Of a DNA stretch of 64,000 nt, positions 1 through 64,000 are shown one piece after another. Origin of the DNA: Bdellovibrio reynosensis (GTDB lineage Bacteria; Bdellovibrionota; Bdellovibrionia; Bdellovibrionales; Bdellovibrionaceae). The notes under the pieces are model-generated. The model was not told the DNA's origin, ran no database searches, and was given only the letters and a program-made list of their open reading frames with translations. The stretch is from positions 2,108,001 to 2,172,000 of the forward strand of contig NZ_CP093442.1 in the NCBI RefSeq assembly GCF_022814725.1, written 5' to 3'. Within the stretch, counting starts at the first letter, position 1. Each line of letters starts with the position of its first letter. A program made the translations under genes and the position numbers.

Positions 1-785
1 TAACGGCTGCCGCAATGGGTGTACTTTTCCCGAATGTACCCTTTCCTTTGGCGCCGATCCTGGCTTTCGTAGCAGCTATATTTGCTGGTGCCTTGTGGGG
101 TTGGATCGCCGGATGGTTGCGCGCATACCGTGGCAGTCATGAGGTGATCATCACGATCATGCTTAATTTTATCGCGGCGGGATTGGCCAGCTGGTTTACT
201 TTAAATATTATTCCTAATCCGCATTCACAAAATCCTGAAACAGCGATGGTTTCTGCGAATTATATGTTTAAAGATTATGACCTGATTGCGCGTTTGTTCC
301 CGGATACTCCGGCGAATGCGTCTTTGGGTTTTGCTATTTTCTTTGCGGTGCTTATGTGGATCTTCCTTTGGAAAACCACATGGGGCTTTGAATTGCGTGC
401 TGTGGGTTCTAACCCTGAAGCGTCCCATCGTGCTGGTATTTCTGAAAAGAAAGTACAAATGTTAGCGATGGCTGCAGCAGGTGCTTTGGCGGGATGCGTG
501 GCACTTTCTGAAGTTCTTGGCAGTGCTGGTCAGTATCGCATTGGTTTTTCGCCTGATTACGGATTTATCGGAATTGCTGTGGCATTATTGGCTGCCAATA
601 ATCCTTTAGGGGTCGTGGTGGCGGCATTTTTAATGGGCGCCCTTCATAAAGGCGCTTCGGATTTGGATCTTGAAACAACGACTATCACTCGCGACTTTTC
701 ACGTATCATCCAGGCTTTGATTATTTTGGCCGTAGCCGCTGTTCAAGGTTATTGGGTTTGGAAGCAGAAAAAGGGAAAGAGTTAG
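1..785 (+). CDS. Nucleoside-type ABC importer permease (5' partial)
   Basis: Inner-membrane permease of the BMP-family importer (YufP/NupP-like), which takes up nucleosides or related solutes together with a second permease, an MglA-like ATPase and a BMP lipoprotein. The reading frame is open to the left edge (in-frame codons precede the ATG at 15), and the visible 256 residues lack the roughly 100 N-terminal residues usual in the family, so the true start lies outside the window. Seen: many hydrophobic segments, the EAA-like loop containing GSNPEASHRAGIS, and a basic C-terminal tail. The next permease starts one base after the stop. The ATPase and binding protein are probably upstream, out of view. 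Substrate is inferred from family and neighbours. Confidence 0.88.
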   Translation, partial: TAAAMGVLFPNVPFPLAPILAFVAAIFAGALWGWIAGWLRAYRGSHEVIITIMLNFIAAGLASWFTLNIIPNPHSQNPETAMVSANYMFKDYDLIARLFPDTPANASLGFAIFFAVLMWIFLWKTTWGFELRAVGSNPEASHRAGISEKKVQMLAMAAAGALAGCVALSEVLGSAGQYRIGFSPDYGFIGIAVALLAANNPLGVVVAAFLMGALHKGASDLDLETTTITRDFSRIIQALIILAVAAVQGYWVWKQKKGKS

Positions 786-786
786 T

Positions 787-1665
787 ATGGAAATGATGAC
801 CCTGATTCTTTCATTGTTTCTTGCGACCTTAAGACTTGCCAGTCCTTTGATTTTTGCTTCGATGGGCGGCTTAATGAGTGAGCGTTCCGGTGTTGTGAAT
901 ATCGCCCTTGAAGGCTTCATGCTAGCAGGCGCTTTTGCTGGCGCAGCTGTCGGTCACACCTATGCATCTGCATGGGCAGGCTGGGGTACAGCACTGATTG
1001 TTGGCTTAGCTATCGGTGCTTTGTATGGACTTTTTGTGATCACTTTAAAAGCAGATCAAATCATCACAGGTATGGCGTTTAATCTATTGGTAATGGGTTT
1101 AATTCCTTTTCTGACTAAAATTTTTTATAGCTCTACCGGATCTACTCCTCCATTGTTAGTTGAAGACCGTTTTGCATTTGAACCTGTGTTAATGGCTTTT
1201 GCTTTGGTTCTACTTATTGCTTTCTGGCTTTATAAAACCCGTTCTGGTTTGTGGTTGTTATTTGCCGGCGAACACCCGGAAGCTTTGCAAGCAAGTGGTG
1301 TTAGTGTAAGAAAAGTGCGCTGGATGGGTGTTTGTGCTAGCGGTGCCTTTGCTGCCTGGGGTGGCGCAAGTTTATCTTTGTTCTTAGCGTCTTCTTATTC
1401 ACCCTTAATGACAGGGGGCCGTGGATTTATGGCGTTGGCGGCCTTGATTTTTGGAAAGTGGAAGCCGCTTCCAACATTGGCTGCCTGCTTACTATTTGCA
1501 TTCGCTGATGCTTTGCAAATCCGCCTGCAGGGTGTTTCCATTGGCGATATGAAAGTTCCGATTCAGTTTGTTCAAATTCTTCCATACCTAGTAACTATTG
1601 TGGCGCTTGCTGGATTCATTGGAAAAAGCCGTGCACCTAAAGCGTTAGGTAAAGAAGATTTTTAA
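787..1665 (+). CDS. Nucleoside-type ABC importer permease, second subunit
   Basis: Partner permease (YufQ/NupQ-like, 292 residues, normal length). It would form the heteromeric membrane channel with the preceding gene. The N-terminal part carries the family pattern SPLIFASMGGLMSERSGVVN followed by IALEG, and the central loop has GEHPEALQASGVSVRKVR, equivalent to the coupling loop of its partner. About eight to nine hydrophobic segments are visible. The start ATG lies directly behind the previous stop, indicating translational coupling. A secreted nuclease follows 12 bases later, which supports nucleosides as substrate, although sugars cannot be excluded from sequence alone. Confidence 0.88.
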   Translation: MEMMTLILSLFLATLRLASPLIFASMGGLMSERSGVVNIALEGFMLAGAFAGAAVGHTYASAWAGWGTALIVGLAIGALYGLFVITLKADQIITGMAFNLLVMGLIPFLTKIFYSSTGSTPPLLVEDRFAFEPVLMAFALVLLIAFWLYKTRSGLWLLFAGEHPEALQASGVSVRKVRWMGVCASGAFAAWGGASLSLFLASSYSPLMTGGRGFMALAALIFGKWKPLPTLAACLLFAFADALQIRLQGVSIGDMKVPIQFVQILPYLVTIVALAGFIGKSRAPKALGKEDF

Positions 1666-1677
1666 AAGAGGTTTCAA

Positions 1678-2748
1678 ATGAAAAGTTTGATTATTGTTGG
1701 TGCACTTTTGATTTCATCACAAGCTTTTGCCTGGGGTGGCCGCGGTCATCATTCGATCTGCAGTGCTGCTAGCTTTTTGGTAAAAGAGCCAGGTTTAAAA
1801 GAATACCTTCAGCACAAACCACAGATGATGGGGCACCTTTGCAACATGCCTGATTTTTATTGGAAAAGTTTGGGTTCTGAAGCGAACAAACTTGGTAATC
1901 CTACGCACTTTGTTGATATTGAAGTGATTGGATTAAAAGTGAAAGACATTCCGACGGACTATAAAAAGATCGTTGATGAATTCACAGGCAGACCCAATAA
2001 ATTTAAAAACGATGGCTCTACTATCAAATCCATCCCCAACGAATTTGGTTCTTCTTGGTGGAGAGCCGATCAGTTCATGCGGATGATTGAAGGCCTTGCA
2101 AAAGGTTTTGCTTCGGCTGTGGCCCCAGCAAACTTTAAGGAAGAGCAGAACAATGAACTTCCTTACAACAAACTTTCATATGACATGATTGTGGCGATGG
2201 GATTGATGGGTCACTTTGTTGGTGATAACGCTCAACCCTTTCACACTTCCGCAGACTATGATGGATATGCTGTGGGTCACGGTGGCATCCATGCTTACTT
2301 TGAAGATGCCGTTGTTGGTCAGTTCGATGGCGATCTTGAAGCATTGATTTTAAAAGAAGCGCGGGGGATGAAAAATCCTAGCTTCCTAAAACCTGCGACT
2401 GCAGTTGAAAAAATGAAAGCTCTAAGCCAAATTTCTTTTGAAGAGATCCCAAAGATTTTGAAAATGGATCCGATCAAAAAGAAATCTACCTTGGTAAAAG
2501 AAAAAGGCATGGAGATTAAAACTGCAGCTGAACGTGAACCAGCCCAAGTGGCATTTAAAAAGATGAAACCACTTATTGTCACTGAAATGGCGCGCGCTTC
2601 TGTGTTGTTAGCAAATCTTTGGGATGAAGCTTATGTAAAAGCAGGTCGTCCTAAGATCGGAGCTTACAAATCCTACAAATATCCGTTCACGGTGGATTTT
2701 GTCGCTCCAGATTACTACCCAACTGAAGTGAAAGAAGAAAAGAAGTAG
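1678..2748 (+). CDS. Secreted S1/P1-type zinc nuclease
   Basis: Exported phosphodiesterase of the S1/P1 nuclease family, which cuts single-stranded nucleic acids using three zinc ions. The signal peptide ends AFA, and predicted cleavage leaves Trp19 as the mature N-terminus. That is diagnostic, because family members use the N-terminal Trp as a zinc ligand. WGGRGHH at 19-25 and HFVGDNAQPFH in the middle (HxxxD...H) match further zinc-ligand motifs. At 356 residues it is somewhat longer than typical, with a Lys-rich C-terminal tail. It starts 12 bases after the nucleoside permease, preceded by AGAGG. Inference: digestion of prey nucleic acids in the periplasm or bdelloplast feeds the transporter. 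A related zinc phospholipase C fold is the main alternative. Confidence 0.85.
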   Translation: MKSLIIVGALLISSQAFAWGGRGHHSICSAASFLVKEPGLKEYLQHKPQMMGHLCNMPDFYWKSLGSEANKLGNPTHFVDIEVIGLKVKDIPTDYKKIVDEFTGRPNKFKNDGSTIKSIPNEFGSSWWRADQFMRMIEGLAKGFASAVAPANFKEEQNNELPYNKLSYDMIVAMGLMGHFVGDNAQPFHTSADYDGYAVGHGGIHAYFEDAVVGQFDGDLEALILKEARGMKNPSFLKPATAVEKMKALSQISFEEIPKILKMDPIKKKSTLVKEKGMEIKTAAEREPAQVAFKKMKPLIVTEMARASVLLANLWDEAYVKAGRPKIGAYKSYKYPFTVDFVAPDYYPTEVKEEKK

Positions 2749-2774
2749 AGTTCATTTTTCGAGTGAAAACTCTG

Positions 2775-2861
2775 TGATAATTTTTCTTTACAGTGTTTTG
2801 TTTCCTTGTCAGTTAAGAGGCTTCCCATATACTGGGGCGGATTAATTAAAGGAAACAAAAC
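2775..2861 (+). promoter_or_regulatory. Promoter and SD-sequestering leader hairpin A
   Basis: A -10-like TGATAAT sits at 2775-2781. Fourteen bases on, the arm GTTTTGTTTCCTT (2795-2807) is perfectly complementary over 13 bp to AAGGAAACAAAAC (2849-2861), which holds the Shine-Dalgarno AAGGA and ends next to the ATG at 2863. The loop is 41 nt and contains a smaller possible hairpin. The downstream paralogue at 3307 has the same arrangement with compensatory base changes, which argues for a functional RNA structure. An effect on translation is inferred. Confidence 0.6.
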
Positions 2862-2862
2862 C

Positions 2863-3138
2863 ATGCTACGTTTTGCATTTGCTGTTTTAGCTACAACTCT
2901 TGTACTTTTCTCGATGGCAGACGGTAAACCCATTCGCCCTTACTATAATCCTTTAGGACAACATGCGCTTCACAAACACAAAGGTGATGTTGCATTGGCG
3001 GAAGCGATCAGCAAATTAAGTTCTCGGTATAACAGAAAAGCCAAATTTAAATTTAGGCCGAGACCTAAAGTCTTCGTTGCTCAAGCAGATACCGCTAAAC
3101 GAATCTTTTACTCAAATCATTTAAGAAGTCCGATTTAG
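2863..3138 (+). CDS. Small secreted protein, RPxYNP family, copy A
   Basis: Unrecognised 91-residue exported protein. I chose the ATG at 2863, preceded by AAAGGA, over an upstream in-frame start at 2806 that would put the leader hairpin inside the gene. The N-terminus is a typical signal peptide (LATTLVLFSMADG). The mature protein begins KPIRPYYNPLGQHALHKHKGD and is then very basic (RYNRKAKFKFRPRPK). The N-terminal block matches the next gene (YPSRPGYNPFEKAATHEYDD), sharing RPxYNP, a later A and H, and D; the C-terminal halves have diverged. No cysteines and no catalytic motif are visible. Probably periplasmic or secreted; function unknown. Confidence 0.7.
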   Translation: MLRFAFAVLATTLVLFSMADGKPIRPYYNPLGQHALHKHKGDVALAEAISKLSSRYNRKAKFKFRPRPKVFVAQADTAKRIFYSNHLRSPI

Positions 3139-3219
3139 CGTCTGCGGCACTCCCTAATATTACGTCACTGAAATGAATTAAGAAAAGATTTGGCGGTTAC
3201 ATTACGAATGAAGCTTCGC

Positions 3220-3306
3220 TGTTAATTTTTCTTCACAAGATTTTGTTTTCTTGTTAGTTAGGCCGTCCCTTAAACGGTACGTTCGCTGATACAAGGAAAC
3301 AAAATC
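3220..3306 (+). promoter_or_regulatory. Promoter and SD-sequestering leader hairpin B
   Basis: Duplicate of the leader at 2775-2861. A -10-like TGTTAAT (3220-3226) is followed after 12 bases by GATTTTGTTTTCTTG (3239-3253), which pairs with CAAGGAAACAAAATC (3292-3306) over 15 bp with one G-U pair. The 3' arm includes the AAGGA ribosome-binding site and abuts the ATG. Relative to copy A, one G-C pair is A-T, one C-G pair is U-G and an A/G mismatch is C-G, so pairing is kept while sequence changes. Confidence 0.62.
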
Positions 3307-3651
3307 ATGCATCTCTTTTTTCTATTTACACTTAGCTGCGCAATTTTACCTGCAGCCCATGCTTATCCCTCGCGACCTGGATACAATCCTTTTGAAAAAG
3401 CCGCAACTCACGAATATGACGACACTTTGATGATGACTGCGCAGATCAGCGACTTTGTCGACGAAGTGAAAAAAATCAAAATCAAACCGGGCCATCAAAA
3501 AAACCTAAAGCACTATTTAAGTCATGCGACTGTGTTGTTAGTTCAGGCGCAAAATGCAAAAACTCCAGAACAAGTCACAAACTCCTGGTTAACTGCGATT
3601 TCCTTAAGACAAGAATTTCGTAAGTATGTAAGAAACTACGCACTTCTTTAA
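3307..3651 (+). CDS. Small secreted protein, RPxYNP family, copy B
   Basis: Unrecognised 114-residue exported protein, paralogue of the 2863 gene. The signal peptide is FTLSCAILPAAHA, then the mature protein begins YPSRPGYNP. The rest is mostly helical-looking and charged (KKIKIKPGHQKNLKHYLSH). A lone Cys lies in the signal region, and it is not a clear lipobox. Promoter, leader hairpin and N-terminal coding part resemble copy A, so the pair arose by tandem duplication followed by divergence of the C-terminal part. A weak GC hairpin at 3665-3679 (GGCCCT/AGGGCC) lies behind the stop but lacks a good T-run. Role unknown. Confidence 0.72.
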   Translation: MHLFFLFTLSCAILPAAHAYPSRPGYNPFEKAATHEYDDTLMMTAQISDFVDEVKKIKIKPGHQKNLKHYLSHATVLLVQAQNAKTPEQVTNSWLTAISLRQEFRKYVRNYALL

Positions 3652-3781
3652 TTCGTGAGTCTTGGGCCCTTGTAGGGCCGCTGTCATTTTCTTAGACACT
3701 ACCTTCCGGGTTATATTGCAGCCCGCCCGGGCATAAATCTCGCATTTCAAGTCTTCGGATTAAAACCATAGAGGAGAGACT

Positions 3782-4162
3782 ATGAAAAAGAAATTTATGC
3801 TAGCAATGGCAATCGTGATGCTTTTGGGTTCCGTTAAAGCGATGGCTGAAGAGATGGATGAATTCGATCATGCTCATCAATTAGCAATCATAAACACCGT
3901 TCAGCTTAATAAAATCGAAGATAATATTAAACTGATGGAAGGCCTTAAAGACCTAGCTGATCTTCAATACCAAGAGGGCGAAACTTCTACAGTTGGACAA
4001 ATCACCAAGCTTACGGAAGAAGCTACTATCTTAGCTAAAGACCTTAATGCAGATTCAGATGGTTTAAAAGTCGATGAGACTTTAGAGCAAGTAAAAATTT
4101 TAGCAAGAACTGCATGCTCAATTGCTAAAGTAGATCAGCAAGACTGCAAAATTCAGGAATAA
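3782..4162 (+). CDS. Unknown exported helical protein
   Basis: 126 residues, with a signal peptide ending VKAMA before EEMDEFDHAHQ. The mature part is acidic and predicted helical, with a heptad-like run of Leu and Ile (IEDNIKLMEGLKDLADLQ), and carries two Cys near the C-terminus (ARTACSIAKVDQQDC) that could form a disulfide. A strong ribosome-binding site GAGGAG precedes the ATG. Three bases after the stop the next gene, a lipoprotein, begins, so the two are probably co-transcribed and may act together in the envelope. No family recognised. Confidence 0.72.
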   Translation: MKKKFMLAMAIVMLLGSVKAMAEEMDEFDHAHQLAIINTVQLNKIEDNIKLMEGLKDLADLQYQEGETSTVGQITKLTEEATILAKDLNADSDGLKVDETLEQVKILARTACSIAKVDQQDCKIQE

Positions 4163-4165
4163 AAG

Positions 4166-5806
4166 ATGCTTCGCACGAACAAGCTCTCATTATTGATTGC
4201 CCTCATCTACATGGGTTCCATGGGGGCTTGTTCATTCAAAAAAGACTCAGTTAACAAATCTGATGCGACAGTACACCAATTTGAAACAAAAGAGACCTTG
4301 CCGGAATTCTGTCACGAGGACACTTCTGAAGATACCAACGGAGATATGCTAAGCTTAAGCTCGAGCCAAATTGAGAGCGACCTTTGCTTATCCTGGACAC
4401 TTCTTAAAAAAGAAACCAACGAATCAAATATACTCCCTTATCACAATAAGGTTTTTACTAACCTTTTAAGATCGCTCTTTTTAGTTTCAGAAACTATGTC
4501 ATCTGAACAAAAAAAGGCTTATCTGAATAAATTCTTGAACTGGGCAACAGAATACGGGTTTAAGAATAAAGCTATTAACCAAGATTTAATTAGCTTAAAT
4601 AACTTAACCTTTAATCAACTTAACAACGTAAAGATACTTAATAAAGATTTTTTGAGCTCAGGCTTATTTCCGTTCGCCAAAACAGACGAATTAACGCTTA
4701 ATCAGTATGAACAATACTTTTCCCGCTTATCCGAAAAGACGTCCTTAGCCGAGATCTGTAAAGAAGATCATCTGAAAAATATTTTTAAGTCTCGCTCACT
4801 GGGCGCCGCTACTTCACTGACTTTACAAATATGCAAAACCACTTTTCCGGCAAGCACTTTAGTATATCAACGACAGATATATGCCAAACTTGTCCATCCA
4901 AGTGAAATATCATACGTGGCAAGTGCAATTGAATCGGGATTTCTAATTCACAACGAAGATAAATCATCGATTAATTTGGGTCATATCATTGCCACTGCCG
5001 TAAAAAGAAATGATAAAAACTTGTTCAAACTAGGTGAAGTTGCTTTTCCTAAGGCCGAGAATAAATTTTATTCTTTAGCTATGGCAGAAAAGATAGATTA
5101 TCCGTTAAAAGATTTCGTATCGACAAGCAGTGCGCGTCTCTTTCTTCACATATTTTCATCACAAGAGATAAATAATTGCTTTAAAATGGATACATGCTCA
5201 TCACTACTGGAATACTTCAAAAAAAGCGACGTCATCCCCAATGAATCCCAAACTAGAGATATCTTGTCGAAGCTTAACCGCTTTTCGCTTTATGATTTTG
5301 AGCTCAACAGTTTACTGGCGTTTTATAAACTTCTTAGAAGCAATACAGTTACTGGATTTACGCGTTTGTTTAATGAATTCAAATTACAGGATTATGAATT
5401 AAAAATGTTAGAAAGAAAACGTGGTAGCTATGAAATTCTCTCTCAAATTTTTAATCTCAAATTCGAAGAAGAAATCTTGGGACTAAATTTTTCTGACGAT
5501 AACTCTGTATATCTTACCAGATCACTGGGTGAAGACTCTGTTCGTTTAAGCGGCCGTCTTCTGTTGATGCGAAACTTCACGGATAAAAAGTTTGAAAACT
5601 TGGATCACCATTTTGGTATCTCATTAACTCACGCAGGATTAACCTATCTGCTGCGCTTTAAAGACTCTTTAGAGATACTAGAATCGAACACGGATTTTGC
5701 CGAAAAGATTGTTTGCAGGAATGCAAATGCAATTTTAGATAAAGAATGCGATTCGATCCCAAATGAAGTTATTGAAAAATTTAAAGCTGTTATCAAATTT
5801 CTTTGA
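4166..5806 (+). CDS. Unknown large lipoprotein
   Basis: 546 residues, beginning with a lipoprotein-type signal (LLIALIYMGSMGAC, lipid-attachment Cys about residue 22). The remainder is hydrophilic and helix-rich with scattered Cys residues, and no enzymatic motif was recognised. Its start is three bases behind the previous exported helical protein, with AGGAATAAAAG as a weak ribosome-binding region inside that gene's end. Base composition is notably AT-rich (many AAA, TTA and AAT codons), more so than the RNase R or AceE genes, which may mark a fast-evolving accessory gene. It ends two bases from the convergent rhtA-like gene, with no obvious terminator between. Confidence 0.7.
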   Translation: MLRTNKLSLLIALIYMGSMGACSFKKDSVNKSDATVHQFETKETLPEFCHEDTSEDTNGDMLSLSSSQIESDLCLSWTLLKKETNESNILPYHNKVFTNLLRSLFLVSETMSSEQKKAYLNKFLNWATEYGFKNKAINQDLISLNNLTFNQLNNVKILNKDFLSSGLFPFAKTDELTLNQYEQYFSRLSEKTSLAEICKEDHLKNIFKSRSLGAATSLTLQICKTTFPASTLVYQRQIYAKLVHPSEISYVASAIESGFLIHNEDKSSINLGHIIATAVKRNDKNLFKLGEVAFPKAENKFYSLAMAEKIDYPLKDFVSTSSARLFLHIFSSQEINNCFKMDTCSSLLEYFKKSDVIPNESQTRDILSKLNRFSLYDFELNSLLAFYKLLRSNTVTGFTRLFNEFKLQDYELKMLERKRGSYEILSQIFNLKFEEEILGLNFSDDNSVYLTRSLGEDSVRLSGRLLLMRNFTDKKFENLDHHFGISLTHAGLTYLLRFKDSLEILESNTDFAEKIVCRNANAILDKECDSIPNEVIEKFKAVIKFL

Positions 5807-5808
5807 TT

Positions 5809-6648
5809 CTAACTATGACTTAAAGAAGTTCCTGCCGAAGCTATAACAATACAAAAAATCGCAGCCCACTGTATCGGTTCTAATGTTTCCTTTAAAAAAA
5901 TAGTTCCTATTACTGTTGCGACCACTGGCTCTAGCGACATTAGAATGCCGAAGGTTTTTGCGGGGATATTTCTCATCGCCTTCATTTCTAGCGAATAGGG
6001 AATGGCGCTTGATAATAAAGCGATGGCTAAACCCATTGGCCACAGGCTTGGGTTTTTGATCCTGTCCCCTTCTAAGAAGATTCCAAAGGGTAACACTGAA
6101 AGTGCTGCGAACACCATTCCCCATGCTGATACTTGCAAACTAGAGCCGTGCTTACCTGCGGCTTTGGCAAATACGATATAAAGCGCCCAAAATAGAGCTG
6201 CACATAAGACAAAGAGGATGCCGATGGGATCTAAGCTTCCGCTATATTCTGATGTTGGAAGAATTAAATATATTCCTAGGGCTGCCAAGGCGACCCAAAG
6301 CAGGTCCACTCGCTTTTTAGAAGCTAAAACTGCTACTGATAATGGACCAATGAACTCAATCGCCACTGCAATTCCCAAAGGAATTCTTTCTAGGGCAAAA
6401 TAGAACGTCAGGTTCATCAAACCTAGGGAAAGACCATACGCGAGAAGGATAAAAAAGTTTCCCTTGGAAATATTATGTTTCCAAGCCCTGCCGACGATGA
6501 ATAACATGATGGCTGAAAATGAAACGCGTAAAGCAGTGGTTCCGGCGGCACCTGCAAGTGGGAAGAATTGCTTTGCAATCGAAGCACCATACTGAATTGA
6601 AAGCATTGCTATCAATAACAAACCCAAAGGTAAAAGATGTTGGCGCAT
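5809..6648 (-). CDS. rhtA: RhtA-type EamA/DMT exporter
   Basis: Inner-membrane drug/metabolite transporter with ten hydrophobic segments in two EamA repeats (279 residues, normal length). It closely follows E. coli RhtA, the threonine/homoserine exporter, as I remember it: IQYGASIAKQFFPLAGAAG near the N-terminus, PLGIAVAIEFIGPLSVAVL in the middle, and IPYSLEMKAMRNIPAKTFG with LMSLEPVVA near the C-terminus. Export of small amino acids is inferred from that resemblance. No ribosome-binding site is strong, and the ATG at 6648 fits the homologous N-terminus. It stands alone, convergent with the lipoprotein gene. Confidence 0.88.
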   Translation of the reverse strand: MRQHLLPLGLLLIAMLSIQYGASIAKQFFPLAGAAGTTALRVSFSAIMLFIVGRAWKHNISKGNFFILLAYGLSLGLMNLTFYFALERIPLGIAVAIEFIGPLSVAVLASKKRVDLLWVALAALGIYLILPTSEYSGSLDPIGILFVLCAALFWALYIVFAKAAGKHGSSLQVSAWGMVFAALSVLPFGIFLEGDRIKNPSLWPMGLAIALLSSAIPYSLEMKAMRNIPAKTFGILMSLEPVVATVIGTIFLKETLEPIQWAAIFCIVIASAGTSLSHS

Positions 6649-6833
6649 AATCTACGATCCTTCTGTTAGAAAGCTGACAGTCGCGCGCGCCCAAGGGCAC
6701 ACTTTGGCATCAGGGTGTTTTAGCCCTGCTAACTATGCGATATCTGGTTCGGCCTTTCCCAGAATGAAACGATTCTTTCGGCACGGTCATAGCATTAGGG
6801 ATATATATACCGTTTGCTACGAAGGAGTTCAAA

Positions 6834-7010
6834 ATGACATTCGCAAAAATCATCACTGCAGCAATGATCGCACTAACAGCTTCAACTTCTTTCGCGACTA
6901 CGAAATGTGATCACAAAGGCAACGGTGGTCTTTTTGCTAACACGAATCCTACAAAAGCTACTTACGCTGTTAAGACAGACAAACAAGTGGTTAAAGCTGG
7001 TGTTCGTTAA
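6834..7010 (+). CDS. Tiny secreted peptide (58 residues)
   Basis: A short gene with a clear GAAGGAG ribosome-binding site before the ATG and a signal peptide (IITAAMIALTASTSFA) followed by about 37 mature residues (TTKCDHKGNGGLFANTNPTK onward) with one Cys. A rho-independent terminator follows 36 bases after the stop, so the unit looks like a complete monocistronic gene. No family recognised. Being so short it could be missed by automatic annotation. Periplasmic or secreted location is inferred. Confidence 0.72.
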   Translation: MTFAKIITAAMIALTASTSFATTKCDHKGNGGLFANTNPTKATYAVKTDKQVVKAGVR

Positions 7011-7046
7011 TTTCTAGCAGACAGAATATTTGAATAGCCCCCAAAA

Positions 7047-7078
7047 AGGCTCAGGAGTTTCCCCCAACTTCTGGGCTT
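7047..7078 (+). terminator. Rho-independent terminator
   Basis: A 13-bp stem with a few G-U pairs (AGGCTCAGGAGTT pairing with AACTTCTGGGCTT, 6-nt loop) followed by TTTTCCCTTTT. It serves the 58-residue secreted peptide gene. Confidence 0.75.
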
Positions 7079-7085
7079 TTCCCTT

Positions 7086-7212
7086 TTGAATCGCTGCAAA
7101 TAGGTCATCTGACTGCGTTGTCGGCCTTTGTCCTCTCTCCGCCGTGGCGCTGCCACGGCTTCGCTGCGGTAAAGACCTCCGCCTTGCATATGACCTATTT
7201 TCAGCAATTCAA
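7086..7212. repeat. Palindromic repeat element, copy 1
   Basis: A 127-nt element. The 81-nt core at 7109-7189 is about 88% identical to 47730-47810, begins CTGACTGCGTTGTCGGC and ends ACCTCCGCCTTGCAT. It is flanked by 23-nt arms (7086-7108 and 7190-7212) that are complementary at 21 positions but unrelated in sequence to the arms of the other copy. The core contains a stem GCCGTGGC/GCCACGGC and GCGG/CCGC. It lies between two terminators, outside genes. Confidence 0.75.
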
Positions 7213-7233
7213 CCTTTTAAAAAAAGCAAAAAA

Positions 7234-7255
7234 AAGCCCAGGTTACCCTGGGCTT
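7234..7255 (-). terminator. Terminator of the porin-like gene
   Basis: Stem AAGCCCAGG/CCTGGGCTT with loop TTAC. On the minus strand it is followed by a run of eight U residues (A-run at 7227-7234). It is placed 29 bases behind the stop of the 7284-8357 gene. Confidence 0.85.
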
Positions 7256-7283
7256 CTTTATTCTAATTTCTTAGATGTTCCGA

Positions 7284-8357
7284 TTAGAACATGTAAGTCA
7301 TAGAAGCGTTAGCTAGCAATGTATTTGCGTTAACATCACCAGTTGTAGAACCAGCTAGAGTTCCATCAAGAGTCAATTTACCGAATTTCAAACCAGCACC
7401 CGCAGCAACTGTAGTGTCGTTAAGAAGTTGAGTATCGCCATCGTTCGCGTCGTCTTTAACATCGCCTAAAAGAACTGTTTGTTTGATTGAACCGCGTAAA
7501 ACCATCCAAGAAGTTGCATCTAGCTCCATACCAACAAGTACAGGAAGACCAGTAGCAGTTCTCGTAGCAGGTCCTTGTTTCAATTCAGAAGAAGCGTAAG
7601 AAGCACCATAGAAGAAGCTTCCACCGTCAACTTTTACTGTATCGATAGCACCGATAGAGTATTCGTTTTTCTCGATGTCAGTGTCAGTTCCACCAGCGGT
7701 CAAAGTACCTTTTGTTGTGAGGTATTTTGCATAAACGTACATAGAATCCATCCAGTAACCACCACCAAGATCGATAAGACCTTTTTGTTCAAGTTCTGGA
7801 GCAACTGGAGCAAGATCGTTCTCAGATTTACCCATCAAACCGAAACGTACGTATGCATCCCAGATGTCAGTTCTAACACCGGCAGAAGCTCCCATAGTAC
7901 CAATTTTTCTATTGCCTGCAGCTGCATCAGATTCATCTTTAGCTGCAGAGTAATGGAATCCGAAACCCCATTTTAAACCAGCAAGTTCAGTACCATACAT
8001 TAGATCAAGAGCATTTTGTTCATTCAAAAGGTCTGGACCAACCAAAGCATTGTCATTAACTGCTTTTACAAATTCGCTAACAGTAGCGCTTTGACGACCA
8101 AGGTAAGCACCCCATTTACCCATTGCAGAAGATCTTACGAATCCACCTTCAGCGTGAGGTACAGCACCTGCATTGTTCGCAGCGCCGAACTCAAGAGTAG
8201 CGAAATCACCAAGATAGTGAATGTCTGCAGAGTTTACGAAGATCGTTTGAGTATCGATCAAGTGAGCTGCATTGCCCAAAGCTGTCAAACGAGCTTTAGA
8301 AGCAAGAGCAGGAGTAGCCGCAACTGTCAAAGCTGCTAGTACTAAAAGTTTTTTCAT
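7284..8357 (-). CDS. Outer-membrane beta-barrel, probable major porin
   Basis: 357 residues: Sec signal peptide (LLVLAALTVAATPALA), then alternating beta-strand pattern with many Gly and aromatic residues, and a terminal Phe (ASMTYMF), the signature recognised by the BAM complex. The N-terminus KARLTALGNAAHLIDTQTIF resembles the abundant Omp of Bdellovibrio as I remember it; this is not verified. A good ribosome-binding site (AAAGGA) precedes the ATG, a strong terminator follows, and Ala codons are heavily GCT/GCA-biased, all consistent with high expression. Function as a general diffusion pore is inferred. Confidence 0.8.
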   Translation of the reverse strand: MKKLLVLAALTVAATPALASKARLTALGNAAHLIDTQTIFVNSADIHYLGDFATLEFGAANNAGAVPHAEGGFVRSSAMGKWGAYLGRQSATVSEFVKAVNDNALVGPDLLNEQNALDLMYGTELAGLKWGFGFHYSAAKDESDAAAGNRKIGTMGASAGVRTDIWDAYVRFGLMGKSENDLAPVAPELEQKGLIDLGGGYWMDSMYVYAKYLTTKGTLTAGGTDTDIEKNEYSIGAIDTVKVDGGSFFYGASYASSELKQGPATRTATGLPVLVGMELDATSWMVLRGSIKQTVLLGDVKDDANDGDTQLLNDTTVAAGAGLKFGKLTLDGTLAGSTTGDVNANTLLANASMTYMF

Positions 8358-8862
8358 TGTTGCATCCTTTCGTTTCTTTGCGACCTTGCGGCCGCATATT
8401 TTTTAATCCATTAAAGGTTCTAAGCCTGTACATAAAAAATGCTAATGACGACCTAGCCTAAGATCAACAACAAAAAAATTTCGTACCTCTGTTCGATCCA
8501 ATCTCATCAATTTTGATCGCAAAAAAAGCGTTCGCGAAAAAAAATTCTTTGAGTAAGTTTTTTTGAAAAATTCAGCGCGATTTTTTTCGCTCTATAATTA
8601 CATGAAAACCGCACCAGCCTTGGATTTCCGTTAAGTCAAATGAAGCACGGGAAATTTTTCTTTGATTAAGTTTTTTTGACGGGGTTTTATTTTTTTCGGT
8701 CCACTTTTCCGGTTTATTTTGGACATTGACGCGAGTTTGCAAAAGTAACCCCGTTCACTGGATTAAGGTCTAGTCATCTTCGAAGTTATGTAACAAGTCA
8801 GCTAGACCTTGCCCCTAATTTTGTCTAACACTAAGCGCTCCAAATGAATTAAAGGAGATTAC
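8358..8862. other. AT-rich divergent intergenic region with a direct repeat
   Basis: 505 bases between two divergent outer-membrane protein genes. It is poly-A/T rich and holds two copies of a 22-nt sequence, TTCTTTGAxTAAGTTTTTTT plus GA, at 8545-8566 and 8658-8679 (one mismatch, 113 bases apart), each followed within 10-14 bases by a T-run and CGCTC or CGGTC. TTGACG at 8726 could be a -35 element. No gene seen. Confidence 0.5.
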
Positions 8863-9927
8863 GTGAACAAGTTATTTAATACGTCATTATTAATAGTGAT
8901 GCTTCTTGGTACGACATCTATTGCACAAGCTGTAGAAATTGACGGTATTACTGTCCGTGGTGAAGCAGCCCTTAACTATTCGATGCTTACACCTGGCAAT
9001 GATTCACTTCCGAATTCGAGTGCCGGCGACGATCAAGTTTACAGCCTTAACCAGGCACAAATCTTATTGTCTAAAGAAACCGAGAAAATGGCTTTTATGG
9101 CTCGTATCGCTTTTTCTCCGACTGAATATGCTACTTCACCCACTGAAAATGAAAATTCAAACTTCGGCAACCTTGAGCAGATCGAACTTTATTATAAGCC
9201 TAGTAGCTATCTATATATTGGCTTCGGAAGATTTTTAACTACTTTAGGTTTTGAATCCTCCACCCGTATGGACAACTTGATGTATCTGACGACTATTGCT
9301 TTTTCTCAAATTGTTCCGTCCTTTGGTGAAGGTGTGCGCGCCAAATACATATATAATGATATGACGGTGTCTTTGACATCCTATAATAAAGCTCCGTACG
9401 TAGCTTACGGCGATGATCGCAAAACTACAAAAACAACAGAGCTTTCAGTTAGCCAAACGATGGGACGCGCTTCTTTATTCGCGGGTTACTTAATGGGTAC
9501 TGACACAAATGCCGTTAGCGGAGCCAAAGAAGACAAATCTGCTGCCAGCGTTTATGCTTCTTATAAGTTAGCTGACAACTTCACCACAGCACTTGAATAC
9601 GAATCTAAAACTTCAAAGTTTGAAGCTGAAGCCCATACACGCTGGGCTGATTCGACTTCTTTATGGTTGGTTTATGGATTAGGTCAACACAACTTGGGTA
9701 TCCGTTATGAACAAGTTCGCGGCGCAAATGAAATTGGCTACGGGCCTGCAGACGAGATCAATTCAATCACAGTCTCTGACAAAATCGCAGTATCAGAAAA
9801 TTTAAATGTTTACGTGGAATATCGCCAAGATAAAGCCAACGAAATGATCTTCCCTGATGAAGACGGGGTGGCTCTTATGAAAGAAGACGCGGGCGTCCTT
9901 TCAATCACGGGCTTAGCTTACTTCTAA
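8863..9927 (+). CDS. Outer-membrane porin-like beta-barrel
   Basis: 354 residues. The GTG start is supported by AAAGGAG six bases upstream. Signal peptide ends AQA; the mature protein begins VEIDGITVRGEAALNYS and shows repeated amphipathic strands (YKPSSYLYIGFGRF, LWLVYGLGQHNLGIRYEQVRG), ending LSITGLAYF with the C-terminal aromatic typical of BAM substrates. It resembles porin or carbohydrate-channel barrels of about 16 strands, but no subfamily is recognised. Divergent from the 7284 porin-like gene across a 505-bp spacer, and followed by a terminator. Confidence 0.75.
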   Translation: MNKLFNTSLLIVMLLGTTSIAQAVEIDGITVRGEAALNYSMLTPGNDSLPNSSAGDDQVYSLNQAQILLSKETEKMAFMARIAFSPTEYATSPTENENSNFGNLEQIELYYKPSSYLYIGFGRFLTTLGFESSTRMDNLMYLTTIAFSQIVPSFGEGVRAKYIYNDMTVSLTSYNKAPYVAYGDDRKTTKTTELSVSQTMGRASLFAGYLMGTDTNAVSGAKEDKSAASVYASYKLADNFTTALEYESKTSKFEAEAHTRWADSTSLWLVYGLGQHNLGIRYEQVRGANEIGYGPADEINSITVSDKIAVSENLNVYVEYRQDKANEMIFPDEDGVALMKEDAGVLSITGLAYF

Positions 9928-9933
9928 AAATGG

Positions 9934-9960
9934 TGAAAGGGGGCCCAGTGTCCCCTTTCA
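9934..9960 (+). terminator. Rho-independent terminator
   Basis: Stem TGAAAGGGG/CCCCTTTCA, 9 bp with a 9-nt loop, followed by AGTTTTCTT, immediately behind the porin-like gene. Confidence 0.8.
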
Positions 9961-10175
9961 AGTTTTCTTACCGCCTGCCTTTTCAGTTCGATAAATTTCT
10001 ATTAATCACAAGTGTTTAAGTTAACCGCCTTTTCGCTGCAGATCTTTTTTTAAGAAATCTTTGCGAGAATAATGTTTTTTCCCACTTCTTAAGTTGTGTT
10101 AGTCTTATTGGTAATGCCGGGAAGGCATGTTTCAGGCTTTGTCCTGCGAACCTCACAAGGAAGAACAACTAGAAG

Positions 10176-12779
10176 ATGCAAAAGAAACAACTCCTGAACG
10201 GCACCATTAAAAGACATCCAGACGGATTCGGCTTTTTTATTCCTGAAGACGTAGAACATCCTGATGTCTATATCCCACGCCATAGCATGGAAGGCGTGAT
10301 GACGAACGACAAGGTGTCCATCGAAGTCTTTCCAGAAAAGGGAACGGACCGTTTCCGTGGTGAAATCGTTAAAATTATCTCTAGAGGAACTAAAACTGTT
10401 GTAGGCCGTTTTTATCAAATGAACGACAGAATCGGCGCCATCCGTGATGAAGGAAAAGGCTGGGGCCAGGACCTTAAAATCAAACTTGAAGATTCCCAAG
10501 GTGCCAAAGATAAAGAGTTAGTTGCAGCCGAAATCATTACGTATCCCGAAGAAGGAAAATCGTTCACCGGTAAAGTCACTGAAGTCATCGGTGATGCCTT
10601 AGATCCTTTAACGGACATCAAACGAGTCATTTTATCTAATAATATTCCACAGAATTTTTCTCGCGCGACTTTAGAAGAAGCTGAAGAATTTAGCGAACTT
10701 CCAGATGAAAAAGATTTTAAAGACCGCGTCGATTTGCGTGATAAAAATCTTATCACCATCGACGGAGCTACTGCCAAAGACTTCGACGATGCCGTTCATG
10801 TGGAAATGACCGAAGAAGGTTTCTTATTATATGTCGCAATCGCTGACGTAAGCCATTACGTAAAAATTGGTACCGCCATTGATAAAGACGCTTACGAACG
10901 TGGAACATCCGTTTACTTCCCAAACTTTGTGGTGCCGATGCTGCCTGAGGTTCTAAGTAATGGACTGTGTTCGTTAAATCCCCACGTACCTCGCCTATGC
11001 TTAGTTGCTGAGATGCTTTTTGATTATACTGGCGAAATGAAAAAATCGCGCTTTTACGAAGGTGTGATGGAAAGCAAGGCGCGAGTAACTTACGGTGAAG
11101 CCCAAGAAATTATCGACGGTAACGATATTGAAAAATTCGCCCACGTTAAAGAAAATATTCTTCGCCTGTCGGATCTAGCAAAAATCTTAATGGTTAAAAG
11201 ATTTAAAGAAGGATCTTTAGATCTTGAAATCCCCGAAACAGAACTGGTGATCGATGGAGCTGGCGTTCCTATTGACATTCAACGTTCGGAACGACTTTTT
11301 TCTCACCGTTTGATTGAAGAAATGATGTTGGCGGCCAACGTCGCCGTCGCTAAATTCTTAATGAGCCGAGAAATCCCAGCCCTTTACCGCATCCATGAAC
11401 CTCCGAATGAAATGGCCATTCGATTGCTTGAAAAATACCTGGCAAGCTTTGGCGGTAAAACCAAACTGGGCCAAGGTAAATTGCAAAAGCGTTTAACCAA
11501 AGCTCTTGAAGAATTTGAGAACCGTCCTGAAGCACAGATCTTAAATATCTTAACTTTAAGAGCGATGAGCCAAGCCAAATACAGCATGAACAATGTGGGT
11601 CACTTTGGTTTGGGCTTTGAAGATTACACTCACTTTACTTCGCCGATCCGTCGTTATCCTGATTTGATTGTACATAGACTTATCAAGAATCAGGTGATGC
11701 CGAATTCGAAGTACAGACTGATGAGTGAAGATGACTTAGCAAGTGCCGGTACAATTTTATCAGCAGCAGAACAACGTTCAACGAAAGCCGAACGCCAAGT
11801 TCAGTCGATTAAAAAAGCCCGCTTCATGCAAAAGTTTGTGGGCCAAGAGTTTGATGGAATGATCAGCTCGGTCGCTAAGTTTGGTATCTTTGTTTTACTT
11901 CGTGAATACGATATTGACGGCTTAGTTCGTCTAGAAGACTTAGGTGGCGAACGTTTCGAATTCGATGAAGAAAGTCTGCGCTTGGTAGCTAAAAAATCAG
12001 GTTTTTCATACAACATCGGTGATGCCATCAAAATTCAAGTGACTGCTGCTGATCCAGAACTAGGGCAAATCAACTTTGCAATCCCCGGTTTAGAAGCTCG
12101 CAAAGGAGGCTATGAAAAAGAAACCTCTGCAGAGATATCAGCAAGTCGCTTCCTTAAGAAACTGCATCGTAAAGATGAAGAAATTCGCGGGAAAAAGTCT
12201 GGTAAACCAGGCGAAGGACGTCACCGTGATGAACGTCGCGGTGAAGACCGCCGTTCTGGCGAAGATCGTCGTCAGTCAGAGCGTCGCGGCCCAGAAAAAC
12301 TTGGTTTTGGAAAAAACAAAGAGCGTGAGCCACAACAACACCACGGTAAGGGTGGAAAATCCGCTTTCTTCCGCGATTCACGACAAGAAGAACGGGGCCA
12401 ACAACAAAAAATCGAAAAAGCACATCGATCTATGGGTCTTAAACCTGAACCGCGTGAAGATCGCGAAAGCAAACCAGATGAAAATCTTTTAAGAATGATT
12501 CTAGGCCCAGATGCTTATCGCAAAAACAACGGTGAAGAACGTAAAGAAGTGGCTAAAAATACTGGCAAGGAAACCTCTGCTAAGGACAAGCCAAAGCTTA
12601 GTAAGAAATTGATATTTGCCGAAAAGTCTAAACTCCGAGATAATGAGGACTATGACACCTCTGAAGACCGGAACCCAGATCGGAAAGACACTAAAAAACG
12701 CAGCACGCCTAAGAACGATAGTAGGGGTGTTCGCAAAACACGGGTTTCACCAGGTCGCGGAAAAGGTTCAGCTCGGTAA
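10176..12779 (+). CDS. rnr: Ribonuclease R with long basic tail
   Basis: 3'-5' exoribonuclease of the RNB (RNase II) family that degrades structured RNA. In order: N-terminal OB/cold-shock region (HPDGFGFFIPEDVEHPDVYI about residues 14-33), RNB catalytic domain with the metal-binding Asp cluster ITIDGATAKDFDDAVH at about 194-209, GLGFEDYTHFTSPIRRYPDL, then an S1 domain (DGMISSVAKFGIFVLL). The last ~220 residues are a disordered, Arg/Lys/Glu-rich tail much longer than in E. coli. The final 137 nt overlap, out of frame, the start of the UbiB-like gene. Ribosome-binding site AAGGAAG lies 5' with an 11-nt spacer. Confidence 0.93.
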   Translation: MQKKQLLNGTIKRHPDGFGFFIPEDVEHPDVYIPRHSMEGVMTNDKVSIEVFPEKGTDRFRGEIVKIISRGTKTVVGRFYQMNDRIGAIRDEGKGWGQDLKIKLEDSQGAKDKELVAAEIITYPEEGKSFTGKVTEVIGDALDPLTDIKRVILSNNIPQNFSRATLEEAEEFSELPDEKDFKDRVDLRDKNLITIDGATAKDFDDAVHVEMTEEGFLLYVAIADVSHYVKIGTAIDKDAYERGTSVYFPNFVVPMLPEVLSNGLCSLNPHVPRLCLVAEMLFDYTGEMKKSRFYEGVMESKARVTYGEAQEIIDGNDIEKFAHVKENILRLSDLAKILMVKRFKEGSLDLEIPETELVIDGAGVPIDIQRSERLFSHRLIEEMMLAANVAVAKFLMSREIPALYRIHEPPNEMAIRLLEKYLASFGGKTKLGQGKLQKRLTKALEEFENRPEAQILNILTLRAMSQAKYSMNNVGHFGLGFEDYTHFTSPIRRYPDLIVHRLIKNQVMPNSKYRLMSEDDLASAGTILSAAEQRSTKAERQVQSIKKARFMQKFVGQEFDGMISSVAKFGIFVLLREYDIDGLVRLEDLGGERFEFDEESLRLVAKKSGFSYNIGDAIKIQVTAADPELGQINFAIPGLEARKGGYEKETSAEISASRFLKKLHRKDEEIRGKKSGKPGEGRHRDERRGEDRRSGEDRRQSERRGPEKLGFGKNKEREPQQHHGKGGKSAFFRDSRQEERGQQQKIEKAHRSMGLKPEPREDRESKPDENLLRMILGPDAYRKNNGEERKEVAKNTGKETSAKDKPKLSKKLIFAEKSKLRDNEDYDTSEDRNPDRKDTKKRSTPKNDSRGVRKTRVSPGRGKGSAR

Positions 12780-14328
12780 ATTTATCATTGAAAGAATAAG
12801 CGCATCCGCTGACATCGAAAAATTGTCGATGGCAGAAAGGATGCGCGTTAGTTTTGAAGAGCTGGGTCCGACGTTTGTTAAATTAGGTCAGCTGCTTGCC
12901 ACCCGTCCCGATTTGGTTCCTGAAGAATATGTCTTTGAATTTGAAAAGTTGCACGATCGCGTTCAACCGCTTTCATTCAACGTGGTTGAAGAGGTTCTAA
13001 AAGACGAATTCGGTGAAAGCCTTTATGAAAAATTCGCCTTCATTGATAAAGAACCTTTAGGTTCTGCAAGTATCGCTCAAGCTCACAAGGCCCGCTTAAA
13101 AACCGGCGAAGAAGTCGTAATTAAAGTTCAACGTCCCGGCATTATTCAAACTATCAATGATGATTTGAATGTTCTTTATCTTTTAGCAGATCTTTTAATC
13201 ACGTACATGCCTGAAACTCGACCATACAATCCCCGTGGAATCGTCGATGAGTTTTTTAGAACCTTGGAATTTGAAACGAACTTCGTGGTTGAAGCGAACA
13301 ACATCCGTCGCTTCCAAGAAAACTTTGCGGCTGTGGAATATATTAAAGTTCCCAAGGTCTACTTAGACTATACGACCGAAAGAGTCCTTGTCATGGAAGC
13401 GATTCCCGGCATTCCTCTGACCCAAGATGGTGCGCTTAACCAGGAAAACACAGATCCCAACGAGATTATTCGGCGTGGATTAAGAGCTTACCTAAAAATG
13501 GTTTTTGAAGATGGTATCTTCCATGGCGATCTTCACGCAGGGAACTTCTTTATCATGCCAAATAATCAAATCGGCTTGATCGATTTTGGCGTGGTGGGAC
13601 GACTTAATATTCGAACTCAATCAGCAATCGCTAATATGCTTTTGGCTTTATCTAAAGAAGACTATGAACGATTAGCCTATGAATATGTCGACTTAGCCCC
13701 TTTCACTGACAAGGTGAATGTCGATATGTTCGCTAAAGATTTACGAGAACTGATCGCACCTTACTTTGGTTTGACCCTTAAAAACGTCAACCTAGGTAAG
13801 ATCCTTATGAAGTCCGCAGGAATCGCCGCAAGTCACCATCTACAAGTACCGACGGATCTGATGCTCTTCTTTAAATCCGTAGTTTCGATTGAAGGCATGG
13901 GTCGTAAAATTTTAAATGACTTCGATTTTCTGCAACACTCGATTGAATACGCGGGCGAGTTAGCTAAAACACAATATGGTCCCCAACGGATCGCTAACGA
14001 CATGGCCCAAGTGGCCAGGGAATCAAAAAGCTTTTTTGATGCTCTTCCTCGGCAACTGACTTTCTTTTTACGCAAAATAAACAGCCCCGACCACACGTTC
14101 CGTCTTAAGATTGGTGAAATCATTGAGCTGAAACGGTCCATTGAAAGTTCATCAAACTTATTGTTCCTGGGAATTATCATTGCAGCGCTGATCTTAAGTG
14201 CTTCTTATATTTTTGTACATGATACCCGCGAACATATAGCTGGATTTCCTACGCTAAGCTTTATTGGCTATGTGACCGCTATGACCTTAGGCATGATTGC
14301 TTTTCTAAATTACATTCGAAAACCCTAA
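12643..14328 (+). CDS. UbiB/ABC1 (ADCK) family atypical kinase
   Basis: ATP-binding atypical kinase-like protein linked in other bacteria to ubiquinone biosynthesis. Seen: KxGQ motif (FVKLGQLLATRPDLVPEEY), Ala-rich loop GSASIAQAHKA, VVIKVQRPGI with the ATP-binding Lys, catalytic FHGDLHAGNF, metal-binding LIDFGVVG, and two C-terminal membrane helices, all family hallmarks. About 561 residues from ATG 12643, which retains the conserved N-terminus RLRTIVGVFAKHGF; a TTG at 12616 and an ATG at 12652 are alternatives. All three begin inside rnr, so the overlap is real. Placement behind RNase R may reflect translational coupling rather than shared function. Confidence 0.9.
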   Translation: MRTMTPLKTGTQIGKTLKNAARLRTIVGVFAKHGFHQVAEKVQLGKFIIERISASADIEKLSMAERMRVSFEELGPTFVKLGQLLATRPDLVPEEYVFEFEKLHDRVQPLSFNVVEEVLKDEFGESLYEKFAFIDKEPLGSASIAQAHKARLKTGEEVVIKVQRPGIIQTINDDLNVLYLLADLLITYMPETRPYNPRGIVDEFFRTLEFETNFVVEANNIRRFQENFAAVEYIKVPKVYLDYTTERVLVMEAIPGIPLTQDGALNQENTDPNEIIRRGLRAYLKMVFEDGIFHGDLHAGNFFIMPNNQIGLIDFGVVGRLNIRTQSAIANMLLALSKEDYERLAYEYVDLAPFTDKVNVDMFAKDLRELIAPYFGLTLKNVNLGKILMKSAGIAASHHLQVPTDLMLFFKSVVSIEGMGRKILNDFDFLQHSIEYAGELAKTQYGPQRIANDMAQVARESKSFFDALPRQLTFFLRKINSPDHTFRLKIGEIIELKRSIESSSNLLFLGIIIAALILSASYIFVHDTREHIAGFPTLSFIGYVTAMTLGMIAFLNYIRKP

Positions 14329-14340
14329 CGGAGATTTTAA

Positions 14341-15111
14341 GTGCAACAACTGTATTATGAACTAAGCGTTTTATCTAAAGCTGTGCATTTTAAAAATCTT
14401 TCGGCGGCGGCCCTGCATGTCGGCTTAAGCCAGCCGCAGCTTTCAAGAATTATTGCTAAGATCGAAGATGAATTGAAAATTGTTTTATTAGATCGTTCAG
14501 CAAAGCGCAAATCGGGTTGGACTGGCGTGGCTTTTCAATTAGCAGAGATCTTTGAAAAATCCATCCGTCGCCTTGAACTTGAAATGCAAGGTATCAGCAA
14601 TAATCAAATGGTCGCAGAACTGCATATCGGTACCTTAGAAGGTCTTTCCGACTTTGCACTAAAAACTTGCCGACTGTGTTTTGAAGAAGTGGGCGTAAAG
14701 AAAATTACTTTGGATATTTTTGATTTAAATGAATTAGAAGCCAATTTTCTTTCGGGCAATTTGGATTTGATTTTCACTTCTAAGACCCCTGGACGTCAGA
14801 AATTCAAATATCTTGAAGAGCTTGGATTTCAAAAGCTTGAAAAAATTGAATCCAACACTAACTTTGCTGTTTTAAGTACCTTTGAATACGGCAGAGCCAA
14901 CAAAAAAGAACTTGAGGATTATCCCCACCTTTTTGTTTCTAACTCTTTAGCTATGAGAAAATCTTGGTTAGAAAACCATGGCGGCACAGGACACGTGCCC
15001 ACGGAAGCAAAAAAAGGACGGGCCAAGGATGCTGAACCCGTCCTTATGATTGGATCTGAATTATTAAGCCCTGTGCTTTGGGAAAACATCACAGCGGCGA
15101 TCGAAAGATAA
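14341..15111 (+). CDS. LysR-type transcriptional regulator
   Basis: 256 residues with an N-terminal winged HTH (FKNLSAAALHVGLSQPQLSR, then IAKIEDELKIVLLDRSAKR) and a shortened effector-binding region, below the usual ~300 residues. The GTG start has GGAGA 8 bases upstream and lies 12 bases after the ubiB-like stop, so co-transcription is likely. Its stop TAA abuts the convergent gene's stop (TAA|TTA at 15109-15114). Target and ligand unknown. The degenerate C-terminal half suggests it may not bind a classical co-inducer. Confidence 0.82.
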   Translation: MQQLYYELSVLSKAVHFKNLSAAALHVGLSQPQLSRIIAKIEDELKIVLLDRSAKRKSGWTGVAFQLAEIFEKSIRRLELEMQGISNNQMVAELHIGTLEGLSDFALKTCRLCFEEVGVKKITLDIFDLNELEANFLSGNLDLIFTSKTPGRQKFKYLEELGFQKLEKIESNTNFAVLSTFEYGRANKKELEDYPHLFVSNSLAMRKSWLENHGGTGHVPTEAKKGRAKDAEPVLMIGSELLSPVLWENITAAIER

Positions 15112-15537
15112 TTACTTAAGATCTGATTCTGAATCTTTTTTTGGAATTAAGCCCTTGCAGATAAGAGCTGTGCGATATGGTTTTTCTTTATCATCACTTT
15201 GAACAACCAATGTTGCTGGACGCTGACTGGTTGGTGCTGAGTAATAAACAGTTGGGCTGATTTTAAGATTCACACCACTTTCTTCATTTACGAAATTCAC
15301 ACCAGCACCAAGAACTGTAAGCCCTACTGTTCTATGTACTAGGTATTGACCGATCATTCTTTTTCCAAAGAAACCATGGTGGTGCACCGTTAGCACAGTT
15401 TCTTGACCTTCAATGACGTCGACGGAAACACCGTCATCCACGGGGCGATTCACCGAATAACATTTAATTGGTGAAGCGAATGAGACGCTCGCGATAAGGG
15501 TTGAAGTGATCACGACAGGTAAAAACATTTTTTTCAT
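15112..15537 (-). CDS. Small secreted protein with Cys pair
   Basis: 141 residues: signal peptide (VVITSTLIASVSFA), then SPIKCYSVNRP with one Cys near the mature N-terminus and another near the C-terminus (TALICKGLIPK), suggesting a disulfide closing a beta-rich domain. The layout (signal, Cys, about 100 residues, Cys) is shared with the neighbours at 15803-16198 and 53511-53891, though sequence identity looks low. Ribosome-binding site AAAAGGAG is clear. A weaker 7-bp pairing (AAACTCT with GGAGTTT, plus-strand 15578-15584 and 15540-15546) could mask it. Function unknown. Confidence 0.7.
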   Translation of the reverse strand: MKKMFLPVVITSTLIASVSFASPIKCYSVNRPVDDGVSVDVIEGQETVLTVHHHGFFGKRMIGQYLVHRTVGLTVLGAGVNFVNEESGVNLKISPTVYYSAPTSQRPATLVVQSDDKEKPYRTALICKGLIPKKDSESDLK

Positions 15538-15743
15538 AGAAACTCCTTTTCTTGAAAGTTATGAACAATTGCGTTCGAGAGTTTTTATAAGTGAGCAAAA
15601 AAATAATTTCCACCTACTGATTCGTAATAAGAAATAATTCAAATTGGAGGCCCAACTTGGCACTGTCACTCAAAAAGACACTTGTCCGGTTGCCGGCCAC
15701 CGAGTTTTTCTCAAACATCTTTATTCAAAGAGCGAGCAAAAAA

Positions 15744-15774
15744 AAAGACCAACTTCACGGGGAAGTTGGTCTTT
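15744..15774 (-). terminator. Terminator of the 15803-16198 gene
   Basis: 13-bp perfect stem AAAGACCAACTTC/GAAGTTGGTCTTT with a 5-nt loop. The A-run at 15738-15746 is the U-run on the minus strand. It is likely to work on both strands. Confidence 0.85.
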
Positions 15775-15802
15775 TAAAGACTTCGAGAAAAAACGCTGTC
15801 AA

Positions 15803-16198
15803 CTATTTATACGCTGGAGCTTGAGAAGTAACGGCCTCTGCACACATAAGTTCTTCAGTTACAAAGCCCGCTTCATACTTAATTCGTAAATCGCCAAGAC
15901 CTGATAAAGGACTATAAATGAATTGAATATTTTTGTTTTCGTAAACTTCAGGGCAACCTACGCAGGTTAAAGAAATTCCGCGTCTTACAAAATGTGTTTC
16001 GGTCGAGTTATATCCCACACCATATCTTTTTATAACGATTCTTAGCAATCCAGCGATGCCGCCTTCTTGAAGTTCAAGATCGAAATTGTTATCAGCCGTT
16101 GAATGGATTTGCGTACATGAAAGAACTGTTGTGATTTGATCGTGGGCTTGGGCAGAAAGTGAAAGTAAAAGTGCCGCTGCGAAAATAAGCGTTTTCAT
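15803..16198 (-). CDS. Small secreted protein with several cysteines
   Basis: 131 residues: signal peptide (LIFAAALLLSLSAQA), mature start HDQITTVLSCTQIH, an internal pair LTCVGCPEV, and a Cys near the end (EELMCAEAV), so four Cys that could form two disulfides. Predicted beta-rich. The ATG is preceded by TAGGAG located in the 3' arm of a leader hairpin (16203-16231). It is followed by a strong terminator. Similar architecture to the 15112-15537 gene; no family recognised. Confidence 0.7.
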   Translation of the reverse strand: MKTLIFAAALLLSLSAQAHDQITTVLSCTQIHSTADNNFDLELQEGGIAGLLRIVIKRYGVGYNSTETHFVRRGISLTCVGCPEVYENKNIQFIYSPLSGLGDLRIKYEAGFVTEELMCAEAVTSQAPAYK

Positions 16199-16202
16199 AA
16201 TA

Positions 16203-16231
16203 ACTCCTAAAGTATGTATTTATACAGGAGT
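16203..16231 (-). promoter_or_regulatory. Leader hairpin covering the ribosome-binding site
   Basis: On the minus strand ACTCCT pairs with AGGAGT, stacked through a small bulge on GTAT/ATAC. The 3' arm is the Shine-Dalgarno AGGAG, seven bases before the ATG at 16198. The RNA would have a 6-nt apical loop and a 3-nt bulge. An effect on translation is inferred from geometry. Confidence 0.45.
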
Positions 16232-16349
16232 GTTTATATTCGATGGGACCTCAGATACCTAATTTCGTATTTGCAATCTTATTAAATTGCGAGCTGCGCG
16301 ATCCAATTTGGAACTGAAATTTTCAATCTAAGACTTAAAAATAAAAAAA

Positions 16350-16374
16350 GGGCGGTTCCATTTAGAAACCGCCC
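16350..16374 (-). terminator. Flagellin terminator
   Basis: Stem GGGCGGTT/AACCGCCC with a 9-nt loop and a U-run on the minus strand (A-run at 16343-16349), 17 bases behind the flagellin stop. Confidence 0.85.
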
Positions 16375-16391
16375 TCGAAGAATCTGTCTAA

Positions 16392-17225
16392 TTAGCCCAA
16401 TAGTTTAAGAGCTAATTGTTGTCCTTGGTTAGCTTGGCCAAGCACTGAAACCCCTGCTTGCAACAAGATATTATTTCTTGTCATCTCAGACGTCTCTGCT
16501 GCGACATCAGTATCTCTGATTCGAGAATTTGCTGCCGACAAGTTTTCATCCGCGATCAACAAGTTATTCGATGTTGATACTAGACGATTTTGTAGGGCAC
16601 CGAAATTCGCGCGAATCGCGTTGATCGATGTCATTGCACTGTCGATCGTATTCAAACTTAGTTGCGCTGACTCTTTCGTTCCGACGGATTCAGCTGTTAA
16701 TCCCAAAGCCTCAATTGATGAATTGGCTGCCCCGGAGTTAAAACTGATTCTGTCGCGGAAAGGGTCGTTGTTCACGCCCACTTGAATATCAATGTTTCCG
16801 CCAGTACCGTTAAGTAACTCATAACCATTGAACTGAGTTGATTCGGTCACGCGCTGAATCTCAGATTTCAATTGTTGATACTCAACATCCAAAAACTTTC
16901 TTTCTGTTTCACCAATCGTGTCAGATGAAGCTTGTACACCCAATTCTCTTAAACGAATGAGCATATTTGAAACTTCGTTCAAGCTACCTTCAGCGACTTG
17001 GACAAGTGAAATACCATCGTTGGCATTTCTGTTTGCCTGGCGAATACCTCTAATTTGACCTTTGAGGTTTTCACTGATTGCAAGTCCCGCGGCATCGTCT
17101 GCTGCTTGATTGATTCTCATTCCTGAAGCCAATCTTGCCATTGATTTGTTAGCATTGATGTTTGTCATGTACAGATTTTTTTGTGCATTCAATGCTGCCA
17201 CGTTGGTACCGATTCTTAATCCCAT
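16392..17225 (-). CDS. fliC: Flagellin (277 residues)
   Basis: Filament subunit exported through the flagellar type III apparatus. N-terminal D0/D1 helices MGLRIGTNVAALNAQKNL and ASGMRINQAADDAAGLAISE, a short variable centre of roughly 70 residues, and the C-terminal helix NNILLQAGVSVLGQANQG ending LALKLLG are canonical. The length is short because the D2/D3 domains are missing, as in Bdellovibrio flagellins. Ribosome-binding site GGGAGGATAG. It lies behind a second flagellin gene on the same strand, separated by 595 bp. Bdellovibrio carries several flagellins, so I do not assign a copy number. Confidence 0.95.
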   Translation of the reverse strand: MGLRIGTNVAALNAQKNLYMTNINANKSMARLASGMRINQAADDAAGLAISENLKGQIRGIRQANRNANDGISLVQVAEGSLNEVSNMLIRLRELGVQASSDTIGETERKFLDVEYQQLKSEIQRVTESTQFNGYELLNGTGGNIDIQVGVNNDPFRDRISFNSGAANSSIEALGLTAESVGTKESAQLSLNTIDSAMTSINAIRANFGALQNRLVSTSNNLLIADENLSAANSRIRDTDVAAETSEMTRNNILLQAGVSVLGQANQGQQLALKLLG

Positions 17226-17820
17226 TCTATCCTCCCTGCATACTCTCTTCTCCTCCTTGAAAAATTGCCATCCATTGGCTTTAGGCGCGATCCGTGCACC
17301 TGTTAATTAAAATTTCGGAACTTGCAATACATAGTTCCACTTAACTTTTCGGAAAAAACAAACAACTGCTCGAGTCCAGATTTTTTATTTTTTATTTTAT
17401 TTTTATTTGAAGGAAATTTTTTTGCAGAACGAGTGCGAAGTGCGCACGAAAGAACAAAAAGAAAAACACATCAAGAACGATGTTTATAACACAATCAGAG
17501 AACGAAATTCTCTAAACCACAGAGTGAAATATCTCCACTCACCGACTCCAGTCAGAGTCTCAAAAACAAGTCCACGAACATATAAAGACTGTCGCAAAGA
17601 CAAATCCATTTTCCAGATCTATTTTCCATTTTCCTTAATCATCCCGCCGATTGCTCGGCGGGTTTGACTCGCAGGAAACAGAGATCATTTGTCAGCTTCT
17701 ACATTACACGTAGAGCCTCGGGTACACTTGAGGGTGATCTGATCATTGAAGATTAGATCATGAACCTAAATCATTCAGTCAAGTAGTCGGGCGCTCCGGA
17801 GTTAACCGGAGACTCCCCTA
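17226..17820. other. Hairpin-rich spacer between the flagellin genes
   Basis: 595 bases without a convincing gene. A poly-A/T tract at 17376-17435 is followed on the plus strand by a series of small stems: AGAGAA/TTCTCT, GAGTG/CACTC, GACTC/GAGTC, then a strong GC stem CCCGCCGA/TCGGCGGG (17643-17662, loop TTGC, short T-run). Further stems TGATCT/AGATCA and CTCCGG/CCGGAG (17794-17811) lie directly behind the upstream flagellin's stop; the last is a candidate terminator without a T-run. Confidence 0.4.
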
Positions 17821-18666
17821 TTAAGAGAACGATTTGTTCAAGAGTCCAAGTGCTACGTTAGCTTGTTGGTTGGCTTGTGCTAGTACGCTAGTACCTGCTT
17901 GCAACAAGATATTATTTCTAGTCATTTCAGACGTCTCTTCAGCTACGTCAACATCTCTGATACGAGAGTTAGCGGCTGACATATTCTCTACAGACACTTG
18001 AATGTTTGAAACTGTAGATTGAAGACGATTTTGGATCGCACCGAAGTCTGCTCTCATCGCAGAAACACTTACGATCGCTTGGTCGATTGCTGCTAGTGCA
18101 TTTTGTGCAGAAGCTTTATCAGCAACAGACGTCAAGTTTACACCAAGTGCTGCTGAGTTAGCGTCAGCTTTTGATGCGTCGAAAGAGATACGGTCGATTT
18201 CAGGATTATTTCTAGTACCTACCTGGAAGTCCAGGATAGAACCCACACCTGCTAGCAACTGAGTTCCGTTGAACTCTGTGCCTTCGGAGATACGGTCGAT
18301 CTCTGATACAAGCTGATCGTACTCAACGTTTAGGAACTGACGTTCTGTCGGTCCAACGGTGTCAGAAGCGGCTTGTACAGACAATTCTCTTAAACGAATC
18401 AAGATCGAAGAGATCTCGTTCATCGAACCCTCGGCTACTTGCACGAGAGAGATACCGTCTTGGGCGTTTCTTGAAGCTTGTTTAAGACCGCGAACTTGAG
18501 CTTTTAAGTTCTCAGAGATCGCTAGACCAGCGGCATCGTCACCGGCTCTGTTGATTCGGAATCCAGAAGCAAGCTTTTCCATGCTTTTATCTAGACCGAT
18601 CTTCGTCCCCCAGAGAACTCTCTGAGCATTTAACGAAGCAGTGTTCGTGTTAATACGTAAACCCAT
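17821..18666 (-). CDS. fliC: Flagellin (281 residues)
   Basis: Second flagellin. MGLRINTNTASLNAQRVLWG and the run ASGFRINRAGDDAAGLAISE at the N-terminus and NNILLQAGTSVLAQANQQ at the C-terminus form the D0/D1 core. It is about two-thirds identical by eye to the 16392 copy in the conserved ends and diverges in the centre. The ribosome-binding site AAGGAGGAGG is very strong. A sigma-28-like promoter and two leader hairpins lie upstream. The leader plus strong SD suggest this is the more highly expressed of the pair. Confidence 0.95.
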   Translation of the reverse strand: MGLRINTNTASLNAQRVLWGTKIGLDKSMEKLASGFRINRAGDDAAGLAISENLKAQVRGLKQASRNAQDGISLVQVAEGSMNEISSILIRLRELSVQAASDTVGPTERQFLNVEYDQLVSEIDRISEGTEFNGTQLLAGVGSILDFQVGTRNNPEIDRISFDASKADANSAALGVNLTSVADKASAQNALAAIDQAIVSVSAMRADFGAIQNRLQSTVSNIQVSVENMSAANSRIRDVDVAEETSEMTRNNILLQAGTSVLAQANQQANVALGLLNKSFS

Positions 18667-18689
18667 AATTCCTCCTCCTTGAAGATTTG

Positions 18690-18781
18690 CTGAGTTTCGA
18701 TCCTTGAAACTCAGAGCACCTTACTTGGTGCTGATGGGCGGTTGCTTACTGTACTGATCGGTGTGTCTGAAAATTCCTAAA
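18690..18781 (-). promoter_or_regulatory. Sigma-28-like promoter and two leader hairpins
   Basis: On the minus strand TTTA-N15-ACCGATCA (18781 to 18755) resembles the FliA consensus TAAA-N15-GCCGATAA. Downstream, the predicted leader contains AGCACC/GGTGCT (18715-18732) and CTGAGTTTC/GAAACTCAG (18690-18714, 9-bp stem, 7-nt loop), ending about 24 bases before the start codon and leaving the SD free. The role (mRNA stability or anti-sigma-linked control) is inferred. Confidence 0.55.
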
Positions 18782-19068
18782 GTGATACGTCTCATTTTTT
18801 TACAAATCTGGGCCGAGGCCCAGGTGCAAAATCACTTCAGAAACACCCGCTTAAGTAAGTTAAGATACCGAAATCACGAGGGATTATGGGCCTACTTCAA
18901 AAACTCTAATAGTGTATCAAATCCCCCAAAAAAATTCTCAAAATGAAAACTTTTTCTGTGGGAATCAAGCCTTAACTGCGGTTTTCTCTAGATGTAGATC
19001 CTGTAAAACCCACCAACACTATATATAGAAAGCCTCATTGAGCACCGTTCTTTGCCCTTGCAACCTAA
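18782..19068. other. Spacer between flagellin promoter and HD gene promoter
   Basis: No gene is seen. AT-rich, with a C5A7 tract at about 18924-18935 and an A/T alternation TATATATA near 19020. The only reading frame (61 codons from 18761) has no ribosome-binding site or recognisable product. Confidence 0.4.
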
Positions 19069-19097
19069 TTGACATAGTCTTATGAAGCCAGATATCT
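19069..19097 (+). promoter_or_regulatory. Sigma-70-like promoter of the HD gene
   Basis: TTGACA at 19069-19074, a 17-base spacer and ATATCT at 19092-19097. The predicted transcript starts shortly before the GCGGAGG ribosome-binding site of the HD gene. Confidence 0.5.
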
Positions 19098-19122
19098 CAC
19101 TGGTGCACTCGCGGAGGACGTT

Positions 19123-20442
19123 ATGGAGATCAGAGATCCTGTTCATGGTTCAATTTTTTATTCTGATCAAGAGGTGGCTGTATTAGATACAGTTGAATAT
19201 CAACGTCTTCGCGCAATCAAACAACTTGGTTATGCTGAATTTAGTTTTCCAGGTGCCACACACAATCGTTACATTCACTCTGTCGGCGTAGGTCATCTTG
19301 CTGGTGAAACTTTTGATTCTATTTTTAAAGTTTATCCATTCTCTAAACCCTCTGTGAAAACTCGCTATCGCCAAGTTCTGCGTTTAGCAGCTTTGCTTCA
19401 CGATGTGGGCCACGGGCCACTAAGCCACACCACTGAACAAGTGATGCCTCACCTTTCAGAGCTGAATATCAAGCTTTATAAAGAGCAAGAGCAGTATGGC
19501 GAAGAAGCGCATACGGTAATGAACCACAACCGTCGCGCGAATCACGAAGACTACACAATTAAGTACGTTACTGATTCCACAATCGCTGAAACAATTTCGA
19601 AGCAGTTCACGGACATCCAACCTATTCACGTAGCCTGCTTAATTGATAAAGCCCTGCACTGCCCTGATGATTTTTTTATCGATGGTGGAGTTGATTTTAG
19701 ACCGGTACTAAGTCAGCTAGTGTCTAGCGAGCTTGATGTGGACCGCATGGACTATCTTGAAAGAGACAGTTACTTCTGTGGAACTAACTACGGCAAGATC
19801 GACGTAGCTTGGTTGATTCAGAATCTGACCTTCCACCGTCGCGACAATAGAATGTACCTAGCCTTAAACCGCCGTGCGCTTTATTCCTTCGATGACTTTT
19901 TGATTTCCCGCCATCACATGCATTTAATGGTGTATTGCCATCACAAAAGCATTATCTATGAAGAAATGCTGAATCGTTATCTCACATCCCCAGACTGTAC
20001 CTTCGTTTTACCTGGGGATATCGAGCAGTACACGCACTATAACGATTACCGCCTGCACGAACACTTAAGAAGTGTCGCAAACCCTTGGGCGCAAAGAATC
20101 GCCCAACGTAAGCCATTTAAAGTGTTAATCGAACAGCACAATACTTCTGAATCAGAAAAGCCAGAGCTGATGAAAAAGGCTTTGGAATCACAAGGCATGG
20201 AAGTGATCAGAACAAGCTCTAAGGCCCGTTTATCTAAGTACCATACCGCTTCACCCGAAGAGCGTGCTTTGCAAATTTACGTGGTTGATCAATACGACCG
20301 ATGGGCGCAACCGGCACCGATTAATCAAACTACTGAAATTTTCCAACGCTATGAAGGGGCCCGCATCATTGATCGTATTTACGTGGCCCCAGAGAATATC
20401 GAAAAGGCTGATAAGATTTTAAAAGGCTTAAATCTAGCTTAA
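19123..20442 (+). CDS. HD-superfamily phosphohydrolase (COG1078-like)
   Basis: Metal-dependent phosphohydrolase, 439 residues, related to the dGTPase-like YwfO group. The N-terminal MEIRDPVHGSIFYSD and QRLRAIKQLGYAEFSFPGATHNR are family signatures. The HD motif LAALLHDVGHGPLSHTTE with His-Asp at about 93-94, an upstream His (HSVGVGHL) and a downstream Asp (LDVDRMDYLERD) form the metal site. Likely substrates in the family are (d)NTPs; the exact one is not readable from sequence. Monocistronic, with a TTGACA promoter; its last 9 bases overlap the convergent SDR gene. Confidence 0.88.
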   Translation: MEIRDPVHGSIFYSDQEVAVLDTVEYQRLRAIKQLGYAEFSFPGATHNRYIHSVGVGHLAGETFDSIFKVYPFSKPSVKTRYRQVLRLAALLHDVGHGPLSHTTEQVMPHLSELNIKLYKEQEQYGEEAHTVMNHNRRANHEDYTIKYVTDSTIAETISKQFTDIQPIHVACLIDKALHCPDDFFIDGGVDFRPVLSQLVSSELDVDRMDYLERDSYFCGTNYGKIDVAWLIQNLTFHRRDNRMYLALNRRALYSFDDFLISRHHMHLMVYCHHKSIIYEEMLNRYLTSPDCTFVLPGDIEQYTHYNDYRLHEHLRSVANPWAQRIAQRKPFKVLIEQHNTSESEKPELMKKALESQGMEVIRTSSKARLSKYHTASPEERALQIYVVDQYDRWAQPAPINQTTEIFQRYEGARIIDRIYVAPENIEKADKILKGLNLA

Positions 20443-21192
20443 AGAAATCACTTGGCCATTCACAGCAGCACCGTACTGACTGACTAAGTAAGTAACGGTA
20501 TTGGTGATTTTATCTGGCTCAGTAATTCTTAGGTGCGGCTCTTTTTCTTTAAGCTTTTCAACCGCTTCCTTAATAGATTTAGCTTCTGGATAAAGAGCTA
20601 AGATATATTCTTCAGTTAAACCCAGTTTTAAAACATTCACGGTGATATTGTGTTCAGCTACTTGTTTTGCCAAGGACTGAGCAAAAGGGACCAGAGCTCC
20701 CCTTGCGCCAGCAATGATTGGATCGGGATAGTTTTCGTTTAGTAAAAACAAAATGCGTCCGCGCTTACGGGTTTTAAGGAAATTTAAAACTCCATGGCTT
20801 AGCATCACGGAACTTTTAAAGTTGTGCTGAACTTCATCCTCTAGGTAGCTGATTGGATCACCGATTTTATAGCGATTGGGCTTATTGTAAACTTGCGCAT
20901 CAATAAATAAATCTACACTACCAAATGAGTGAGCCGCGGTACCAATGGCATCTTTGATATCTTCAGCGGTTTTCATCGGTGACTTAATGCTGATAGCACG
21001 ACCAAACTTTGGATTGATTTCGCGGGCATCGTTGATCTGATTGCAGAAACGCTGGCTAGGGGCATTGTCGAAATCAAGCAACACACAATCTGCACCCATT
21101 TGGGTCAAGCCCATCATCAGGCTTTGCACCGTCGAGGTAAAGGGGCCAACAATCAATGCTGTACGTTCGCGCAGATTAAAATTCGTTTCCAT
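20434..21192 (-). CDS. SDR-family protein with degenerate active site
   Basis: Short-chain dehydrogenase/reductase fold, 252 residues (usual length). The overall order is present: nucleotide-binding beta-alpha-beta at 10-30, DLFIDAQVYNKPNR in place of the NNAG motif, and FAQSLAKQVAEHNITVNVLK. The residues aligned with the catalytic YxxxK are I-A-G-A-R (IIAGARGALVPFAQ), and the glycine-rich TGxxxGxG is replaced by VGPFTSTVQ. It therefore probably has no classic reductase activity. It starts 18 bases behind the thiolase stop, so it is co-transcribed and may scaffold or regulate acyl-CoA metabolism (inference). Confidence 0.78.
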   Translation of the reverse strand: METNFNLRERTALIVGPFTSTVQSLMMGLTQMGADCVLLDFDNAPSQRFCNQINDAREINPKFGRAISIKSPMKTAEDIKDAIGTAAHSFGSVDLFIDAQVYNKPNRYKIGDPISYLEDEVQHNFKSSVMLSHGVLNFLKTRKRGRILFLLNENYPDPIIAGARGALVPFAQSLAKQVAEHNITVNVLKLGLTEEYILALYPEAKSIKEAVEKLKEKEPHLRITEPDKITNTVTYLVSQYGAAVNGQVISLS

Positions 21193-21210
21193 GATGACCC
21201 CTTAAACGTC

Positions 21211-22392
21211 CTAAAGTTTTTCAATAATGATAGCAATACCTTGGCCGCCACCGATGCAAGCTGAACCCAAAGCATATTTGCCGTTGCGGCGATGAAGTTC
21301 ATAAACCAAGTGGTTCATGATGCGAGTTCCAGAAGCACCCAATGGATGTCCCACTGCGATTGCTCCGCCATTCACGTTGGATTTTGCTGGATCAAGCCCA
21401 AGCTCTTTTTCCACTGCTAAATACTGAGCAGCAAAAGCTTCATTCACTTCAACCAAATCCATTTGCTCAAGTTTCAATCCTGCTTTTTCTAAAGCTTTGC
21501 GAGCTGCACCGGCAGGACCGATACCCATAATAGTAGGATCACAACCTACGGATGCATAACTTACGATACGAGCCATGGGTTTAAGACCTAAAGCTTTCGC
21601 TTTTGATTCACTCATTAATAGTGAACAGGCTGCCCCATCAACGATTCCTGAAGCCGTCGCTGCAGTTACTAAGCCGTCTTTTTTAAATAGAGACTTTAAA
21701 GTCGCCAATTTTTCTAAAGTAGAATCTGGTTTTGGATGCTCGTCTTTATCAACTACCACAGACCCTTTACGGCCTTCCACCGTCACCGGTGTGATTTCTT
21801 CGGCGAAATAACCTTTATCAAGGGCTGCTTTATAACGCTGTTGAGTTTGGATTGCATACTTATCGCATTGTTCGCGTGTGATGCCGTATTTTTCACCCAG
21901 GTTTTCTGCAGTGATCGCCATAGGCATTTTTGCGTGGGCATCGGTCAAAGCTGAAGTCATCAGATCTTCAAGTTCGAAATTTCCCATGCGCATTCCATCA
22001 AAGCGAACTTTTCGAGCGACATAAGGAATCAATGACATTTGTTCAACACCGCCAGCAAGAACCGCAGTGGCTTCACCCGTTTGAATCATCTGCATAGCGT
22101 TCACCCAAGACTGGAAGCCGCTTCCGCAAAGACGATTCACACCCAAAGCACCTACACCAACCGGAACACCTGTCTTAAGACCGATGTGTCGAGGTAAGTA
22201 AGCCGCATCAGCCCCTGACTGAACAACGTTACCAAAAATCACGTGATCAATTTTGTCAGCTGAAACACCTGCTTGTTCCAAAGTTCCTTTTGCCGCAACA
22301 ACTCCAAGATCAGTTGCCGAAACATCTTTTAAGGAACCACCAAATGCTCCGAACGGAGTTCTTTTTCCAGAGATAAATACGATATTTTCCAT
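21211..22392 (-). CDS. Acetyl-CoA acetyltransferase (thiolase)
   Basis: Condenses two acetyl-CoA, or cleaves 3-ketoacyl-CoA, in the cytoplasm. 393 residues, the standard thiolase length. Catalytic Cys in NRLCGSGFQSW (about residue 88), the His motif NVNGGAIAVGHPLGASG, and the second Cys in GSACIGGGQG are all present. The N-terminus IVFISGKRTPFGAFGGSLKD is typical. It heads a two-gene unit with the SDR-like protein. Biosynthetic versus degradative use cannot be decided here; for a predator living on prey lipids, beta-oxidation is plausible. Confidence 0.93.
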   Translation of the reverse strand: MENIVFISGKRTPFGAFGGSLKDVSATDLGVVAAKGTLEQAGVSADKIDHVIFGNVVQSGADAAYLPRHIGLKTGVPVGVGALGVNRLCGSGFQSWVNAMQMIQTGEATAVLAGGVEQMSLIPYVARKVRFDGMRMGNFELEDLMTSALTDAHAKMPMAITAENLGEKYGITREQCDKYAIQTQQRYKAALDKGYFAEEITPVTVEGRKGSVVVDKDEHPKPDSTLEKLATLKSLFKKDGLVTAATASGIVDGAACSLLMSESKAKALGLKPMARIVSYASVGCDPTIMGIGPAGAARKALEKAGLKLEQMDLVEVNEAFAAQYLAVEKELGLDPAKSNVNGGAIAVGHPLGASGTRIMNHLVYELHRRNGKYALGSACIGGGQGIAIIIEKL

Positions 22393-22472
22393 ATCGAAAG
22401 GTTAGGCCCAGTTTGCCTTACCGTCAAATAAAGACACTAGACTAACCAGACCTTAAAATTTTAAAAGGATTG

Positions 22473-23018
22473 TTAGAATGTCCAAGCAACGCCAATCATA
22501 GACAGCGCCTGCTTAGAATTACCTTTGTGAGAAAGAGTTAAATCTTTATTAGCAAAGATTTTCTCTTTAATTGAAATGTCAGTTTCAGCAATCTTTGCGT
22601 CATAGTTGATGGCTGCTTTTAACCATCCTGTGTATTCCAATTTAGCCATCGCTTGAAATGCTTCGATTTTAAATGAAAATTTATGACTAACGCCTTCTTC
22701 CGAAGCAGCAGGCAGTTCGACATCTGTTTTAAGTTTTTCTTGTGTGGTTTCTGCAATTCTTCCTAAAGTCGTTGCGCGCATAGCTGCCGAATTAAACCAT
22801 AAACTGATTCCACGGTCGGCAATTCTAGAAATCACCGTTTCCTGACTGGCGCCCGCTTTTAAATCCGTAGGAACGACCTTAGCGACATCAGCTGTGGTGA
22901 TTTTTGGAGTGAATTTATCTTCTGGAATAATAATACGCTTGGTTGTTCTGAGGTCCACTTGGGCTCCCCAACCTGTAGCGCACACTAGTAGAAGAAGAAA
23001 AGGCACGAAAAACTTCAT
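22473..23018 (-). CDS. Unknown exported protein, possibly outer membrane
   Basis: 181 residues: signal peptide ending ATGWGA, mature start QVDLRTTKRIIIPEDKF. The C-terminal part alternates polar and hydrophobic residues (HKFSFKIEAFQAMAKLEYTG, WLKAAINYDAKIAETDISI) and ends MIGVAWTF with a terminal Phe, as in outer-membrane beta-barrels. It is small for a complete barrel, about eight strands at most. Ribosome-binding site AAGGAAG. Monocistronic; no family recognised. Confidence 0.62.
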   Translation of the reverse strand: MKFFVPFLLLLVCATGWGAQVDLRTTKRIIIPEDKFTPKITTADVAKVVPTDLKAGASQETVISRIADRGISLWFNSAAMRATTLGRIAETTQEKLKTDVELPAASEEGVSHKFSFKIEAFQAMAKLEYTGWLKAAINYDAKIAETDISIKEKIFANKDLTLSHKGNSKQALSMIGVAWTF

Positions 23019-23358
23019 ACTTCACTTCCTTACAATTAGCGTTCCACCAAAATGGGGCCAAGTCCCTTTAAAATAAAGATAATAAGCAATTAACAAAAGA
23101 TTCTTTTTGAAAGCGTCAGGCGCCGACTATTGGCACTTCACTTGACGAAAATCTGCAATACAGTCCTACGTTTGTACCAAAACGAATCACATGAGCACTG
23201 GGATTGCATAAGGTTTTTCCGACCCGCGATTAAATTTGAAGATCTGAACAGCAAGTCTGTGATTCTAACTACTTAGAACCATAGCACCTACGTCAGTGAC
23301 TCATTTTGGTACGCAAAAAAGGTTAACTTGTTAAAAAGTTAAACACATTGGAGACCCT
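23019..23358. other. Divergent spacer, 340 bases
   Basis: The spacer separates two divergent exported-protein genes. No reading frame of interest and no strong hairpin. A repetitive stretch GTTAACTTGTTAAAAAGTTAAA at about 23322-23343 contains GTTAAC and two AGTTAA-like units, and could be a regulator site for the 727-residue protein gene. Nothing else seen. Confidence 0.35.
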
Positions 23359-25542
23359 ATGAACTTCAAGAACGTGAAACGAAGTGCGATGGTATTTGCC
23401 CTTTCAGCCAGCTTTATTATGCCGGCAGCTCCTAATATGGTTTGGGCAATGGGTGCGGAAACTTCTTTTCCTCTAGACTTATTCCCAGAGGATAAAGAAA
23501 CCAGCACTTCGACTAATGATACGAGTGACACGGGACTATTCCCTACCACTCCAACAAACGGGTCCGGTGGTCGTGGAAACAACAATAATAACAGCGGAAA
23601 GAAAACGACTTCTGCCAACGCTTCCTCGAACGGAACACGAATGGGAGTTGCTAAGGTACCAGATGCTTATAGCTGTCCTTTATTCGACAATCGCCCTCAC
23701 ACAGAATTGTTAGCGGCGATTGATTCATTAAGCAAAGAAGTTAAAGCCTCTCCAGAGTGTGCGGGTGTTCCGTCTGCTAAAACTTTAGAAGATAACGGAA
23801 ATCAAATTAAAGAAAGTATCGCGACTTTGCAAAAGCTAATGCAATCTCAAGATGCTTCTGAGGTGAATGTCACGCAAATCGATCAATCTATGTCTGCGGC
23901 TTTAGCGGCTGTTGGAAACTTAGGTGACATCGTTAATAACAACAACTTCTTAAATTCAAAATGCGGTCGTCAAACCATGTCGACTGGTAAAGTTCTTTTG
24001 GCTTTAAATGATGTTATCAATGGCATGGCTCCATACGCTTTATTCGCAGTATCTATGAGTGCCGCCCTTGCACCCGCTTTACCATTTGTTATCGGTGGTG
24101 CGATCGCGACTAGCGGTATTTCTGCGATCAGCAAAATGATCGATCAAAACACTTTGGATATGACAAACCCAGAACATCGCAAAGCAGTTTTACAAAACAC
24201 TTGTCAATTCACGAAAGTGGCTAAGAAAGTTCGTTTCATGCAACTTGCGCAAAGTGGCAAGATTGACAAGATCACGCAAGAACTTGAAAGAAACGTAGAG
24301 CTTTATAACTCTCGCTTCGGAAATCCAAGTCGTGAACTTTCTGGTTTGTTACGCTATCGCGAACTAAAATCTAAAACGAATGAAGAAATTCAAAAACGCA
24401 TCGCAAGCGACAGATCTGACCTAGCTGCGGTTGAAGAACAAGTTTCATCAAACAACGATGACATCATGGTTTGTACTTTAGGTAATGAGCTTGTGAATTG
24501 GGCTGCAGATGGAAAAAGCTTCCCTGCGTCTGCTTTCTTAAATCTTGATGCCGTTACCAGCCAGGGCGATCGTTCACAAAGACTTCAAGCAACGACTATG
24601 AAAACGCTTCATGCGACTTCGATCAGACGTATTGCTGAATTAGCGCCTAAAGCTTACGAAGATGAATCAAACCTAAGAGCTTGTGCGCAATCGACCCGCA
24701 CTTGGATCACTGGTGTTCGTCAAGCAATCAGCGCAACCGGTTCACTATTAGCTAAAAACAGAACTGATCTTGAAGCAGAACTTTCTGGCAACGCTGAATA
24801 CCGTCAGTGGAAACTTCAATACAACTTGATCGAAACAGAAAAGTTAACGATCAAACGTGTTGAAAAAGCGATGCAGGAGCTTGCTAAAGACAATTCAATC
24901 GTCGACCGCTCAGAGCTAGCGCAAAGAATGGTTTTATTAAAATCGGGTCTATTCGGTTCACGTAGCGCTTGGGGCTTTGGTAACCCACCAGTGCTTGCTT
25001 GGATCAATCACACTAAAACTATGCATGACCAAGCGGTTGCTGCCTTTTCAACAGGTGTTCGAGCTGTTCGTAACGGTTCTTACAGCTTAACTGATGCAGG
25101 TCGCGGCAAACATGTGAAATACACTATCAGTGGCATGCCTTACACAGATCCAAAGGTTCAAGTGGAAGCAAACCAAATCATGCAAACGCTTTCAAACATC
25201 AATTTGACCAACTTACCTCTAGGTTCACGTGAACAAGAGATCGTATGTCAGCAACTTGAATCAGCATGGTTGGATTGGTCCGCAGCTATTGATCATATCG
25301 GCGCGATCCAATTCTTCTGTGATATGATTGATCCTGTTCTTGACGTAAAAATGGATTCTTCAGTGATGAATGCTTGCCGTGGCAATACTCAGTTGAATGG
25401 ATCAACTTTAGTTAAGTCGACTGTTCAAAATGCTAAAGATACTTTGGTAAGAAAAGGCTTCCAAGCTGATGCAAACTTGATCAGCCAGAAACTAAAAGCA
25501 TTGCAATGTCCAATGCCTGCGGTTTCAGTTATGAATCAATAA
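23359..25542 (+). CDS. Unknown large exported protein
   Basis: 727 residues with a signal peptide (SAMVFALSASFIMPAAPNMVWA). Then a low-complexity linker rich in Thr, Ser, Asn and Gly (about 45-95, including a run of five Asn), a Cys-containing helical domain, a hydrophobic Ala/Pro/Gly-rich segment at about 225-255 (PYALFAVSMSAALAPALPFV, possibly a membrane helix), and long charged helices. Seven or more Cys are scattered. Codon use is even and it carries its own terminator, suggesting solid expression. No catalytic motif recognised. Surface or periplasmic location is inferred. Confidence 0.78.
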   Translation: MNFKNVKRSAMVFALSASFIMPAAPNMVWAMGAETSFPLDLFPEDKETSTSTNDTSDTGLFPTTPTNGSGGRGNNNNNSGKKTTSANASSNGTRMGVAKVPDAYSCPLFDNRPHTELLAAIDSLSKEVKASPECAGVPSAKTLEDNGNQIKESIATLQKLMQSQDASEVNVTQIDQSMSAALAAVGNLGDIVNNNNFLNSKCGRQTMSTGKVLLALNDVINGMAPYALFAVSMSAALAPALPFVIGGAIATSGISAISKMIDQNTLDMTNPEHRKAVLQNTCQFTKVAKKVRFMQLAQSGKIDKITQELERNVELYNSRFGNPSRELSGLLRYRELKSKTNEEIQKRIASDRSDLAAVEEQVSSNNDDIMVCTLGNELVNWAADGKSFPASAFLNLDAVTSQGDRSQRLQATTMKTLHATSIRRIAELAPKAYEDESNLRACAQSTRTWITGVRQAISATGSLLAKNRTDLEAELSGNAEYRQWKLQYNLIETEKLTIKRVEKAMQELAKDNSIVDRSELAQRMVLLKSGLFGSRSAWGFGNPPVLAWINHTKTMHDQAVAAFSTGVRAVRNGSYSLTDAGRGKHVKYTISGMPYTDPKVQVEANQIMQTLSNINLTNLPLGSREQEIVCQQLESAWLDWSAAIDHIGAIQFFCDMIDPVLDVKMDSSVMNACRGNTQLNGSTLVKSTVQNAKDTLVRKGFQADANLISQKLKALQCPMPAVSVMNQ

Positions 25543-25564
25543 TTCCTAGCTTAGATAATGAAAT

Positions 25565-25596
25565 AAAAAAAGGCTCCTGCTTGGGAGCCTTTTTTT
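25565..25596. terminator. Bidirectional terminator
   Basis: AAAAAAGGCTCC paired with GGAGCCTTTTTT around a short loop, flanked by an A-run on one side and a T-run on the other. It lies between two convergent genes (ends at 25542 and 25599). Confidence 0.9.
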
Positions 25597-25598
25597 AT

Positions 25599-26198
25599 TT
25601 AAGGCATGATTGTGACTCTTTCAGAATTCCCCATAGCCACTTCAAGAATATCGGCTCGGCTTAATCCAGATTGAGCAGAACGAATCACGACCTGAATTCC
25701 TGCGGCTGCAAAATCCCTAAGGTCCGTTCTTAGTAAGGTTGAGTTCACGTTTAAAACAAAAGGTTTTGCTGCAGCCAAGGCCATATAATCAGCTCTGGTT
25801 AATCCTGCAGAGGCAGACATCACTACGAGCTCGGCACCAGCTCTAGCAATAGAAATTAAATTTTCACGGGTTAGCCGCGGACTATCCACATACAAAACAA
25901 ATGATCCTGCCCGCGCTAAATCTACGAAGTCAGTGACAGAATATGTTGTTTTGCCTAGTGAAATACCCACTTGAATATTAGGACTTCGCAAAAGCTCTAA
26001 AGTTTCTGGCTTTCCGACCAAACCCACTTGATTTTGGCAGTAGGTTACTTTTGAAATCCGCGCGATATCTTTTAAATCAGCCACTGACATATTAGTTCCG
26101 CTGTTTTCACGAAGACATTCAGAATACTGTGGCGGAAGAGCCGCTAAGGCTGTGGCATTTAGCACATAAGACAGAAACAAAAGGATAAAGAATTTCAT
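25599..26198 (-). CDS. Exported protein built of 23-24-residue repeats
   Basis: 199 residues: signal peptide, then seven tandem units starting near residues 37, 60, 85, 109, 133, 156 and 179. The best units read LTRENLISIARAGAELVVM then SASAG, and LSRADILEVA at the end. Consensus is L-S/T-R-x-D-L-x-x-I/L-A-x-A-G-x-x-x-V, which would form a helix and strand per turn, so a small solenoid is likely. Two Cys lie in the N-terminal part. Leucine-rich-like repeats often bind proteins; no known family recognised. A 6-bp inverted repeat CCTCGT/ACGAGG surrounds the ribosome-binding site. Confidence 0.7.
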   Translation of the reverse strand: MKFFILLFLSYVLNATALAALPPQYSECLRENSGTNMSVADLKDIARISKVTYCQNQVGLVGKPETLELLRSPNIQVGISLGKTTYSVTDFVDLARAGSFVLYVDSPRLTRENLISIARAGAELVVMSASAGLTRADYMALAAAKPFVLNVNSTLLRTDLRDFAAAGIQVVIRSAQSGLSRADILEVAMGNSERVTIMP

Positions 26199-26275
26199 AA
26201 ATCACCTCGTTGTCTTTAGCTTTATTTTCACGAGGCAAAAAGAGAGTGTCCAGCTAATTAGCCGCGACTTTGATT

Positions 26276-27280
26276 TTACTCATCAAGAATGTAGTTGATC
26301 GGGTCTACGGCAGTTCCGTTAATGCGAACTTCATAGTGCAAATGCGGTCCCGTTGAACGACCCGTATTACCTACGGCACCCACAACGTCCCATTTATTCA
26401 CACGCTGACCCACCTGAACATAGATTTGTGACAAGTGGCCAAAACGAGTGGTTACCCCAAAACCATAATCGATCGTGATTAACTTACCGTAGGATTCATC
26501 GTAACTAGCAAACACCACGACACCATCCGCTGGCGCATAAACCGGTGAACCTGGTGCTGCTGCGATATCAAGACCCGCATGCAATGCCGCTTTACCCGTG
26601 AATGGTGAAATACGATAACCGAAGCGAGAAGTGATCCAACCTTTTGCTGGCTTCATGTTCGGCGTTGAGTTCAACAAACTTTGACGTTCCGAAAGACTTT
26701 CCCAAAGATCGATAACACTTTGCTCTTTAAGCTGAGTTTCTTTTACGGCCTTATCAATTCGTACTACTAAAGAAGCATAATCTTTATCTGCCTCTTCGTT
26801 TGCTAACTCACCGACTTGTTCATTAAGAGGTTTTTGATTTGAAAACACCTGATCCTGGGCAGCAATCTCTTCACCCTCTTGGCGGGCTTCCATTGGTTCA
26901 TATTCTTCAACCGGTTGATTCGCCGCTGGCTTTGGGCCCATGGTCAACTTGGTAATACGGTCATCCGCATCGACGTTGGTGATCAATTTCAATTTAGTCG
27001 TGAATGTCTTAACACGCTCTAAACTGTTTTCAAGGGCGTTTACTTTACTTTCAACAACTTGGAACTGCTTAATCAACTGAGCGTTTTCAGCTTTAAGTCT
27101 TTTATTTTCCATGGCCTGAAGTAAAAGGCCGAAATAATCTACAAGACCAGCAGCAAAAATGATAATAACGATCGCACCGATAAAAGAAATTGCCTTTAGC
27201 CATGCAGCCGATAGCACAATCTTACGGGTTTTCCCCGTTTGATTGCTAACCATAAACAGCGTGACTTTCTTTTTATCCAA
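26276..27280 (-). CDS. Membrane-anchored M23 peptidase (LytM/NlpD-type)
   Basis: Cell-wall hydrolase or regulator, 334 residues. Order: cytoplasmic N-terminus, one membrane helix (about 30-55), coiled coil (about 58-100), acidic linker, then the M23 domain from about 205. Zinc-site residues are visible in LHAGLDIAA (H and D) and GPHLHYEV (HxH), plus GHLSQIYVQVGQ, so it looks catalytically competent. The TTG start is supported by AAGGAG eight bases upstream. It lies 30 bases behind the PP2C gene on the same strand. A role in prey or own peptidoglycan remodelling is inferred. Confidence 0.9.
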   Translation of the reverse strand: MDKKKVTLFMVSNQTGKTRKIVLSAAWLKAISFIGAIVIIIFAAGLVDYFGLLLQAMENKRLKAENAQLIKQFQVVESKVNALENSLERVKTFTTKLKLITNVDADDRITKLTMGPKPAANQPVEEYEPMEARQEGEEIAAQDQVFSNQKPLNEQVGELANEEADKDYASLVVRIDKAVKETQLKEQSVIDLWESLSERQSLLNSTPNMKPAKGWITSRFGYRISPFTGKAALHAGLDIAAAPGSPVYAPADGVVVFASYDESYGKLITIDYGFGVTTRFGHLSQIYVQVGQRVNKWDVVGAVGNTGRSTGPHLHYEVRINGTAVDPINYILDE

Positions 27281-27310
27281 AGGCGGAACTCCTTACGCGC
27301 TTTCTAATCA

Positions 27311-28036
27311 CTATTCGTGAAAATGTAATAGCATCACGGTGACGTTATCATCTCCGCCATTTGCCAGGGCTTGTTCTACACAAGCTTTTACTATTTTGTC
27401 AGGTGTATTTTGATTCAAAATTTCAGAAATACGATTGTCGTCGACTAAACCTGAAAGTCCATCGGAACACATTAAGAACATTTCCCCAGGATAGATCTCT
27501 CGCTCAATAATATCTGGATAACAATCGCGCTCATAACCAACGCTGCGAGTGATGACATTTCGTCCCACAAACTGGCGAACTTGTTCTTCACTCATCACAC
27601 CGGCGCGCAACTGTTCATTGATTAAAGAATGATCTTCGGTGATTTGCCAAAGATTGGGACGCTTAAAAAGATAACAACGTGAATCACCAACGTTACCAAC
27701 GTAAAGATGACGATTACGAATGTAGGCCATCACCATCGTCGTACCCATGCCAGCAAGCTCCGGGCGTTCATTGGCCGCCTTATCAAAGATGCGTTTTGAT
27801 GCCTCTTCGTAACTTTGCAGAATCATTTCACGCGGAGATTTTTTTACTGCATCAGGCTGCAACATCATCTCTTCAACGGTTTCAACAGCCATACTGGAAG
27901 CAACTTCGCCACCCATATGACCACCCATTCCGTCGGCAACAATAAAAAGTCCTAGCTCTTTATTCACCAAGAATGAATCTTGGTTTGAATCACGACGAAG
28001 CCCTTTATCTGTCAGATACCACGAGTCAAATTTCAT
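27311..28036 (-). CDS. PP2C-type Ser/Thr protein phosphatase
   Basis: Cytoplasmic metal-dependent phosphatase of the PrpC/Stp type, about 241 residues. Motifs: DKGLRRDSNQDSFL near the N-terminus, FIVADGMGGHMGGEVAS with the metal-binding Asp-Gly, YVGNVGDSRCYL, MCSDGLSGLVDD, and GGDDNVTVMLL at the end. The ATG at 28036 fits the family start (MKFDSWYLTDKGLRRDSNQD); an upstream TTG at 28075 would add 13 residues. The M23 peptidase follows 30 bases downstream. No Ser/Thr kinase is seen in the window. It is divergent from the TonB-like gene. Confidence 0.92.
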   Translation of the reverse strand: MKFDSWYLTDKGLRRDSNQDSFLVNKELGLFIVADGMGGHMGGEVASSMAVETVEEMMLQPDAVKKSPREMILQSYEEASKRIFDKAANERPELAGMGTTMVMAYIRNRHLYVGNVGDSRCYLFKRPNLWQITEDHSLINEQLRAGVMSEEQVRQFVGRNVITRSVGYERDCYPDIIEREIYPGEMFLMCSDGLSGLVDDNRISEILNQNTPDKIVKACVEQALANGGDDNVTVMLLHFHE

Positions 28037-28171
28037 AGATGTTTCATTTTCACCCAACACTGACAGAGGAGTCAAAGTCTGGCCCTGGACCTCGGTCGCA
28101 TTCTCTGGGTCCGGTTCACCATCGGCTACATTTCAGGTGTCATAATACCGATAGGAAGAGGTGAGGTCCGT

Positions 28172-29122
28172 ATGAAGAAGTCACCGTCTTTCAGAATGTA
28201 TGTGCTACTTTCGATGATTTTCCACGTTTTGGTTGTGGGCTCACTATTTTTAATAGAGAAGCTCACTCCGAAGGTACCTCAGCAAGAAGCTGTCAGCATT
28301 AACTTTCTGAACCCGGAAGACATAGAAAAAATGGCGAAGGTCGAAGCTGCTGCTAAGAAAAGAGCAGAGTCGATCAAAAACCAGATTGTTGAACAAGATC
28401 AAGTTTCTTCAAATGAAGAAGCTGCGGCCGACGCACGTTATTTAAGCGCTAAAAATCAAAAAGTTAAAAAAGAAACCATGGCTGCGAACCGTGGACAGTT
28501 TCAAAATTTGAAAAAATCTACTATGGCGAAGTCAGGCCCGAAGGGTGATGGCAAATTGAAGAATGCCGAAACTTCGGACGTCGCAAAAAAGCAGCTGCAA
28601 AAAGATTTATTTAAAACATTTGATCCGCAAGAATCGCTTGAACGCCAAAAATTAACCGAGACAGAAAAAGGTCTAGGCGAAGGTCGTGGCAGTGGCGAGC
28701 ACAATACTGGAACAGGTAAAGAAGCCAGCCAAACTTCGGATTACCTTAAAAACGTGGATGTCGGATTAGAGACCATGCTGAACACCCGCGAGTTTAAATA
28801 TTATTCTTACTATACAAGAATTCGTAAGCAATTGGCGCAACACTGGGAAGGCCGCGTAAGAGATAAGCTTTCGAAGCTTTTCAAAGAGGGTCGCGCCCCT
28901 GCTGCTACTAATAAAGATCGCATCACCAAGTTGATGATCGTCCTTAATGACAAAGGCACCTTAGTCAGAGTCCAAGTGCTTAGTGATTCTGGCGTCAGAG
29001 ATTTAGATGACGCCGCGATTGAAGCCTTCAGGGCCGCCGCTCCATTCCCGAACCCACCAAAAGGGATTGTTGAAGGTGACGGCACAGTGAAAATCAGATG
29101 GGATTTCGTACTTGAAGTTTAG
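28172..29122 (+). CDS. TonB-family energy-transducer-like protein
   Basis: 316 residues: a short cytoplasmic start, one membrane helix (YVLLSMIFHVLVVGSLFLIE), a long charged periplasmic linker rich in Lys, Glu, Ala and Gln rather than Pro, and a TonB C-terminal domain (RITKLMIVLNDKGTLVRVQV through LDDAAIEAFRAAAPFPNPPK). TonB couples proton-motive force to outer-membrane transport. No ExbB/ExbD genes are nearby, so it may also be an AgmX/gliding-type structural protein. A 7-bp inverted repeat GGACCTC/GAGGTCC (28087 and 28163) overlaps its ribosome-binding site. Followed by a terminator. Confidence 0.85.
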   Translation: MKKSPSFRMYVLLSMIFHVLVVGSLFLIEKLTPKVPQQEAVSINFLNPEDIEKMAKVEAAAKKRAESIKNQIVEQDQVSSNEEAAADARYLSAKNQKVKKETMAANRGQFQNLKKSTMAKSGPKGDGKLKNAETSDVAKKQLQKDLFKTFDPQESLERQKLTETEKGLGEGRGSGEHNTGTGKEASQTSDYLKNVDVGLETMLNTREFKYYSYYTRIRKQLAQHWEGRVRDKLSKLFKEGRAPAATNKDRITKLMIVLNDKGTLVRVQVLSDSGVRDLDDAAIEAFRAAAPFPNPPKGIVEGDGTVKIRWDFVLEV

Positions 29123-29141
29123 AAATTAAAGCTTAACAAAG

Positions 29142-29168
29142 AAAAAGGCGGCCCAAAGCCGCCTTTTT
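29142..29168. terminator. Bidirectional terminator
   Basis: AAAAAGGCGGC/GCCGCCTTTTT with a 5-nt loop, between the TonB-like gene and the convergent cyclase gene. Confidence 0.9.
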
Positions 29169-31805
29169 TTATTTCTTCGTCATTACGAAGACTCGATCCC
29201 AATCTTGCGGTGGCGGATTTTCTAAGAATTCCTGACATCGCTCTACATAGATCGCTGCTACCGGGTCACCATGATTTTTGTCTAGCGTTTCAAACGCCTC
29301 TAGGGCGTTTTTGAAATTCATCTCTTGGTAATCGCGGTACGCTTTTTCAAAGGTACTTAATCTTTCTTGATGATCTTTATCAACCTGCCCTTCCGCGACA
29401 AGTTCAAAGATCTTAACCGGTAAGTTCTTACCTTTTACTTTCACCATATCAACTTCACGGCATACGAAAGCATCTTTCACATCGCCATAAGTAAATTCAC
29501 TGATGATGATTCTAGTTCCGTATTCTTTATTGATACCTTCTAAACGCGAACCCAAGTTCACCGCATCGCCCATCACCGTATAGTTTCGTACGATAGTCGA
29601 CCCCATGTTACCAACACTCATTTCACCGGTATTAATACCAATACCGATATCAATTGTTGGAATTCCTTCTTTTTTGAATTCTTCCTGCAGCTCTTTTAGT
29701 TTTACCAAACTTTGTAAAGCTGTACGGCAGGCTTCTTTCGCATGACCATCGTAAGCAATCGGCGCACCGAAGAACGCCATCAAGGCATCACCCATGTACT
29801 TATCTAATGTTCCGCGATTTTTAAACACGATATCTGTCATCGGCGTTAGATATCGACTTAGAATTTCTGAAAGCTTTTGTGGATCTAAACTTTCTGACAA
29901 CGTCGTAAAGCCGCGTACGTCAGAGAAAAACACCGTCATTCGTTGCTTTTTACCACCCAGTTCTAAATTCTCTGGAGATTTTAAAACCTCATCAACGATG
30001 GCTGGTGAAACGTATTTAGCAAACGTAGTTTTAAGTTCTTTCTTCTTCTTTTCTTCAGTCAGATATTTGTAAGTTTGAATCGCAAAATTCACGATCACTA
30101 ACACCAACAAAGGCAGCATGATTGAAATCATGATGTTGAATTTTAAGAAGAGGAATAAGTCCGTTGCAACGATCACTGCTAATGTTGTAGCAGAGATAAT
30201 TAGACCTGGCACCGCACCCACTTGAGTTAAAACCACACTTAGGAAAATACCTAGTGCCAGGATAATCCAAGGCATTAGTTTCGCTTCTTTAGACCAAGGC
30301 GAAAGGAATTTATGATCAGCTAATTGCGCCAAGGCTTGAACGTGAATTTCAGGTCCCGGGAAGTTCTTTTCAAAAGGTGTTACTCGCAGATCGTACACCC
30401 CAGTGGCCGTGGCCCCCATAATCAGCATGCGATCTTTGAAAAATTCTTTTCGATCCACTTCAACAACCTTCGGTTGGAATTTTTGTGATTCCGGATGCCA
30501 GAAAGTGTGAATGATTTTAATAGTTGGACTGTTTCTTAGAATTTCACGGGCAGGAATATGGGGAATCGAATAAGTTCCACCGTAATAATTCACTCTCATG
30601 AAACTGAATTTATCTGCCGAGATAGAGAACATTTTTTTCTCTGGCTCTTGTTTTGGATCATAAACGTCAAACGCCGTAACGACTTTGTTTTTGCTATTTG
30701 AAGTTTTATCAACCGTCACTTGCGCACGATATCCCATTCCTGTTAGATAAGTCTGCAATGATAAAGTTGGAACAAATGATGTACCCATGCGATTTCCCGT
30801 ACGATAGAAAAGCGGCATACGGCGCACACTTCCGTCGTTATCTTGGAAGGCATTGAAGCTGGCGTTGTAATCAACTCCGGCTTGCATCATTGGTAAATTC
30901 GCTGACCAGCTCCATGAAGCCGGAAGGGGATGGCGAAGAACGGTTTTCTTAAACTTTTTAACTGCTGATTCTAGGTCCTTTTCTGGAACCGCGAAAATCT
31001 CTGCATAGGCTTTAACCAGTTCTGGATTTTCTTTAGTTGGCACAAACGGATCATTTGAAGTCAGCCAAGTTTGGCAATATTCGAAGTTTCTTTTCGTCAC
31101 TTCGATTTTCATGAAACGCTTTTGCGCATCAGAAAGCTCTGCTTCTGAAGCCACTTTAAATTCGTTTTTTAATAATAACGGAACGTTTTCAGCTTCTAGG
31201 GCTGTGAACAACTGATTTAGCAACTGGCCGAAATCAATCGACTCATAAGGATCGGCTTTATCTTCAACTACGAAAGATGCGTTTAACTTAACAACATCGG
31301 CTCCGTTAGCACGGGCAAAGGCTTCGTTAACACAGTAATCTTGGTATGGTGCCCAAGCGTCCCCGGCTGGTTCATTGAAACTTCCGGTCACCACTTTATC
31401 GCGATGTTTAGTTAAGCTTTCGGCTAACGCCATATCAGAACTAGGATCACCAAATTGTGGTTCAGAAAAGATCACATCGAATCCAAGGCTTGAAGCCCCG
31501 TCGGCGAAAACATTATCCACTAATTTTGCGATGACCTTACGATCCCATGGCCAACGCCCGACCTCTTCAATGGATTTATCATCGATCGCGATCAAGCCTA
31601 CTTTTGCTTCAGAAGGCTTCGAGCCGCGCAGCTGCATTTTGAAATCCAGCATCTTAAGATCCAAGTTCTCTAGGACCCCTACGAAACTTTTTGGATCTTG
31701 CTCCTCATGGCGCAGGTTTTGGTAATTGTAAAATTGGAAAGCCAAGAACACGAAAAGTAACGTGACCCCGGAGCCGATCAGGTAAGATATTTTTTCAGTT
31801 TTCAT
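29169..31805 (-). CDS. CHASE2-domain adenylate cyclase
   Basis: Membrane sensor that makes cAMP, about 878 residues. N-terminal membrane helix, large extracytoplasmic CHASE2 domain (about 30-500), three C-terminal membrane helices near 520-590, then a class III cyclase domain at about 615-805. Catalytic features: FFSDVRGFTTLSESLDP (metal Asp), KYMGDALMAFFG (adenine-specifying Lys and second Asp), and VMGDAVNLGSRLEGINKEYG with the Asn and Arg needed for turnover. All are intact. I took ATG 31805 rather than a TTG at 31841. The CHASE2 ligand is unknown. Ends next to the convergent TonB-like gene. Confidence 0.93.
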   Translation of the reverse strand: MKTEKISYLIGSGVTLLFVFLAFQFYNYQNLRHEEQDPKSFVGVLENLDLKMLDFKMQLRGSKPSEAKVGLIAIDDKSIEEVGRWPWDRKVIAKLVDNVFADGASSLGFDVIFSEPQFGDPSSDMALAESLTKHRDKVVTGSFNEPAGDAWAPYQDYCVNEAFARANGADVVKLNASFVVEDKADPYESIDFGQLLNQLFTALEAENVPLLLKNEFKVASEAELSDAQKRFMKIEVTKRNFEYCQTWLTSNDPFVPTKENPELVKAYAEIFAVPEKDLESAVKKFKKTVLRHPLPASWSWSANLPMMQAGVDYNASFNAFQDNDGSVRRMPLFYRTGNRMGTSFVPTLSLQTYLTGMGYRAQVTVDKTSNSKNKVVTAFDVYDPKQEPEKKMFSISADKFSFMRVNYYGGTYSIPHIPAREILRNSPTIKIIHTFWHPESQKFQPKVVEVDRKEFFKDRMLIMGATATGVYDLRVTPFEKNFPGPEIHVQALAQLADHKFLSPWSKEAKLMPWIILALGIFLSVVLTQVGAVPGLIISATTLAVIVATDLFLFLKFNIMISIMLPLLVLVIVNFAIQTYKYLTEEKKKKELKTTFAKYVSPAIVDEVLKSPENLELGGKKQRMTVFFSDVRGFTTLSESLDPQKLSEILSRYLTPMTDIVFKNRGTLDKYMGDALMAFFGAPIAYDGHAKEACRTALQSLVKLKELQEEFKKEGIPTIDIGIGINTGEMSVGNMGSTIVRNYTVMGDAVNLGSRLEGINKEYGTRIIISEFTYGDVKDAFVCREVDMVKVKGKNLPVKIFELVAEGQVDKDHQERLSTFEKAYRDYQEMNFKNALEAFETLDKNHGDPVAAIYVERCQEFLENPPPQDWDRVFVMTKK

Positions 31806-32070
31806 TCGCTCTAGGATCGATTTTTCCCTGCTAAAACACAAGTTTACGAAGGTCTGACCGCCCTCAGTCCTGAGTCCTGCGAAGGAATTTTAAACGCCAT
31901 CAACAGCAAAAAGGTTGATGCAACATTTTGGGCACTTTTCCCCTGGTCTAGCCTATGGGCTTTCCCTAGAGTGAGAACTCTTGCCGCAGAGCTTAATAAC
32001 GTGGACTCTGTACCTTGCTAGTGCTAGTTTCCCTGACGCTAGAAAAGTCAAAATTCGTAAGGAGAACCAA

Positions 32071-34884
32071 TTGGATAACTCAATCCTTAAAAACGCAAAA
32101 CCAGAGGTTCTGGATTCTATCGCAAGACGTGCACATTACTTGGCTACGCAAATGATTTGGCAAGCCAACCACCGCCCGGACAAAGAAAAGGGCGATCCTA
32201 AAATCGGGGGCCATCCAGCTGGTTCAGCAAGTTCGCTTCACATCATGGGCGCACTTCACTTACTTGTGAAAACAAGCTTTGACCACATTGCCAACAAACC
32301 ACACGCTTCGCCAACAGATCACTCTTACAACTATCTTTTGGATCTTTTGCTTAAGGGCGATCTTTCAAAACTTTCTCAAGAACAAGCGGACCAAGCTATG
32401 CACGGTCTTCGTAAGTTCACTGATGGCAGCGATTACGTATTTCAATCTTACCATTCAGCTTACGATCCTGATCACCACAACTTCTTCCCGTCTGGTACAG
32501 TTGGTATTCCACCTGTTGAAGCGGGCTACATGGCCTTGGCTTACCGTTACGCACGTGAGCACGGTTATGAAGTTCCAGATGCACACTTCTGGGCTGTTTG
32601 CGGTGACTCTGAATTCCGTGAAGGTTCAATGTATGAAGCTGTACCTGACTTTGCAGAGCGTGAATTAGGATCAGTGACTTGGATTCTTGATTACAACCGC
32701 CAATCTTTGGATGGTCACCGTATCACGAACCAAGATATCATGAACGGAACAGACGCTGACCGTGTAGAGCGCACTATGGCTGCCAACGGTTGGGAAGTTA
32801 TTCAAGTTCGTCACGGTGCTAAACGCCAAGCTCTATTCAAAAAGAAAGATGGCGACACTTTCAAAAACTTCCTTGAAAAAGAATTAGAGGATTACGAACT
32901 TCAAGCACTTCTTCTTGTTCAAGACATGAAGGCTTTGAAAAAAGGCATCGCAAAAGAACATCCAAACATGAAAAAATTCTTGGAAAGCGTTTCTGACCAA
33001 GAACTTTACGATGCTATCCGTGACTTCGGTGGACACGATATGATCGCTTTGGCTGAAGCGATGCTTAAGTCTAAAGAATCAAAACGTAAACCGACAATCA
33101 TCATCGCCCATACTCTTAAAGGCTGGGGCTTAAAAGCCGCTGCTCAACCGGGCAACCACTCTTCTTTACCAACTGAAGAAGAAGTAAACGAACTAAAAGC
33201 AAAACAAGGCATCAAAGGTGAAAAACTTTATGAGCGTTTCGCGGCTGGTTCTGTTGAAGGTAAATTCTTAGCAGCTCGCTCTGAAAAACTTTATAGCGAA
33301 ATCAAAGCACAACATGCTTTGAAAGCGAAAAACCAAGAGTTCTTCCTTAAAAAATTAACAGAGTTTGGCGAGATTCCACAGTCTTTAGACATCAACACGA
33401 AAATGACAAGCTACCCTCATACACAATGGATGCTTGGTCAGTTGACAGCGAAGTTGACTCGTATCGCGAACACTCCGCTTGATGAATCTAAATTGGGTGA
33501 AAAGCAAAAAGCGCTTATCCCAACTGAAAAACCATTCAAACTTCCTGGCGAGTTGTTCATTTCAATGGCTCCGGACGTGGGTACGTCGACGAACTTAAAT
33601 CCAGCGATGGATGGTAAGATCTTCGGTGCTCCGGTTGTTGCCGATCTTGAAACTGAATTGGGAGTAAAAGATAACAAACTTCCAGATCTAGTTCCTGGTG
33701 AAGATGTTTCTGACCGCTTCTTGCGTTTTGAAATCGCTGAAGGAAACGTTATGTCTTGCGTGGGTGCATTCGGAAAAATGCGCGACACTGTTGGCGTACC
33801 TATCATCCCATTGATGACGGTTTACGATTTCTTCTTGAAACGTGCGCTAGATCAATACTTCTACAATCTTTACTGGAAGAGCTCTTTCATCTGCGTTGGT
33901 ACTCCATCAGGTGTGACTTTGTCTCCTGAAGGTGCGCAACACGGATGGAAATCTGATATCCAAATCCCGAACCAAATCACTTGGGAACCGTTCTTCTGCC
34001 AAGAGCTTGACTGGATCCTTTGCGATTCCATCAAACGTCACGTAATGAACGATAACGCTGGCAGAACTGGCGTTATGCTTCGTTTGGTTACTCGCGGTGT
34101 AGAGCAAAAAGACATGATGACCTACTTGAAAAAGCAAGCTCGCTTTAAAACGGGTCTTGAAGGTCAATTGGCTCGCGCGGAATTCCCAGTAGCTGGTGCA
34201 GCGAACGAAGAAGAGTTAGCAACTATCGAAGAAGCGCAAATCATGGCGACAATCCGTGAAGAAGTTTTGATGGGCGCTTACTACCTTATCGACTACCGCG
34301 GTTATGCTGGTTATGAACCAGGAGATAACGTAGTCAACGTCTTCGCAATGGGCGCGATGGTGACTGAGGCGATCAAAGCTTCTGAAGCCCTTCTTGCTCG
34401 TGGCATTTACGCAAACGTGATCGTAGTTACTTCTTCTGATCTTTTAGTCGGTATACAAGGTCATGAAAATGATTATGAATATTTGAAAAACGGTTTGGGC
34501 GTGAATTCAAACCTTTACCTTCGTAAAACTGACGAAGTTTCAACAGGCGATCTAATCACTGTTGCTGGTAAACGCATCCCAGTGGTCAGTGTTGCCGACG
34601 GTGAAGCAGGTCTATTAGACAATATCGGTTCGATCATTGGTGTTCGCCAAGAAGCTCTTGCGGTTCGTAAGCACTCTAAGTGCGGTCGCCCTTCAGAGAT
34701 CTACGCTTACCACCACATTGATGGTGAAGCGGTTGTTGAAGCCTGCGGTAAAGTATTAGCTGAAACAGCTCTTGAAAAAGTGATCGTTTCTGAAAATGCA
34801 CTTGGGGAAACTCACCAAGCAGAAGGTCGCACAGCTCATTGGACTGACTTGTGGCCGGCTAAAACGCCAGTTCACAAGCACTAA
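32071..34884 (+). CDS. AceE-like homodimeric pyruvate dehydrogenase E1
   Basis: Thiamine-diphosphate enzyme that decarboxylates a 2-oxoacid (probably pyruvate), about 937 residues against 887 in E. coli. The TTG start at 32071 is backed by AAGGAG six bases upstream; a longer frame from 31981 lacks any site. Motifs: GGHPAGSASSLHIMGALH near the N-terminus, the ThDP/Mg site CGDSEFREGSMYEA with DYNRQSLDGHRI, and GVTLSPEGAQHGWKSDIQ in the C-terminal half. No E2 or E3 gene is adjacent. Codon use is strongly optimised, consistent with high expression. A strong terminator lies 60 bases after the stop, inside the next reading frame. Confidence 0.87.
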   Translation: MDNSILKNAKPEVLDSIARRAHYLATQMIWQANHRPDKEKGDPKIGGHPAGSASSLHIMGALHLLVKTSFDHIANKPHASPTDHSYNYLLDLLLKGDLSKLSQEQADQAMHGLRKFTDGSDYVFQSYHSAYDPDHHNFFPSGTVGIPPVEAGYMALAYRYAREHGYEVPDAHFWAVCGDSEFREGSMYEAVPDFAERELGSVTWILDYNRQSLDGHRITNQDIMNGTDADRVERTMAANGWEVIQVRHGAKRQALFKKKDGDTFKNFLEKELEDYELQALLLVQDMKALKKGIAKEHPNMKKFLESVSDQELYDAIRDFGGHDMIALAEAMLKSKESKRKPTIIIAHTLKGWGLKAAAQPGNHSSLPTEEEVNELKAKQGIKGEKLYERFAAGSVEGKFLAARSEKLYSEIKAQHALKAKNQEFFLKKLTEFGEIPQSLDINTKMTSYPHTQWMLGQLTAKLTRIANTPLDESKLGEKQKALIPTEKPFKLPGELFISMAPDVGTSTNLNPAMDGKIFGAPVVADLETELGVKDNKLPDLVPGEDVSDRFLRFEIAEGNVMSCVGAFGKMRDTVGVPIIPLMTVYDFFLKRALDQYFYNLYWKSSFICVGTPSGVTLSPEGAQHGWKSDIQIPNQITWEPFFCQELDWILCDSIKRHVMNDNAGRTGVMLRLVTRGVEQKDMMTYLKKQARFKTGLEGQLARAEFPVAGAANEEELATIEEAQIMATIREEVLMGAYYLIDYRGYAGYEPGDNVVNVFAMGAMVTEAIKASEALLARGIYANVIVVTSSDLLVGIQGHENDYEYLKNGLGVNSNLYLRKTDEVSTGDLITVAGKRIPVVSVADGEAGLLDNIGSIIGVRQEALAVRKHSKCGRPSEIYAYHHIDGEAVVEACGKVLAETALEKVIVSENALGETHQAEGRTAHWTDLWPAKTPVHKH

Positions 34885-34919
34885 CTACTTCGGCGAAGCC
34901 GTAGTGTAGACAGGCCAGC

Positions 34920-35687
34920 GTGGATTACAAAGAATTATCCAAGCAAGAACTCCCCTTCCAAGGGGAGTTCTTTTTATCTAGAAACAAAAAATACGAAGAG
35001 CTGATTTTCTTCGTGCACTTTTACGAAGGCAGTCCCAAACAACTTCTTCGTCATATCAAGCTGGTTAATTCTTTAGGCTTCGATGCCTTTGCTTTTCAAC
35101 TAATTGGAAACCATAAAAACTTAATTTCTATGCATCCACCAATCAGTTCCCGCGGGGAGTTTGGTGTTAAGCACACTTATGCTGATCAAATTGAAATTCT
35201 GCTGAACATGATTCCAGGTAAGAAAATCATGTATACGTTTTCAAATCCGACGGGTTCAGCGATTGAAGCCATGGCGCGAAGACAGGTGTCTGATACGGTT
35301 GCATTAATTTGTGATAGCGGCCCCAGTGGTAAGTTTATTCCTTCTGCTTACAATCTATATACCCATGAATATAAATTAAATCCGATGCCGTTAAGATTGG
35401 TGCTAGCACCTATATTAAGCCTGGGTTGGAGCTTTTATCTCCATAAAGATCTTCAGACAGATTTAAAGAAATTTCCTGCAGGATTTAGAATCCTTTCGAT
35501 TCGCGGCTGGAAAGATCTGTTAATTCCACCTGACCACATCGACGCAGTTTTTGAACCGCAAAAGCATCTGAATTGGACTAAGCTTTCATTACCTGAAGCG
35601 GGCCACTTAACGGGTCTTCGTGATTTCAAATCGGAATACGTACCAGGGTTAGAAAAGTTTCTAACTAGTGTGGCGACAACTCTGTGA
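34920..35687 (+). CDS. Alpha/beta-hydrolase-like protein
   Basis: 255 residues, cytoplasmic. Hydrolase-like order: early strand with oxyanion-type segment ELIFFVHFYEGSP, a middle segment ALICDSGPSG in the nucleophile region (ICDSGPSG rather than GxSxG, so the nucleophile is unclear), an Asp region (KDLLIPPDHI) and a late His (LPEAGHLTG). The GTG start at 34920 has no clear ribosome-binding site. A textbook terminator hairpin (34945-34975) is embedded in codons 9-19, so expression may depend on readthrough or an internal promoter. It overlaps the next gene by 4 bases (GTGA). Enzymatic activity not established. Confidence 0.68.
   Translation: MDYKELSKQELPFQGEFFLSRNKKYEELIFFVHFYEGSPKQLLRHIKLVNSLGFDAFAFQLIGNHKNLISMHPPISSRGEFGVKHTYADQIEILLNMIPGKKIMYTFSNPTGSAIEAMARRQVSDTVALICDSGPSGKFIPSAYNLYTHEYKLNPMPLRLVLAPILSLGWSFYLHKDLQTDLKKFPAGFRILSIRGWKDLLIPPDHIDAVFEPQKHLNWTKLSLPEAGHLTGLRDFKSEYVPGLEKFLTSVATTL
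34945..34975 (+). terminator. Terminator hairpin inside a coding region
   Basis: Perfect 13-bp inverted repeat AAGAACTCCCCTT / AAGGGGAGTTCTT separated by CC, ending in a T-run (34971-34975). It is correctly placed to end the AceE-like transcript but lies inside the following reading frame, where it encodes KQELPFQGEFF. Confidence 0.8.
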
Positions 35688-36340
35688 TCCCCTTTAATCC
35701 CCACGATCCATTTCCATTATTAGATCTTGATCAATATTCCTATCAAGAGGCCCAGGAGCATGCGGCCCTCGTAGATCACTGGTTGGGGTTTAAATTAGAA
35801 GAAGTTGAAAAAGAAATTTCCAAATCCCATGAAGGTCAACAGAACTGGAGCCACCTATCTGTTCAAGCCTTTCAAACGCCTTATGTTGAGTTAAGAAATA
35901 TTCTAGAAATTCTTAAGGCCTCTTCACCAAGCCATGTCGTTGATCTGGGTTGCGCCTACGGACGGATGGCTTTTGTGATCGCTGAACACTACCCGCAATT
36001 AAATTTCACAGGTTATGAACTTGAACCCTTACGAGTTCAAGAGACGAACAGAGTCCTTCACCAGAAATACAAAGAAAGTGAAGCGCAAATCATTGCTGCC
36101 GACTTAAGCTTGCCTGATTTCACTCCCCCGGCTGCTGACGTTTATTTTATTTTCGATTACGGCAGCGAAGCCGCGGTTAAAAAGACTTTGAATGATCTTA
36201 AGCTCATTGCCTTGCAAAAACCCATCGTCGTTGTTGGCAGAGGACGTTTAACTCGTTTTCTAATCCATAAAGAACATCCATGGCTTTCTGAAGTGAATAG
36301 CCCCCAACACTTTGCGCACTTTTCTATTTATAGTTCCTAA
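35684..36340 (+). CDS. SAM-dependent methyltransferase-like protein
   Basis: 218 residues, class I Rossmann fold. SAM-binding motif HVVDLGCAYGRMAFVIAEHY at about 88-107, acidic loop FTGYELEPLRV and IIAADLSLPDF. The target motif is DVYFIFDYGSEAAVKK, unusual for this position. It starts at a GTG overlapping the preceding stop (GTGA), so translation is coupled to the hydrolase-like gene. Substrate unknown; the N-terminal 80 residues match nothing I recognise. Confidence 0.75.
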   Translation: MIPFNPHDPFPLLDLDQYSYQEAQEHAALVDHWLGFKLEEVEKEISKSHEGQQNWSHLSVQAFQTPYVELRNILEILKASSPSHVVDLGCAYGRMAFVIAEHYPQLNFTGYELEPLRVQETNRVLHQKYKESEAQIIAADLSLPDFTPPAADVYFIFDYGSEAAVKKTLNDLKLIALQKPIVVVGRGRLTRFLIHKEHPWLSEVNSPQHFAHFSIYSS

Positions 36341-36433
36341 TTTTATGTAGGAATGCATATCCAAATTAGAGCCCTGTAACTGGTTCCTTATGTGCTTCGC
36401 TAATATCGTGTTTAGCTACATGGGGGTTTTTCA

Positions 36434-37426
36434 ATGGGTTTCAAGGCATCATCACTGGTTCTTTCTTCACTGCTGCTAGCAAGCAACGCCTTCGCAGGCA
36501 GAGGCGGATATCTTTATCAAAAAACTTTTTATAATCAGGCTGAATCTTATATCGATTTACTTGAAGAAAAACCGACTGATGTTCTAGCGAAACTTCCCGC
36601 CGATAAACAGGCAAAGTGCATGGAACGCTATAGCGGCATTCTAGATGACGGCATTATAGATATTCGCATTGCCTTGGGGTACTTTGATTGGACCACCGGC
36701 CGTCCCGTAAAGGCTAAATTTCAGAACTACGGCTTAAGTCCCTCGCTTGATTTAGGCGCCTATGCAGCTTTAAAAGCTATTTTGACAGAACCTTGCGAAG
36801 GAAATTCTCGCTTCTGCGGTTTTAAAGTCGATCCTTCAAACACAAATCGCCTTAGTCGTGAAGTCAAAGTTCATGGGAAATCCTATATCGCGCGCATTGA
36901 TATGCAATTTGCTTCTCAATCTGAGTATCTTGACGAAAATCGTTTCTCTTTAAGAACAGAGCAAAATCAAAGAACTGCTTTCATGGAAGATTTCTTTGCG
37001 CGCGGACTGCAGAATGCAGATGCCATTTTCTATTTCGGTCATTCCCGAAATGGTGGCGGTCCTGACTTCAGTCCGCCGATCTTTATCGGCAGCTCTAACA
37101 AAGTCGACTATACAAACTACTATAAACCGAAACGTCCCGGATTTAAAAAGATGGTGGCCGCTTTATCAAATGGGAAACAAGCTCCCATTATTGGTTTAAT
37201 GTCTTGTGCTTCCCGCGATCATTTTCTTAAAAAGCTTCAAGAGATTGCGCCTAACAGTGGTCTTATTACCTCCATGGATGTTCTTTTAGTAGAGATGGTT
37301 TACACCGCGATGATTGGCGGCGTGGATGCGATCCTTCGGGGGCAGTGTCAGGCGAGCTTTTACCAGTCGTTACGTATGACGGATGACAACCGTAAGTACA
37401 TTACGATGGACGGAATGTTTGAGTAA
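36434..37426 (+). CDS. Secreted protein with possible caspase-like fold
   Basis: 330 residues with a signal peptide (SLLLASNAFA). The N-terminal region has Cys62, Cys121 and Cys128. The C-terminal half contains AIFYFGHSRNGGGPDFSPP (His203 followed by a Gly-rich turn) and PIIGLMSCASRDHF (Cys258), separated by about 55 residues. That order and spacing, hydrophobic strand-His-Gly and then hydrophobic strand-Ser-Cys, is what clan CD peptidases (caspase, CHAT, clostripain groups) show. Assignment rests on motif geometry only. A poor ribosome-binding site (GGGGG) precedes ATG 36434. Monocistronic. Confidence 0.6.
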   Translation: MGFKASSLVLSSLLLASNAFAGRGGYLYQKTFYNQAESYIDLLEEKPTDVLAKLPADKQAKCMERYSGILDDGIIDIRIALGYFDWTTGRPVKAKFQNYGLSPSLDLGAYAALKAILTEPCEGNSRFCGFKVDPSNTNRLSREVKVHGKSYIARIDMQFASQSEYLDENRFSLRTEQNQRTAFMEDFFARGLQNADAIFYFGHSRNGGGPDFSPPIFIGSSNKVDYTNYYKPKRPGFKKMVAALSNGKQAPIIGLMSCASRDHFLKKLQEIAPNSGLITSMDVLLVEMVYTAMIGGVDAILRGQCQASFYQSLRMTDDNRKYITMDGMFE

Positions 37427-37490
37427 TAACAACCTAGCTTTTAACTTTCATTCGGTGCCTTTAAAATAAATAAATTATAAGGGGGAATCC

Positions 37491-37910
37491 ATGGTCAGCT
37501 TGGAACAGCTTCCACATCCTGAATATTTGCCTTATCCAAATCACTATACTGCCGCCTTCTTTGCGACCCGCGAGGCCGCTGAAAAAGCCATTGATGATCT
37601 GGAACTGGAAGGCTTTGAGGATGAAGATTTTAATATCTTTGAAGGCGACCGTGGAGTGGATGCAATCGATTTAGATGGTTCCCACCACACTATGCTTGAA
37701 AGATTTATGCGCCAATTTATTAAGTTCTCAGACTCTGCGGAATGGAGATTCCTGTCTGAAGCGGACCAGGAGCTTAGAAACGGTCATATCCTTATTTGCG
37801 TTCCTACGGGCAATGATAAAGATAAAAACGAAGTCATTGACGTATTTAAACGAAATGGTGCCTATGACATCAGGTATTTTACTCCTCTTTACATTGAAGA
37901 GGTTGTGTAG
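37491..37910 (+). CDS. Small acidic cytoplasmic protein
   Basis: 139 residues, no signal peptide, strongly acidic. It resembles in outline the stress-protein-like ferredoxin-fold proteins: an early strand-helix AAFFATREAAEKAIDDLELEG and a later HILICVPTGNDKDKNEVIDV with FKRNGAYDIRYFTPL, as if one beta-alpha-beta unit is repeated around an insertion. No catalytic motif. Ribosome-binding site AGGGGG before ATG. It lies 46 bases upstream of ogt on the same strand, possibly co-transcribed. Function unknown. Confidence 0.7.
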   Translation: MVSLEQLPHPEYLPYPNHYTAAFFATREAAEKAIDDLELEGFEDEDFNIFEGDRGVDAIDLDGSHHTMLERFMRQFIKFSDSAEWRFLSEADQELRNGHILICVPTGNDKDKNEVIDVFKRNGAYDIRYFTPLYIEEVV

Positions 37911-37956
37911 ACCGACAAACTAGGATACAGGATAGCCCATCAATACGAGGTATAAG

Positions 37957-38454
37957 ATGGGCGATCTTGAGTTTAAGGTTTATAAAGTAACTTCTAAAGG
38001 TTTCGGTGAATGGCTTGCAGCTTTTGATCAAGACGAACTTATCTTCTTAGGCAGCTACGCCCTTGGGAAAAAGTTTGTTGAAAGCGACTTAGCTAAAATC
38101 TTCCATGACGTTTATGGCTTTCATGTTGGCTCTTTTACTCCAGCAAAATGGACTAAAGGGGATTTCTGGAATACCAATCATAAGATCAAATTGATGGGCA
38201 CTGAATTCCAAGTAAAAGTATGGCTTGAACTGACTAAAATTCCATCTGGCAAAACTTTGACTTACTCTGAAGTTGCTAAAAAGATTCGTAAACCATCAGC
38301 AGTTCGCGCTGTGGCTTCTGCGATCGCTAAAAATCCAATCTGCGTATGGATTCCATGCCATCGCGTCGTCGGTAAAGGCACTAGCAAATTAAAATATCAC
38401 TATGGTCCGGAAACAAAAAAGCAGCTTTTGATCTCTGAAGGAGCAATCGCTTAG
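37957..38454 (+). CDS. ogt: Methylated-DNA--protein-cysteine methyltransferase
   Basis: Suicide repair protein that removes O6-alkyl groups from guanine. 165 residues, the size of Ogt/AGT. The active-site motif WIPCHRVVGKG is intact (acceptor Cys about 129), with the HTH-like DNA-binding region TLTYSEVAKKIRKPSAVRAV and the Asn hinge (KNPICVWI) in place. An N-terminal ribonuclease-H-like domain is present though divergent. It ends two bases before the convergent carotenoid operon's last gene. Confidence 0.94.
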   Translation: MGDLEFKVYKVTSKGFGEWLAAFDQDELIFLGSYALGKKFVESDLAKIFHDVYGFHVGSFTPAKWTKGDFWNTNHKIKLMGTEFQVKVWLELTKIPSGKTLTYSEVAKKIRKPSAVRAVASAIAKNPICVWIPCHRVVGKGTSKLKYHYGPETKKQLLISEGAIA

Positions 38455-38456
38455 CT

Positions 38457-39515
38457 TCAGGTTTCAGAATTACTGTACTCGCGCTCTTTCCACTGAATTT
38501 TCTTTGCTCGCAAGACGTCTAATAATGAAGTCGCTGTGATGAAAGTAAAAAGAATAATATTCAGTGGAACGAGCAAAGCTCCTATTAAATAAAATCTTCC
38601 GTTCTTTCTTTGCACTAAGGCGACTAGCAATATTCCCGCAGCCGCAGCGCCTAAGGTCTTTACGTCTCTTGCAGCTAAAAACAGATTAAATATAAGCAGA
38701 AGCTCTAAAGTTGCTAGCACCGAGCTTCGCTGCAATCCAAGTCGCAATAGTCTTTTCCATCCTAATAAGAATTCTTTAAAGGAGGAGTACATTTGCACTT
38801 GGTATAAATTAAAATCAGGCATCACATGATAAACGTAGCCTTCTTTCATCCAAAGTGTGGCTAGATCAATATCATCGACAAGGCTTTGCGCTATTGCTTT
38901 ATGGCCACCTGTTTTAAAATAGCTTTGCTTAGTACAAAGCATGTATTGGCCAATGGCGAACACTCTTCCTGGCTTAGGCTGGTCCCCGTAGGCCGTGACT
39001 AGAAGAGGAAGTATATGGAAAAAGCCAAGAAATTTTTCCCACCATAGTTTGCATTGATGGAAAGGCGGGGCCGAAATTAAATCGGCCTTTTTTAAAGTAA
39101 AAAAGCTAACAGCGTTAGCTAAACCATCATTGTGAATGGTATCGGCGTCTGTGAATAAAAGAAGCTCCCCTTGCGCTTTTAAAGCTCCTGTCCAACAGGC
39201 CCAATTCTTACCCACCCATCCCGCCGGTTTAGACTCTGCACTTAAAACTTTAACCTGTGAAAAGGACTTAGCGACCACTGCCGTATTATCAGAAGAAGAA
39301 TCATCAACAACGATGATTTCAAGCTGCGGATAAGTAGATTTACTTAAACTTGTTAACAACGTGCCGATATTTTTTTCTTCATTTCGGCACGGAATTATTA
39401 TCGACACTAGCGGCAGATTTTGGGCAAGGCCGTGTCGACAATGCCGCCTTAAAGGCTTACTACGATAAAACAAAATACTAAGTCCCAAAAGGGAAAGTAT
39501 TGTTTCTAAATTCAT
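38457..39515 (-). CDS. Family 2 glycosyltransferase of the carotenoid operon
   Basis: 352 residues, membrane-associated GT-A enzyme. SIIIPCRNEEKNIGTLLTSL, VVDDSSSDNT and LLFTDADTIH (DxD metal site) are present, then the SLVDDIDLA (ED-type) motif and LLGWKRLLRLGLQ, followed by three or four C-terminal membrane helices. The GKNWACWTGALKAQGELL context resembles CrtQ-type carotenoid glycosyltransferases. It is the last gene of the crt operon, overlapping the preceding gene by ATGA, so it likely glycosylates a carotenoid end group (inference from both family and context). Confidence 0.82.
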   Translation of the reverse strand: MNLETILSLLGLSILFYRSKPLRRHCRHGLAQNLPLVSIIIPCRNEEKNIGTLLTSLSKSTYPQLEIIVVDDSSSDNTAVVAKSFSQVKVLSAESKPAGWVGKNWACWTGALKAQGELLLFTDADTIHNDGLANAVSFFTLKKADLISAPPFHQCKLWWEKFLGFFHILPLLVTAYGDQPKPGRVFAIGQYMLCTKQSYFKTGGHKAIAQSLVDDIDLATLWMKEGYVYHVMPDFNLYQVQMYSSFKEFLLGWKRLLRLGLQRSSVLATLELLLIFNLFLAARDVKTLGAAAAGILLVALVQRKNGRFYLIGALLVPLNIILFTFITATSLLDVLRAKKIQWKEREYSNSET

Positions 39516-40105
39516 AGTTGCTGTAGCACTTTTAAAGTTTCAGTTACGCCCGGATACCCTTGAGTAAACCAATGCCACCAAGAAAAGATCATAATCATAT
39601 GGCCCGTTAAAATGAAGACATGGCTCCACATTTCAACTCGATCTGATTTTGAAAGAAGATATCGTCGCCAGTGCATCACTTCATCAACCAAACTGTAAAC
39701 TACACTTAAAGCGATCAGTACAAGGATTGGTGTGTGCAGTACTTCACCGTGATTATAAGCAAGGCAAAGACCCACCACGCTTGTGACACCAAAGAAAATT
39801 GTAATGTGATGAACTAAGGCTTCTCCGCCTTGAAGGGCTTCTTTATAAACAGTGCGATGGCCGATCGTATCTAAAGCAATGGCTGAAACAAAAATGAAGG
39901 TGCCGATGGGAATATTCCAGACATATACAGGATATTGAACACCGCCACTATGCCCGGCATATAAAAACAACGTGATGCAGGCTAAGAGCCCCACCATCAT
40001 TCCAATCCAAGCCACATAGACGATCCAGTCTATGCGACTGAATTCTTTAATTCTTGAAACGTAAATCACTGTATCTTGCCAGAAGGTGTTTTGTGCTGAA
40101 TTCAT
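39512..40105 (-). CDS. Unknown His-rich membrane protein in carotenoid operon
   Basis: 197 residues with about five membrane helices and a noticeable set of His residues at membrane edges (AGHSG, DTIGHRTVYKE, LVHHI, YNHGEVLH, DEVMHWRRY, EMWSHVF, TGHM, WWHWF). It is not a CrtW ketolase or CrtZ hydroxylase, because the HxxxH/HxxHH clusters of those families are absent. It overlaps crtB and the glycosyltransferase by 4 bases each, so it is made in step with them. A metal- or haem-dependent carotenoid-tailoring role is a guess from position and His content. Confidence 0.72.
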   Translation of the reverse strand: MNSAQNTFWQDTVIYVSRIKEFSRIDWIVYVAWIGMMVGLLACITLFLYAGHSGGVQYPVYVWNIPIGTFIFVSAIALDTIGHRTVYKEALQGGEALVHHITIFFGVTSVVGLCLAYNHGEVLHTPILVLIALSVVYSLVDEVMHWRRYLLSKSDRVEMWSHVFILTGHMIMIFSWWHWFTQGYPGVTETLKVLQQL

Positions 40106-40932
40106 AGGGCAAAGACTCCTCTAACCGCTAAGCAAATTTTTTCTGTCGCCGTGACCACAGTGCGAGAGCTTAAAGCCCCCGGGCCCTTCTTTCTAATCTT
40201 AGTTCCGATATGCTGATAGATGTGTGAAGCGATTGAAACTGCAAGACGAGCCCGCAACGGTAAATATTTTAAGCCCTTTCGTCCTTCAGAATAAAGCTCA
40301 TCAGCGCGATCAAGAAGACGTAATACAATCTTGTAAGTATCTTCTTTGTTTTGGTCACTTAAAATCCATTCAGGCATAATACGTGTTTCATAGATCCATT
40401 GTTCTGGAAGATAAATACGTCCGCGATTGAAATCTTCTGCGACATCACGGGCAATATTTGTAAGCTGCATGGCATTTCCCATGGCTATAGCATGATGATT
40501 TGCTGCAGTTGATTTTACTCCCAGGATTCTTGTCATCATTAATCCAACAACACCCGCCACCCGATAAGCATAAAGCTCTAAATCCTGTAAAGATTGATAA
40601 CGTCTATTTTCAACATCCATAGCAAAACCTGCCAGCAGACTTTGGGGGTATTCAAATGGAATCTGATGCTGTCTGAAAACAGCCGCGACTTCCGTGAAAA
40701 GACTTTGGTCATCTTTGCCAGGAACAATATAAGCCTGTTCAGTGTTGGTGGTTAACAACTGCAAAACGTCTTTTGCTGCTTCCTGATTCACTGCCTGATC
40801 AATTTGGTCATCACAGTAGCGACACCACCGATAAAGAATCCAGCAATCCAGTTTATTTTTCTTTGTGAAAAACAAACTAGCAAAATAAAAGCTCTTTGAT
40901 CCGGTAGCGATGACCGTCTTAGAATCCTGCAT
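40102..40932 (-). CDS. crtB: Phytoene/squalene synthase family enzyme
   Basis: Joins two GGPP to phytoene. 276 residues. The first Asp-rich motif appears as YRWCRYCDDQIDQ, the second as LTNIARDVAEDFNRGRIYLP, both intact. GSKSFYFASLFFTKK at the N-terminus matches the SxSFxxA signature. Start either GTG 40935 or ATG 40932; both lie inside the end of crtI, indicating coupling. It acts at the cytoplasmic membrane surface between crtE and crtI products. Confidence 0.95.
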   Translation of the reverse strand: MQDSKTVIATGSKSFYFASLFFTKKNKLDCWILYRWCRYCDDQIDQAVNQEAAKDVLQLLTTNTEQAYIVPGKDDQSLFTEVAAVFRQHQIPFEYPQSLLAGFAMDVENRRYQSLQDLELYAYRVAGVVGLMMTRILGVKSTAANHHAIAMGNAMQLTNIARDVAEDFNRGRIYLPEQWIYETRIMPEWILSDQNKEDTYKIVLRLLDRADELYSEGRKGLKYLPLRARLAVSIASHIYQHIGTKIRKKGPGALSSRTVVTATEKICLAVRGVFAL

Positions 40933-42406
40933 CACTCATCACCACTTTAGCAGTCGCTTTTGCAGATGAAATAACCCCTGGTACGCCCGCGCCAGGATGG
41001 GTTCCCGCCCCCACAAAATATAAGCCTTTAAGTTTATCGTCTTTATTATGAGTACGGAAGAAAGCACTTTGCGTAAGAATCGGTTCAAGTGAAAACGCCG
41101 AGCCAACGTGGGCGTTTAAATTTTTACTAAAATCTTTTGGGGTAAAGATTTTTTGCACGACCAGATTTTGTTTTAGATCCGGCAAATAGCGAGCTTCAAG
41201 ATAGTTCAGGATCTTTTCCGCATATTTAGGTCCTTCAACATCCCAGTCAATATCCATGTTGCCTAAATGAGATACTGGTGAAAGCACGTAAAATGCTTCA
41301 TGACCTTCTGGCGCAAGACTGGCATCGGATCTTGTCGGTGCATGCAGATACAATGAGAAATCATTCGGCAATTGACCTTTAAAGAAAATATCATTCAAAA
41401 GTGCCTGATAGCGCGGACCAAACATCACATTATGATGGGCAAGTTCTGGATAAGTTTTCTTTGTACCAAAATAGATCAGGAACAAAGACATACTATGGCG
41501 CATTTTTTCTAACTTCTCTGCTGTAGGCTGAGCCAATGATTCATGTTGCAAAAGCTGTTTATAAGTATGAACCACGTCGCCATTACTTATAACCAAATCA
41601 AAAGTTTGCGGGCCATGCAGTTTAGAAACAACGCCCGTTACTTTGCCAAAGTTAGTTGTGATGCGTTCAACGGGATTACCTAAGCTAATAACGCCGCCTA
41701 AATCTTGGAACAAACGTACTAAACCTTGCACTAATGCACCAGTTCCGCCCTTAGGGAAAAAGACCCCGCCCGCCCGTTCTAAATAGTGAATCAAAGTGTA
41801 GATGGAAGAAGTAGAAAAGGGATTGCCCCCAACAAGCAAGCTGTGAAAGCTAAACGCCTGGCGCAGGCGATCGTCTTTGATGTATTGGCTGACTATTTGG
41901 TAAACCGATTTATCAGCTCTTAATTTTGCAAGCTGAGGCGCTACCTTCACCATACTCCACCAATTTAGGAAAGGTTCTGCCGCAAGTTTTTCGTAACCTT
42001 CGTGATAAACTTCTTTGCTGTACTTTAGGAACTCCAAGTACCCAGCTTCGTCCATCGGTGAAAATTTACGAATTTGTGACTTCGTTTTTTCTAAATCCCC
42101 ACAATAATCAAAGACAGAACCATCTTCCCAAAATAATTTGTAAAATGGAGTCACCGGTAAAAGCTCGACGTAATCCTTCATGGATTTGCCAGCTATTGAG
42201 AAAAGTTCTTCCAAGGTCTCTGGCGCTGTAATCACCGTGGGACCTGCATCAAAGGTAAAACCGTTTTCTTTAAATACAGCAGCGCGCCCACCCGGCTGAT
42301 CTTGTTTTTCAAAAATAGTAACTTGATGGCCCTGGGCTTGCAGGCGAATTGCAACAGCCAAACCACCGAATCCACTTCCAATAACTGCGATATTTTTTCT
42401 AATCAT
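40919..42406 (-). CDS. crtI: Phytoene desaturase
   Basis: FAD-dependent desaturase converting phytoene towards lycopene or neurosporene. 495 residues. The N-terminal Rossmann motif is IAVIGSGFGGLAVAIRLQ followed by FEKQDQPGGRA; the C-terminal carotenoid-desaturase signature is GLYFVGAGTHPGAGVPGVIS. I took the ATG at 42406 (AGG four bases upstream); a GTG at 42412 adds two residues. It overlaps crtE by 8 bases and crtB by 14. The number of desaturation steps cannot be read from sequence. Confidence 0.95.
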   Translation of the reverse strand: MIRKNIAVIGSGFGGLAVAIRLQAQGHQVTIFEKQDQPGGRAAVFKENGFTFDAGPTVITAPETLEELFSIAGKSMKDYVELLPVTPFYKLFWEDGSVFDYCGDLEKTKSQIRKFSPMDEAGYLEFLKYSKEVYHEGYEKLAAEPFLNWWSMVKVAPQLAKLRADKSVYQIVSQYIKDDRLRQAFSFHSLLVGGNPFSTSSIYTLIHYLERAGGVFFPKGGTGALVQGLVRLFQDLGGVISLGNPVERITTNFGKVTGVVSKLHGPQTFDLVISNGDVVHTYKQLLQHESLAQPTAEKLEKMRHSMSLFLIYFGTKKTYPELAHHNVMFGPRYQALLNDIFFKGQLPNDFSLYLHAPTRSDASLAPEGHEAFYVLSPVSHLGNMDIDWDVEGPKYAEKILNYLEARYLPDLKQNLVVQKIFTPKDFSKNLNAHVGSAFSLEPILTQSAFFRTHNKDDKLKGLYFVGAGTHPGAGVPGVISSAKATAKVVMSDAGF

Positions 42407-43400
42407 AAGCACCTAACAATTTATTTGTAATAAGCAATAGTTGGTTAAATTCATCCACCTGCAATTGCAGTTCGCGACTGAGCTTGCTGGTTGTTTCATT
42501 TAAGAACTGAACGGCGGCGACAAATGCCTTTTTCTCGATATCAAAGGTTTTCAGCATGTCTTCGACCTTGTCGTTGGTTTTTGGCAACTGCGAAGTCAGA
42601 TTTAGGAACAGAGAAAATTCTTCGGGTGTCATAGCTTTAGAACAAACACTGAAGATATGACCAATCCGATGCAGCTTTAAATCCTCACAGCGCTTCACTG
42701 GATTTTTGCGTGAATGAATATTTCCAAGGTCGTCAAACATTTGCAGTGAAAGACCAATCTTTCTTCCCCAATAATCTAGTTTTTCTAAATAGTCTTCGGT
42801 GCCCCCCAGAAGAAGCGTTCCCATTTTTAGGGCTAAACTAACAAGGGCGCCTGATTTTAGCTCCATGGCTGCTCTTGAAACGGATTCAATACGATCTTGG
42901 GTCAAAGTATGAACCGAAGTACCCACATCAAGTGCCTGACCATAATGCCCTTGCACCAAAGTTTGCAGACACTCTTGCATCAAACGACTGCGATTCTCTT
43001 CACTGATGTCTAACTTACCGATATAGGTAAAAGGGATAAAATAGAGCCAATTCCCAGCGTTTAAAGCCACTGGCAGCCCGTGCAGGTGATGTAGCGTCTT
43101 TTTACCGCGACGATAAAGGCTACCGTCTTGAATGTCATCCACGACCAACGATCCTGCGTGAATCATTTCAATAATGTGACTTGCATGCTGACTCAGCTCA
43201 TCTATTTTTTCGTCTGAAACAGATGAATTTCGTTTCGCAATACTAAAACCCAACTGCACTAATTGCCCACGCAAATCCTTTTTAGGTCGCGAAAAGAATT
43301 CTTGGACTGGGTCCAGCAAAGTCTTATCGATCAGATCGTCTATCTCATAGTCAGAATTTAGACGGAAGATATCTTTAAGATTTAATGATTGTTCCATCAT
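42399..43400 (-). CDS. crtE: Polyprenyl diphosphate synthase (GGPP synthase type)
   Basis: Makes the C20 precursor. 333 residues. The first Asp-rich motif is replaced by SLVVDDIQDGS (DDIQD, canonical), with MIHAGSLVV before it. The second motif reads LSLQMFDDLGNI, so FDDLGN replaces the usual DDxxD; the third Asp is missing while the first two are kept. Place in the operon supports GGPP synthesis. It overlaps crtY by 4 bases (ATGA). Confidence 0.88.
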   Translation of the reverse strand: MMEQSLNLKDIFRLNSDYEIDDLIDKTLLDPVQEFFSRPKKDLRGQLVQLGFSIAKRNSSVSDEKIDELSQHASHIIEMIHAGSLVVDDIQDGSLYRRGKKTLHHLHGLPVALNAGNWLYFIPFTYIGKLDISEENRSRLMQECLQTLVQGHYGQALDVGTSVHTLTQDRIESVSRAAMELKSGALVSLALKMGTLLLGGTEDYLEKLDYWGRKIGLSLQMFDDLGNIHSRKNPVKRCEDLKLHRIGHIFSVCSKAMTPEEFSLFLNLTSQLPKTNDKVEDMLKTFDIEKKAFVAAVQFLNETTSKLSRELQLQVDEFNQLLLITNKLLGAYD

Positions 43401-44563
43401 ACTCCTGAATTAATTAAACACTTCAGCGCTTCAGTTACCGGCACTGGAGGTTTCCCACTTAGAATTCTAATTTTTTCGGCGTTAGATAATGAAGCTCGAT
43501 AAAAGTTTGCAATCAGCGACTCCGGCAAAGAATAGAATCGCTCAAAGATTTTAAAACGTTCATTTGGTTGAGCTGCCTGAAACAGTAAACGATTTAAAAG
43601 ATAAAAATATCTCTTTTGCCAATACTGTTCATTTCGATATCTGTTTAGGACCGTCCGAGCCGCCGCAGTACTTGGATTTTTTAACTGGCTGATTCGGTCA
43701 GCGATCTTAACAGCTTCGGGAAGAGAATATCCCGTGACAGGATGAAAGAATCCGCCTCGGGCACCGATCACAGCTAACTTCTTTTCATTTGATTGAGACT
43801 GAAAGAAAGGAATCGGCAGAACTCCAGTTTCTTCATCTAGGATCTTTTGTACCTGCCAACCTTTACTTGAAACGTAATTCAGAATTTCTTTTCGCAGAAA
43901 CTCGTTATCCATCAGCGAACTTTCGCTATAATAAGTGTCTTCAATCAAAAGCTCAGTTTCTGACCATGGCAATACATACATGAAGCGGTAACCGTCAGTC
44001 TGTTTTACTGTAGCATCCATGATGATCGGATTCTGCAAACCGTGGGCAGTTTTCGTCTGCAGGTGAAGTCCTAAAAATTTCTGATAACCACACTTGGTGG
44101 TGAGGGTCTCTGGCCCTCTTGCATCGATGATACAATTGGCTTTGTGAACGGAACCATCAGCAGTTGTAATTGCTGCCTCATCGACGCTGACTATTTCAGT
44201 GTTAAAGAAAATTTGACCGGCAAATTCATTCTTTATTTTATTACTAAGGTCTTCAGGTCGGATGGACGCATATCTGCCGGTCAAGTTTCTATAGTAGGAG
44301 GCAAAGTGAACCGTATGTTCTTGCCACTCTTTAGAAATCAGGGACTTGATATTTAAATAGTTGTCGCTAACATCGCTTTGGTGAAAGGACCAGGTACGCT
44401 TCAAAGGCAGATCATTTGATTGTTCAAAGATCTGTATGAAAAGTTCGGGCTGGCGTTGCTTTAGGAACCACGCCATAAGGCAACCACTTAAGCCAGCTCC
44501 CACGATAATGACGTCCGCACTTTTCAGAACGGTATTTTTTATACCCATACCCCTGACTAACAT
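43397..44563 (-). CDS. crtY: Lycopene cyclase
   Basis: FAD/NAD(P)-binding lycopene beta-cyclase, forming beta-ionone rings. 388 residues from ATG 44563. Seen: ADVIIVGAGLSGCLMAWFLK, the RTWSFHQSDV motif typical of bacterial CrtY, YRFMYVLPWSETELLIEDTY, and GARGGFFHPVTGYSLPEAV. The longer frame up to 44629 would run through the promoter and operator, so it is rejected; ATG 44548 is a second option. First gene of the operon. Confidence 0.92.
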   Translation of the reverse strand: MLVRGMGIKNTVLKSADVIIVGAGLSGCLMAWFLKQRQPELFIQIFEQSNDLPLKRTWSFHQSDVSDNYLNIKSLISKEWQEHTVHFASYYRNLTGRYASIRPEDLSNKIKNEFAGQIFFNTEIVSVDEAAITTADGSVHKANCIIDARGPETLTTKCGYQKFLGLHLQTKTAHGLQNPIIMDATVKQTDGYRFMYVLPWSETELLIEDTYYSESSLMDNEFLRKEILNYVSSKGWQVQKILDEETGVLPIPFFQSQSNEKKLAVIGARGGFFHPVTGYSLPEAVKIADRISQLKNPSTAAARTVLNRYRNEQYWQKRYFYLLNRLLFQAAQPNERFKIFERFYSLPESLIANFYRASLSNAEKIRILSGKPPVPVTEALKCLINSGV

Positions 44564-44595
44564 CTGTTTAATTTCAGTCAAGATGGCCCCACGAC

Positions 44596-44636
44596 TTTGT
44601 CGAAATACAATTAGACAAAACCTAGACAAATGCCGG
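44596..44636. promoter_or_regulatory. Candidate operator and promoter of the crt operon
   Basis: Two direct copies of TAGACAAA at 44612-44619 and 44623-44630 (11-bp spacing) and an inverted partial copy TTTGTC at 44596-44601. On the minus strand TTGTCT, about 16 bases, then TATTTC gives a plausible -35/-10 for crtY, so the repeats overlap the -35. Tandem 11-bp repeats over a -35 are how CarH-type regulators are known to bind. Confidence 0.55.
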
Positions 44637-44658
44637 AGAGCGTAGAATATTTGCGCCC

Positions 44659-45603
44659 ATGGAAAAGTTAACGATCAAGGCTGTAGCAGAAATCACCGGA
44701 ATATCGGAATTCACACTTCGTTCTTGGGAAAAGCGCTACAGCGCCATCGCTCCGAAAAGAAATACCTCAGGTCGTCGTCTGTACAATTTAGAGGAAGTTG
44801 AAAAACTGCGTTTGTTAAATCAATTACGGCTGCGTGGTCATGCGATTAAAGATATTGCTCCGCTAAGCATTTCTAAGCTGGGCCGCCTTTTTCATGACTC
44901 TGCTGAACAATCAAATGGTCGCCAACATTTCTTCGTTTCTGAAAAAACACCCGCCGTTTATGTAAATCTTCTTGTACAAGAATTGGTTGAACTGAACTTA
45001 TCTAAATTTACTAGTTTACTTAAAAGGACTCAGCTTGAGTTTGATACTCGCACTTATTTAATTGAGATCGTATCTCCCCTTTTAAAAATACTTGGGGATA
45101 AGGTCATCAATGGGGAGCTTGATGTTTTTCACGAGCACACAGCATCTGCGATTGTACGTAATTCGCTATCGGCCTTGCTGTATGCTTCTGAGCAGTTTAA
45201 TAATCTGCAAAATCAAACTCCGATAATTTTCTGCAGCCCTGAAGGTGATCTTCACGAGTTTGGAATTCTAATTTGTGCAGTCTTAGCAGTTCTAAATGGA
45301 TTCCAAGTTTTTTACTTGGGCCCAAATCTTCCAGCTGAATCAGTGGTGCGTGCGGCGCAAGTGACGGCTTCACCTTTGGTGGTGGTGGGTCTTTCGGCTC
45401 CGCGTTCTGTACTTAAAATTTCAGAGATTCATTCTTTTCTAAATACGACCCTCACCAATCTTCCTGATTCAACAATGCTCTGGTACGGGGGCATGCGAGC
45501 TTTTGAAGTGGAGTTTGAGCAAACATCACGAGTTCGTCTGATTCAGAACTTAAAGTTCTTCGATCAGGCTTTGCGCCTTTGGCAGGACAAAGTGGATGGG
45601 TAA
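44659..45603 (+). CDS. CarH/CarA-like MerR regulator with B12-binding domain
   Basis: Cytoplasmic transcription factor, 314 residues, probably repressing the divergent carotenoid operon. N-terminal MerR HTH (LTIKAVAEITGISEFTLRSW, then EKRY), then a four-helix cap at about 100-180, then a cobalamin-binding Rossmann domain with DLHEFG at 197-202 (DxHxxG, lower axial His199) and FQVFYLGPNLP. The CarH cap motif W-x9-E-H survives as V149-x9-E159-H160: the Trp that packs on the upper face of adenosylcobalamin is Val. Light or B12 response is therefore uncertain. It is divergent from crtY with the operator between. Confidence 0.85.
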   Translation: MEKLTIKAVAEITGISEFTLRSWEKRYSAIAPKRNTSGRRLYNLEEVEKLRLLNQLRLRGHAIKDIAPLSISKLGRLFHDSAEQSNGRQHFFVSEKTPAVYVNLLVQELVELNLSKFTSLLKRTQLEFDTRTYLIEIVSPLLKILGDKVINGELDVFHEHTASAIVRNSLSALLYASEQFNNLQNQTPIIFCSPEGDLHEFGILICAVLAVLNGFQVFYLGPNLPAESVVRAAQVTASPLVVVGLSAPRSVLKISEIHSFLNTTLTNLPDSTMLWYGGMRAFEVEFEQTSRVRLIQNLKFFDQALRLWQDKVDG

Positions 45604-45731
45604 TTTGCTAAAATGAGGGGTTTTCAGCTTGCTGCAGGTGACTGGGTCTAGAATCGAAGCAAAGCTTTCTTATTGAAATTTATGGACTTTTTAAAAACCC
45701 ATTAAGAAATTTAAAAACTCAAACCCGTTCT

Positions 45732-45769
45732 TTGACTTACATATAATTTACATAGTAATTTATATGTAA
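45732..45769 (+). promoter_or_regulatory. LexA-type SOS operator and promoter
   Basis: TTGACT (-35-like, 45732-45737) followed by a near-perfect 33-bp palindrome (45737-45769) centred on TTAC-ATA-GTAA (45748-45758), which fits TTAC-N3-GTAA, the Bdellovibrio LexA box as I recall it. A second, outer TTAC...GTAA pair frames the palindrome. The imuA start follows 12 bases later. Confidence 0.82.
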
Positions 45770-45780
45770 ATGGAGAGCGT

Positions 45781-46440
45781 ATGAGCAGTCCCCTTGCCCT
45801 TCCCGAATTTGCAAACATCCCTTTTGTGACGGCTGAACAACTCCAGCCTCCCCCAGGTCTACCCACCGGTGTGCGGGTGGTGGATGATTTTCTTTTATGG
45901 CGTGGAATCCCCCAAGGCGATCTTAGTTTGCTTCAAGGACTGCCTGGAACCGGAGCGACGTCTTTATGGGTGCGCCTGGTTCAACAAGTTCACGCGCAAA
46001 ACAAATGGGCTGCATGGATTAACGGCGACTCGCAAATCTTTCCGGCTCACTTAAACAGCCAAAAAATAAATCTTAAAAAACTTTTAGTGGTGAAAGAGCC
46101 CACAGAAAAAGATCAGCTTTTTTGGTTACTGCAGGAATTGATCACAAGTTCTTTATTTGAAGTGATCGGCTGCAATCTAAAAGATCTGTTTTTAAAAAAC
46201 CATCAACTGCAAAAATTAAAACGTCTGTGCCGTTTGCATAAGGTCGCTTTGATTTTCGTAAATCAGAAAGTTTCAAAATTCGTAAATCCACTTTTTAGTT
46301 TGATCATTCATTTTCAAAGGGACTTTATCACCATTCAAAGGGCCCTTCATCGTCCAACCCCTTTTAACATTGCCGGGAGCATGATCCATGCGAACTTTAT
46401 GCATCAATTTAAAGACGCCACAAGAAAGCTCCTCGGCTGA
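45781..46440 (+). CDS. imuA: ImuA-like RecA-fold protein
   Basis: First gene of the damage-inducible mutagenesis cassette, 219 residues. P-loop-like LLQGLPGTGATSLWVRLV (GxxGxGxTS) and a beta strand VALIFVNQKVSKF define a reduced RecA-like core; family members help ImuB and DnaE2 perform translesion synthesis. Ribosome-binding site GGAGAG seven bases before ATG. Directly behind the LexA operator. It overlaps imuB by 53 bases out of frame. Confidence 0.85.
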   Translation: MSSPLALPEFANIPFVTAEQLQPPPGLPTGVRVVDDFLLWRGIPQGDLSLLQGLPGTGATSLWVRLVQQVHAQNKWAAWINGDSQIFPAHLNSQKINLKKLLVVKEPTEKDQLFWLLQELITSSLFEVIGCNLKDLFLKNHQLQKLKRLCRLHKVALIFVNQKVSKFVNPLFSLIIHFQRDFITIQRALHRPTPFNIAGSMIHANFMHQFKDATRKLLG

Positions 46441-47710
46441 AGCGTTTTTATTGCTTAGTCCGCGCGTGCAGTTTCGCTTTCCGCAATTTATTTTTGTGGA
46501 CATCGAATCCACGGCGCACTTACTGGGTGGCGAAAAACCTTTGTTAATAAAAGCTTTGGAAATTGCGCGAAACTTTTCGGCAGATCCCTCTGTTGCCATT
46601 GCTGATTCAGCAGCGGCAGCGCAGATGCTGGCGAAATGGCGCCCGTCTTATATCGCTACTCGCGGTAAAGAGCAGGAAAGTTTTAAAGGCTTAGGTTTAG
46701 ATGCATTAAAAGACCTAGAAGGACTTCACCCATGGGCACAGAAACGCCCGGTGGAGCACATGATTTCGTTTTTTCACACCTTAGGGGTTTATGGCCTTGA
46801 GGATGTTTTAAACTTTCGTTTGAATTCGCTGCGTGAAAGATGGGGGGATTTCGGTGTTTTACTTTGGAATCGTTTGCATTCTCAAGACGTTCAAGTCATT
46901 TCACCTCTTATTCCTCGCGACCCTCTTGTGGGCTATGGCTACTTGGATGATCCCTTAGGCGTTGTCCCGTTATTAATGAATCGGATCAAACCCCATTTGG
47001 ATATTTTATTTGCGCGTTTAAACGGACTTTCCCGATACGCGCAAAGAATGGAATTGATTCTGCACTGTGAGTATTCCGATAAAAAGCATTCCTTATGTAT
47101 TGAACCCGTCAGCCCCACCCGTGATCAGGAACTTTTTACGGATTTGCTTGAAAAGAAAATGTCATTAATGACTTTAGAAAATCCCATTCGTGAGTTTGAG
47201 ATTTCTATTTTCGACGTGCCAGAAAAAGTTCAACAACTGGATTTCTTTGAACCACGCGATAACACCGAAGATCGTTGGCGCCGTTTGATCAGTTTTGCCA
47301 AACAAGCCCAATGTGACATGGGTTTTTTGCAAATGGAAGCCAGTCACTTTCCTGAACAAAGCTTTAGCTTAGTTACGGATTGGCCGGAAGATTTTAAAGC
47401 TAGCGACTTGGTCGAACGCCAAGACGATGCTTTACAAATTAAAACCGTTTACGCCAAAGGTCTTTCGGGAAGCCCAAGGCCTTCATTATTATTAGATAAA
47501 CCTCAACCACTGACTCCAGCCGAAGCCGGACGACTGCGTTTTGTTTCAGCCTTGCCAAGTGAAAGAATCGAATCTTCATGGTGGCAGATAAGTGTGCAGG
47601 ATTTAAAAAATCGAGATTACTACTTTGCGCTCTCTCATCAAGGTCAACTTCTGTGGGTATTTAAGGATCGCATAAACTCCCAGGTGTACTTACATGGATA
47701 CTTTGACTGA
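46388..47710 (+). CDS. imuB: ImuB-like Y-family polymerase homologue
   Basis: 440 residues. Inactive Y-family (DinB/UmuC) relative that bridges DnaE2 to the sliding clamp. FPQFIFVDIESTAHLLGGEK matches the ImuB palm pattern, with ADSAAAAQMLAKW and GVYGLEDVLNFRLNSLRERW (HhH/thumb region). The catalytic Asp-Glu pair of active Y polymerases is not apparent. The C-terminus has a possible clamp-binding QQLDFFEP. The start lies 53 bases inside imuA. Its stop codon is the first part of the left arm of a palindromic repeat element. Confidence 0.87.
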   Translation: MRTLCINLKTPQESSSAEAFLLLSPRVQFRFPQFIFVDIESTAHLLGGEKPLLIKALEIARNFSADPSVAIADSAAAAQMLAKWRPSYIATRGKEQESFKGLGLDALKDLEGLHPWAQKRPVEHMISFFHTLGVYGLEDVLNFRLNSLRERWGDFGVLLWNRLHSQDVQVISPLIPRDPLVGYGYLDDPLGVVPLLMNRIKPHLDILFARLNGLSRYAQRMELILHCEYSDKKHSLCIEPVSPTRDQELFTDLLEKKMSLMTLENPIREFEISIFDVPEKVQQLDFFEPRDNTEDRWRRLISFAKQAQCDMGFLQMEASHFPEQSFSLVTDWPEDFKASDLVERQDDALQIKTVYAKGLSGSPRPSLLLDKPQPLTPAEAGRLRFVSALPSERIESSWWQISVQDLKNRDYYFALSHQGQLLWVFKDRINSQVYLHGYFD

Positions 47711-47831
47711 AATGGTGAAAAACACCCAGCTGACTGCGTTGTCGGCGGATGTCCTCGCTCCGACGTGGCGCTGCCACGCCTCCACTGCGGTAACCACCTC
47801 CGCCTTGCATCTGGGCGTTTTTGACCATTTC
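47709..47831. repeat. Palindromic repeat element, copy 2
   Basis: 123 nt between imuB and dnaE2. Core 47730-47810 (81 nt) matches copy 1 at 7109-7189 with about ten differences. Flanking 21-nt arms (47709-47729 and 47811-47831) are complementary at 19 positions and differ from the arms of copy 1. Inner stems CGTGGC/GCCACG and GGCGGA/TCCGCC. The left arm begins inside the imuB stop codon. Confidence 0.75.
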
Positions 47832-47854
47832 GGTTATGCGCAGAGCGGTTGCTT

Positions 47855-50800
47855 ATGAGTCATCATATTATGCGATCAGGGACATTGCGAAACTTGCCGG
47901 CGCAACCGGGGGTTAAGAGCAATCTTCCGGTGAAACGTGTTCGTGCGAAGGGATTTGTTGAGCTTTTAGGGCGCAGCAATTTTTCTTTTCTGCAAGGGGC
48001 TTCACATCCTGAAGAGATGGTTCAAGAAGCTATTCATTATGGTTATGATGGATTAGCGATTTGTGATTTAAATGGTCTTTATGGTGTTGTGCGCGGATTT
48101 CAGACGGCGCAATCACCTTCGTTATTTACGGCTTCAGTGAAGGCCAAGGAAGGTTTTCACTATCTTATTGGCACTGAAGTCACTTTGACTGATGAAACCT
48201 CTGTCACTTTAGTTCCGCTGAACAAACAAGGTTACTCTCATCTTTGTGAGATTTTAACTTTAGGTAAACGTCAGGCGGCTAAAGGTTTTTCTAAATTAAC
48301 TTTAGAACAAATTGAAAAATACAGTCAGGGATTAATGTGTTTTGCTTTACCGCCTGTCAGTGATGAACGTTACGAGCGTTTAGAAAAAATTTTTGATGAT
48401 CGCTTGTATATTCCTATTTGGCGCGATCTTACTTGGGAATCCCAAGAATTCTGCAAACAGGCTTTTGCTTTAGAAGAAAAATATCAAGCCCGGCTTTTCG
48501 TTACACAACGGCCATTCATGCATTCAACCGAGCGCAAACCTTTGTTTGATGTCCTAACATGTATTCTTCATCACACCACTTTGAAGGATGCGAAAAACAA
48601 ATTAATTCAAAATGCAGAACGCTGTTTAAAGAGCATCGATGAGATTTCTTACCTGTGGCAGGATCGAATCGACCTTGTGGAAAAAACTGTGGAAATCGCT
48701 GCACGTGTGGGTTTCAGCCTGGATGAGATTCGTTATCGCTATCCGCATTCACAACTTCCGCAAGGATTAACTCAGTCAGAACATTTAAGAAATCTTGCTT
48801 TTGAAGGCGCAAAAAAAAGATATCCGCAAGGTGTGCCCGACAAAATTAATAAGATGATTGAGTATGAATTGAATCTTATTAAAGAGCTTGAGTACGAAGA
48901 TTATTTTCTGACATTAAAAGAAATTTGTGACTTTGCTGCTAGCCGAAATATTTTGCATCAAGGGCGTGGATCTGCGGCGAACTCGGTGGTGTGTTTTTGT
49001 ATTGGGCTGACATCGGTGGATCCCACAAAGATTGACCTTTTGTTTGAACGCTTTATTTCCCGCGAACGGCGCGAGCCTCCGGACATTGATATCGACTTTG
49101 AACACAGCCGCCGCGAAGAAGTGATTCAGCACATCTATGAAAAATACAACGAGCGTCATGCTGCCATGGTGTGCACCGTGATCCGTTATCGTTCGCGCAT
49201 GGCGATTCGTGAGGCTGCGAAAGTTTTTGGCATTCCTTTAGAAAAAATCAACGCCATGATTAAGTTTATGGGCCGAGATGGGATGGATCGACTTTTAGAT
49301 CCCACCGTGGCAGGCCGCTTTGGTTTAGAACCCCACGAATGGCAGATGTTTTTAAATTTAGCGCAACAACTGCGCGGCTTTCCCCGTCACTTAGGGATTC
49401 ATACCGGTGGATTTTTAATCACTCAAGATCCCATCACTGAAATGGTGCCCGTTGAAAAAGCCACCATGGATGGCCGTTACGTTATTCAATGGAATAAAGA
49501 TGACGTCGCGACTTTAAAGCTTATGAAGATCGACGTTCTAAGTTTAGGGATGCTGACCGCTTTAAGAAAGTGTTTTGATCTTTTAAAAGATCATAAGGGT
49601 TTAGATTATAATTTAGCGACTCTTCCCCAGGAAGACGCCCCCACTTACGATATGATCTGTAAGGCTGATACTGTGGGAGTCTTTCAAATCGAATCCCGCG
49701 CGCAGATGAATACTTTGCCGCGCATGTTGCCTAGAACTTTTTATGACTTGGTTATTGAAGTCGCCCTTGTTCGTCCCGGCCCTTTGCAAGGCGGAATGGT
49801 CCATCCGTATTTACGACGCAGACAAGGCTTAGAAAAAGTCACTTATGCCCATAAAGATTTAATTCCGATCTTACATAAAACCCACGGCATTCCGATTTTC
49901 CAAGAGCAAGTGATGAAGATCGTCATTGTCGCGGCTGACTTTACCCCAGGTGAAGCTGATGAGCTTCGTCGAATTATGTCGTCAGCGTGGCGTAAGAAGG
50001 CCACCATGAATGGCGTAAAAAAACGCATCATGGATGGTCTTGCTAAAAACAATATCAGCGCTGAATATGGTGAGCAGATTTATAAAACCATCGAAGGTTT
50101 TGCGAACTACGGCTTTCCTGAAAGCCATGCGGCGAGTTTTGCTTTATTAACCTATGCTAGCTGCTACCTAAAACATCATCATCCTGATGTTTTTGTGTGT
50201 TCGCTTTTAAACAGCCAGCCCATGGGTTTTTATTCCCCGCGAACTTTAATCGCTGAGGCCCAACGCCATGGCGTGCAAGTGCACCCGCTGTGTGTGCAGA
50301 ACTCTGACTATGATTATACTTTAGAACCTCACCTTGAAGGCCATGCTTTGCGTGTGGGTTTAAGATCCTTATATGGTTTACCTGAAAAACTGATGCGCAA
50401 AATTGAAGATTGCAGAAAAGCGGATGGCAAGTTTTTAGATTTACCTGAATTCATTCGTCGCACGGAACTGCCCCGCGCAGCTTTGATTAAACTTGCCGCC
50501 TCTGGAGCCTTTGATTGTTTTAATCCCAACGTGCGGGAATTGATGTGGCACTTAGAAAGCCTTAGCCTAGATCAAGAAAGCTTCTTGTGGGGGCACCCCA
50601 AAGAACAATTCGAGCAGGAAGACGAAGATACTGACGAAAATGAACATTTACCCTTTGAATCCAACTGGGATCGCCTGCGCCGTGAATACGATAGCAAGGG
50701 GTATTCAGTGGATTCCCACCCGATGTCGGTCTTACGTTCGTATTTAAAATCTAAAAACAACGAGCTTATCGCCAAACGCTTTGTTCCTTATTTTTGCTCT

Positions 50801-51067
50801 GATGATTTAGTGCGCCTAAAAAACAAAACCATGGTGCGCCTAGCAGGCTTGGTGTCGGTAACCCAAAGACCACCGACAGCCAAGGGCATGTGTTTTATTA
50901 CTTTAGAAGATGAATTTGGTTTTATGAATATTGTTATCCATCCTGACATCTATCAGAAGGATCGTCTGACTATTTACGGAAAATCCCTATTAGAAGTCCA
51001 AGGGCAAGTCGAAAAAGTCGGCAGCATCATCAACATTCGCGCTGTGCGTGTGCTGCCGTTGCAATAG
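47855..51067 (+). CDS. dnaE2: Error-prone DNA polymerase III alpha DnaE2
   Basis: C-family polymerase for translesion synthesis, 1070 residues (normal). N-terminal PHP domain FVELLGRSNFSFLQGASHPE and GYDGLAICDLNGLYGVVRGF. The polymerase Asp motif REPPDIDIDFEHSRREEV sits at about 406-423 with GRGSAANSVVCFCIGLTSVD upstream. VRPGPLQGGMVHPYL and ASFALLTYASCYLK in the fingers and a C-terminal OB region (VRLAGLVSVTQRPPTAKGMC) complete it. ATG 47855 is preferred over TTG 47849. No good ribosome-binding site is visible; the palindromic element ends 23 bases upstream. Confidence 0.95.
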   Translation: MSHHIMRSGTLRNLPAQPGVKSNLPVKRVRAKGFVELLGRSNFSFLQGASHPEEMVQEAIHYGYDGLAICDLNGLYGVVRGFQTAQSPSLFTASVKAKEGFHYLIGTEVTLTDETSVTLVPLNKQGYSHLCEILTLGKRQAAKGFSKLTLEQIEKYSQGLMCFALPPVSDERYERLEKIFDDRLYIPIWRDLTWESQEFCKQAFALEEKYQARLFVTQRPFMHSTERKPLFDVLTCILHHTTLKDAKNKLIQNAERCLKSIDEISYLWQDRIDLVEKTVEIAARVGFSLDEIRYRYPHSQLPQGLTQSEHLRNLAFEGAKKRYPQGVPDKINKMIEYELNLIKELEYEDYFLTLKEICDFAASRNILHQGRGSAANSVVCFCIGLTSVDPTKIDLLFERFISRERREPPDIDIDFEHSRREEVIQHIYEKYNERHAAMVCTVIRYRSRMAIREAAKVFGIPLEKINAMIKFMGRDGMDRLLDPTVAGRFGLEPHEWQMFLNLAQQLRGFPRHLGIHTGGFLITQDPITEMVPVEKATMDGRYVIQWNKDDVATLKLMKIDVLSLGMLTALRKCFDLLKDHKGLDYNLATLPQEDAPTYDMICKADTVGVFQIESRAQMNTLPRMLPRTFYDLVIEVALVRPGPLQGGMVHPYLRRRQGLEKVTYAHKDLIPILHKTHGIPIFQEQVMKIVIVAADFTPGEADELRRIMSSAWRKKATMNGVKKRIMDGLAKNNISAEYGEQIYKTIEGFANYGFPESHAASFALLTYASCYLKHHHPDVFVCSLLNSQPMGFYSPRTLIAEAQRHGVQVHPLCVQNSDYDYTLEPHLEGHALRVGLRSLYGLPEKLMRKIEDCRKADGKFLDLPEFIRRTELPRAALIKLAASGAFDCFNPNVRELMWHLESLSLDQESFLWGHPKEQFEQEDEDTDENEHLPFESNWDRLRREYDSKGYSVDSHPMSVLRSYLKSKNNELIAKRFVPYFCSDDLVRLKNKTMVRLAGLVSVTQRPPTAKGMCFITLEDEFGFMNIVIHPDIYQKDRLTIYGKSLLEVQGQVEKVGSIINIRAVRVLPLQ

Positions 51068-51068
51068 A

Positions 51069-52412
51069 TTAGCCTGAGTGTCTGACCTCGACGACGACGG
51101 ACTTTTTGGCAATTTGTTCTAAGACCTCTGACACTAAAGCGCGGTTGTCTTTATCAAGATTTGCATCCCACTCGTCTAACAACAATACGGGCACATCTAA
51201 CGAACCTACGAATTCCAAATGCTTCAGCATTCTTTGCCCGGTTGATTCGCCCCCCATGTCTTGACCAATTTCAAGTTGCGGTGCTGATGGCAAATAAAAT
51301 GACGCTGGCAAAACAGAATTTAAATGCAAAAGAAGAGTCGACTTCCCCGCTCCGTTTTCACCAGTGATAACGTGACGACCGGTTGATTTTTCTTTGACCA
51401 TTTTTTCAACTGATTGAACGCTATCAACTGGTTGAGCATTAAGGGAAACCTTCGCGATCGAAATTCTTGAAACGATTTCGGTGTCGGTTAATGTTGAAGC
51501 CTCAACTAAGCTATTTAACCGCAACATTGCAGCTTTAAAGTGAGCAACTTGCTGGAAGAAAGCGCGGAAATACCCAATAACCATAATTTGTCTAGGGACC
51601 GTTACAAGCAACGCCGCCAAATAAGCTGCATTCTTTAAATTCTGAAGAGCCAACCAAATTACAAGCGCATAAATTGGCAACGACGCAACCAAGGTTAATA
51701 GTAAGACAATGGATTCTGAAACAAAGCCCGAATTACTCACACCCGCTCGTGCCAACCTAAATTTATCAGTAAGTTTATTCGTGTACGCCTGGTTGATCGA
51801 AGGATTGTTTAGAAAAATATTGTCCCAAGATTTTAAAAGGTAGCTGAAAAATTCAAGCTTATTAGTTTGTTCAGCCTGGATGTACTTTTCTAACGTTTTT
51901 GCGCAAAATTGAAATAGAATAAAACTTAAAACCCCCACAGCCAGATAAGCCCAAGCGAAAGTATGATCGACCACTATAGAAAGGGAAACAATGGTGAACA
52001 CAATTTGGGCTCCGAATAGGTACATGTCAGCAAAACATAAAGATGCGGTCGCAATATAACCTTCAGCATCGGGGCCGATCGCCGTTTGGAACTTTTCTTT
52101 TTTGTTGTGATTTTGCCATTTAACTGAAGCACCGGAATGTTGCAAAAGTTGCTTTTTAAGATATTCGAAATAAATATCAAGATAACCAGCAAATTCGATC
52201 TTACGAATCGGCACATTTAAAACGTGGGGCAAGGTTGAAAATACAAAGAAGGCGATAACATAACTTAAAAAAGTAGTACCATTGCCGACTTCTTTACCCG
52301 CTAAACCTAAAGCCGCCGTGCTTAATGCCGCTAGCGCCTGCTGGACGGTTACAAGTACAAATAAATATAATGCGAACTTCTTATTTACTAGCAGATAGAA
52401 AAAACGAAACAT
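51069..52412 (-). CDS. ABC-exporter-like protein with minimal ATPase domain
   Basis: About 447 residues: six hydrophobic segments (exporter-type half-transporter, about 5-310) and a very short ATPase domain. Walker A GENGAGKSTLLLHL and Walker B VPVLLLDEWDANLD are good, but only about 45 residues separate them where ~100 are usual. A Q-loop-like LPSAPQL and a reduced signature GESTGQRML fill that gap, so most of the helical subdomain is missing. It ends in VVVEVRHSG with the switch-region His. ATG 52412 is preceded by GGGGGAG; a TTG at 52481 is unlikely. Substrate unknown. Convergent with dnaE2, two bases apart. Confidence 0.72.
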   Translation of the reverse strand: MFRFFYLLVNKKFALYLFVLVTVQQALAALSTAALGLAGKEVGNGTTFLSYVIAFFVFSTLPHVLNVPIRKIEFAGYLDIYFEYLKKQLLQHSGASVKWQNHNKKEKFQTAIGPDAEGYIATASLCFADMYLFGAQIVFTIVSLSIVVDHTFAWAYLAVGVLSFILFQFCAKTLEKYIQAEQTNKLEFFSYLLKSWDNIFLNNPSINQAYTNKLTDKFRLARAGVSNSGFVSESIVLLLTLVASLPIYALVIWLALQNLKNAAYLAALLVTVPRQIMVIGYFRAFFQQVAHFKAAMLRLNSLVEASTLTDTEIVSRISIAKVSLNAQPVDSVQSVEKMVKEKSTGRHVITGENGAGKSTLLLHLNSVLPASFYLPSAPQLEIGQDMGGESTGQRMLKHLEFVGSLDVPVLLLDEWDANLDKDNRALVSEVLEQIAKKSVVVEVRHSG

Positions 52413-52611
52413 GGCTCCCCCAGGATTAGTACTGTCCGAAAAAGCAAGCCATGGGCCACGGCAATTGGCCGTCAAATACAATACATTCTTTGGCGCAAAG
52501 TTTTTGTCTAAAACCCCAGAGAAAACATCTCGATTTTTGGAATTTTCATAACCAAACGAGCCTAGAAAAATTACCTTCCTAGCAGAAACCAGCCTATGCT
52601 AGCGTTGGGTC

Positions 52612-53406
52612 ATGATTCGTGAAGCGCTTATTTATCTTTTAAATCCGGCAACCCCCCTCGCCAAGAAATACGGTTTTCTTTATAGCTCAGTGGCTTTGCA
52701 ACATCGTTATGAGCGCTGCAAGAAAATCTGGATTCCTCATCTTAAAAACTGCCAAGATCTTTTTTTAGAGGCAGTCAATAAACTTCCGCAAAAAAAATCA
52801 GTGATTATTTTAGGCAGTGCGCATCTTCACGAAATCCCAATGCATCTTTTAGTACAGAACTTTGAAAGCATCACTTTGGTAGATGTGATTCATCCGCTAA
52901 AACACCACTGGTTAGCAAAAAGAAATTCTCGCTTAAAACTTATCACTATGGACTTATCAAATAGCCTTGATAAGCTTGATGCGCTAACTTCGTTTGCTGA
53001 TCTTCAAGAGCTTCTATCAGCGCTAACTAAAGAAAAGCTCTTTCATTTTGAAGCTGACCTAATCGTTTCTGCGAATATACTTTCCCAACTAGCCCTACTT
53101 CCGATTGATGCTTTAGAAAAGAAGATAAAACGCCCTTTGACCTTAGAAGAAAAAGACCTGGTTTGTACGGCCTTTGCTGAAAACCACCTTAAGAACCTAA
53201 GCCAGTGCCAGGGGCGAAAGCTTATATATGCCGACCGTGAAGTGATCTACCGCGATCCAAAGGGCGAAGAAATCTATAAAGGCCATTATCCAGTGGACTT
53301 CGCAGGTTATAAAAAGCTTAAAGAGTGGATGTGGATGCTTGCCCCCTTAAAAGAAGCATCTAAGGACTATTCCATCGAGATGAAAATCGAAGCTTATGAG
53401 GGTTAA
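52612..53406 (+). CDS. Rossmann-fold protein, methyltransferase-like
   Basis: 264 residues, no signal peptide. KKSVIILGSAHLHEIPMHLL, SITLVDVIHPL and LITMDLSNSL follow the beta-alpha order of a class I methyltransferase, but the Gly-rich SAM motif is weak (LGSAHLHE), so binding of SAM is doubtful. ADLIVSANILSQLALLP corresponds to the usual strand 4. The Lys- and Leu-rich C-terminus is typical of the organism's cytoplasmic proteins. Monocistronic. Function not recognised. Confidence 0.65.
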   Translation: MIREALIYLLNPATPLAKKYGFLYSSVALQHRYERCKKIWIPHLKNCQDLFLEAVNKLPQKKSVIILGSAHLHEIPMHLLVQNFESITLVDVIHPLKHHWLAKRNSRLKLITMDLSNSLDKLDALTSFADLQELLSALTKEKLFHFEADLIVSANILSQLALLPIDALEKKIKRPLTLEEKDLVCTAFAENHLKNLSQCQGRKLIYADREVIYRDPKGEEIYKGHYPVDFAGYKKLKEWMWMLAPLKEASKDYSIEMKIEAYEG

Positions 53407-53486
53407 GCTGTCTAAAGTTATGACAGTGCCGGAAAAAGTACATTGAGCCCACTTCATTATGGGGTTTTTCACGAACCTCGCTTATA

Positions 53487-53506
53487 ACTCCTAAAAACTT
53501 AGGAGT
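53487..53506 (+). promoter_or_regulatory. Tight leader hairpin hiding the ribosome-binding site
   Basis: ACTCCTAA (53487-53494), loop AAAC, TTAGGAGT (53499-53506): 8 bp perfect, with the Shine-Dalgarno TAGGAG fully inside the 3' arm and four bases before the ATG at 53511. Closest match in geometry is the 16203-16231 hairpin. Confidence 0.6.
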
Positions 53507-53510
53507 ACCC

Positions 53511-53891
53511 ATGAAGTTTCTTGCTTCTGCGATCGCCGTAATTTTATTAACAGCTTCAGTTAGTCAGGCAAAGAACTTGGTTTGCCGTGGAATTAATGAA
53601 TCAGGCCAAGACGTTACTTTTGCCATCTTCGCAAATTTTCAATCTGATCAAAAAGTTATTACTTACGTAGATCAAGATCATGAAAACGAATGGATTGCTG
53701 ACCAAGTAGCGCAAAGAAACAAAGGTCCTAACGTTCAAATTATGGGAAGTTATGGCTCTCGTGCTGAGTACTTCTTTGACCTAGTACTTACTGCAAAAAT
53801 TAACGGAAAATATCAAGGTTCTCTTAACTACGTCGAAGACGACTCTGGCTGGGAATACAGATCAAGAGTTTCAAACATCGTTTGTGAATAA
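53511..53891 (+). CDS. Small secreted protein with terminal cysteines
   Basis: 126 residues: signal peptide (AVILLTASVSQA), mature start KNLVCRGINESGQDVTFAIF with a Cys five residues in, and the last but one residue is Cys (SNIVCE). The predicted beta-rich domain (YFFDLVLTAKINGKYQGSLN) could be closed by a disulfide between these. It shares this layout with the genes at 15112 and 15803 but no clear identity. Flanked by a leader hairpin and a terminator, so a compact monocistronic unit. No family recognised. Confidence 0.72.
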   Translation: MKFLASAIAVILLTASVSQAKNLVCRGINESGQDVTFAIFANFQSDQKVITYVDQDHENEWIADQVAQRNKGPNVQIMGSYGSRAEYFFDLVLTAKINGKYQGSLNYVEDDSGWEYRSRVSNIVCE

Positions 53892-53893
53892 AT

Positions 53894-53924
53894 AAAAAAC
53901 TGAGGCTCTAGTCCTCGGTTTTTT
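53894..53924 (+). terminator. Rho-independent terminator
   Basis: AAAAAACTGAGG/CCTCGGTTTTTT (one G-U pair) with a 7-nt loop, followed by ATTTTTAG. It starts three bases after the stop of the small secreted protein gene and may serve both strands. Confidence 0.85.
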
Positions 53925-53935
53925 ATTTTTAGAAT

Positions 53936-54595
53936 CTATTTTTTAATTCCGATATAAAGACCTTCATAACTTGGCACTATTGCTGATTCAAAAAGATTTG
54001 GATCAGCCAAACGACGATTAAATTCGTTCATGATCTTCGTCTGTTTTTCAGAAAACTTCTGTTGGGTCGCTTCTCCCCAAACTGATCCGCTTAAAAAGAT
54101 ATTATCAGCTAAAATAAGTCCACCAGGGCGCAGATTCTTTTCTGACCAAGTTAGATAATCAAAGTATGCAGCCTTATTGCCATCAATGAACACACCATCA
54201 AAGGGCCCAAGTACTGATAGCTTCTCAAGCTCCTCGCGGGCATCACCCATAACCAAATGGATCTTTTTATTAGCTTGATCCATTTTAGAAAACACCTGGC
54301 TTGCCATGGCTCCATGCTTTTCATCTTTTTCTAGCGTCCAAAGCTCCCCGCCTTCAGGTAAAGCTTCAAAGATGTACTGAGCAGATAACCCAGTTAAAGT
54401 TCCAATCTCTACAAACTTCTTACAGCCATGCATGCGTACCAGGGTTTTAATAAGCTGGGCTTCGGCTGCAGAAATACTGATTCTTCCCAATCCCAACTCA
54501 TCAGCAAAATGGCGGGATTGCTTTTTTAAATCGGATTCTTCAGAAAGAAGACTCCCCATATAATTTTCTTTGTTGGTCAGCACTGAATCACGCAT
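53936..54595 (-). CDS. O-methyltransferase (COG4122 type)
   Basis: SAM-dependent O-methyltransferase related to catechol/caffeoyl-CoA enzymes, 219 residues. SAM motif KKFVEIGTLTGLSAQYIFEA, LWTLEKDEKHGAMA, DGVFIDGNKAAYFDYLTW with the metal-binding Asp, and LRPGGLILADNIFLSGSVWG are all canonical. The start could be ATG 54595 or ATG 54559 (13th codon), and neither has a strong ribosome-binding site. Substrate unknown; monocistronic. Confidence 0.88.
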   Translation of the reverse strand: MRDSVLTNKENYMGSLLSEESDLKKQSRHFADELGLGRISISAAEAQLIKTLVRMHGCKKFVEIGTLTGLSAQYIFEALPEGGELWTLEKDEKHGAMASQVFSKMDQANKKIHLVMGDAREELEKLSVLGPFDGVFIDGNKAAYFDYLTWSEKNLRPGGLILADNIFLSGSVWGEATQQKFSEKQTKIMNEFNRRLADPNLFESAIVPSYEGLYIGIKK

Positions 54596-54703
54596 AAGTG
54601 GATCATCTCATAACACCTAATTGATGTTAACAGGAAGTTAATTTGCTGAGTCCTGCCACTGTTAACAATAATACTTTAAAACAACAGATCATCTGGAGGA
54701 TCC

Positions 54704-55216
54704 ATGCAGGTTTCTTTACGTCTTATTTCCGCAGCCCTTTTATGTTTGGCAGTCACAGCTTGCGCTACCAAGGATAAACCCGTCGAAGTTTCTGAAAATA
54801 AGGAGCAACTTGAACAGGCCACCCATTCAGCGATGAGTGATAAAGCCAAAAGTGACTTGGCAAAAAGTTCTAAGTTCTCAGCTCTGTCCCAAAACATTCG
54901 TTTTGATTCGGGAAGTGCAAAATTGAATTCTTCTACTCGTCGTGCTTTAGATGAACTGGCTAGTGAACTTAAAAAATCAGACGAAGCATTCGGTAAAATT
55001 CGTATCTCTGGATTAGCAGATCCAACTGGCATTCCAGAGCGCAACCAAATTCTTTCCGAACAAAGAGCGGAAGCCGTCAGAAACTACCTAGTTTCTAAAG
55101 GCATCGCTAAAAATAAATTTGAAACCCGTGGTTTAGGCGCGGTTGAATCAGATAGAATGGCTTCGGACTCCGAACATGCACGTGATCGCCGCGTGGATTT
55201 TGAGATTGTCGAATAA
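54704..55216 (+). CDS. OmpA/Pal-like lipoprotein
   Basis: 170 residues. Lipoprotein signal ends LCLAVTAC (lipidated Cys about residue 20). An OmpA-like peptidoglycan-binding domain occupies the C-terminal 105 residues: IRFDSGSAKLNSSTRRALDE, then GLADPTGIPERNQILSEQRA with the Asp and Arg that contact diaminopimelate, and RDRRVDFEIVE. It tethers outer membrane to cell wall. Ribosome-binding site GGAGGAT. Sixteen bases separate it from the HAD gene, so co-transcription is likely. It is not next to tol genes, so I do not call it pal. Confidence 0.88.
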   Translation: MQVSLRLISAALLCLAVTACATKDKPVEVSENKEQLEQATHSAMSDKAKSDLAKSSKFSALSQNIRFDSGSAKLNSSTRRALDELASELKKSDEAFGKIRISGLADPTGIPERNQILSEQRAEAVRNYLVSKGIAKNKFETRGLGAVESDRMASDSEHARDRRVDFEIVE

Positions 55217-55232
55217 AACGAAAGTAGGCAAG

Positions 55233-55901
55233 ATGAGGACCATGAAGCCTCTTCTTGTTTTTGACCTTGATGGTACTTTGATTGATTCAGCTCCTGATAT
55301 TATCGTTGCCGTAAACCGCACTTTGCAAAACCACGGCAAACGCACTTTAAAAGACGAAGTAATAATATCCCATATCGGCGAGGGCCTTAAAAAGCTTATC
55401 GCCGATTTGTTTTTAGAAGACGATCTAGATCCAGACGCCATCATTGAACTAGAAATGGAATTCCTACGTCTGTACGAAGAAGAGATGCTTAACCGTACCC
55501 AGATCTTCCCCGGGGTTGAAAACTTTCTAAAAAACTACGGTGGCCCTAGGGGCATCATCACCAATAAAAACGAACGCCCCGCTAAAAGAATTTTGAATCA
55601 CTTGGGATTGGACCAATACCCGTGGGTGCAGGTTTATGGTGCCGACACATTGGAAGAAAGAAAACCAAGTCCCCTGCCACTAAGAACCATGATGAAACTT
55701 GCCGGTCACACACCACAAAATACTTTCATGATCGGCGACGGCATCCCTGACGTTCTTTCGGCATTAAACGCCGGAGTACCTTCAATAGCTATAGGCTTTG
55801 GATATACGGCAACCCACCTGCTGCAAAAGCATCAACCCAAAGGAATTCTGAGTCATTATGATGAACTGGGAAGTTTAATCGAAACAATATCCAAGGGCTA
55901 A
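55233..55901 (+). CDS. HAD phosphatase, phosphoglycolate phosphatase-like
   Basis: About 222 residues, HAD subfamily IA. Nucleophile motif I KPLLVFDLDGTLIDSAPDI, motif II GIITNKNERP, Lys motif LEERKPSPLPL and motif IV FMIGDGIPDVLSALNAGVP; all catalytic residues are present. Similar to Gph, which removes phosphate from 2-phosphoglycolate. The start is ATG 55233 or 55242; the open frame extending to 55143 overlaps the lipoprotein and is rejected. Substrate is inferred from family. Confidence 0.9.
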   Translation: MRTMKPLLVFDLDGTLIDSAPDIIVAVNRTLQNHGKRTLKDEVIISHIGEGLKKLIADLFLEDDLDPDAIIELEMEFLRLYEEEMLNRTQIFPGVENFLKNYGGPRGIITNKNERPAKRILNHLGLDQYPWVQVYGADTLEERKPSPLPLRTMMKLAGHTPQNTFMIGDGIPDVLSALNAGVPSIAIGFGYTATHLLQKHQPKGILSHYDELGSLIETISKG

Positions 55902-56099
55902 GACGGGGCTTTCCGCTTAGAAAATTCCTCAAAATCTACTCTGAAAAAACCTCAGATGGGCCTTTCCAAATTCCCGGAAACCTTCGTAAAAAGCTGTTGA
56001 CGCAATATCGCCAGAAAAAAGGACCAGATGGCTTTTGCGGGCTTGCGTCGGAGCCCCCAGGCCTATATAAGATGAGGTCTTAAATGGGGGTCATCTCCG

Positions 56100-57092
56100 G
56101 TGAGTGATATTCTTTTAGAGGTCCAAAATCTTAAGACACGCTTTAAGACTGACGACGGTTCTTTCTATGCCGTTGACGATGTCAGCTTCAATGTTAAAAA
56201 AGGTCAAACTCTTGGAATCGTTGGTGAATCAGGTTGCGGTAAATCTGTAACTTCTCTTTCGATCATGCGCTTGATTCAAAAGCCTGGAAACATCGAAGCA
56301 GGTAAAATCCTGTTTAAAGGTAAAGACCTATTGGGCCTTTCTGACGATAAAATGCGCGACATTCGTGGTAACGAAATCGCGATGATTTTCCAAGAACCAA
56401 TGACTTCTTTGAATCCGGTTTACACAATCGGTGATCAAATCGAAGAAGCTGTTTTGCTTCACCAAAAGAATTTAACTAAAGACCAAGCTCGCGAACGCGC
56501 TATCGACATGCTTCGTATCGTGGGTATCCCAGCTCCTGAAAAACGTTTCTTTGAATATCCGCACCAACTTTCTGGCGGTATGAGACAACGTGTGATGATC
56601 GCAATGGCGATCAGCTGTAACCCAGAACTTCTTATTGCCGATGAGCCAACAACAGCTCTAGACGTTACTATCCAAGCGCAAATCTTGGATCTTATGCGCA
56701 AACTTCAAAAAGACTTCAACGCAGGTATGATTCTTATCACGCACGATTTAGGCGTGGTTGCAGAGATGTGCCAAGAAGTTGCCGTTATGTATGCGGGTCG
56801 CGTGGTTGAATACGGAACTGTAGAAGACATCTTCTATCGCCCAAAACATCACTACACCAAGGGTCTTTTAGATTCTATTCCGCACTTTGAAACAGGTCAC
56901 AGACTTGAATCACTAAGAACAATCAAAGGGATGGTACCAAGCCTTTACAATCTTCCTAAAGGCTGCCGTTTTGCTGATCGCTGTCCAGCGGCTCAAGACG
57001 ATTGCCGTGCTTCTTACCCATCGCTTGAAAATCTTCGCGGCATTCATAAAGTCGCGTGTTACCACCCATTGTCTGAAGAGGTAAAACCCTAA
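56100..57092 (+). CDS. Oligopeptide/dipeptide ABC transporter ATPase (OppD/DppD type)
   Basis: 330 residues, cytoplasmic. Walker [17 protein letters not shown]-loop [15 protein letters not shown], signature [15 protein letters not shown], Walker [15 protein letters not shown] and switch His (ITHDLGVV) are all intact. The C-terminal Cys-rich extension [14 protein letters not shown] is the oligopeptide-transporter type that can hold an iron-sulphur cluster. GTG start. One-base overlap (TAATG) with the next ATPase. No permease or binding protein in the window. Confidence 0.93.
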
Positions 57093-58060
57093 TGAGCACT
57101 CCTCTTTTGAAGGTTGAAAACCTAACAAAAAGCTTTCCTATTTACGGTGGACTTTTCAGCCGTGAAGTTGCTTCTGTAAAAGCCGTTCAAGGTATTTCTT
57201 TTGAACTTAATAAGGGTGAAACCCTAGGTCTTGTGGGTGAATCTGGTTGCGGTAAGTCAACTTTGGGTCGTTGCTTGATCCGTCTACACGACACGACTTC
57301 TGGAAAAATCAGCTACAACGGTAAAGACATCACACATATCAAGGGTGAAGAGCTTCGTGAAATGCGCAAAAAAATGCAGATCATCTTCCAAGATCCGTTT
57401 GCATCTTTAAATCCACGCATGACGATCGGTTCTATCCTTGAAGAGCCTTTGATTATCCACGACCTTTATGGTTCAGCAAAAGACCGCCAAGATCGCATCC
57501 ATGAGTTGATTGATCTGGTGGGTCTTCGTCGCGAACACTTAAACCGTTACCCGCATGAGTTTTCAGGCGGTCAACGTCAACGTGTGGGTATCGCTCGTTC
57601 TTTAGCGGTGAACCCTGAACTTATCGTGTGTGACGAGCCGGTATCTGCTCTTGACGTTTCTATCCAAGCACAAGTGATCAATCTTTTGATGGAGCTTCAA
57701 CAAAAGCTGGGCCTTACCTACATCTTCATCGCCCATGACTTGAAAGTCGTTGAACACGTTTCAACAAAAGTGGCTGTGATGTACTTGGGTAAAATCGTTG
57801 AGATGGCTGAAGCTGAAGAGCTTTACCGCAATCCTAAACATCCCTATACCAAAGCCTTGATGTCAGCGATCCCAGTTCCAGATCCTCGCCGTAAAGATGA
57901 TCGCATCATCTTAACGGGTGACGTTCCATCGCCAATCAATCCTCCGACAGGCTGTCATTTCCATCCTCGTTGCCCAATGGCTATCGAAGATTGCAAGACC
58001 ATCGTCCCGCCATTGGAAGAAAAAGTTCCGAATCATATCGCTGCCTGCATCCGAGTATAA
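57092..58060 (+). CDS. Oligopeptide/dipeptide ABC transporter ATPase (OppF/DppF type)
   Basis: 322 residues, second ATPase of the heterodimer. Walker [30 protein letters not shown], signature [14 protein letters not shown], Walker [15 protein letters not shown], and a C-terminal [12 protein letters not shown] cluster motif. Starts within the previous stop codon. The pair needs two permeases and a peptide-binding protein encoded elsewhere; import of prey peptides is a reasonable inference. Confidence 0.93.
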
Positions 58061-58083
58061 AGAAGTCTCTTTAACTCTCCGAT

Positions 58084-58143
58084 AACTCCTTAGATTGCTT
58101 GTCACGCCATAGCTTTAGCGACGGCGGAGGAATCTAAGGAGTT
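58084..58143 (+). promoter_or_regulatory. Leader hairpin hiding the ribosome-binding site
   Basis: AACTCCTTAGATT (58084-58096) and AATCTAAGGAGTT (58131-58143) form a perfect 13-bp stem; the 3' arm is the Shine-Dalgarno AAGGAG and ends two bases before the ATG at 58145. The 34-nt loop contains CGCC/GGCG, which could stack on the main stem. Confidence 0.65.
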
Positions 58144-58144
58144 T

Positions 58145-58966
58145 ATGAAAACCCAAGGTAAAGTCTGGATCATTTATGACGCTGAAACAAAGACGCAGTC
58201 TAAGCCTATGTCTGTAGTACAGGCACAGGTGGCGCTTCTTTCTTTAGCTAATAAAGATCACGGCAAGTTCTTCTTGTGGACTCCGGGTTGGGAAGAATGG
58301 GTTTGCATTCGCGAATTTCTTGAATCCGACCAAAAATATTTCGTGATCATTCAGCCACCAAAGCCAATGGATTTACCGGGTGCTGATGAAACAGTAACTG
58401 CAACTCAGAATGCTCCTGCGACATCCAATAATGACAGTAGATATACTCAAGTCGTTGTTGGCGACTTGCCAATAAAGAAAACTGAAATCGGTGGTTATCA
58501 CTCTAAAGATTTCAATGGTGATGAACTGGATTTAGCAAAAATTAAAAAGCTTAAGCCCGATGCCATGGGCAAAAAGAAAGTCGCAGAACCAGTGGCACCT
58601 GTTGAAGAAGACGGAGCTGACCGTCGCCGCGATCCTCGTCACAATTTTAAAATTGAAGTGGTACTAGTTTCCAAGATCCGTTCATTCAGAACATATTCAC
58701 GCAATATTTCTTTAAGTGGAACGATGCTTGAAGATGAAATCCCTCGCGATTTCTTAAATAAGCCTTTTGATTTAATTATCGTAAATCCATTTGAACCAGA
58801 TCCATCGAAATCAAGATTGCTCTTCCGAGCTAAGATCGTTGGAGATCTTCAAGATCCTCGCCGCTTGATGTTCGTTGAACAAGACGTTGCGATGACTTTA
58901 AGACTTGATGCTTTGTTGAAAGCTTACGTTGCTTATCAAGATCAAGTTCGCAAAGGCGCAAGTTAG
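58145..58966 (+). CDS. GYF-like plus PilZ domain protein
   Basis: 273 residues. N-terminal about 1-62 resembles the bacterial GYF_2 peptide-binding fold (VWIIYDAETKTQSKPMSVVQ with a later FLWTPGWEEWVCIREF). A low-complexity linker follows, then a PilZ domain at about 158-265 with RRDPR (RxxxR) and NISLSG (N/DxSxxG), the two c-di-GMP contacts. Cyclic di-GMP controls predation and gliding in Bdellovibrio, so this is probably one of its receptors. Its 5' leader contains a 13-bp SD-masking stem. Monocistronic. Confidence 0.85.
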   Translation: MKTQGKVWIIYDAETKTQSKPMSVVQAQVALLSLANKDHGKFFLWTPGWEEWVCIREFLESDQKYFVIIQPPKPMDLPGADETVTATQNAPATSNNDSRYTQVVVGDLPIKKTEIGGYHSKDFNGDELDLAKIKKLKPDAMGKKKVAEPVAPVEEDGADRRRDPRHNFKIEVVLVSKIRSFRTYSRNISLSGTMLEDEIPRDFLNKPFDLIIVNPFEPDPSKSRLLFRAKIVGDLQDPRRLMFVEQDVAMTLRLDALLKAYVAYQDQVRKGAS

Positions 58967-59157
58967 TCCTTACAGTTCTAAAATAAATCCCTTTACAAGT
59001 GTTCTGTAGAAAAGTTCTTTCTTATGATGAGTGTGCGTAATGCGCTCCCATCTTTATAAATCGTAATGCTTAAAAGGACTAGATTCCTCACATTTCGATT
59101 AAGAGACCTAAATATATCACCGATAGTTTTATCAAGAAAACTTGTTCGGGAGAATTC

Positions 59158-60306
59158 ATGGGAAGATTAAAGAACGTTTTGCTTTGCGGAAGTCTTCTGG
59201 CGCTGATCGCATCTTGCCAACCCACTGTAGAAGAAACGCCTGCTTCGGAAGAAACACCGGCTGATAATGAAACCGTTGCGACCAAACATCTTTATGTAAC
59301 AACGGGACTTTGTTATTCCGGAAATGGCATCACTACCTTCACAGCAGCAACTGCGAGCAACTTAATTCTTAAGTTAAATGCAGATACAGGCGTAAAAGAA
59401 GCCACCATGGCGGATTTCTGGGCGGCTCCGGCGGCTGCCGGCGACACTCCAATTTCTATTATGGATTGGGATGATGACAACCTATTAGTATTCGTACGTA
59501 ACGGTGCTACGGGACGATTAGAAACAATGCCTAAAGTTGGCGGAGTTCGAAATACATTTGGAACCACGCCTGCGATGAGCACGATCATTTCATCAAACCC
59601 AGCTAACATGGCAAAAAGTTCTGATGGCGGCGTATTGATGATTCGCACAGGCTTCATTGAGAAAGTCACATCATCAGGTATTCGTTTAACGACCCCCCAT
59701 GTGAATAGCAACTTAGGGGCTACGTGCGGAACTGCGAATGCCTTGTTAACTAATATTGCTGTGTCATCAACGGGAAGAATTATCACTGCCAATGCAGCTG
59801 CTTCACCAAATAACCGAGTGATCAGCGTTCCTGCCGCAGGTGCTACAGGAAGCTGTTCGGCGGGTATTGCAGCACCCGCTGCGACCACTTATGCGACGGC
59901 TATGGTATTTGATAAAGTGAATAGCAAACTTATCGTTGCCTACGCGGGTCCTACAACGGCGGCAAATGTGAACAGTATCCATGCTTATGATTTCGATGAA
60001 GCCACTGGTAACATCACAAATGATCAAGTGATCTATGATGCAGCATCCTTCCCTGCCACTTACTCTTATTTATTGTTTGGTATCTCTGCAATGACGTTAG
60101 ATGAAGATACCAACACATTATATGTAGCAACTGCGATTTCAAATGCGACGACAGTTGTAAACTATGCGATTGAAAAGTTCGCGTATAACGCTTCTAAAAT
60201 TGGAAGTGTGAATGCCGAAGTTCTTACTCGCTCTGGCTCGGTACCTTTCTATAACTATGGTGTGGATACAAAATGTATCTCTGCAATGAGTGTCGTTTCA
60301 GAATAG
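59158..60306 (+). CDS. Unknown lipoprotein, beta-propeller-like
   Basis: 382 residues: lipoprotein signal LLALIASCQ (Cys about 20), then an acidic Thr/Glu linker (PTVEETPASEETPADNET). The rest is made of repeated beta blades with small residues and Asp/Gly turns (SIMDWDDDNLLVFVRNGATG, ATAMVFDKVNSKLIVAYAG), consistent with a beta-propeller. Three to four Cys lie within the blades. Surface or periplasmic lipoprotein; no family recognised. It carries its own terminator. Confidence 0.72.
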   Translation: MGRLKNVLLCGSLLALIASCQPTVEETPASEETPADNETVATKHLYVTTGLCYSGNGITTFTAATASNLILKLNADTGVKEATMADFWAAPAAAGDTPISIMDWDDDNLLVFVRNGATGRLETMPKVGGVRNTFGTTPAMSTIISSNPANMAKSSDGGVLMIRTGFIEKVTSSGIRLTTPHVNSNLGATCGTANALLTNIAVSSTGRIITANAAASPNNRVISVPAAGATGSCSAGIAAPAATTYATAMVFDKVNSKLIVAYAGPTTAANVNSIHAYDFDEATGNITNDQVIYDAASFPATYSYLLFGISAMTLDEDTNTLYVATAISNATTVVNYAIEKFAYNASKIGSVNAEVLTRSGSVPFYNYGVDTKCISAMSVVSE

Positions 60307-60328
60307 GCGAAGTCAAAAAGCCTAAAAC

Positions 60329-60355
60329 AACCCCCGCATTCAGCTTGCGGGGGTT
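60329..60355 (+). terminator. Rho-independent terminator
   Basis: AACCCCCGCA/TGCGGGGGTT, a 10-bp perfect stem with a 7-nt loop, followed by TGTTTTTTT. Confidence 0.92.
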
Positions 60356-60378
60356 TGTTTTTTTATAAATACTAAGAT

Positions 60379-60870
60379 ATGGCTTTTACCTGCTTTCGAC
60401 TCATGGATATTTCTCAGTTAGGTTCTAATAAAGAATCTGGCGAAGAATTATTTCAAACCTGCATCGCTGAAACTTTTTTGAAAAACCAAGAGGAAGATGT
60501 TTTAAATGGATTTAACTTCCCTAAGTTTTTCGAAACCAAGAACCGTGCACTTACTAGTGATGACGCGTTTTTATTCGCGGTAATAGTCGATAACAGTCCC
60601 GCCGGATTCGCCTTATGGAGTAAGAAAGATAATCTTACCGCGACACTTGATTTTATCTATGTTAAAAAGGTATTCCGAGGCACTGAGGTTTCGAAAGAAC
60701 TTATGTCGGCGGGCCTGTTATTGCTTAAGAAAAAGGGCTTCGAAGCAGTGCTTTTAAACGTCTCTAAACACAATAGTTCCGCCCAAAAATATTATTTAAA
60801 ACATTCTTGGACTAACGAAGGCCAACACCCGAAGTACCCGTCTGCTTTTCTTTATAAATTAAAATTGTGA
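60379..60870 (+). CDS. GNAT-family acetyltransferase
   Basis: 163 residues. The core GNAT motif A appears as DFIYVKKVFRGTEVSKELMS (the R/QxxGxG/A loop is degenerate: FRGTEVS), with FAVIVDNSPAGFALWS before it and AQKYYLKHSWTNEG after it. Acetyl-CoA binding is likely, though the loop lacks the second Gly. No good ribosome-binding site precedes the ATG at 60379. Substrate unknown. It ends one base from the convergent protease gene. Confidence 0.78.
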   Translation: MAFTCFRLMDISQLGSNKESGEELFQTCIAETFLKNQEEDVLNGFNFPKFFETKNRALTSDDAFLFAVIVDNSPAGFALWSKKDNLTATLDFIYVKKVFRGTEVSKELMSAGLLLLKKKGFEAVLLNVSKHNSSAQKYYLKHSWTNEGQHPKYPSAFLYKLKL

Positions 60871-62577
60871 TTACGGTGTCCCAGTGAAATTCAGGCTCCA
60901 ACGAGTCAAAGTTCCGGTGTGCGACGACTTGCCGTCAATAACCTTTAATGTCCAACTGCCTTGCGAAGTTTCCTGGAAAAAAGCGTTAGTCAAAAACACT
61001 TCGCCTTCATAATCGGCGATATTTTTTAATGAATTGTTCATATTAATCACAATGCTTTTTGTTCCGGACGGAGACGTAAGCTCCAAAGCCAGATCCGCAA
61101 TATTAGTATGAGTCACCCAGATCTTTAACTGCACAGATTCGATCTTTAGGTTTGTATTTACAGTCATCGAATTAGATCCGCCAGTAGAGCTAAAATCAGG
61201 AATAGCAACGTTTAAACCACTAGCATCGTCGGCCCAGTTGGTTTCATTGTAAGCCCCAAATGGTGAGGCGAAGCTTTTAGCTAAGGCCACAGCTGCATCC
61301 ACATTCACTCGACCGAATCCATACCAATTATGAAATTTAAAACCAGCGCCATTAATTATCCAAGCTTGCTCCCACTGCGCACCACTTGGAACTGTTTCCC
61401 CTGTTTTTGGATGTTTAATAGACCCCGTGGTCGAAAAATTCACGGGTGTTGCAGTCTTAGCCAAAATGTATTTCACGTCGCGCCAGCTTAACGAAGGATT
61501 CGCTTCTAATAATAAAGTAATGGCGCCGCTTAATACCGGAGCTGCTGAAGAAGTTCCATTAAAGGTCGCAGTGTAATTACATCCCGTATTACCCTCTTGT
61601 CCCTTATCAAAGGCTACGTTTTGCACGGTGGACTGGGAAAAACCGACAGAACATCCGGTGCGATCGGTTGTGATCATGGCCGGCGAATCCTTACCGAATT
61701 CGCCACCGAAAGAGGAGATCCAAACATTCGATCCGACCGAAGCATAAGATGCGGCTTCGCCCGAAGCATTTAATGCCGTTGTCAAAATTGTGTAAGGACT
61801 TGAATTATCAGCATCGAAGTTAGAATTACCCACGCAGTTTTCAGTCGTAGAACCATGACAGTAGACGATGAAATCATTGCCCGCCGCCTTCACATAAATC
61901 GAACCTTTGCCCGAACGACCCGTCGTCACACCTGATTTTAACTGTGTAAAGAATGAAGCCACAGGTGAAATTAGATTATTCTGGGTCGAACCCCAGCTCA
62001 TATTGAAAATGTCGTAATCACCATCAGCTTGGTCGATTAACTTGCTTTCAGTCTGAGTCACTTGTGAAGAAAGAAAATTCGCAGAGACTAAGGAAGCTTT
62101 ATAACCCACACCCTTCGTGCCCAAACTGTTTTGCCCAACGGCTGCAATTAAACCCGCCACGGCTGTGCCATGACTGTCATCGCTAGCTTTTGGCGCGGCT
62201 GTGGCTGAAAGATACGGAAAACCCGTTGTATAATCCTTAGAAACGCCTGTCCGAAGAAAGTTATCAGAAAGATCTTCGTGGGAATCTTCAAGGCCATCAT
62301 CTGAAACTAAAACAGTGATGTTCTTTCCAGAATACCCCTCACTCCAAGTGTTTAATAAATTCAGATCGACACCTGCAGTACCAGCTTCTGCTGCAAATAC
62401 ACTTTGCGCGCTATTACTTAGGTGCCACGCCAGAGAAATAAACGGATCATCGCCAACCTGACGCTGATTCTTACCTTTAAATCCGTTTTCAGCACAATTT
62501 GTAAAGCCCACTGCGGTAACAATACCCATCAGAGACAATGACAATATGGCTTTAGTTTTACGACTAAAATTTATCAT
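60871..62577 (-). CDS. Kexin-like S8 protease with P domain, lipoprotein
   Basis: 568 residues. A signal with a possible lipobox (VGFTNC, Cys about 27) suggests membrane anchoring. Catalytic triad in S8B context: Asp in VLVSDDGLEDSHEDL (about 88), His in DDSHGTAVAGLIAA (about 134), Ser in NGTSSAAPVLSGA (about 344), and oxyanion Asn in VKAAGND. The C-terminal 120 residues (DFSSTGGSNSMTVNTNLKIE onward) form a proprotein-convertase P domain. No N-terminal propeptide precedes the catalytic domain. The preceding gene, overlapping by 14 bases, encodes a protein resembling that missing propeptide. Confidence 0.9.
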   Translation of the reverse strand: MINFSRKTKAILSLSLMGIVTAVGFTNCAENGFKGKNQRQVGDDPFISLAWHLSNSAQSVFAAEAGTAGVDLNLLNTWSEGYSGKNITVLVSDDGLEDSHEDLSDNFLRTGVSKDYTTGFPYLSATAAPKASDDSHGTAVAGLIAAVGQNSLGTKGVGYKASLVSANFLSSQVTQTESKLIDQADGDYDIFNMSWGSTQNNLISPVASFFTQLKSGVTTGRSGKGSIYVKAAGNDFIVYCHGSTTENCVGNSNFDADNSSPYTILTTALNASGEAASYASVGSNVWISSFGGEFGKDSPAMITTDRTGCSVGFSQSTVQNVAFDKGQEGNTGCNYTATFNGTSSAAPVLSGAITLLLEANPSLSWRDVKYILAKTATPVNFSTTGSIKHPKTGETVPSGAQWEQAWIINGAGFKFHNWYGFGRVNVDAAVALAKSFASPFGAYNETNWADDASGLNVAIPDFSSTGGSNSMTVNTNLKIESVQLKIWVTHTNIADLALELTSPSGTKSIVINMNNSLKNIADYEGEVFLTNAFFQETSQGSWTLKVIDGKSSHTGTLTRWSLNFTGTP

Positions 62578-63274
62578 ATTGTCGACTCAATATTTCCAGG
62601 CTTACTTGCTCAACGCCTTGATGATGTTTTAGTTCTTGATACAGCTCTGGAAGATCAAAAGGTTCCTGCAAAGCAGTGACGAAATAGGTGCGAATTTTGG
62701 GAAAAGACCCAATGATTTTAATGCCGCTTTCTGCACTTAAAAAATCAGCCGACTGGCCTTCTCTAAGCACCACCGTGATTGTGCCTGTCAGGACTCCACC
62801 AATATTCAATCGAGGATTCGCAACCACTACAGGAGCTGATGTAGTGAAATTTGTTAAATCCACATTAGCTTCTGATTGAACCAATACAAAACCGCTGATC
62901 TCACTGACAATTACTTCATTTGGTGACGTTGCTGCTTTGGGTTTTGCGGTAACACCTTTCCACAGTTTCCACGGCGTATCTGCCAAAAGAGGTATTTTTT
63001 CCAACTCTGCTTTTCCTACTGAAAGCGAAGATACTTTTCTATGTGTTAAAGCTTTATCAATCGTACGGTTAGATACTACTGGTTCATTAGAACTGGTTGA
63101 TGCAGATTCTGTGATCTGAATGGGTTCAGGATTTTCTGCAGCTACAGATGTCACAGATTTAGTATCGCCATTTGAAGATTTTAAAGACGCAGACTTATCG
63201 TTTGTACGTGATAAATACAAAACGACAACTCCCAATAAAATTAGAAAGAAAACCACCGCAAATCGACGTGCCAT
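62564..63274 (-). CDS. Membrane-anchored prodomain-like partner of the protease
   Basis: 236 residues: one N-terminal membrane helix (FAVVFFLILLGVVVLYLS), a Ser/Thr-rich linker, then a domain at about 160-236 with TITVVLREGQSADFLSAESG, a G-KIIGSFPKIRTYFV strand and ELKHHQGVEQVSLEI. That order (Val-strand, a loop, Gly turn, hydrophobic strand, HHQGVEQV ending) matches subtilase N-terminal propeptides of the fervidolysin type. It is translated just before the protease (14-bp overlap). Folding chaperone or inhibitor role is inferred; similar two-gene arrangements are known for Aeromonas sobria serine protease. Confidence 0.72.
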   Translation of the reverse strand: MARRFAVVFFLILLGVVVLYLSRTNDKSASLKSSNGDTKSVTSVAAENPEPIQITESASTSSNEPVVSNRTIDKALTHRKVSSLSVGKAELEKIPLLADTPWKLWKGVTAKPKAATSPNEVIVSEISGFVLVQSEANVDLTNFTTSAPVVVANPRLNIGGVLTGTITVVLREGQSADFLSAESGIKIIGSFPKIRTYFVTALQEPFDLPELYQELKHHQGVEQVSLEILSRQYDKF

Positions 63275-63408
63275 GAGCCTTTAAGTTTAACCAATAAATG
63301 GGTCTACAGCTCACTATTTTCTTCTAGAAATGTTTGAAAAGTATGGAATAACGACGGCGTCCCATTTCGAGACAGACTTTTGTCGCGGAAGTAGCTTCGT
63401 ACCGCAAG

Positions 63409-63906
63409 CTACTCGTTTAATTTTAAAAGGGTGTGCACCGTTTTTTTAAGCTTATCAACATCAAACGGCTTTTTAATATAGTCATCGGCTCCGATCTCGA
63501 AAGCTTTTTTCATGTCTTCTTCAGAAGCTTTTCCAGAAACGAAAACCAACGGAATTTTTTTAAGATCTTTATGTTCTTTAAGAAGTTGGGCTAATTCAAA
63601 ACCATTCACCCACGGAAGACCCACGTCCATCAAAATCAAATCAACAGAGTGATCATCTAGAACCGTTGAAAGCTCCGTCGCATCAGCAGCAAGCTTGGTA
63701 ACGTAGCCTTCAGTTTCAAGAATGCGCTTCATTGCTAAACGCATTGTTTCGTCATCTTCGATAACAAGAATAATCTTAGGATCTAGTTTCTTTTTCGCTT
63801 CACGAAATTGATCTAAAGGAACGACATCTTGCCCAGCGATGCGGGCCTTGGTCATCTTTTCGATCTTATCTACTAAATCCTTGGTGTTAATTCTTTTATC
63901 CTTCAT
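63409..63906 (-). CDS. Stand-alone response regulator receiver protein
   Basis: 165 residues: a basic N-terminal extension of about 45, then one REC domain. The phospho-acceptor Asp lies in LILMDVGLPWVNG, the acidic pair in LVIEDDE, the Thr/Ser in VFVSGKAS and Lys in YIKKPFDVDK, so it looks functional. No output domain, so it acts through protein contacts. Ribosome-binding site AAGGAT overlaps the stop codon of trxB, seven bases upstream; the two are likely one operon. Confidence 0.92.
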   Translation of the reverse strand: MKDKRINTKDLVDKIEKMTKARIAGQDVVPLDQFREAKKKLDPKIILVIEDDETMRLAMKRILETEGYVTKLAADATELSTVLDDHSVDLILMDVGLPWVNGFELAQLLKEHKDLKKIPLVFVSGKASEEDMKKAFEIGADDYIKKPFDVDKLKKTVHTLLKLNE

Positions 63907-63913
63907 AGCATCC

Positions 63914-64000
63914 TTAGTGTGAAGCTTGTGCCTCTAACCATCTTTCCGCATCAATGGCCGCCATGCAACCAGTACCTGCAGCAGTGATAGCTTGACGATA
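63914..64000 (-). CDS. trxB: Thioredoxin reductase (C-terminal fragment, cut by window)
   Basis: The last 28 codons run in from the right edge: YRQAITAAGTGCMAAIDAER, the conserved C-terminus of NADPH-dependent thioredoxin reductase, which contacts FAD and NADPH. It is followed by WLEAQASH and a stop at 63914-63916. The rest lies beyond 64000. Upstream of the response regulator in the same operon. Confidence 0.9.
   Translation of the reverse strand, partial: YRQAITAAGTGCMAAIDAERWLEAQASH

Follow-up and report, generated by a model that had tools for sequence, protein, structure and literature searches.

Leader hairpins that pair away the ribosome-binding site in Bdellovibrio reynosensis: candidate silencers of RNA entering from upstream genes

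Fold-back inhibition of transposase synthesis in IS10 and IS50 relies on an inverted repeat that buries the Shine-Dalgarno (SD) region solely in transcripts arriving from outside the element, while transcription from the element's own promoter begins within the repeat and yields an open mRNA; similar SD hairpins exist in IS elements. In phage T4, the SDs of e, soc, 49, and I-TevI are masked in early read-through transcripts, and these genes also possess internal late promoters. The available text of a report on type I toxin-antitoxin systems of Helicobacter pylori describes mRNAs that are translationally inert since their structure hides the SD (PMC6733600), and that of a report on Bdellovibrio bacteriovorus gives the consensus of attack-phase FliA promoters as TTAAG-N16-CCGATA (PMC3627812).

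Here, we analyzed a window of 64,000 nt of the B. reynosensis chromosome (i.e., the whole stretch of DNA under study, in whose numbering coordinates are given unless another locus is named), in which two neighboring genes and, elsewhere, a pilZ gene are each preceded by a long hairpin covering the SD. Each of these hairpins may act in cis to silence the translation of RNA arriving from upstream, a reading to which we give slightly less than an even chance. For hairpins 1 and 2, the analysis suggests this as the most likely role, with support coming from pilZ and not directly from the duplicated pair. The features of that pair are as follows.

1678 to 2748, (+) strand: gene for an S1/P1-nuclease-like secreted protein (Pfam PF02265), presumed source of read-through
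2667 to 2788, (+) strand: source segment of the duplication (nuclease 3′ end and start of leader 1), aligning to 3113 to 3234
2773 to 2781, (+) strand: extended −10-like box TGTGATAAT, 7/8 matches, predicted transcription start site (TSS) ~2788
2795 to 2807, (+) strand: 5′ arm of hairpin 1, 13 Watson-Crick pairs with 2849 to 2861, loop of 41 nt
2806 to 2833, (+) strand: sigma70-like promoter TTGTCA-N16-TATACT (10/12) in the 5′ arm end and loop of copy 1
2849 to 2861, (+) strand: 3′ arm of hairpin 1, i.e., the SD, containing AAGGAAAC and ending 1 nt before the ATG
2863 to 3138, (+) strand: gene 1, a 91-aa orphan protein with a signal-peptide-like N-terminus
3113 to 3234, (+) strand: duplicate of the 2667 to 2788 segment, with the vestigial 3′ end of the nuclease gene and the start of leader 2
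3239 to 3254, (+) strand: 5′ arm of hairpin 2, 16 pairs including one G-U, loop of 36 nt
3291 to 3306, (+) strand: 3′ arm of hairpin 2, i.e., the SD, containing AAGGAAAC and directly abutting the ATG
3307 to 3651, (+) strand: gene 2, a paralogue of gene 1 for a 114-aa orphan protein, also with a signal-peptide-like N-terminus

The local alignment between 2667–2788 and 3113–3234 has a score that 0 to 1 of 1,000 tail-only shuffles reached. Judging from the sequence, copies 1 and 2 arose by one tandem duplication, which also took the 3′ end of the nuclease gene; the latter matches PF02265 with an E-value of 4e-5 and 24 bits, below the 29.5-bit cutoff. The last codons and the stop of gene 1 (3113–3138) fall within the vestigial nuclease tail; this would account for gene 1 being shorter than gene 2.

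The inverted repeats that a preliminary description had placed at 2795–2861 and 3239–3306 proved correct in both coordinates and pairing; hairpin 2 counts 15 pairs (3239–3253/3292–3306), or 16 once the next inner pair is added. Folding energies of −24.3 and −24.9 kcal/mol for hairpins 1 and 2 lie well below those of shuffles (z = −4.3 and −5.6, respectively, for the bare hairpins). The 3′ arm is, as had been described, the SD region in both copies, its sequence AAGGAAACAAAA(C/T) running up to the ATG with a gap of 0 to 1 nt. With the 5′ arm present, opening the SD at 30°C is predicted to cost 14.2 (copy 1) and 13.0 (copy 2) kcal/mol, compared with a predicted 0.3 and 0.7 kcal/mol, respectively, once the 5′ arm is removed. 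The proposed cis-acting structure masking the SD likewise holds up, being kept in both copies although the two proteins, with an RPxYNP motif common to both, are down to 27% identity.

As a rough neutral yardstick for divergence between the copies, we used the vestigial nuclease tail, which is now non-coding. The arms are identical at 25/30 positions (83%), compared with 47/73 (64%) in the duplicated non-coding flank (P = 0.04) and 16/36 (44%) in the loop (P = 0.001), whose middle is the least conserved part of the leader (7/22 identical, 32%); the best-kept parts are the block TAATTTTTCTTYACA and the arms. Neutral simulation retained at least 13 of the 16 pairs in 3 to 6% of runs (P = 0.03 to 0.06). 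Taken together, the better preservation of the arms than of flank or loop and the low rate of neutral retention make selection on the arms of hairpins 1 and 2 likely, though short of proven. The differences between the copies had also been described as covariation. The changes themselves exist (G-C to A-U, C-G to U-G, and a G-A mismatch to G-C), but just one pair change is two-sided, a number equalled by 233 of 500 shuffles, and with two sequences only, the covariation between copies 1 and 2 appears to carry little weight.

Within its own genome, the leader was found in these two copies alone, and a covariance model built on both leaders hit only two places across 66 genomes of the family, again copies 1 and 2. 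Short blast matches at 2.92 Mb were judged to be chance, as was a covariance-model match in one genome (G048) with an E-value of 0.48. Protein homologues of genes 1 and 2 (E ≤ 0.001) were found in neither the genus, the family, nor the order (141 genomes of the order), and phage records and viral contigs held no relatives of either protein. In the two closest Bdellovibrio relatives of the nuclease locus (81% and 78% identity), other genes occupy the corresponding place. The preliminary description would have taken loss of pairing in orthologous leaders as evidence against the hairpins; with orthologues of leaders 1 and 2 absent from the 66 family genomes searched, that criterion does not apply to them.

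The stop codon of the nuclease gene lies 46 nt ahead of the hairpin 1 arm on the same strand, and the nuclease gene and genes 1 and 2 are not separated by any terminator-like site (none before 3665), so RNA from upstream may enter both leaders. Minus-strand sigma70-like sites were not listed in 2600–4000. According to the silencer model, RNA begun before the 5′ arm, whether it continues past the nuclease gene into gene 1 and then gene 2 or comes from a weak upstream −10, would fold immediately, the 5′ arm being synthesized ahead of the SD, and would bury the SD in full as far as the AUG. In an mRNA begun past the 5′ arm, the SD would instead be open. In copy 1, such an mRNA might come from the predicted sigma70-like promoter TTGTCA-N16-TATACT, whose 10/12 score was reached by 9 of 4,000 random 61-nt windows and whose predicted start at ~2840 leaves out the 5′ arm. 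With full-length RNA closed and internally started RNA open, translation would depend on the promoter used; we infer both this promoter use and the silencing in the cell. Copy 2, in which the internal promoter position scores just 6/12 and is not recognizable as a promoter, would be silent or opened by another factor.

Transcription start mapping that left the 5′ arm out of the RNA had been named as a finding that would speak against the hairpins. Copy 1's own mRNA may start in that way, provided that its sigma70-like promoter in the loop is active; since absence of the 5′ arm from that mRNA is what the read-through model expects, it would not amount to a refutation. The −10-like box that had been reported upstream of both copies is found as GATAAT in copy 1, but copy 2 has merely the poor GTTAAT. 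The extended box TGTGATAAT of copy 1 (score equalled or beaten in 56 of 4,000 random 61-nt windows) stands 13 nt ahead of the 5′ arm, which would then be transcribed; by placing the 5′ arm in the main mRNA, this box would count against the model, as would the apparent lack of an internal promoter in copy 2, the lack of orthologues for leaders 1 and 2, and a pair retention that is only marginally better than neutral. No FliA promoter was seen before either leader, and the attack/growth-phase control earlier suggested for genes 1 and 2 is accordingly not supported. An attack-phase link does emerge for the third of the window's hairpins, that of pilZ, whose 5′ arm is overlapped by a FliA promoter. 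The features of this locus are as follows.

57092 to 58060, (+) strand: dppF-like ABC transporter ATPase (ABC_tran and oligo_HPY), upstream neighbor of pilZ
58058 to 58084, (+) strand: FliA (sigma28) promoter TAAAG-N16-CCGATA of pilZ, overlapping the dppF stop codon
58084 to 58096, (+) strand: 5′ arm of the pilZ hairpin, AACTCCTTAGATT, mostly upstream of the expected TSS ~58092
58131 to 58143, (+) strand: 3′ arm of the pilZ hairpin, AATCTAAGGAGTT, with the SD AAGGAG, 1 nt before the ATG
58145 to 58966, (+) strand: gene for a PilZ-domain protein (PF07238, 25.5 bits; cutoff, 22.5)

In a scan of the window for perfect inverted repeats, the pilZ leader displayed the layout AACTCCTTAGATT, a loop of 34 nt, AATCTAAGGAGTT, and then TATG. 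The gene starts 84 nt after the dppF-like gene, and the FliA −10 abuts the 5′ arm of the hairpin, as it also does in the related genomes that have this hairpin. The expected TSS at ~58092 is based on the FliA spacing from −10 to start in the E. coli layout. An RNA that starts within the 5′ arm, as this usual spacing implies, leaves the pilZ SD free: predicted opening costs are 13.7 kcal/mol in read-through RNA versus 1.8 kcal/mol in the expected own transcript. On this modelling, the pilZ hairpin should be complete in read-through RNA alone.

Orthologues of pilZ were present in 24/24 genomes of the genus set. Across 17 distinct leaders, the two halves formed stronger duplexes within species than between species (means of −14.7 and −10.1 kcal/mol, respectively), a difference reached in 0 of 5,000 permutations, with variable loops and changed arms; by this comparison of sequences, the pilZ leader has compensatory changes above chance. 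A strong hairpin was found in all 16 genomes that have the dppF-like gene upstream of pilZ, and a weak hairpin or none in all 8 genomes with another upstream neighbor. Mapped on an FlhG protein tree, the gene arrangement shows three changes, each accompanied by a change in the hairpin, although a sign test on three independent changes (P = 0.25) is unable to reach significance at n = 3. This shared architecture, with a hairpin that tracks the dppF neighbor, supports the silencer model. The neighbor in genomes without dppF upstream is HAD-phosphatase-like and also looks co-directional, so read-through is possible there as well. Among individual genomes, G001, G004, and G007 retain an intact FliA promoter with arms that pair weakly (−3 to −4 kcal/mol), and in G010, G013, G015, and G020 (loci L078 to L081), the FliA −10 box stands 7 to 8 nt before the pilZ ATG, which leaves no leader for a hairpin. 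The pilZ mRNA of these four genomes is predicted to be leaderless or nearly so.

Hairpins of this size are rare. The 64 kb contain five Watson-Crick inverted repeats with 13 bp or more and a loop no longer than 80 nt, compared with 0 to 1 in Markov shuffles; two of the five, copy 1 and pilZ, have loops of 20 to 80 nt, and each ends at a start codon. In 464 kb of the genome with 582 putative SD-plus-start sites, SD-burying stems of at least 12 pairs were confined to hairpins 1, 2, and pilZ, and stems below 10 pairs were hardly in excess. We found that long SD-burying stems do not form a broad class, and this candidate was set aside, with no stem of at least 12 pairs seen in the 400 kb sampled outside the window. 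An 11-pair SD-burying stem, TTTTACCTCTA/TAGAGGTGAAA with a loop of 59, precedes a 220-aa gene elsewhere in the same genome (L084:16843–16953).

A strong SD hairpin was not found at other FliA promoters of the genome with a nearby start codon. ACTCC after CCGATA combined with a GGAGT SD directly before the start was seen at pilZ only among the 30 loci inspected, L213 being a looser case. At L213 (G016:C452, around 6084–6120), an SD-like hairpin, CCGATAGGACTCCTG...CAGGAGTCTCGTCATATG, stands right after a FliA-like −10 box. A related layout occurs at an flhG-like gene (L096:3310–3405; own genome, ~2433310–2433405), where the FliA promoter TAAAC-N16-CCGATA lies inside an SD-burying hairpin formed by CGGACCTCC/GGAGGTCCG. 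In one half of the genus, most genomes have this layout with the arms GGACCTCC/GGAGGTC and keep the ACCTCC in the promoter spacer; because the flhG arms vary little, they are weaker evidence than pilZ. Where testable, the promoter-overlapping SD hairpin accompanies a close upstream gene.

Other explanations for hairpins 1 and 2 would read the same structures differently. If the main transcript began at the upstream −10 (~2788/3232), it would carry the full hairpin and could form a regulated switch, opened by a trans factor (a small RNA, helicase, protein, or nuclease cleavage) for conditional secretion. The extended −10 TGTGATAAT at 13 nt before the copy 1 arm, the wholly buried SD, and the preservation of TAATTTTTCTTYACA and the arms fit this idea, yet the −10 of copy 2 is poor, the loop, i.e., the expected sensor site, is the part that diverged most (mid-loop, 7/22), and no orthologues with a conserved sensor occur in the 66 family genomes. 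In addition, leaders 1 and 2 matched no described thermometer or riboswitch family in Rfam at the gathering score, which gives no support to a known riboswitch and leaves a regulated switch unlikely overall. The thermosensor, also part of the preliminary description, was rejected: an SD paired within an A/U-rich stem suits an RNA thermometer, but its predicted opening cost falls only to 12.1/11.2 kcal/mol (copies 1/2) at 42°C, i.e., it still amounts to 11 to 14 kcal/mol across 30–42°C. Predicted open fractions are ~1e-10 at 30°C and <2e-8 at 42°C, and still <1% at 75°C. Moreover, the stems are near-perfect and lack the internal mismatches usually seen in thermometers, so that this explanation is hardly credible.

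A stem-loop close to the 5′ end could also stabilize the mRNA against decay, with SD burial as a side effect, and an inferred TSS at ~2788/3232 would put the hairpin 7 nt from that end; however, a stabilizing element has no need to take in the SD all the way to the ATG, and its predicted translation cost would be very large, which makes this role quite improbable. Rather unlikely, in our judgment, is a chance inverted repeat, or a protein site at the DNA level, that arose in the ancestor and has survived in both copies, the duplication being of no great age. This would accommodate the neutral retention of at least 13/16 pairs in a few percent of runs, conserved flanks that reflect sequence as much as structure, the lack of orthologues in the family genomes, and the near-absence of an excess of shorter SD-burying stems (<10 pairs) in the 464-kb sample. 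Chance would not readily place two such inverted repeats exactly at start codons within the 64-kb window, nor would it be expected to keep the pilZ hairpin together with its pairing or to leave the arms far less diverged than the loop and coding parts.

Returning to the silencer model, we tentatively extend it, with somewhat more doubt than belief, to promoter-embedded SD hairpins as promoter-choice gates, in which RNA from a gene's own promoter would be translated, RNA from its neighbor would stay silent, and the gate would be lost when the neighbor changes. Such a gate would have its 5′ arm within the promoter or immediately before it (discriminator, spacer, or −35 end); attack-phase FliA would open pilZ and flhG, and a sigma70-like promoter would open gene 1. 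If true, the arm by which a gene is kept silent in foreign transcripts can reside in the DNA of its own promoter, tight stage-specific protein output could be obtained without terminators, and translation of a PilZ (c-di-GMP type) protein would be tied to the attack-phase sigma factor in Bdellovibrio. The neighbor-dependent gain and loss of the hairpin is traceable across genomes.

Among described systems, the SD-sequestering thermometers (ROSE and fourU) are similar in that the SD is paired in a leader hairpin, but hairpins 1 and 2 are predicted to be closed at 10–60°C and are not members of these families. Unlike the short hydrophobic type I toxins of H. pylori, genes 1 and 2 encode secreted-type proteins of 91 to 114 aa. 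The pilZ promoter TAAAG-N16-CCGATA fits the FliA attack-phase consensus of B. bacteriovorus as given in the available text of PMC3627812, where promoter-overlapping SD-masking hairpins are unmentioned, and genes 1 and 2 differ from these promoters in having no FliA site. As in IS10 and IS50, hairpins 1 and 2 pair the SD and start region with an upstream arm; unlike there, no mobile element was seen, the genome holds two leader copies from one tandem duplication, the genes encode small secreted-type orphan proteins, and promoter use is predicted. The genes considered here, unlike those of T4, are chromosomal genes of a predatory bacterium, and the candidate promoter at the duplicated pair is sigma70-like, not stage-specific. 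As in T4, promoter choice would decide whether the SD is masked, and a stage-specific sigma factor, FliA, would drive the open pilZ transcript.
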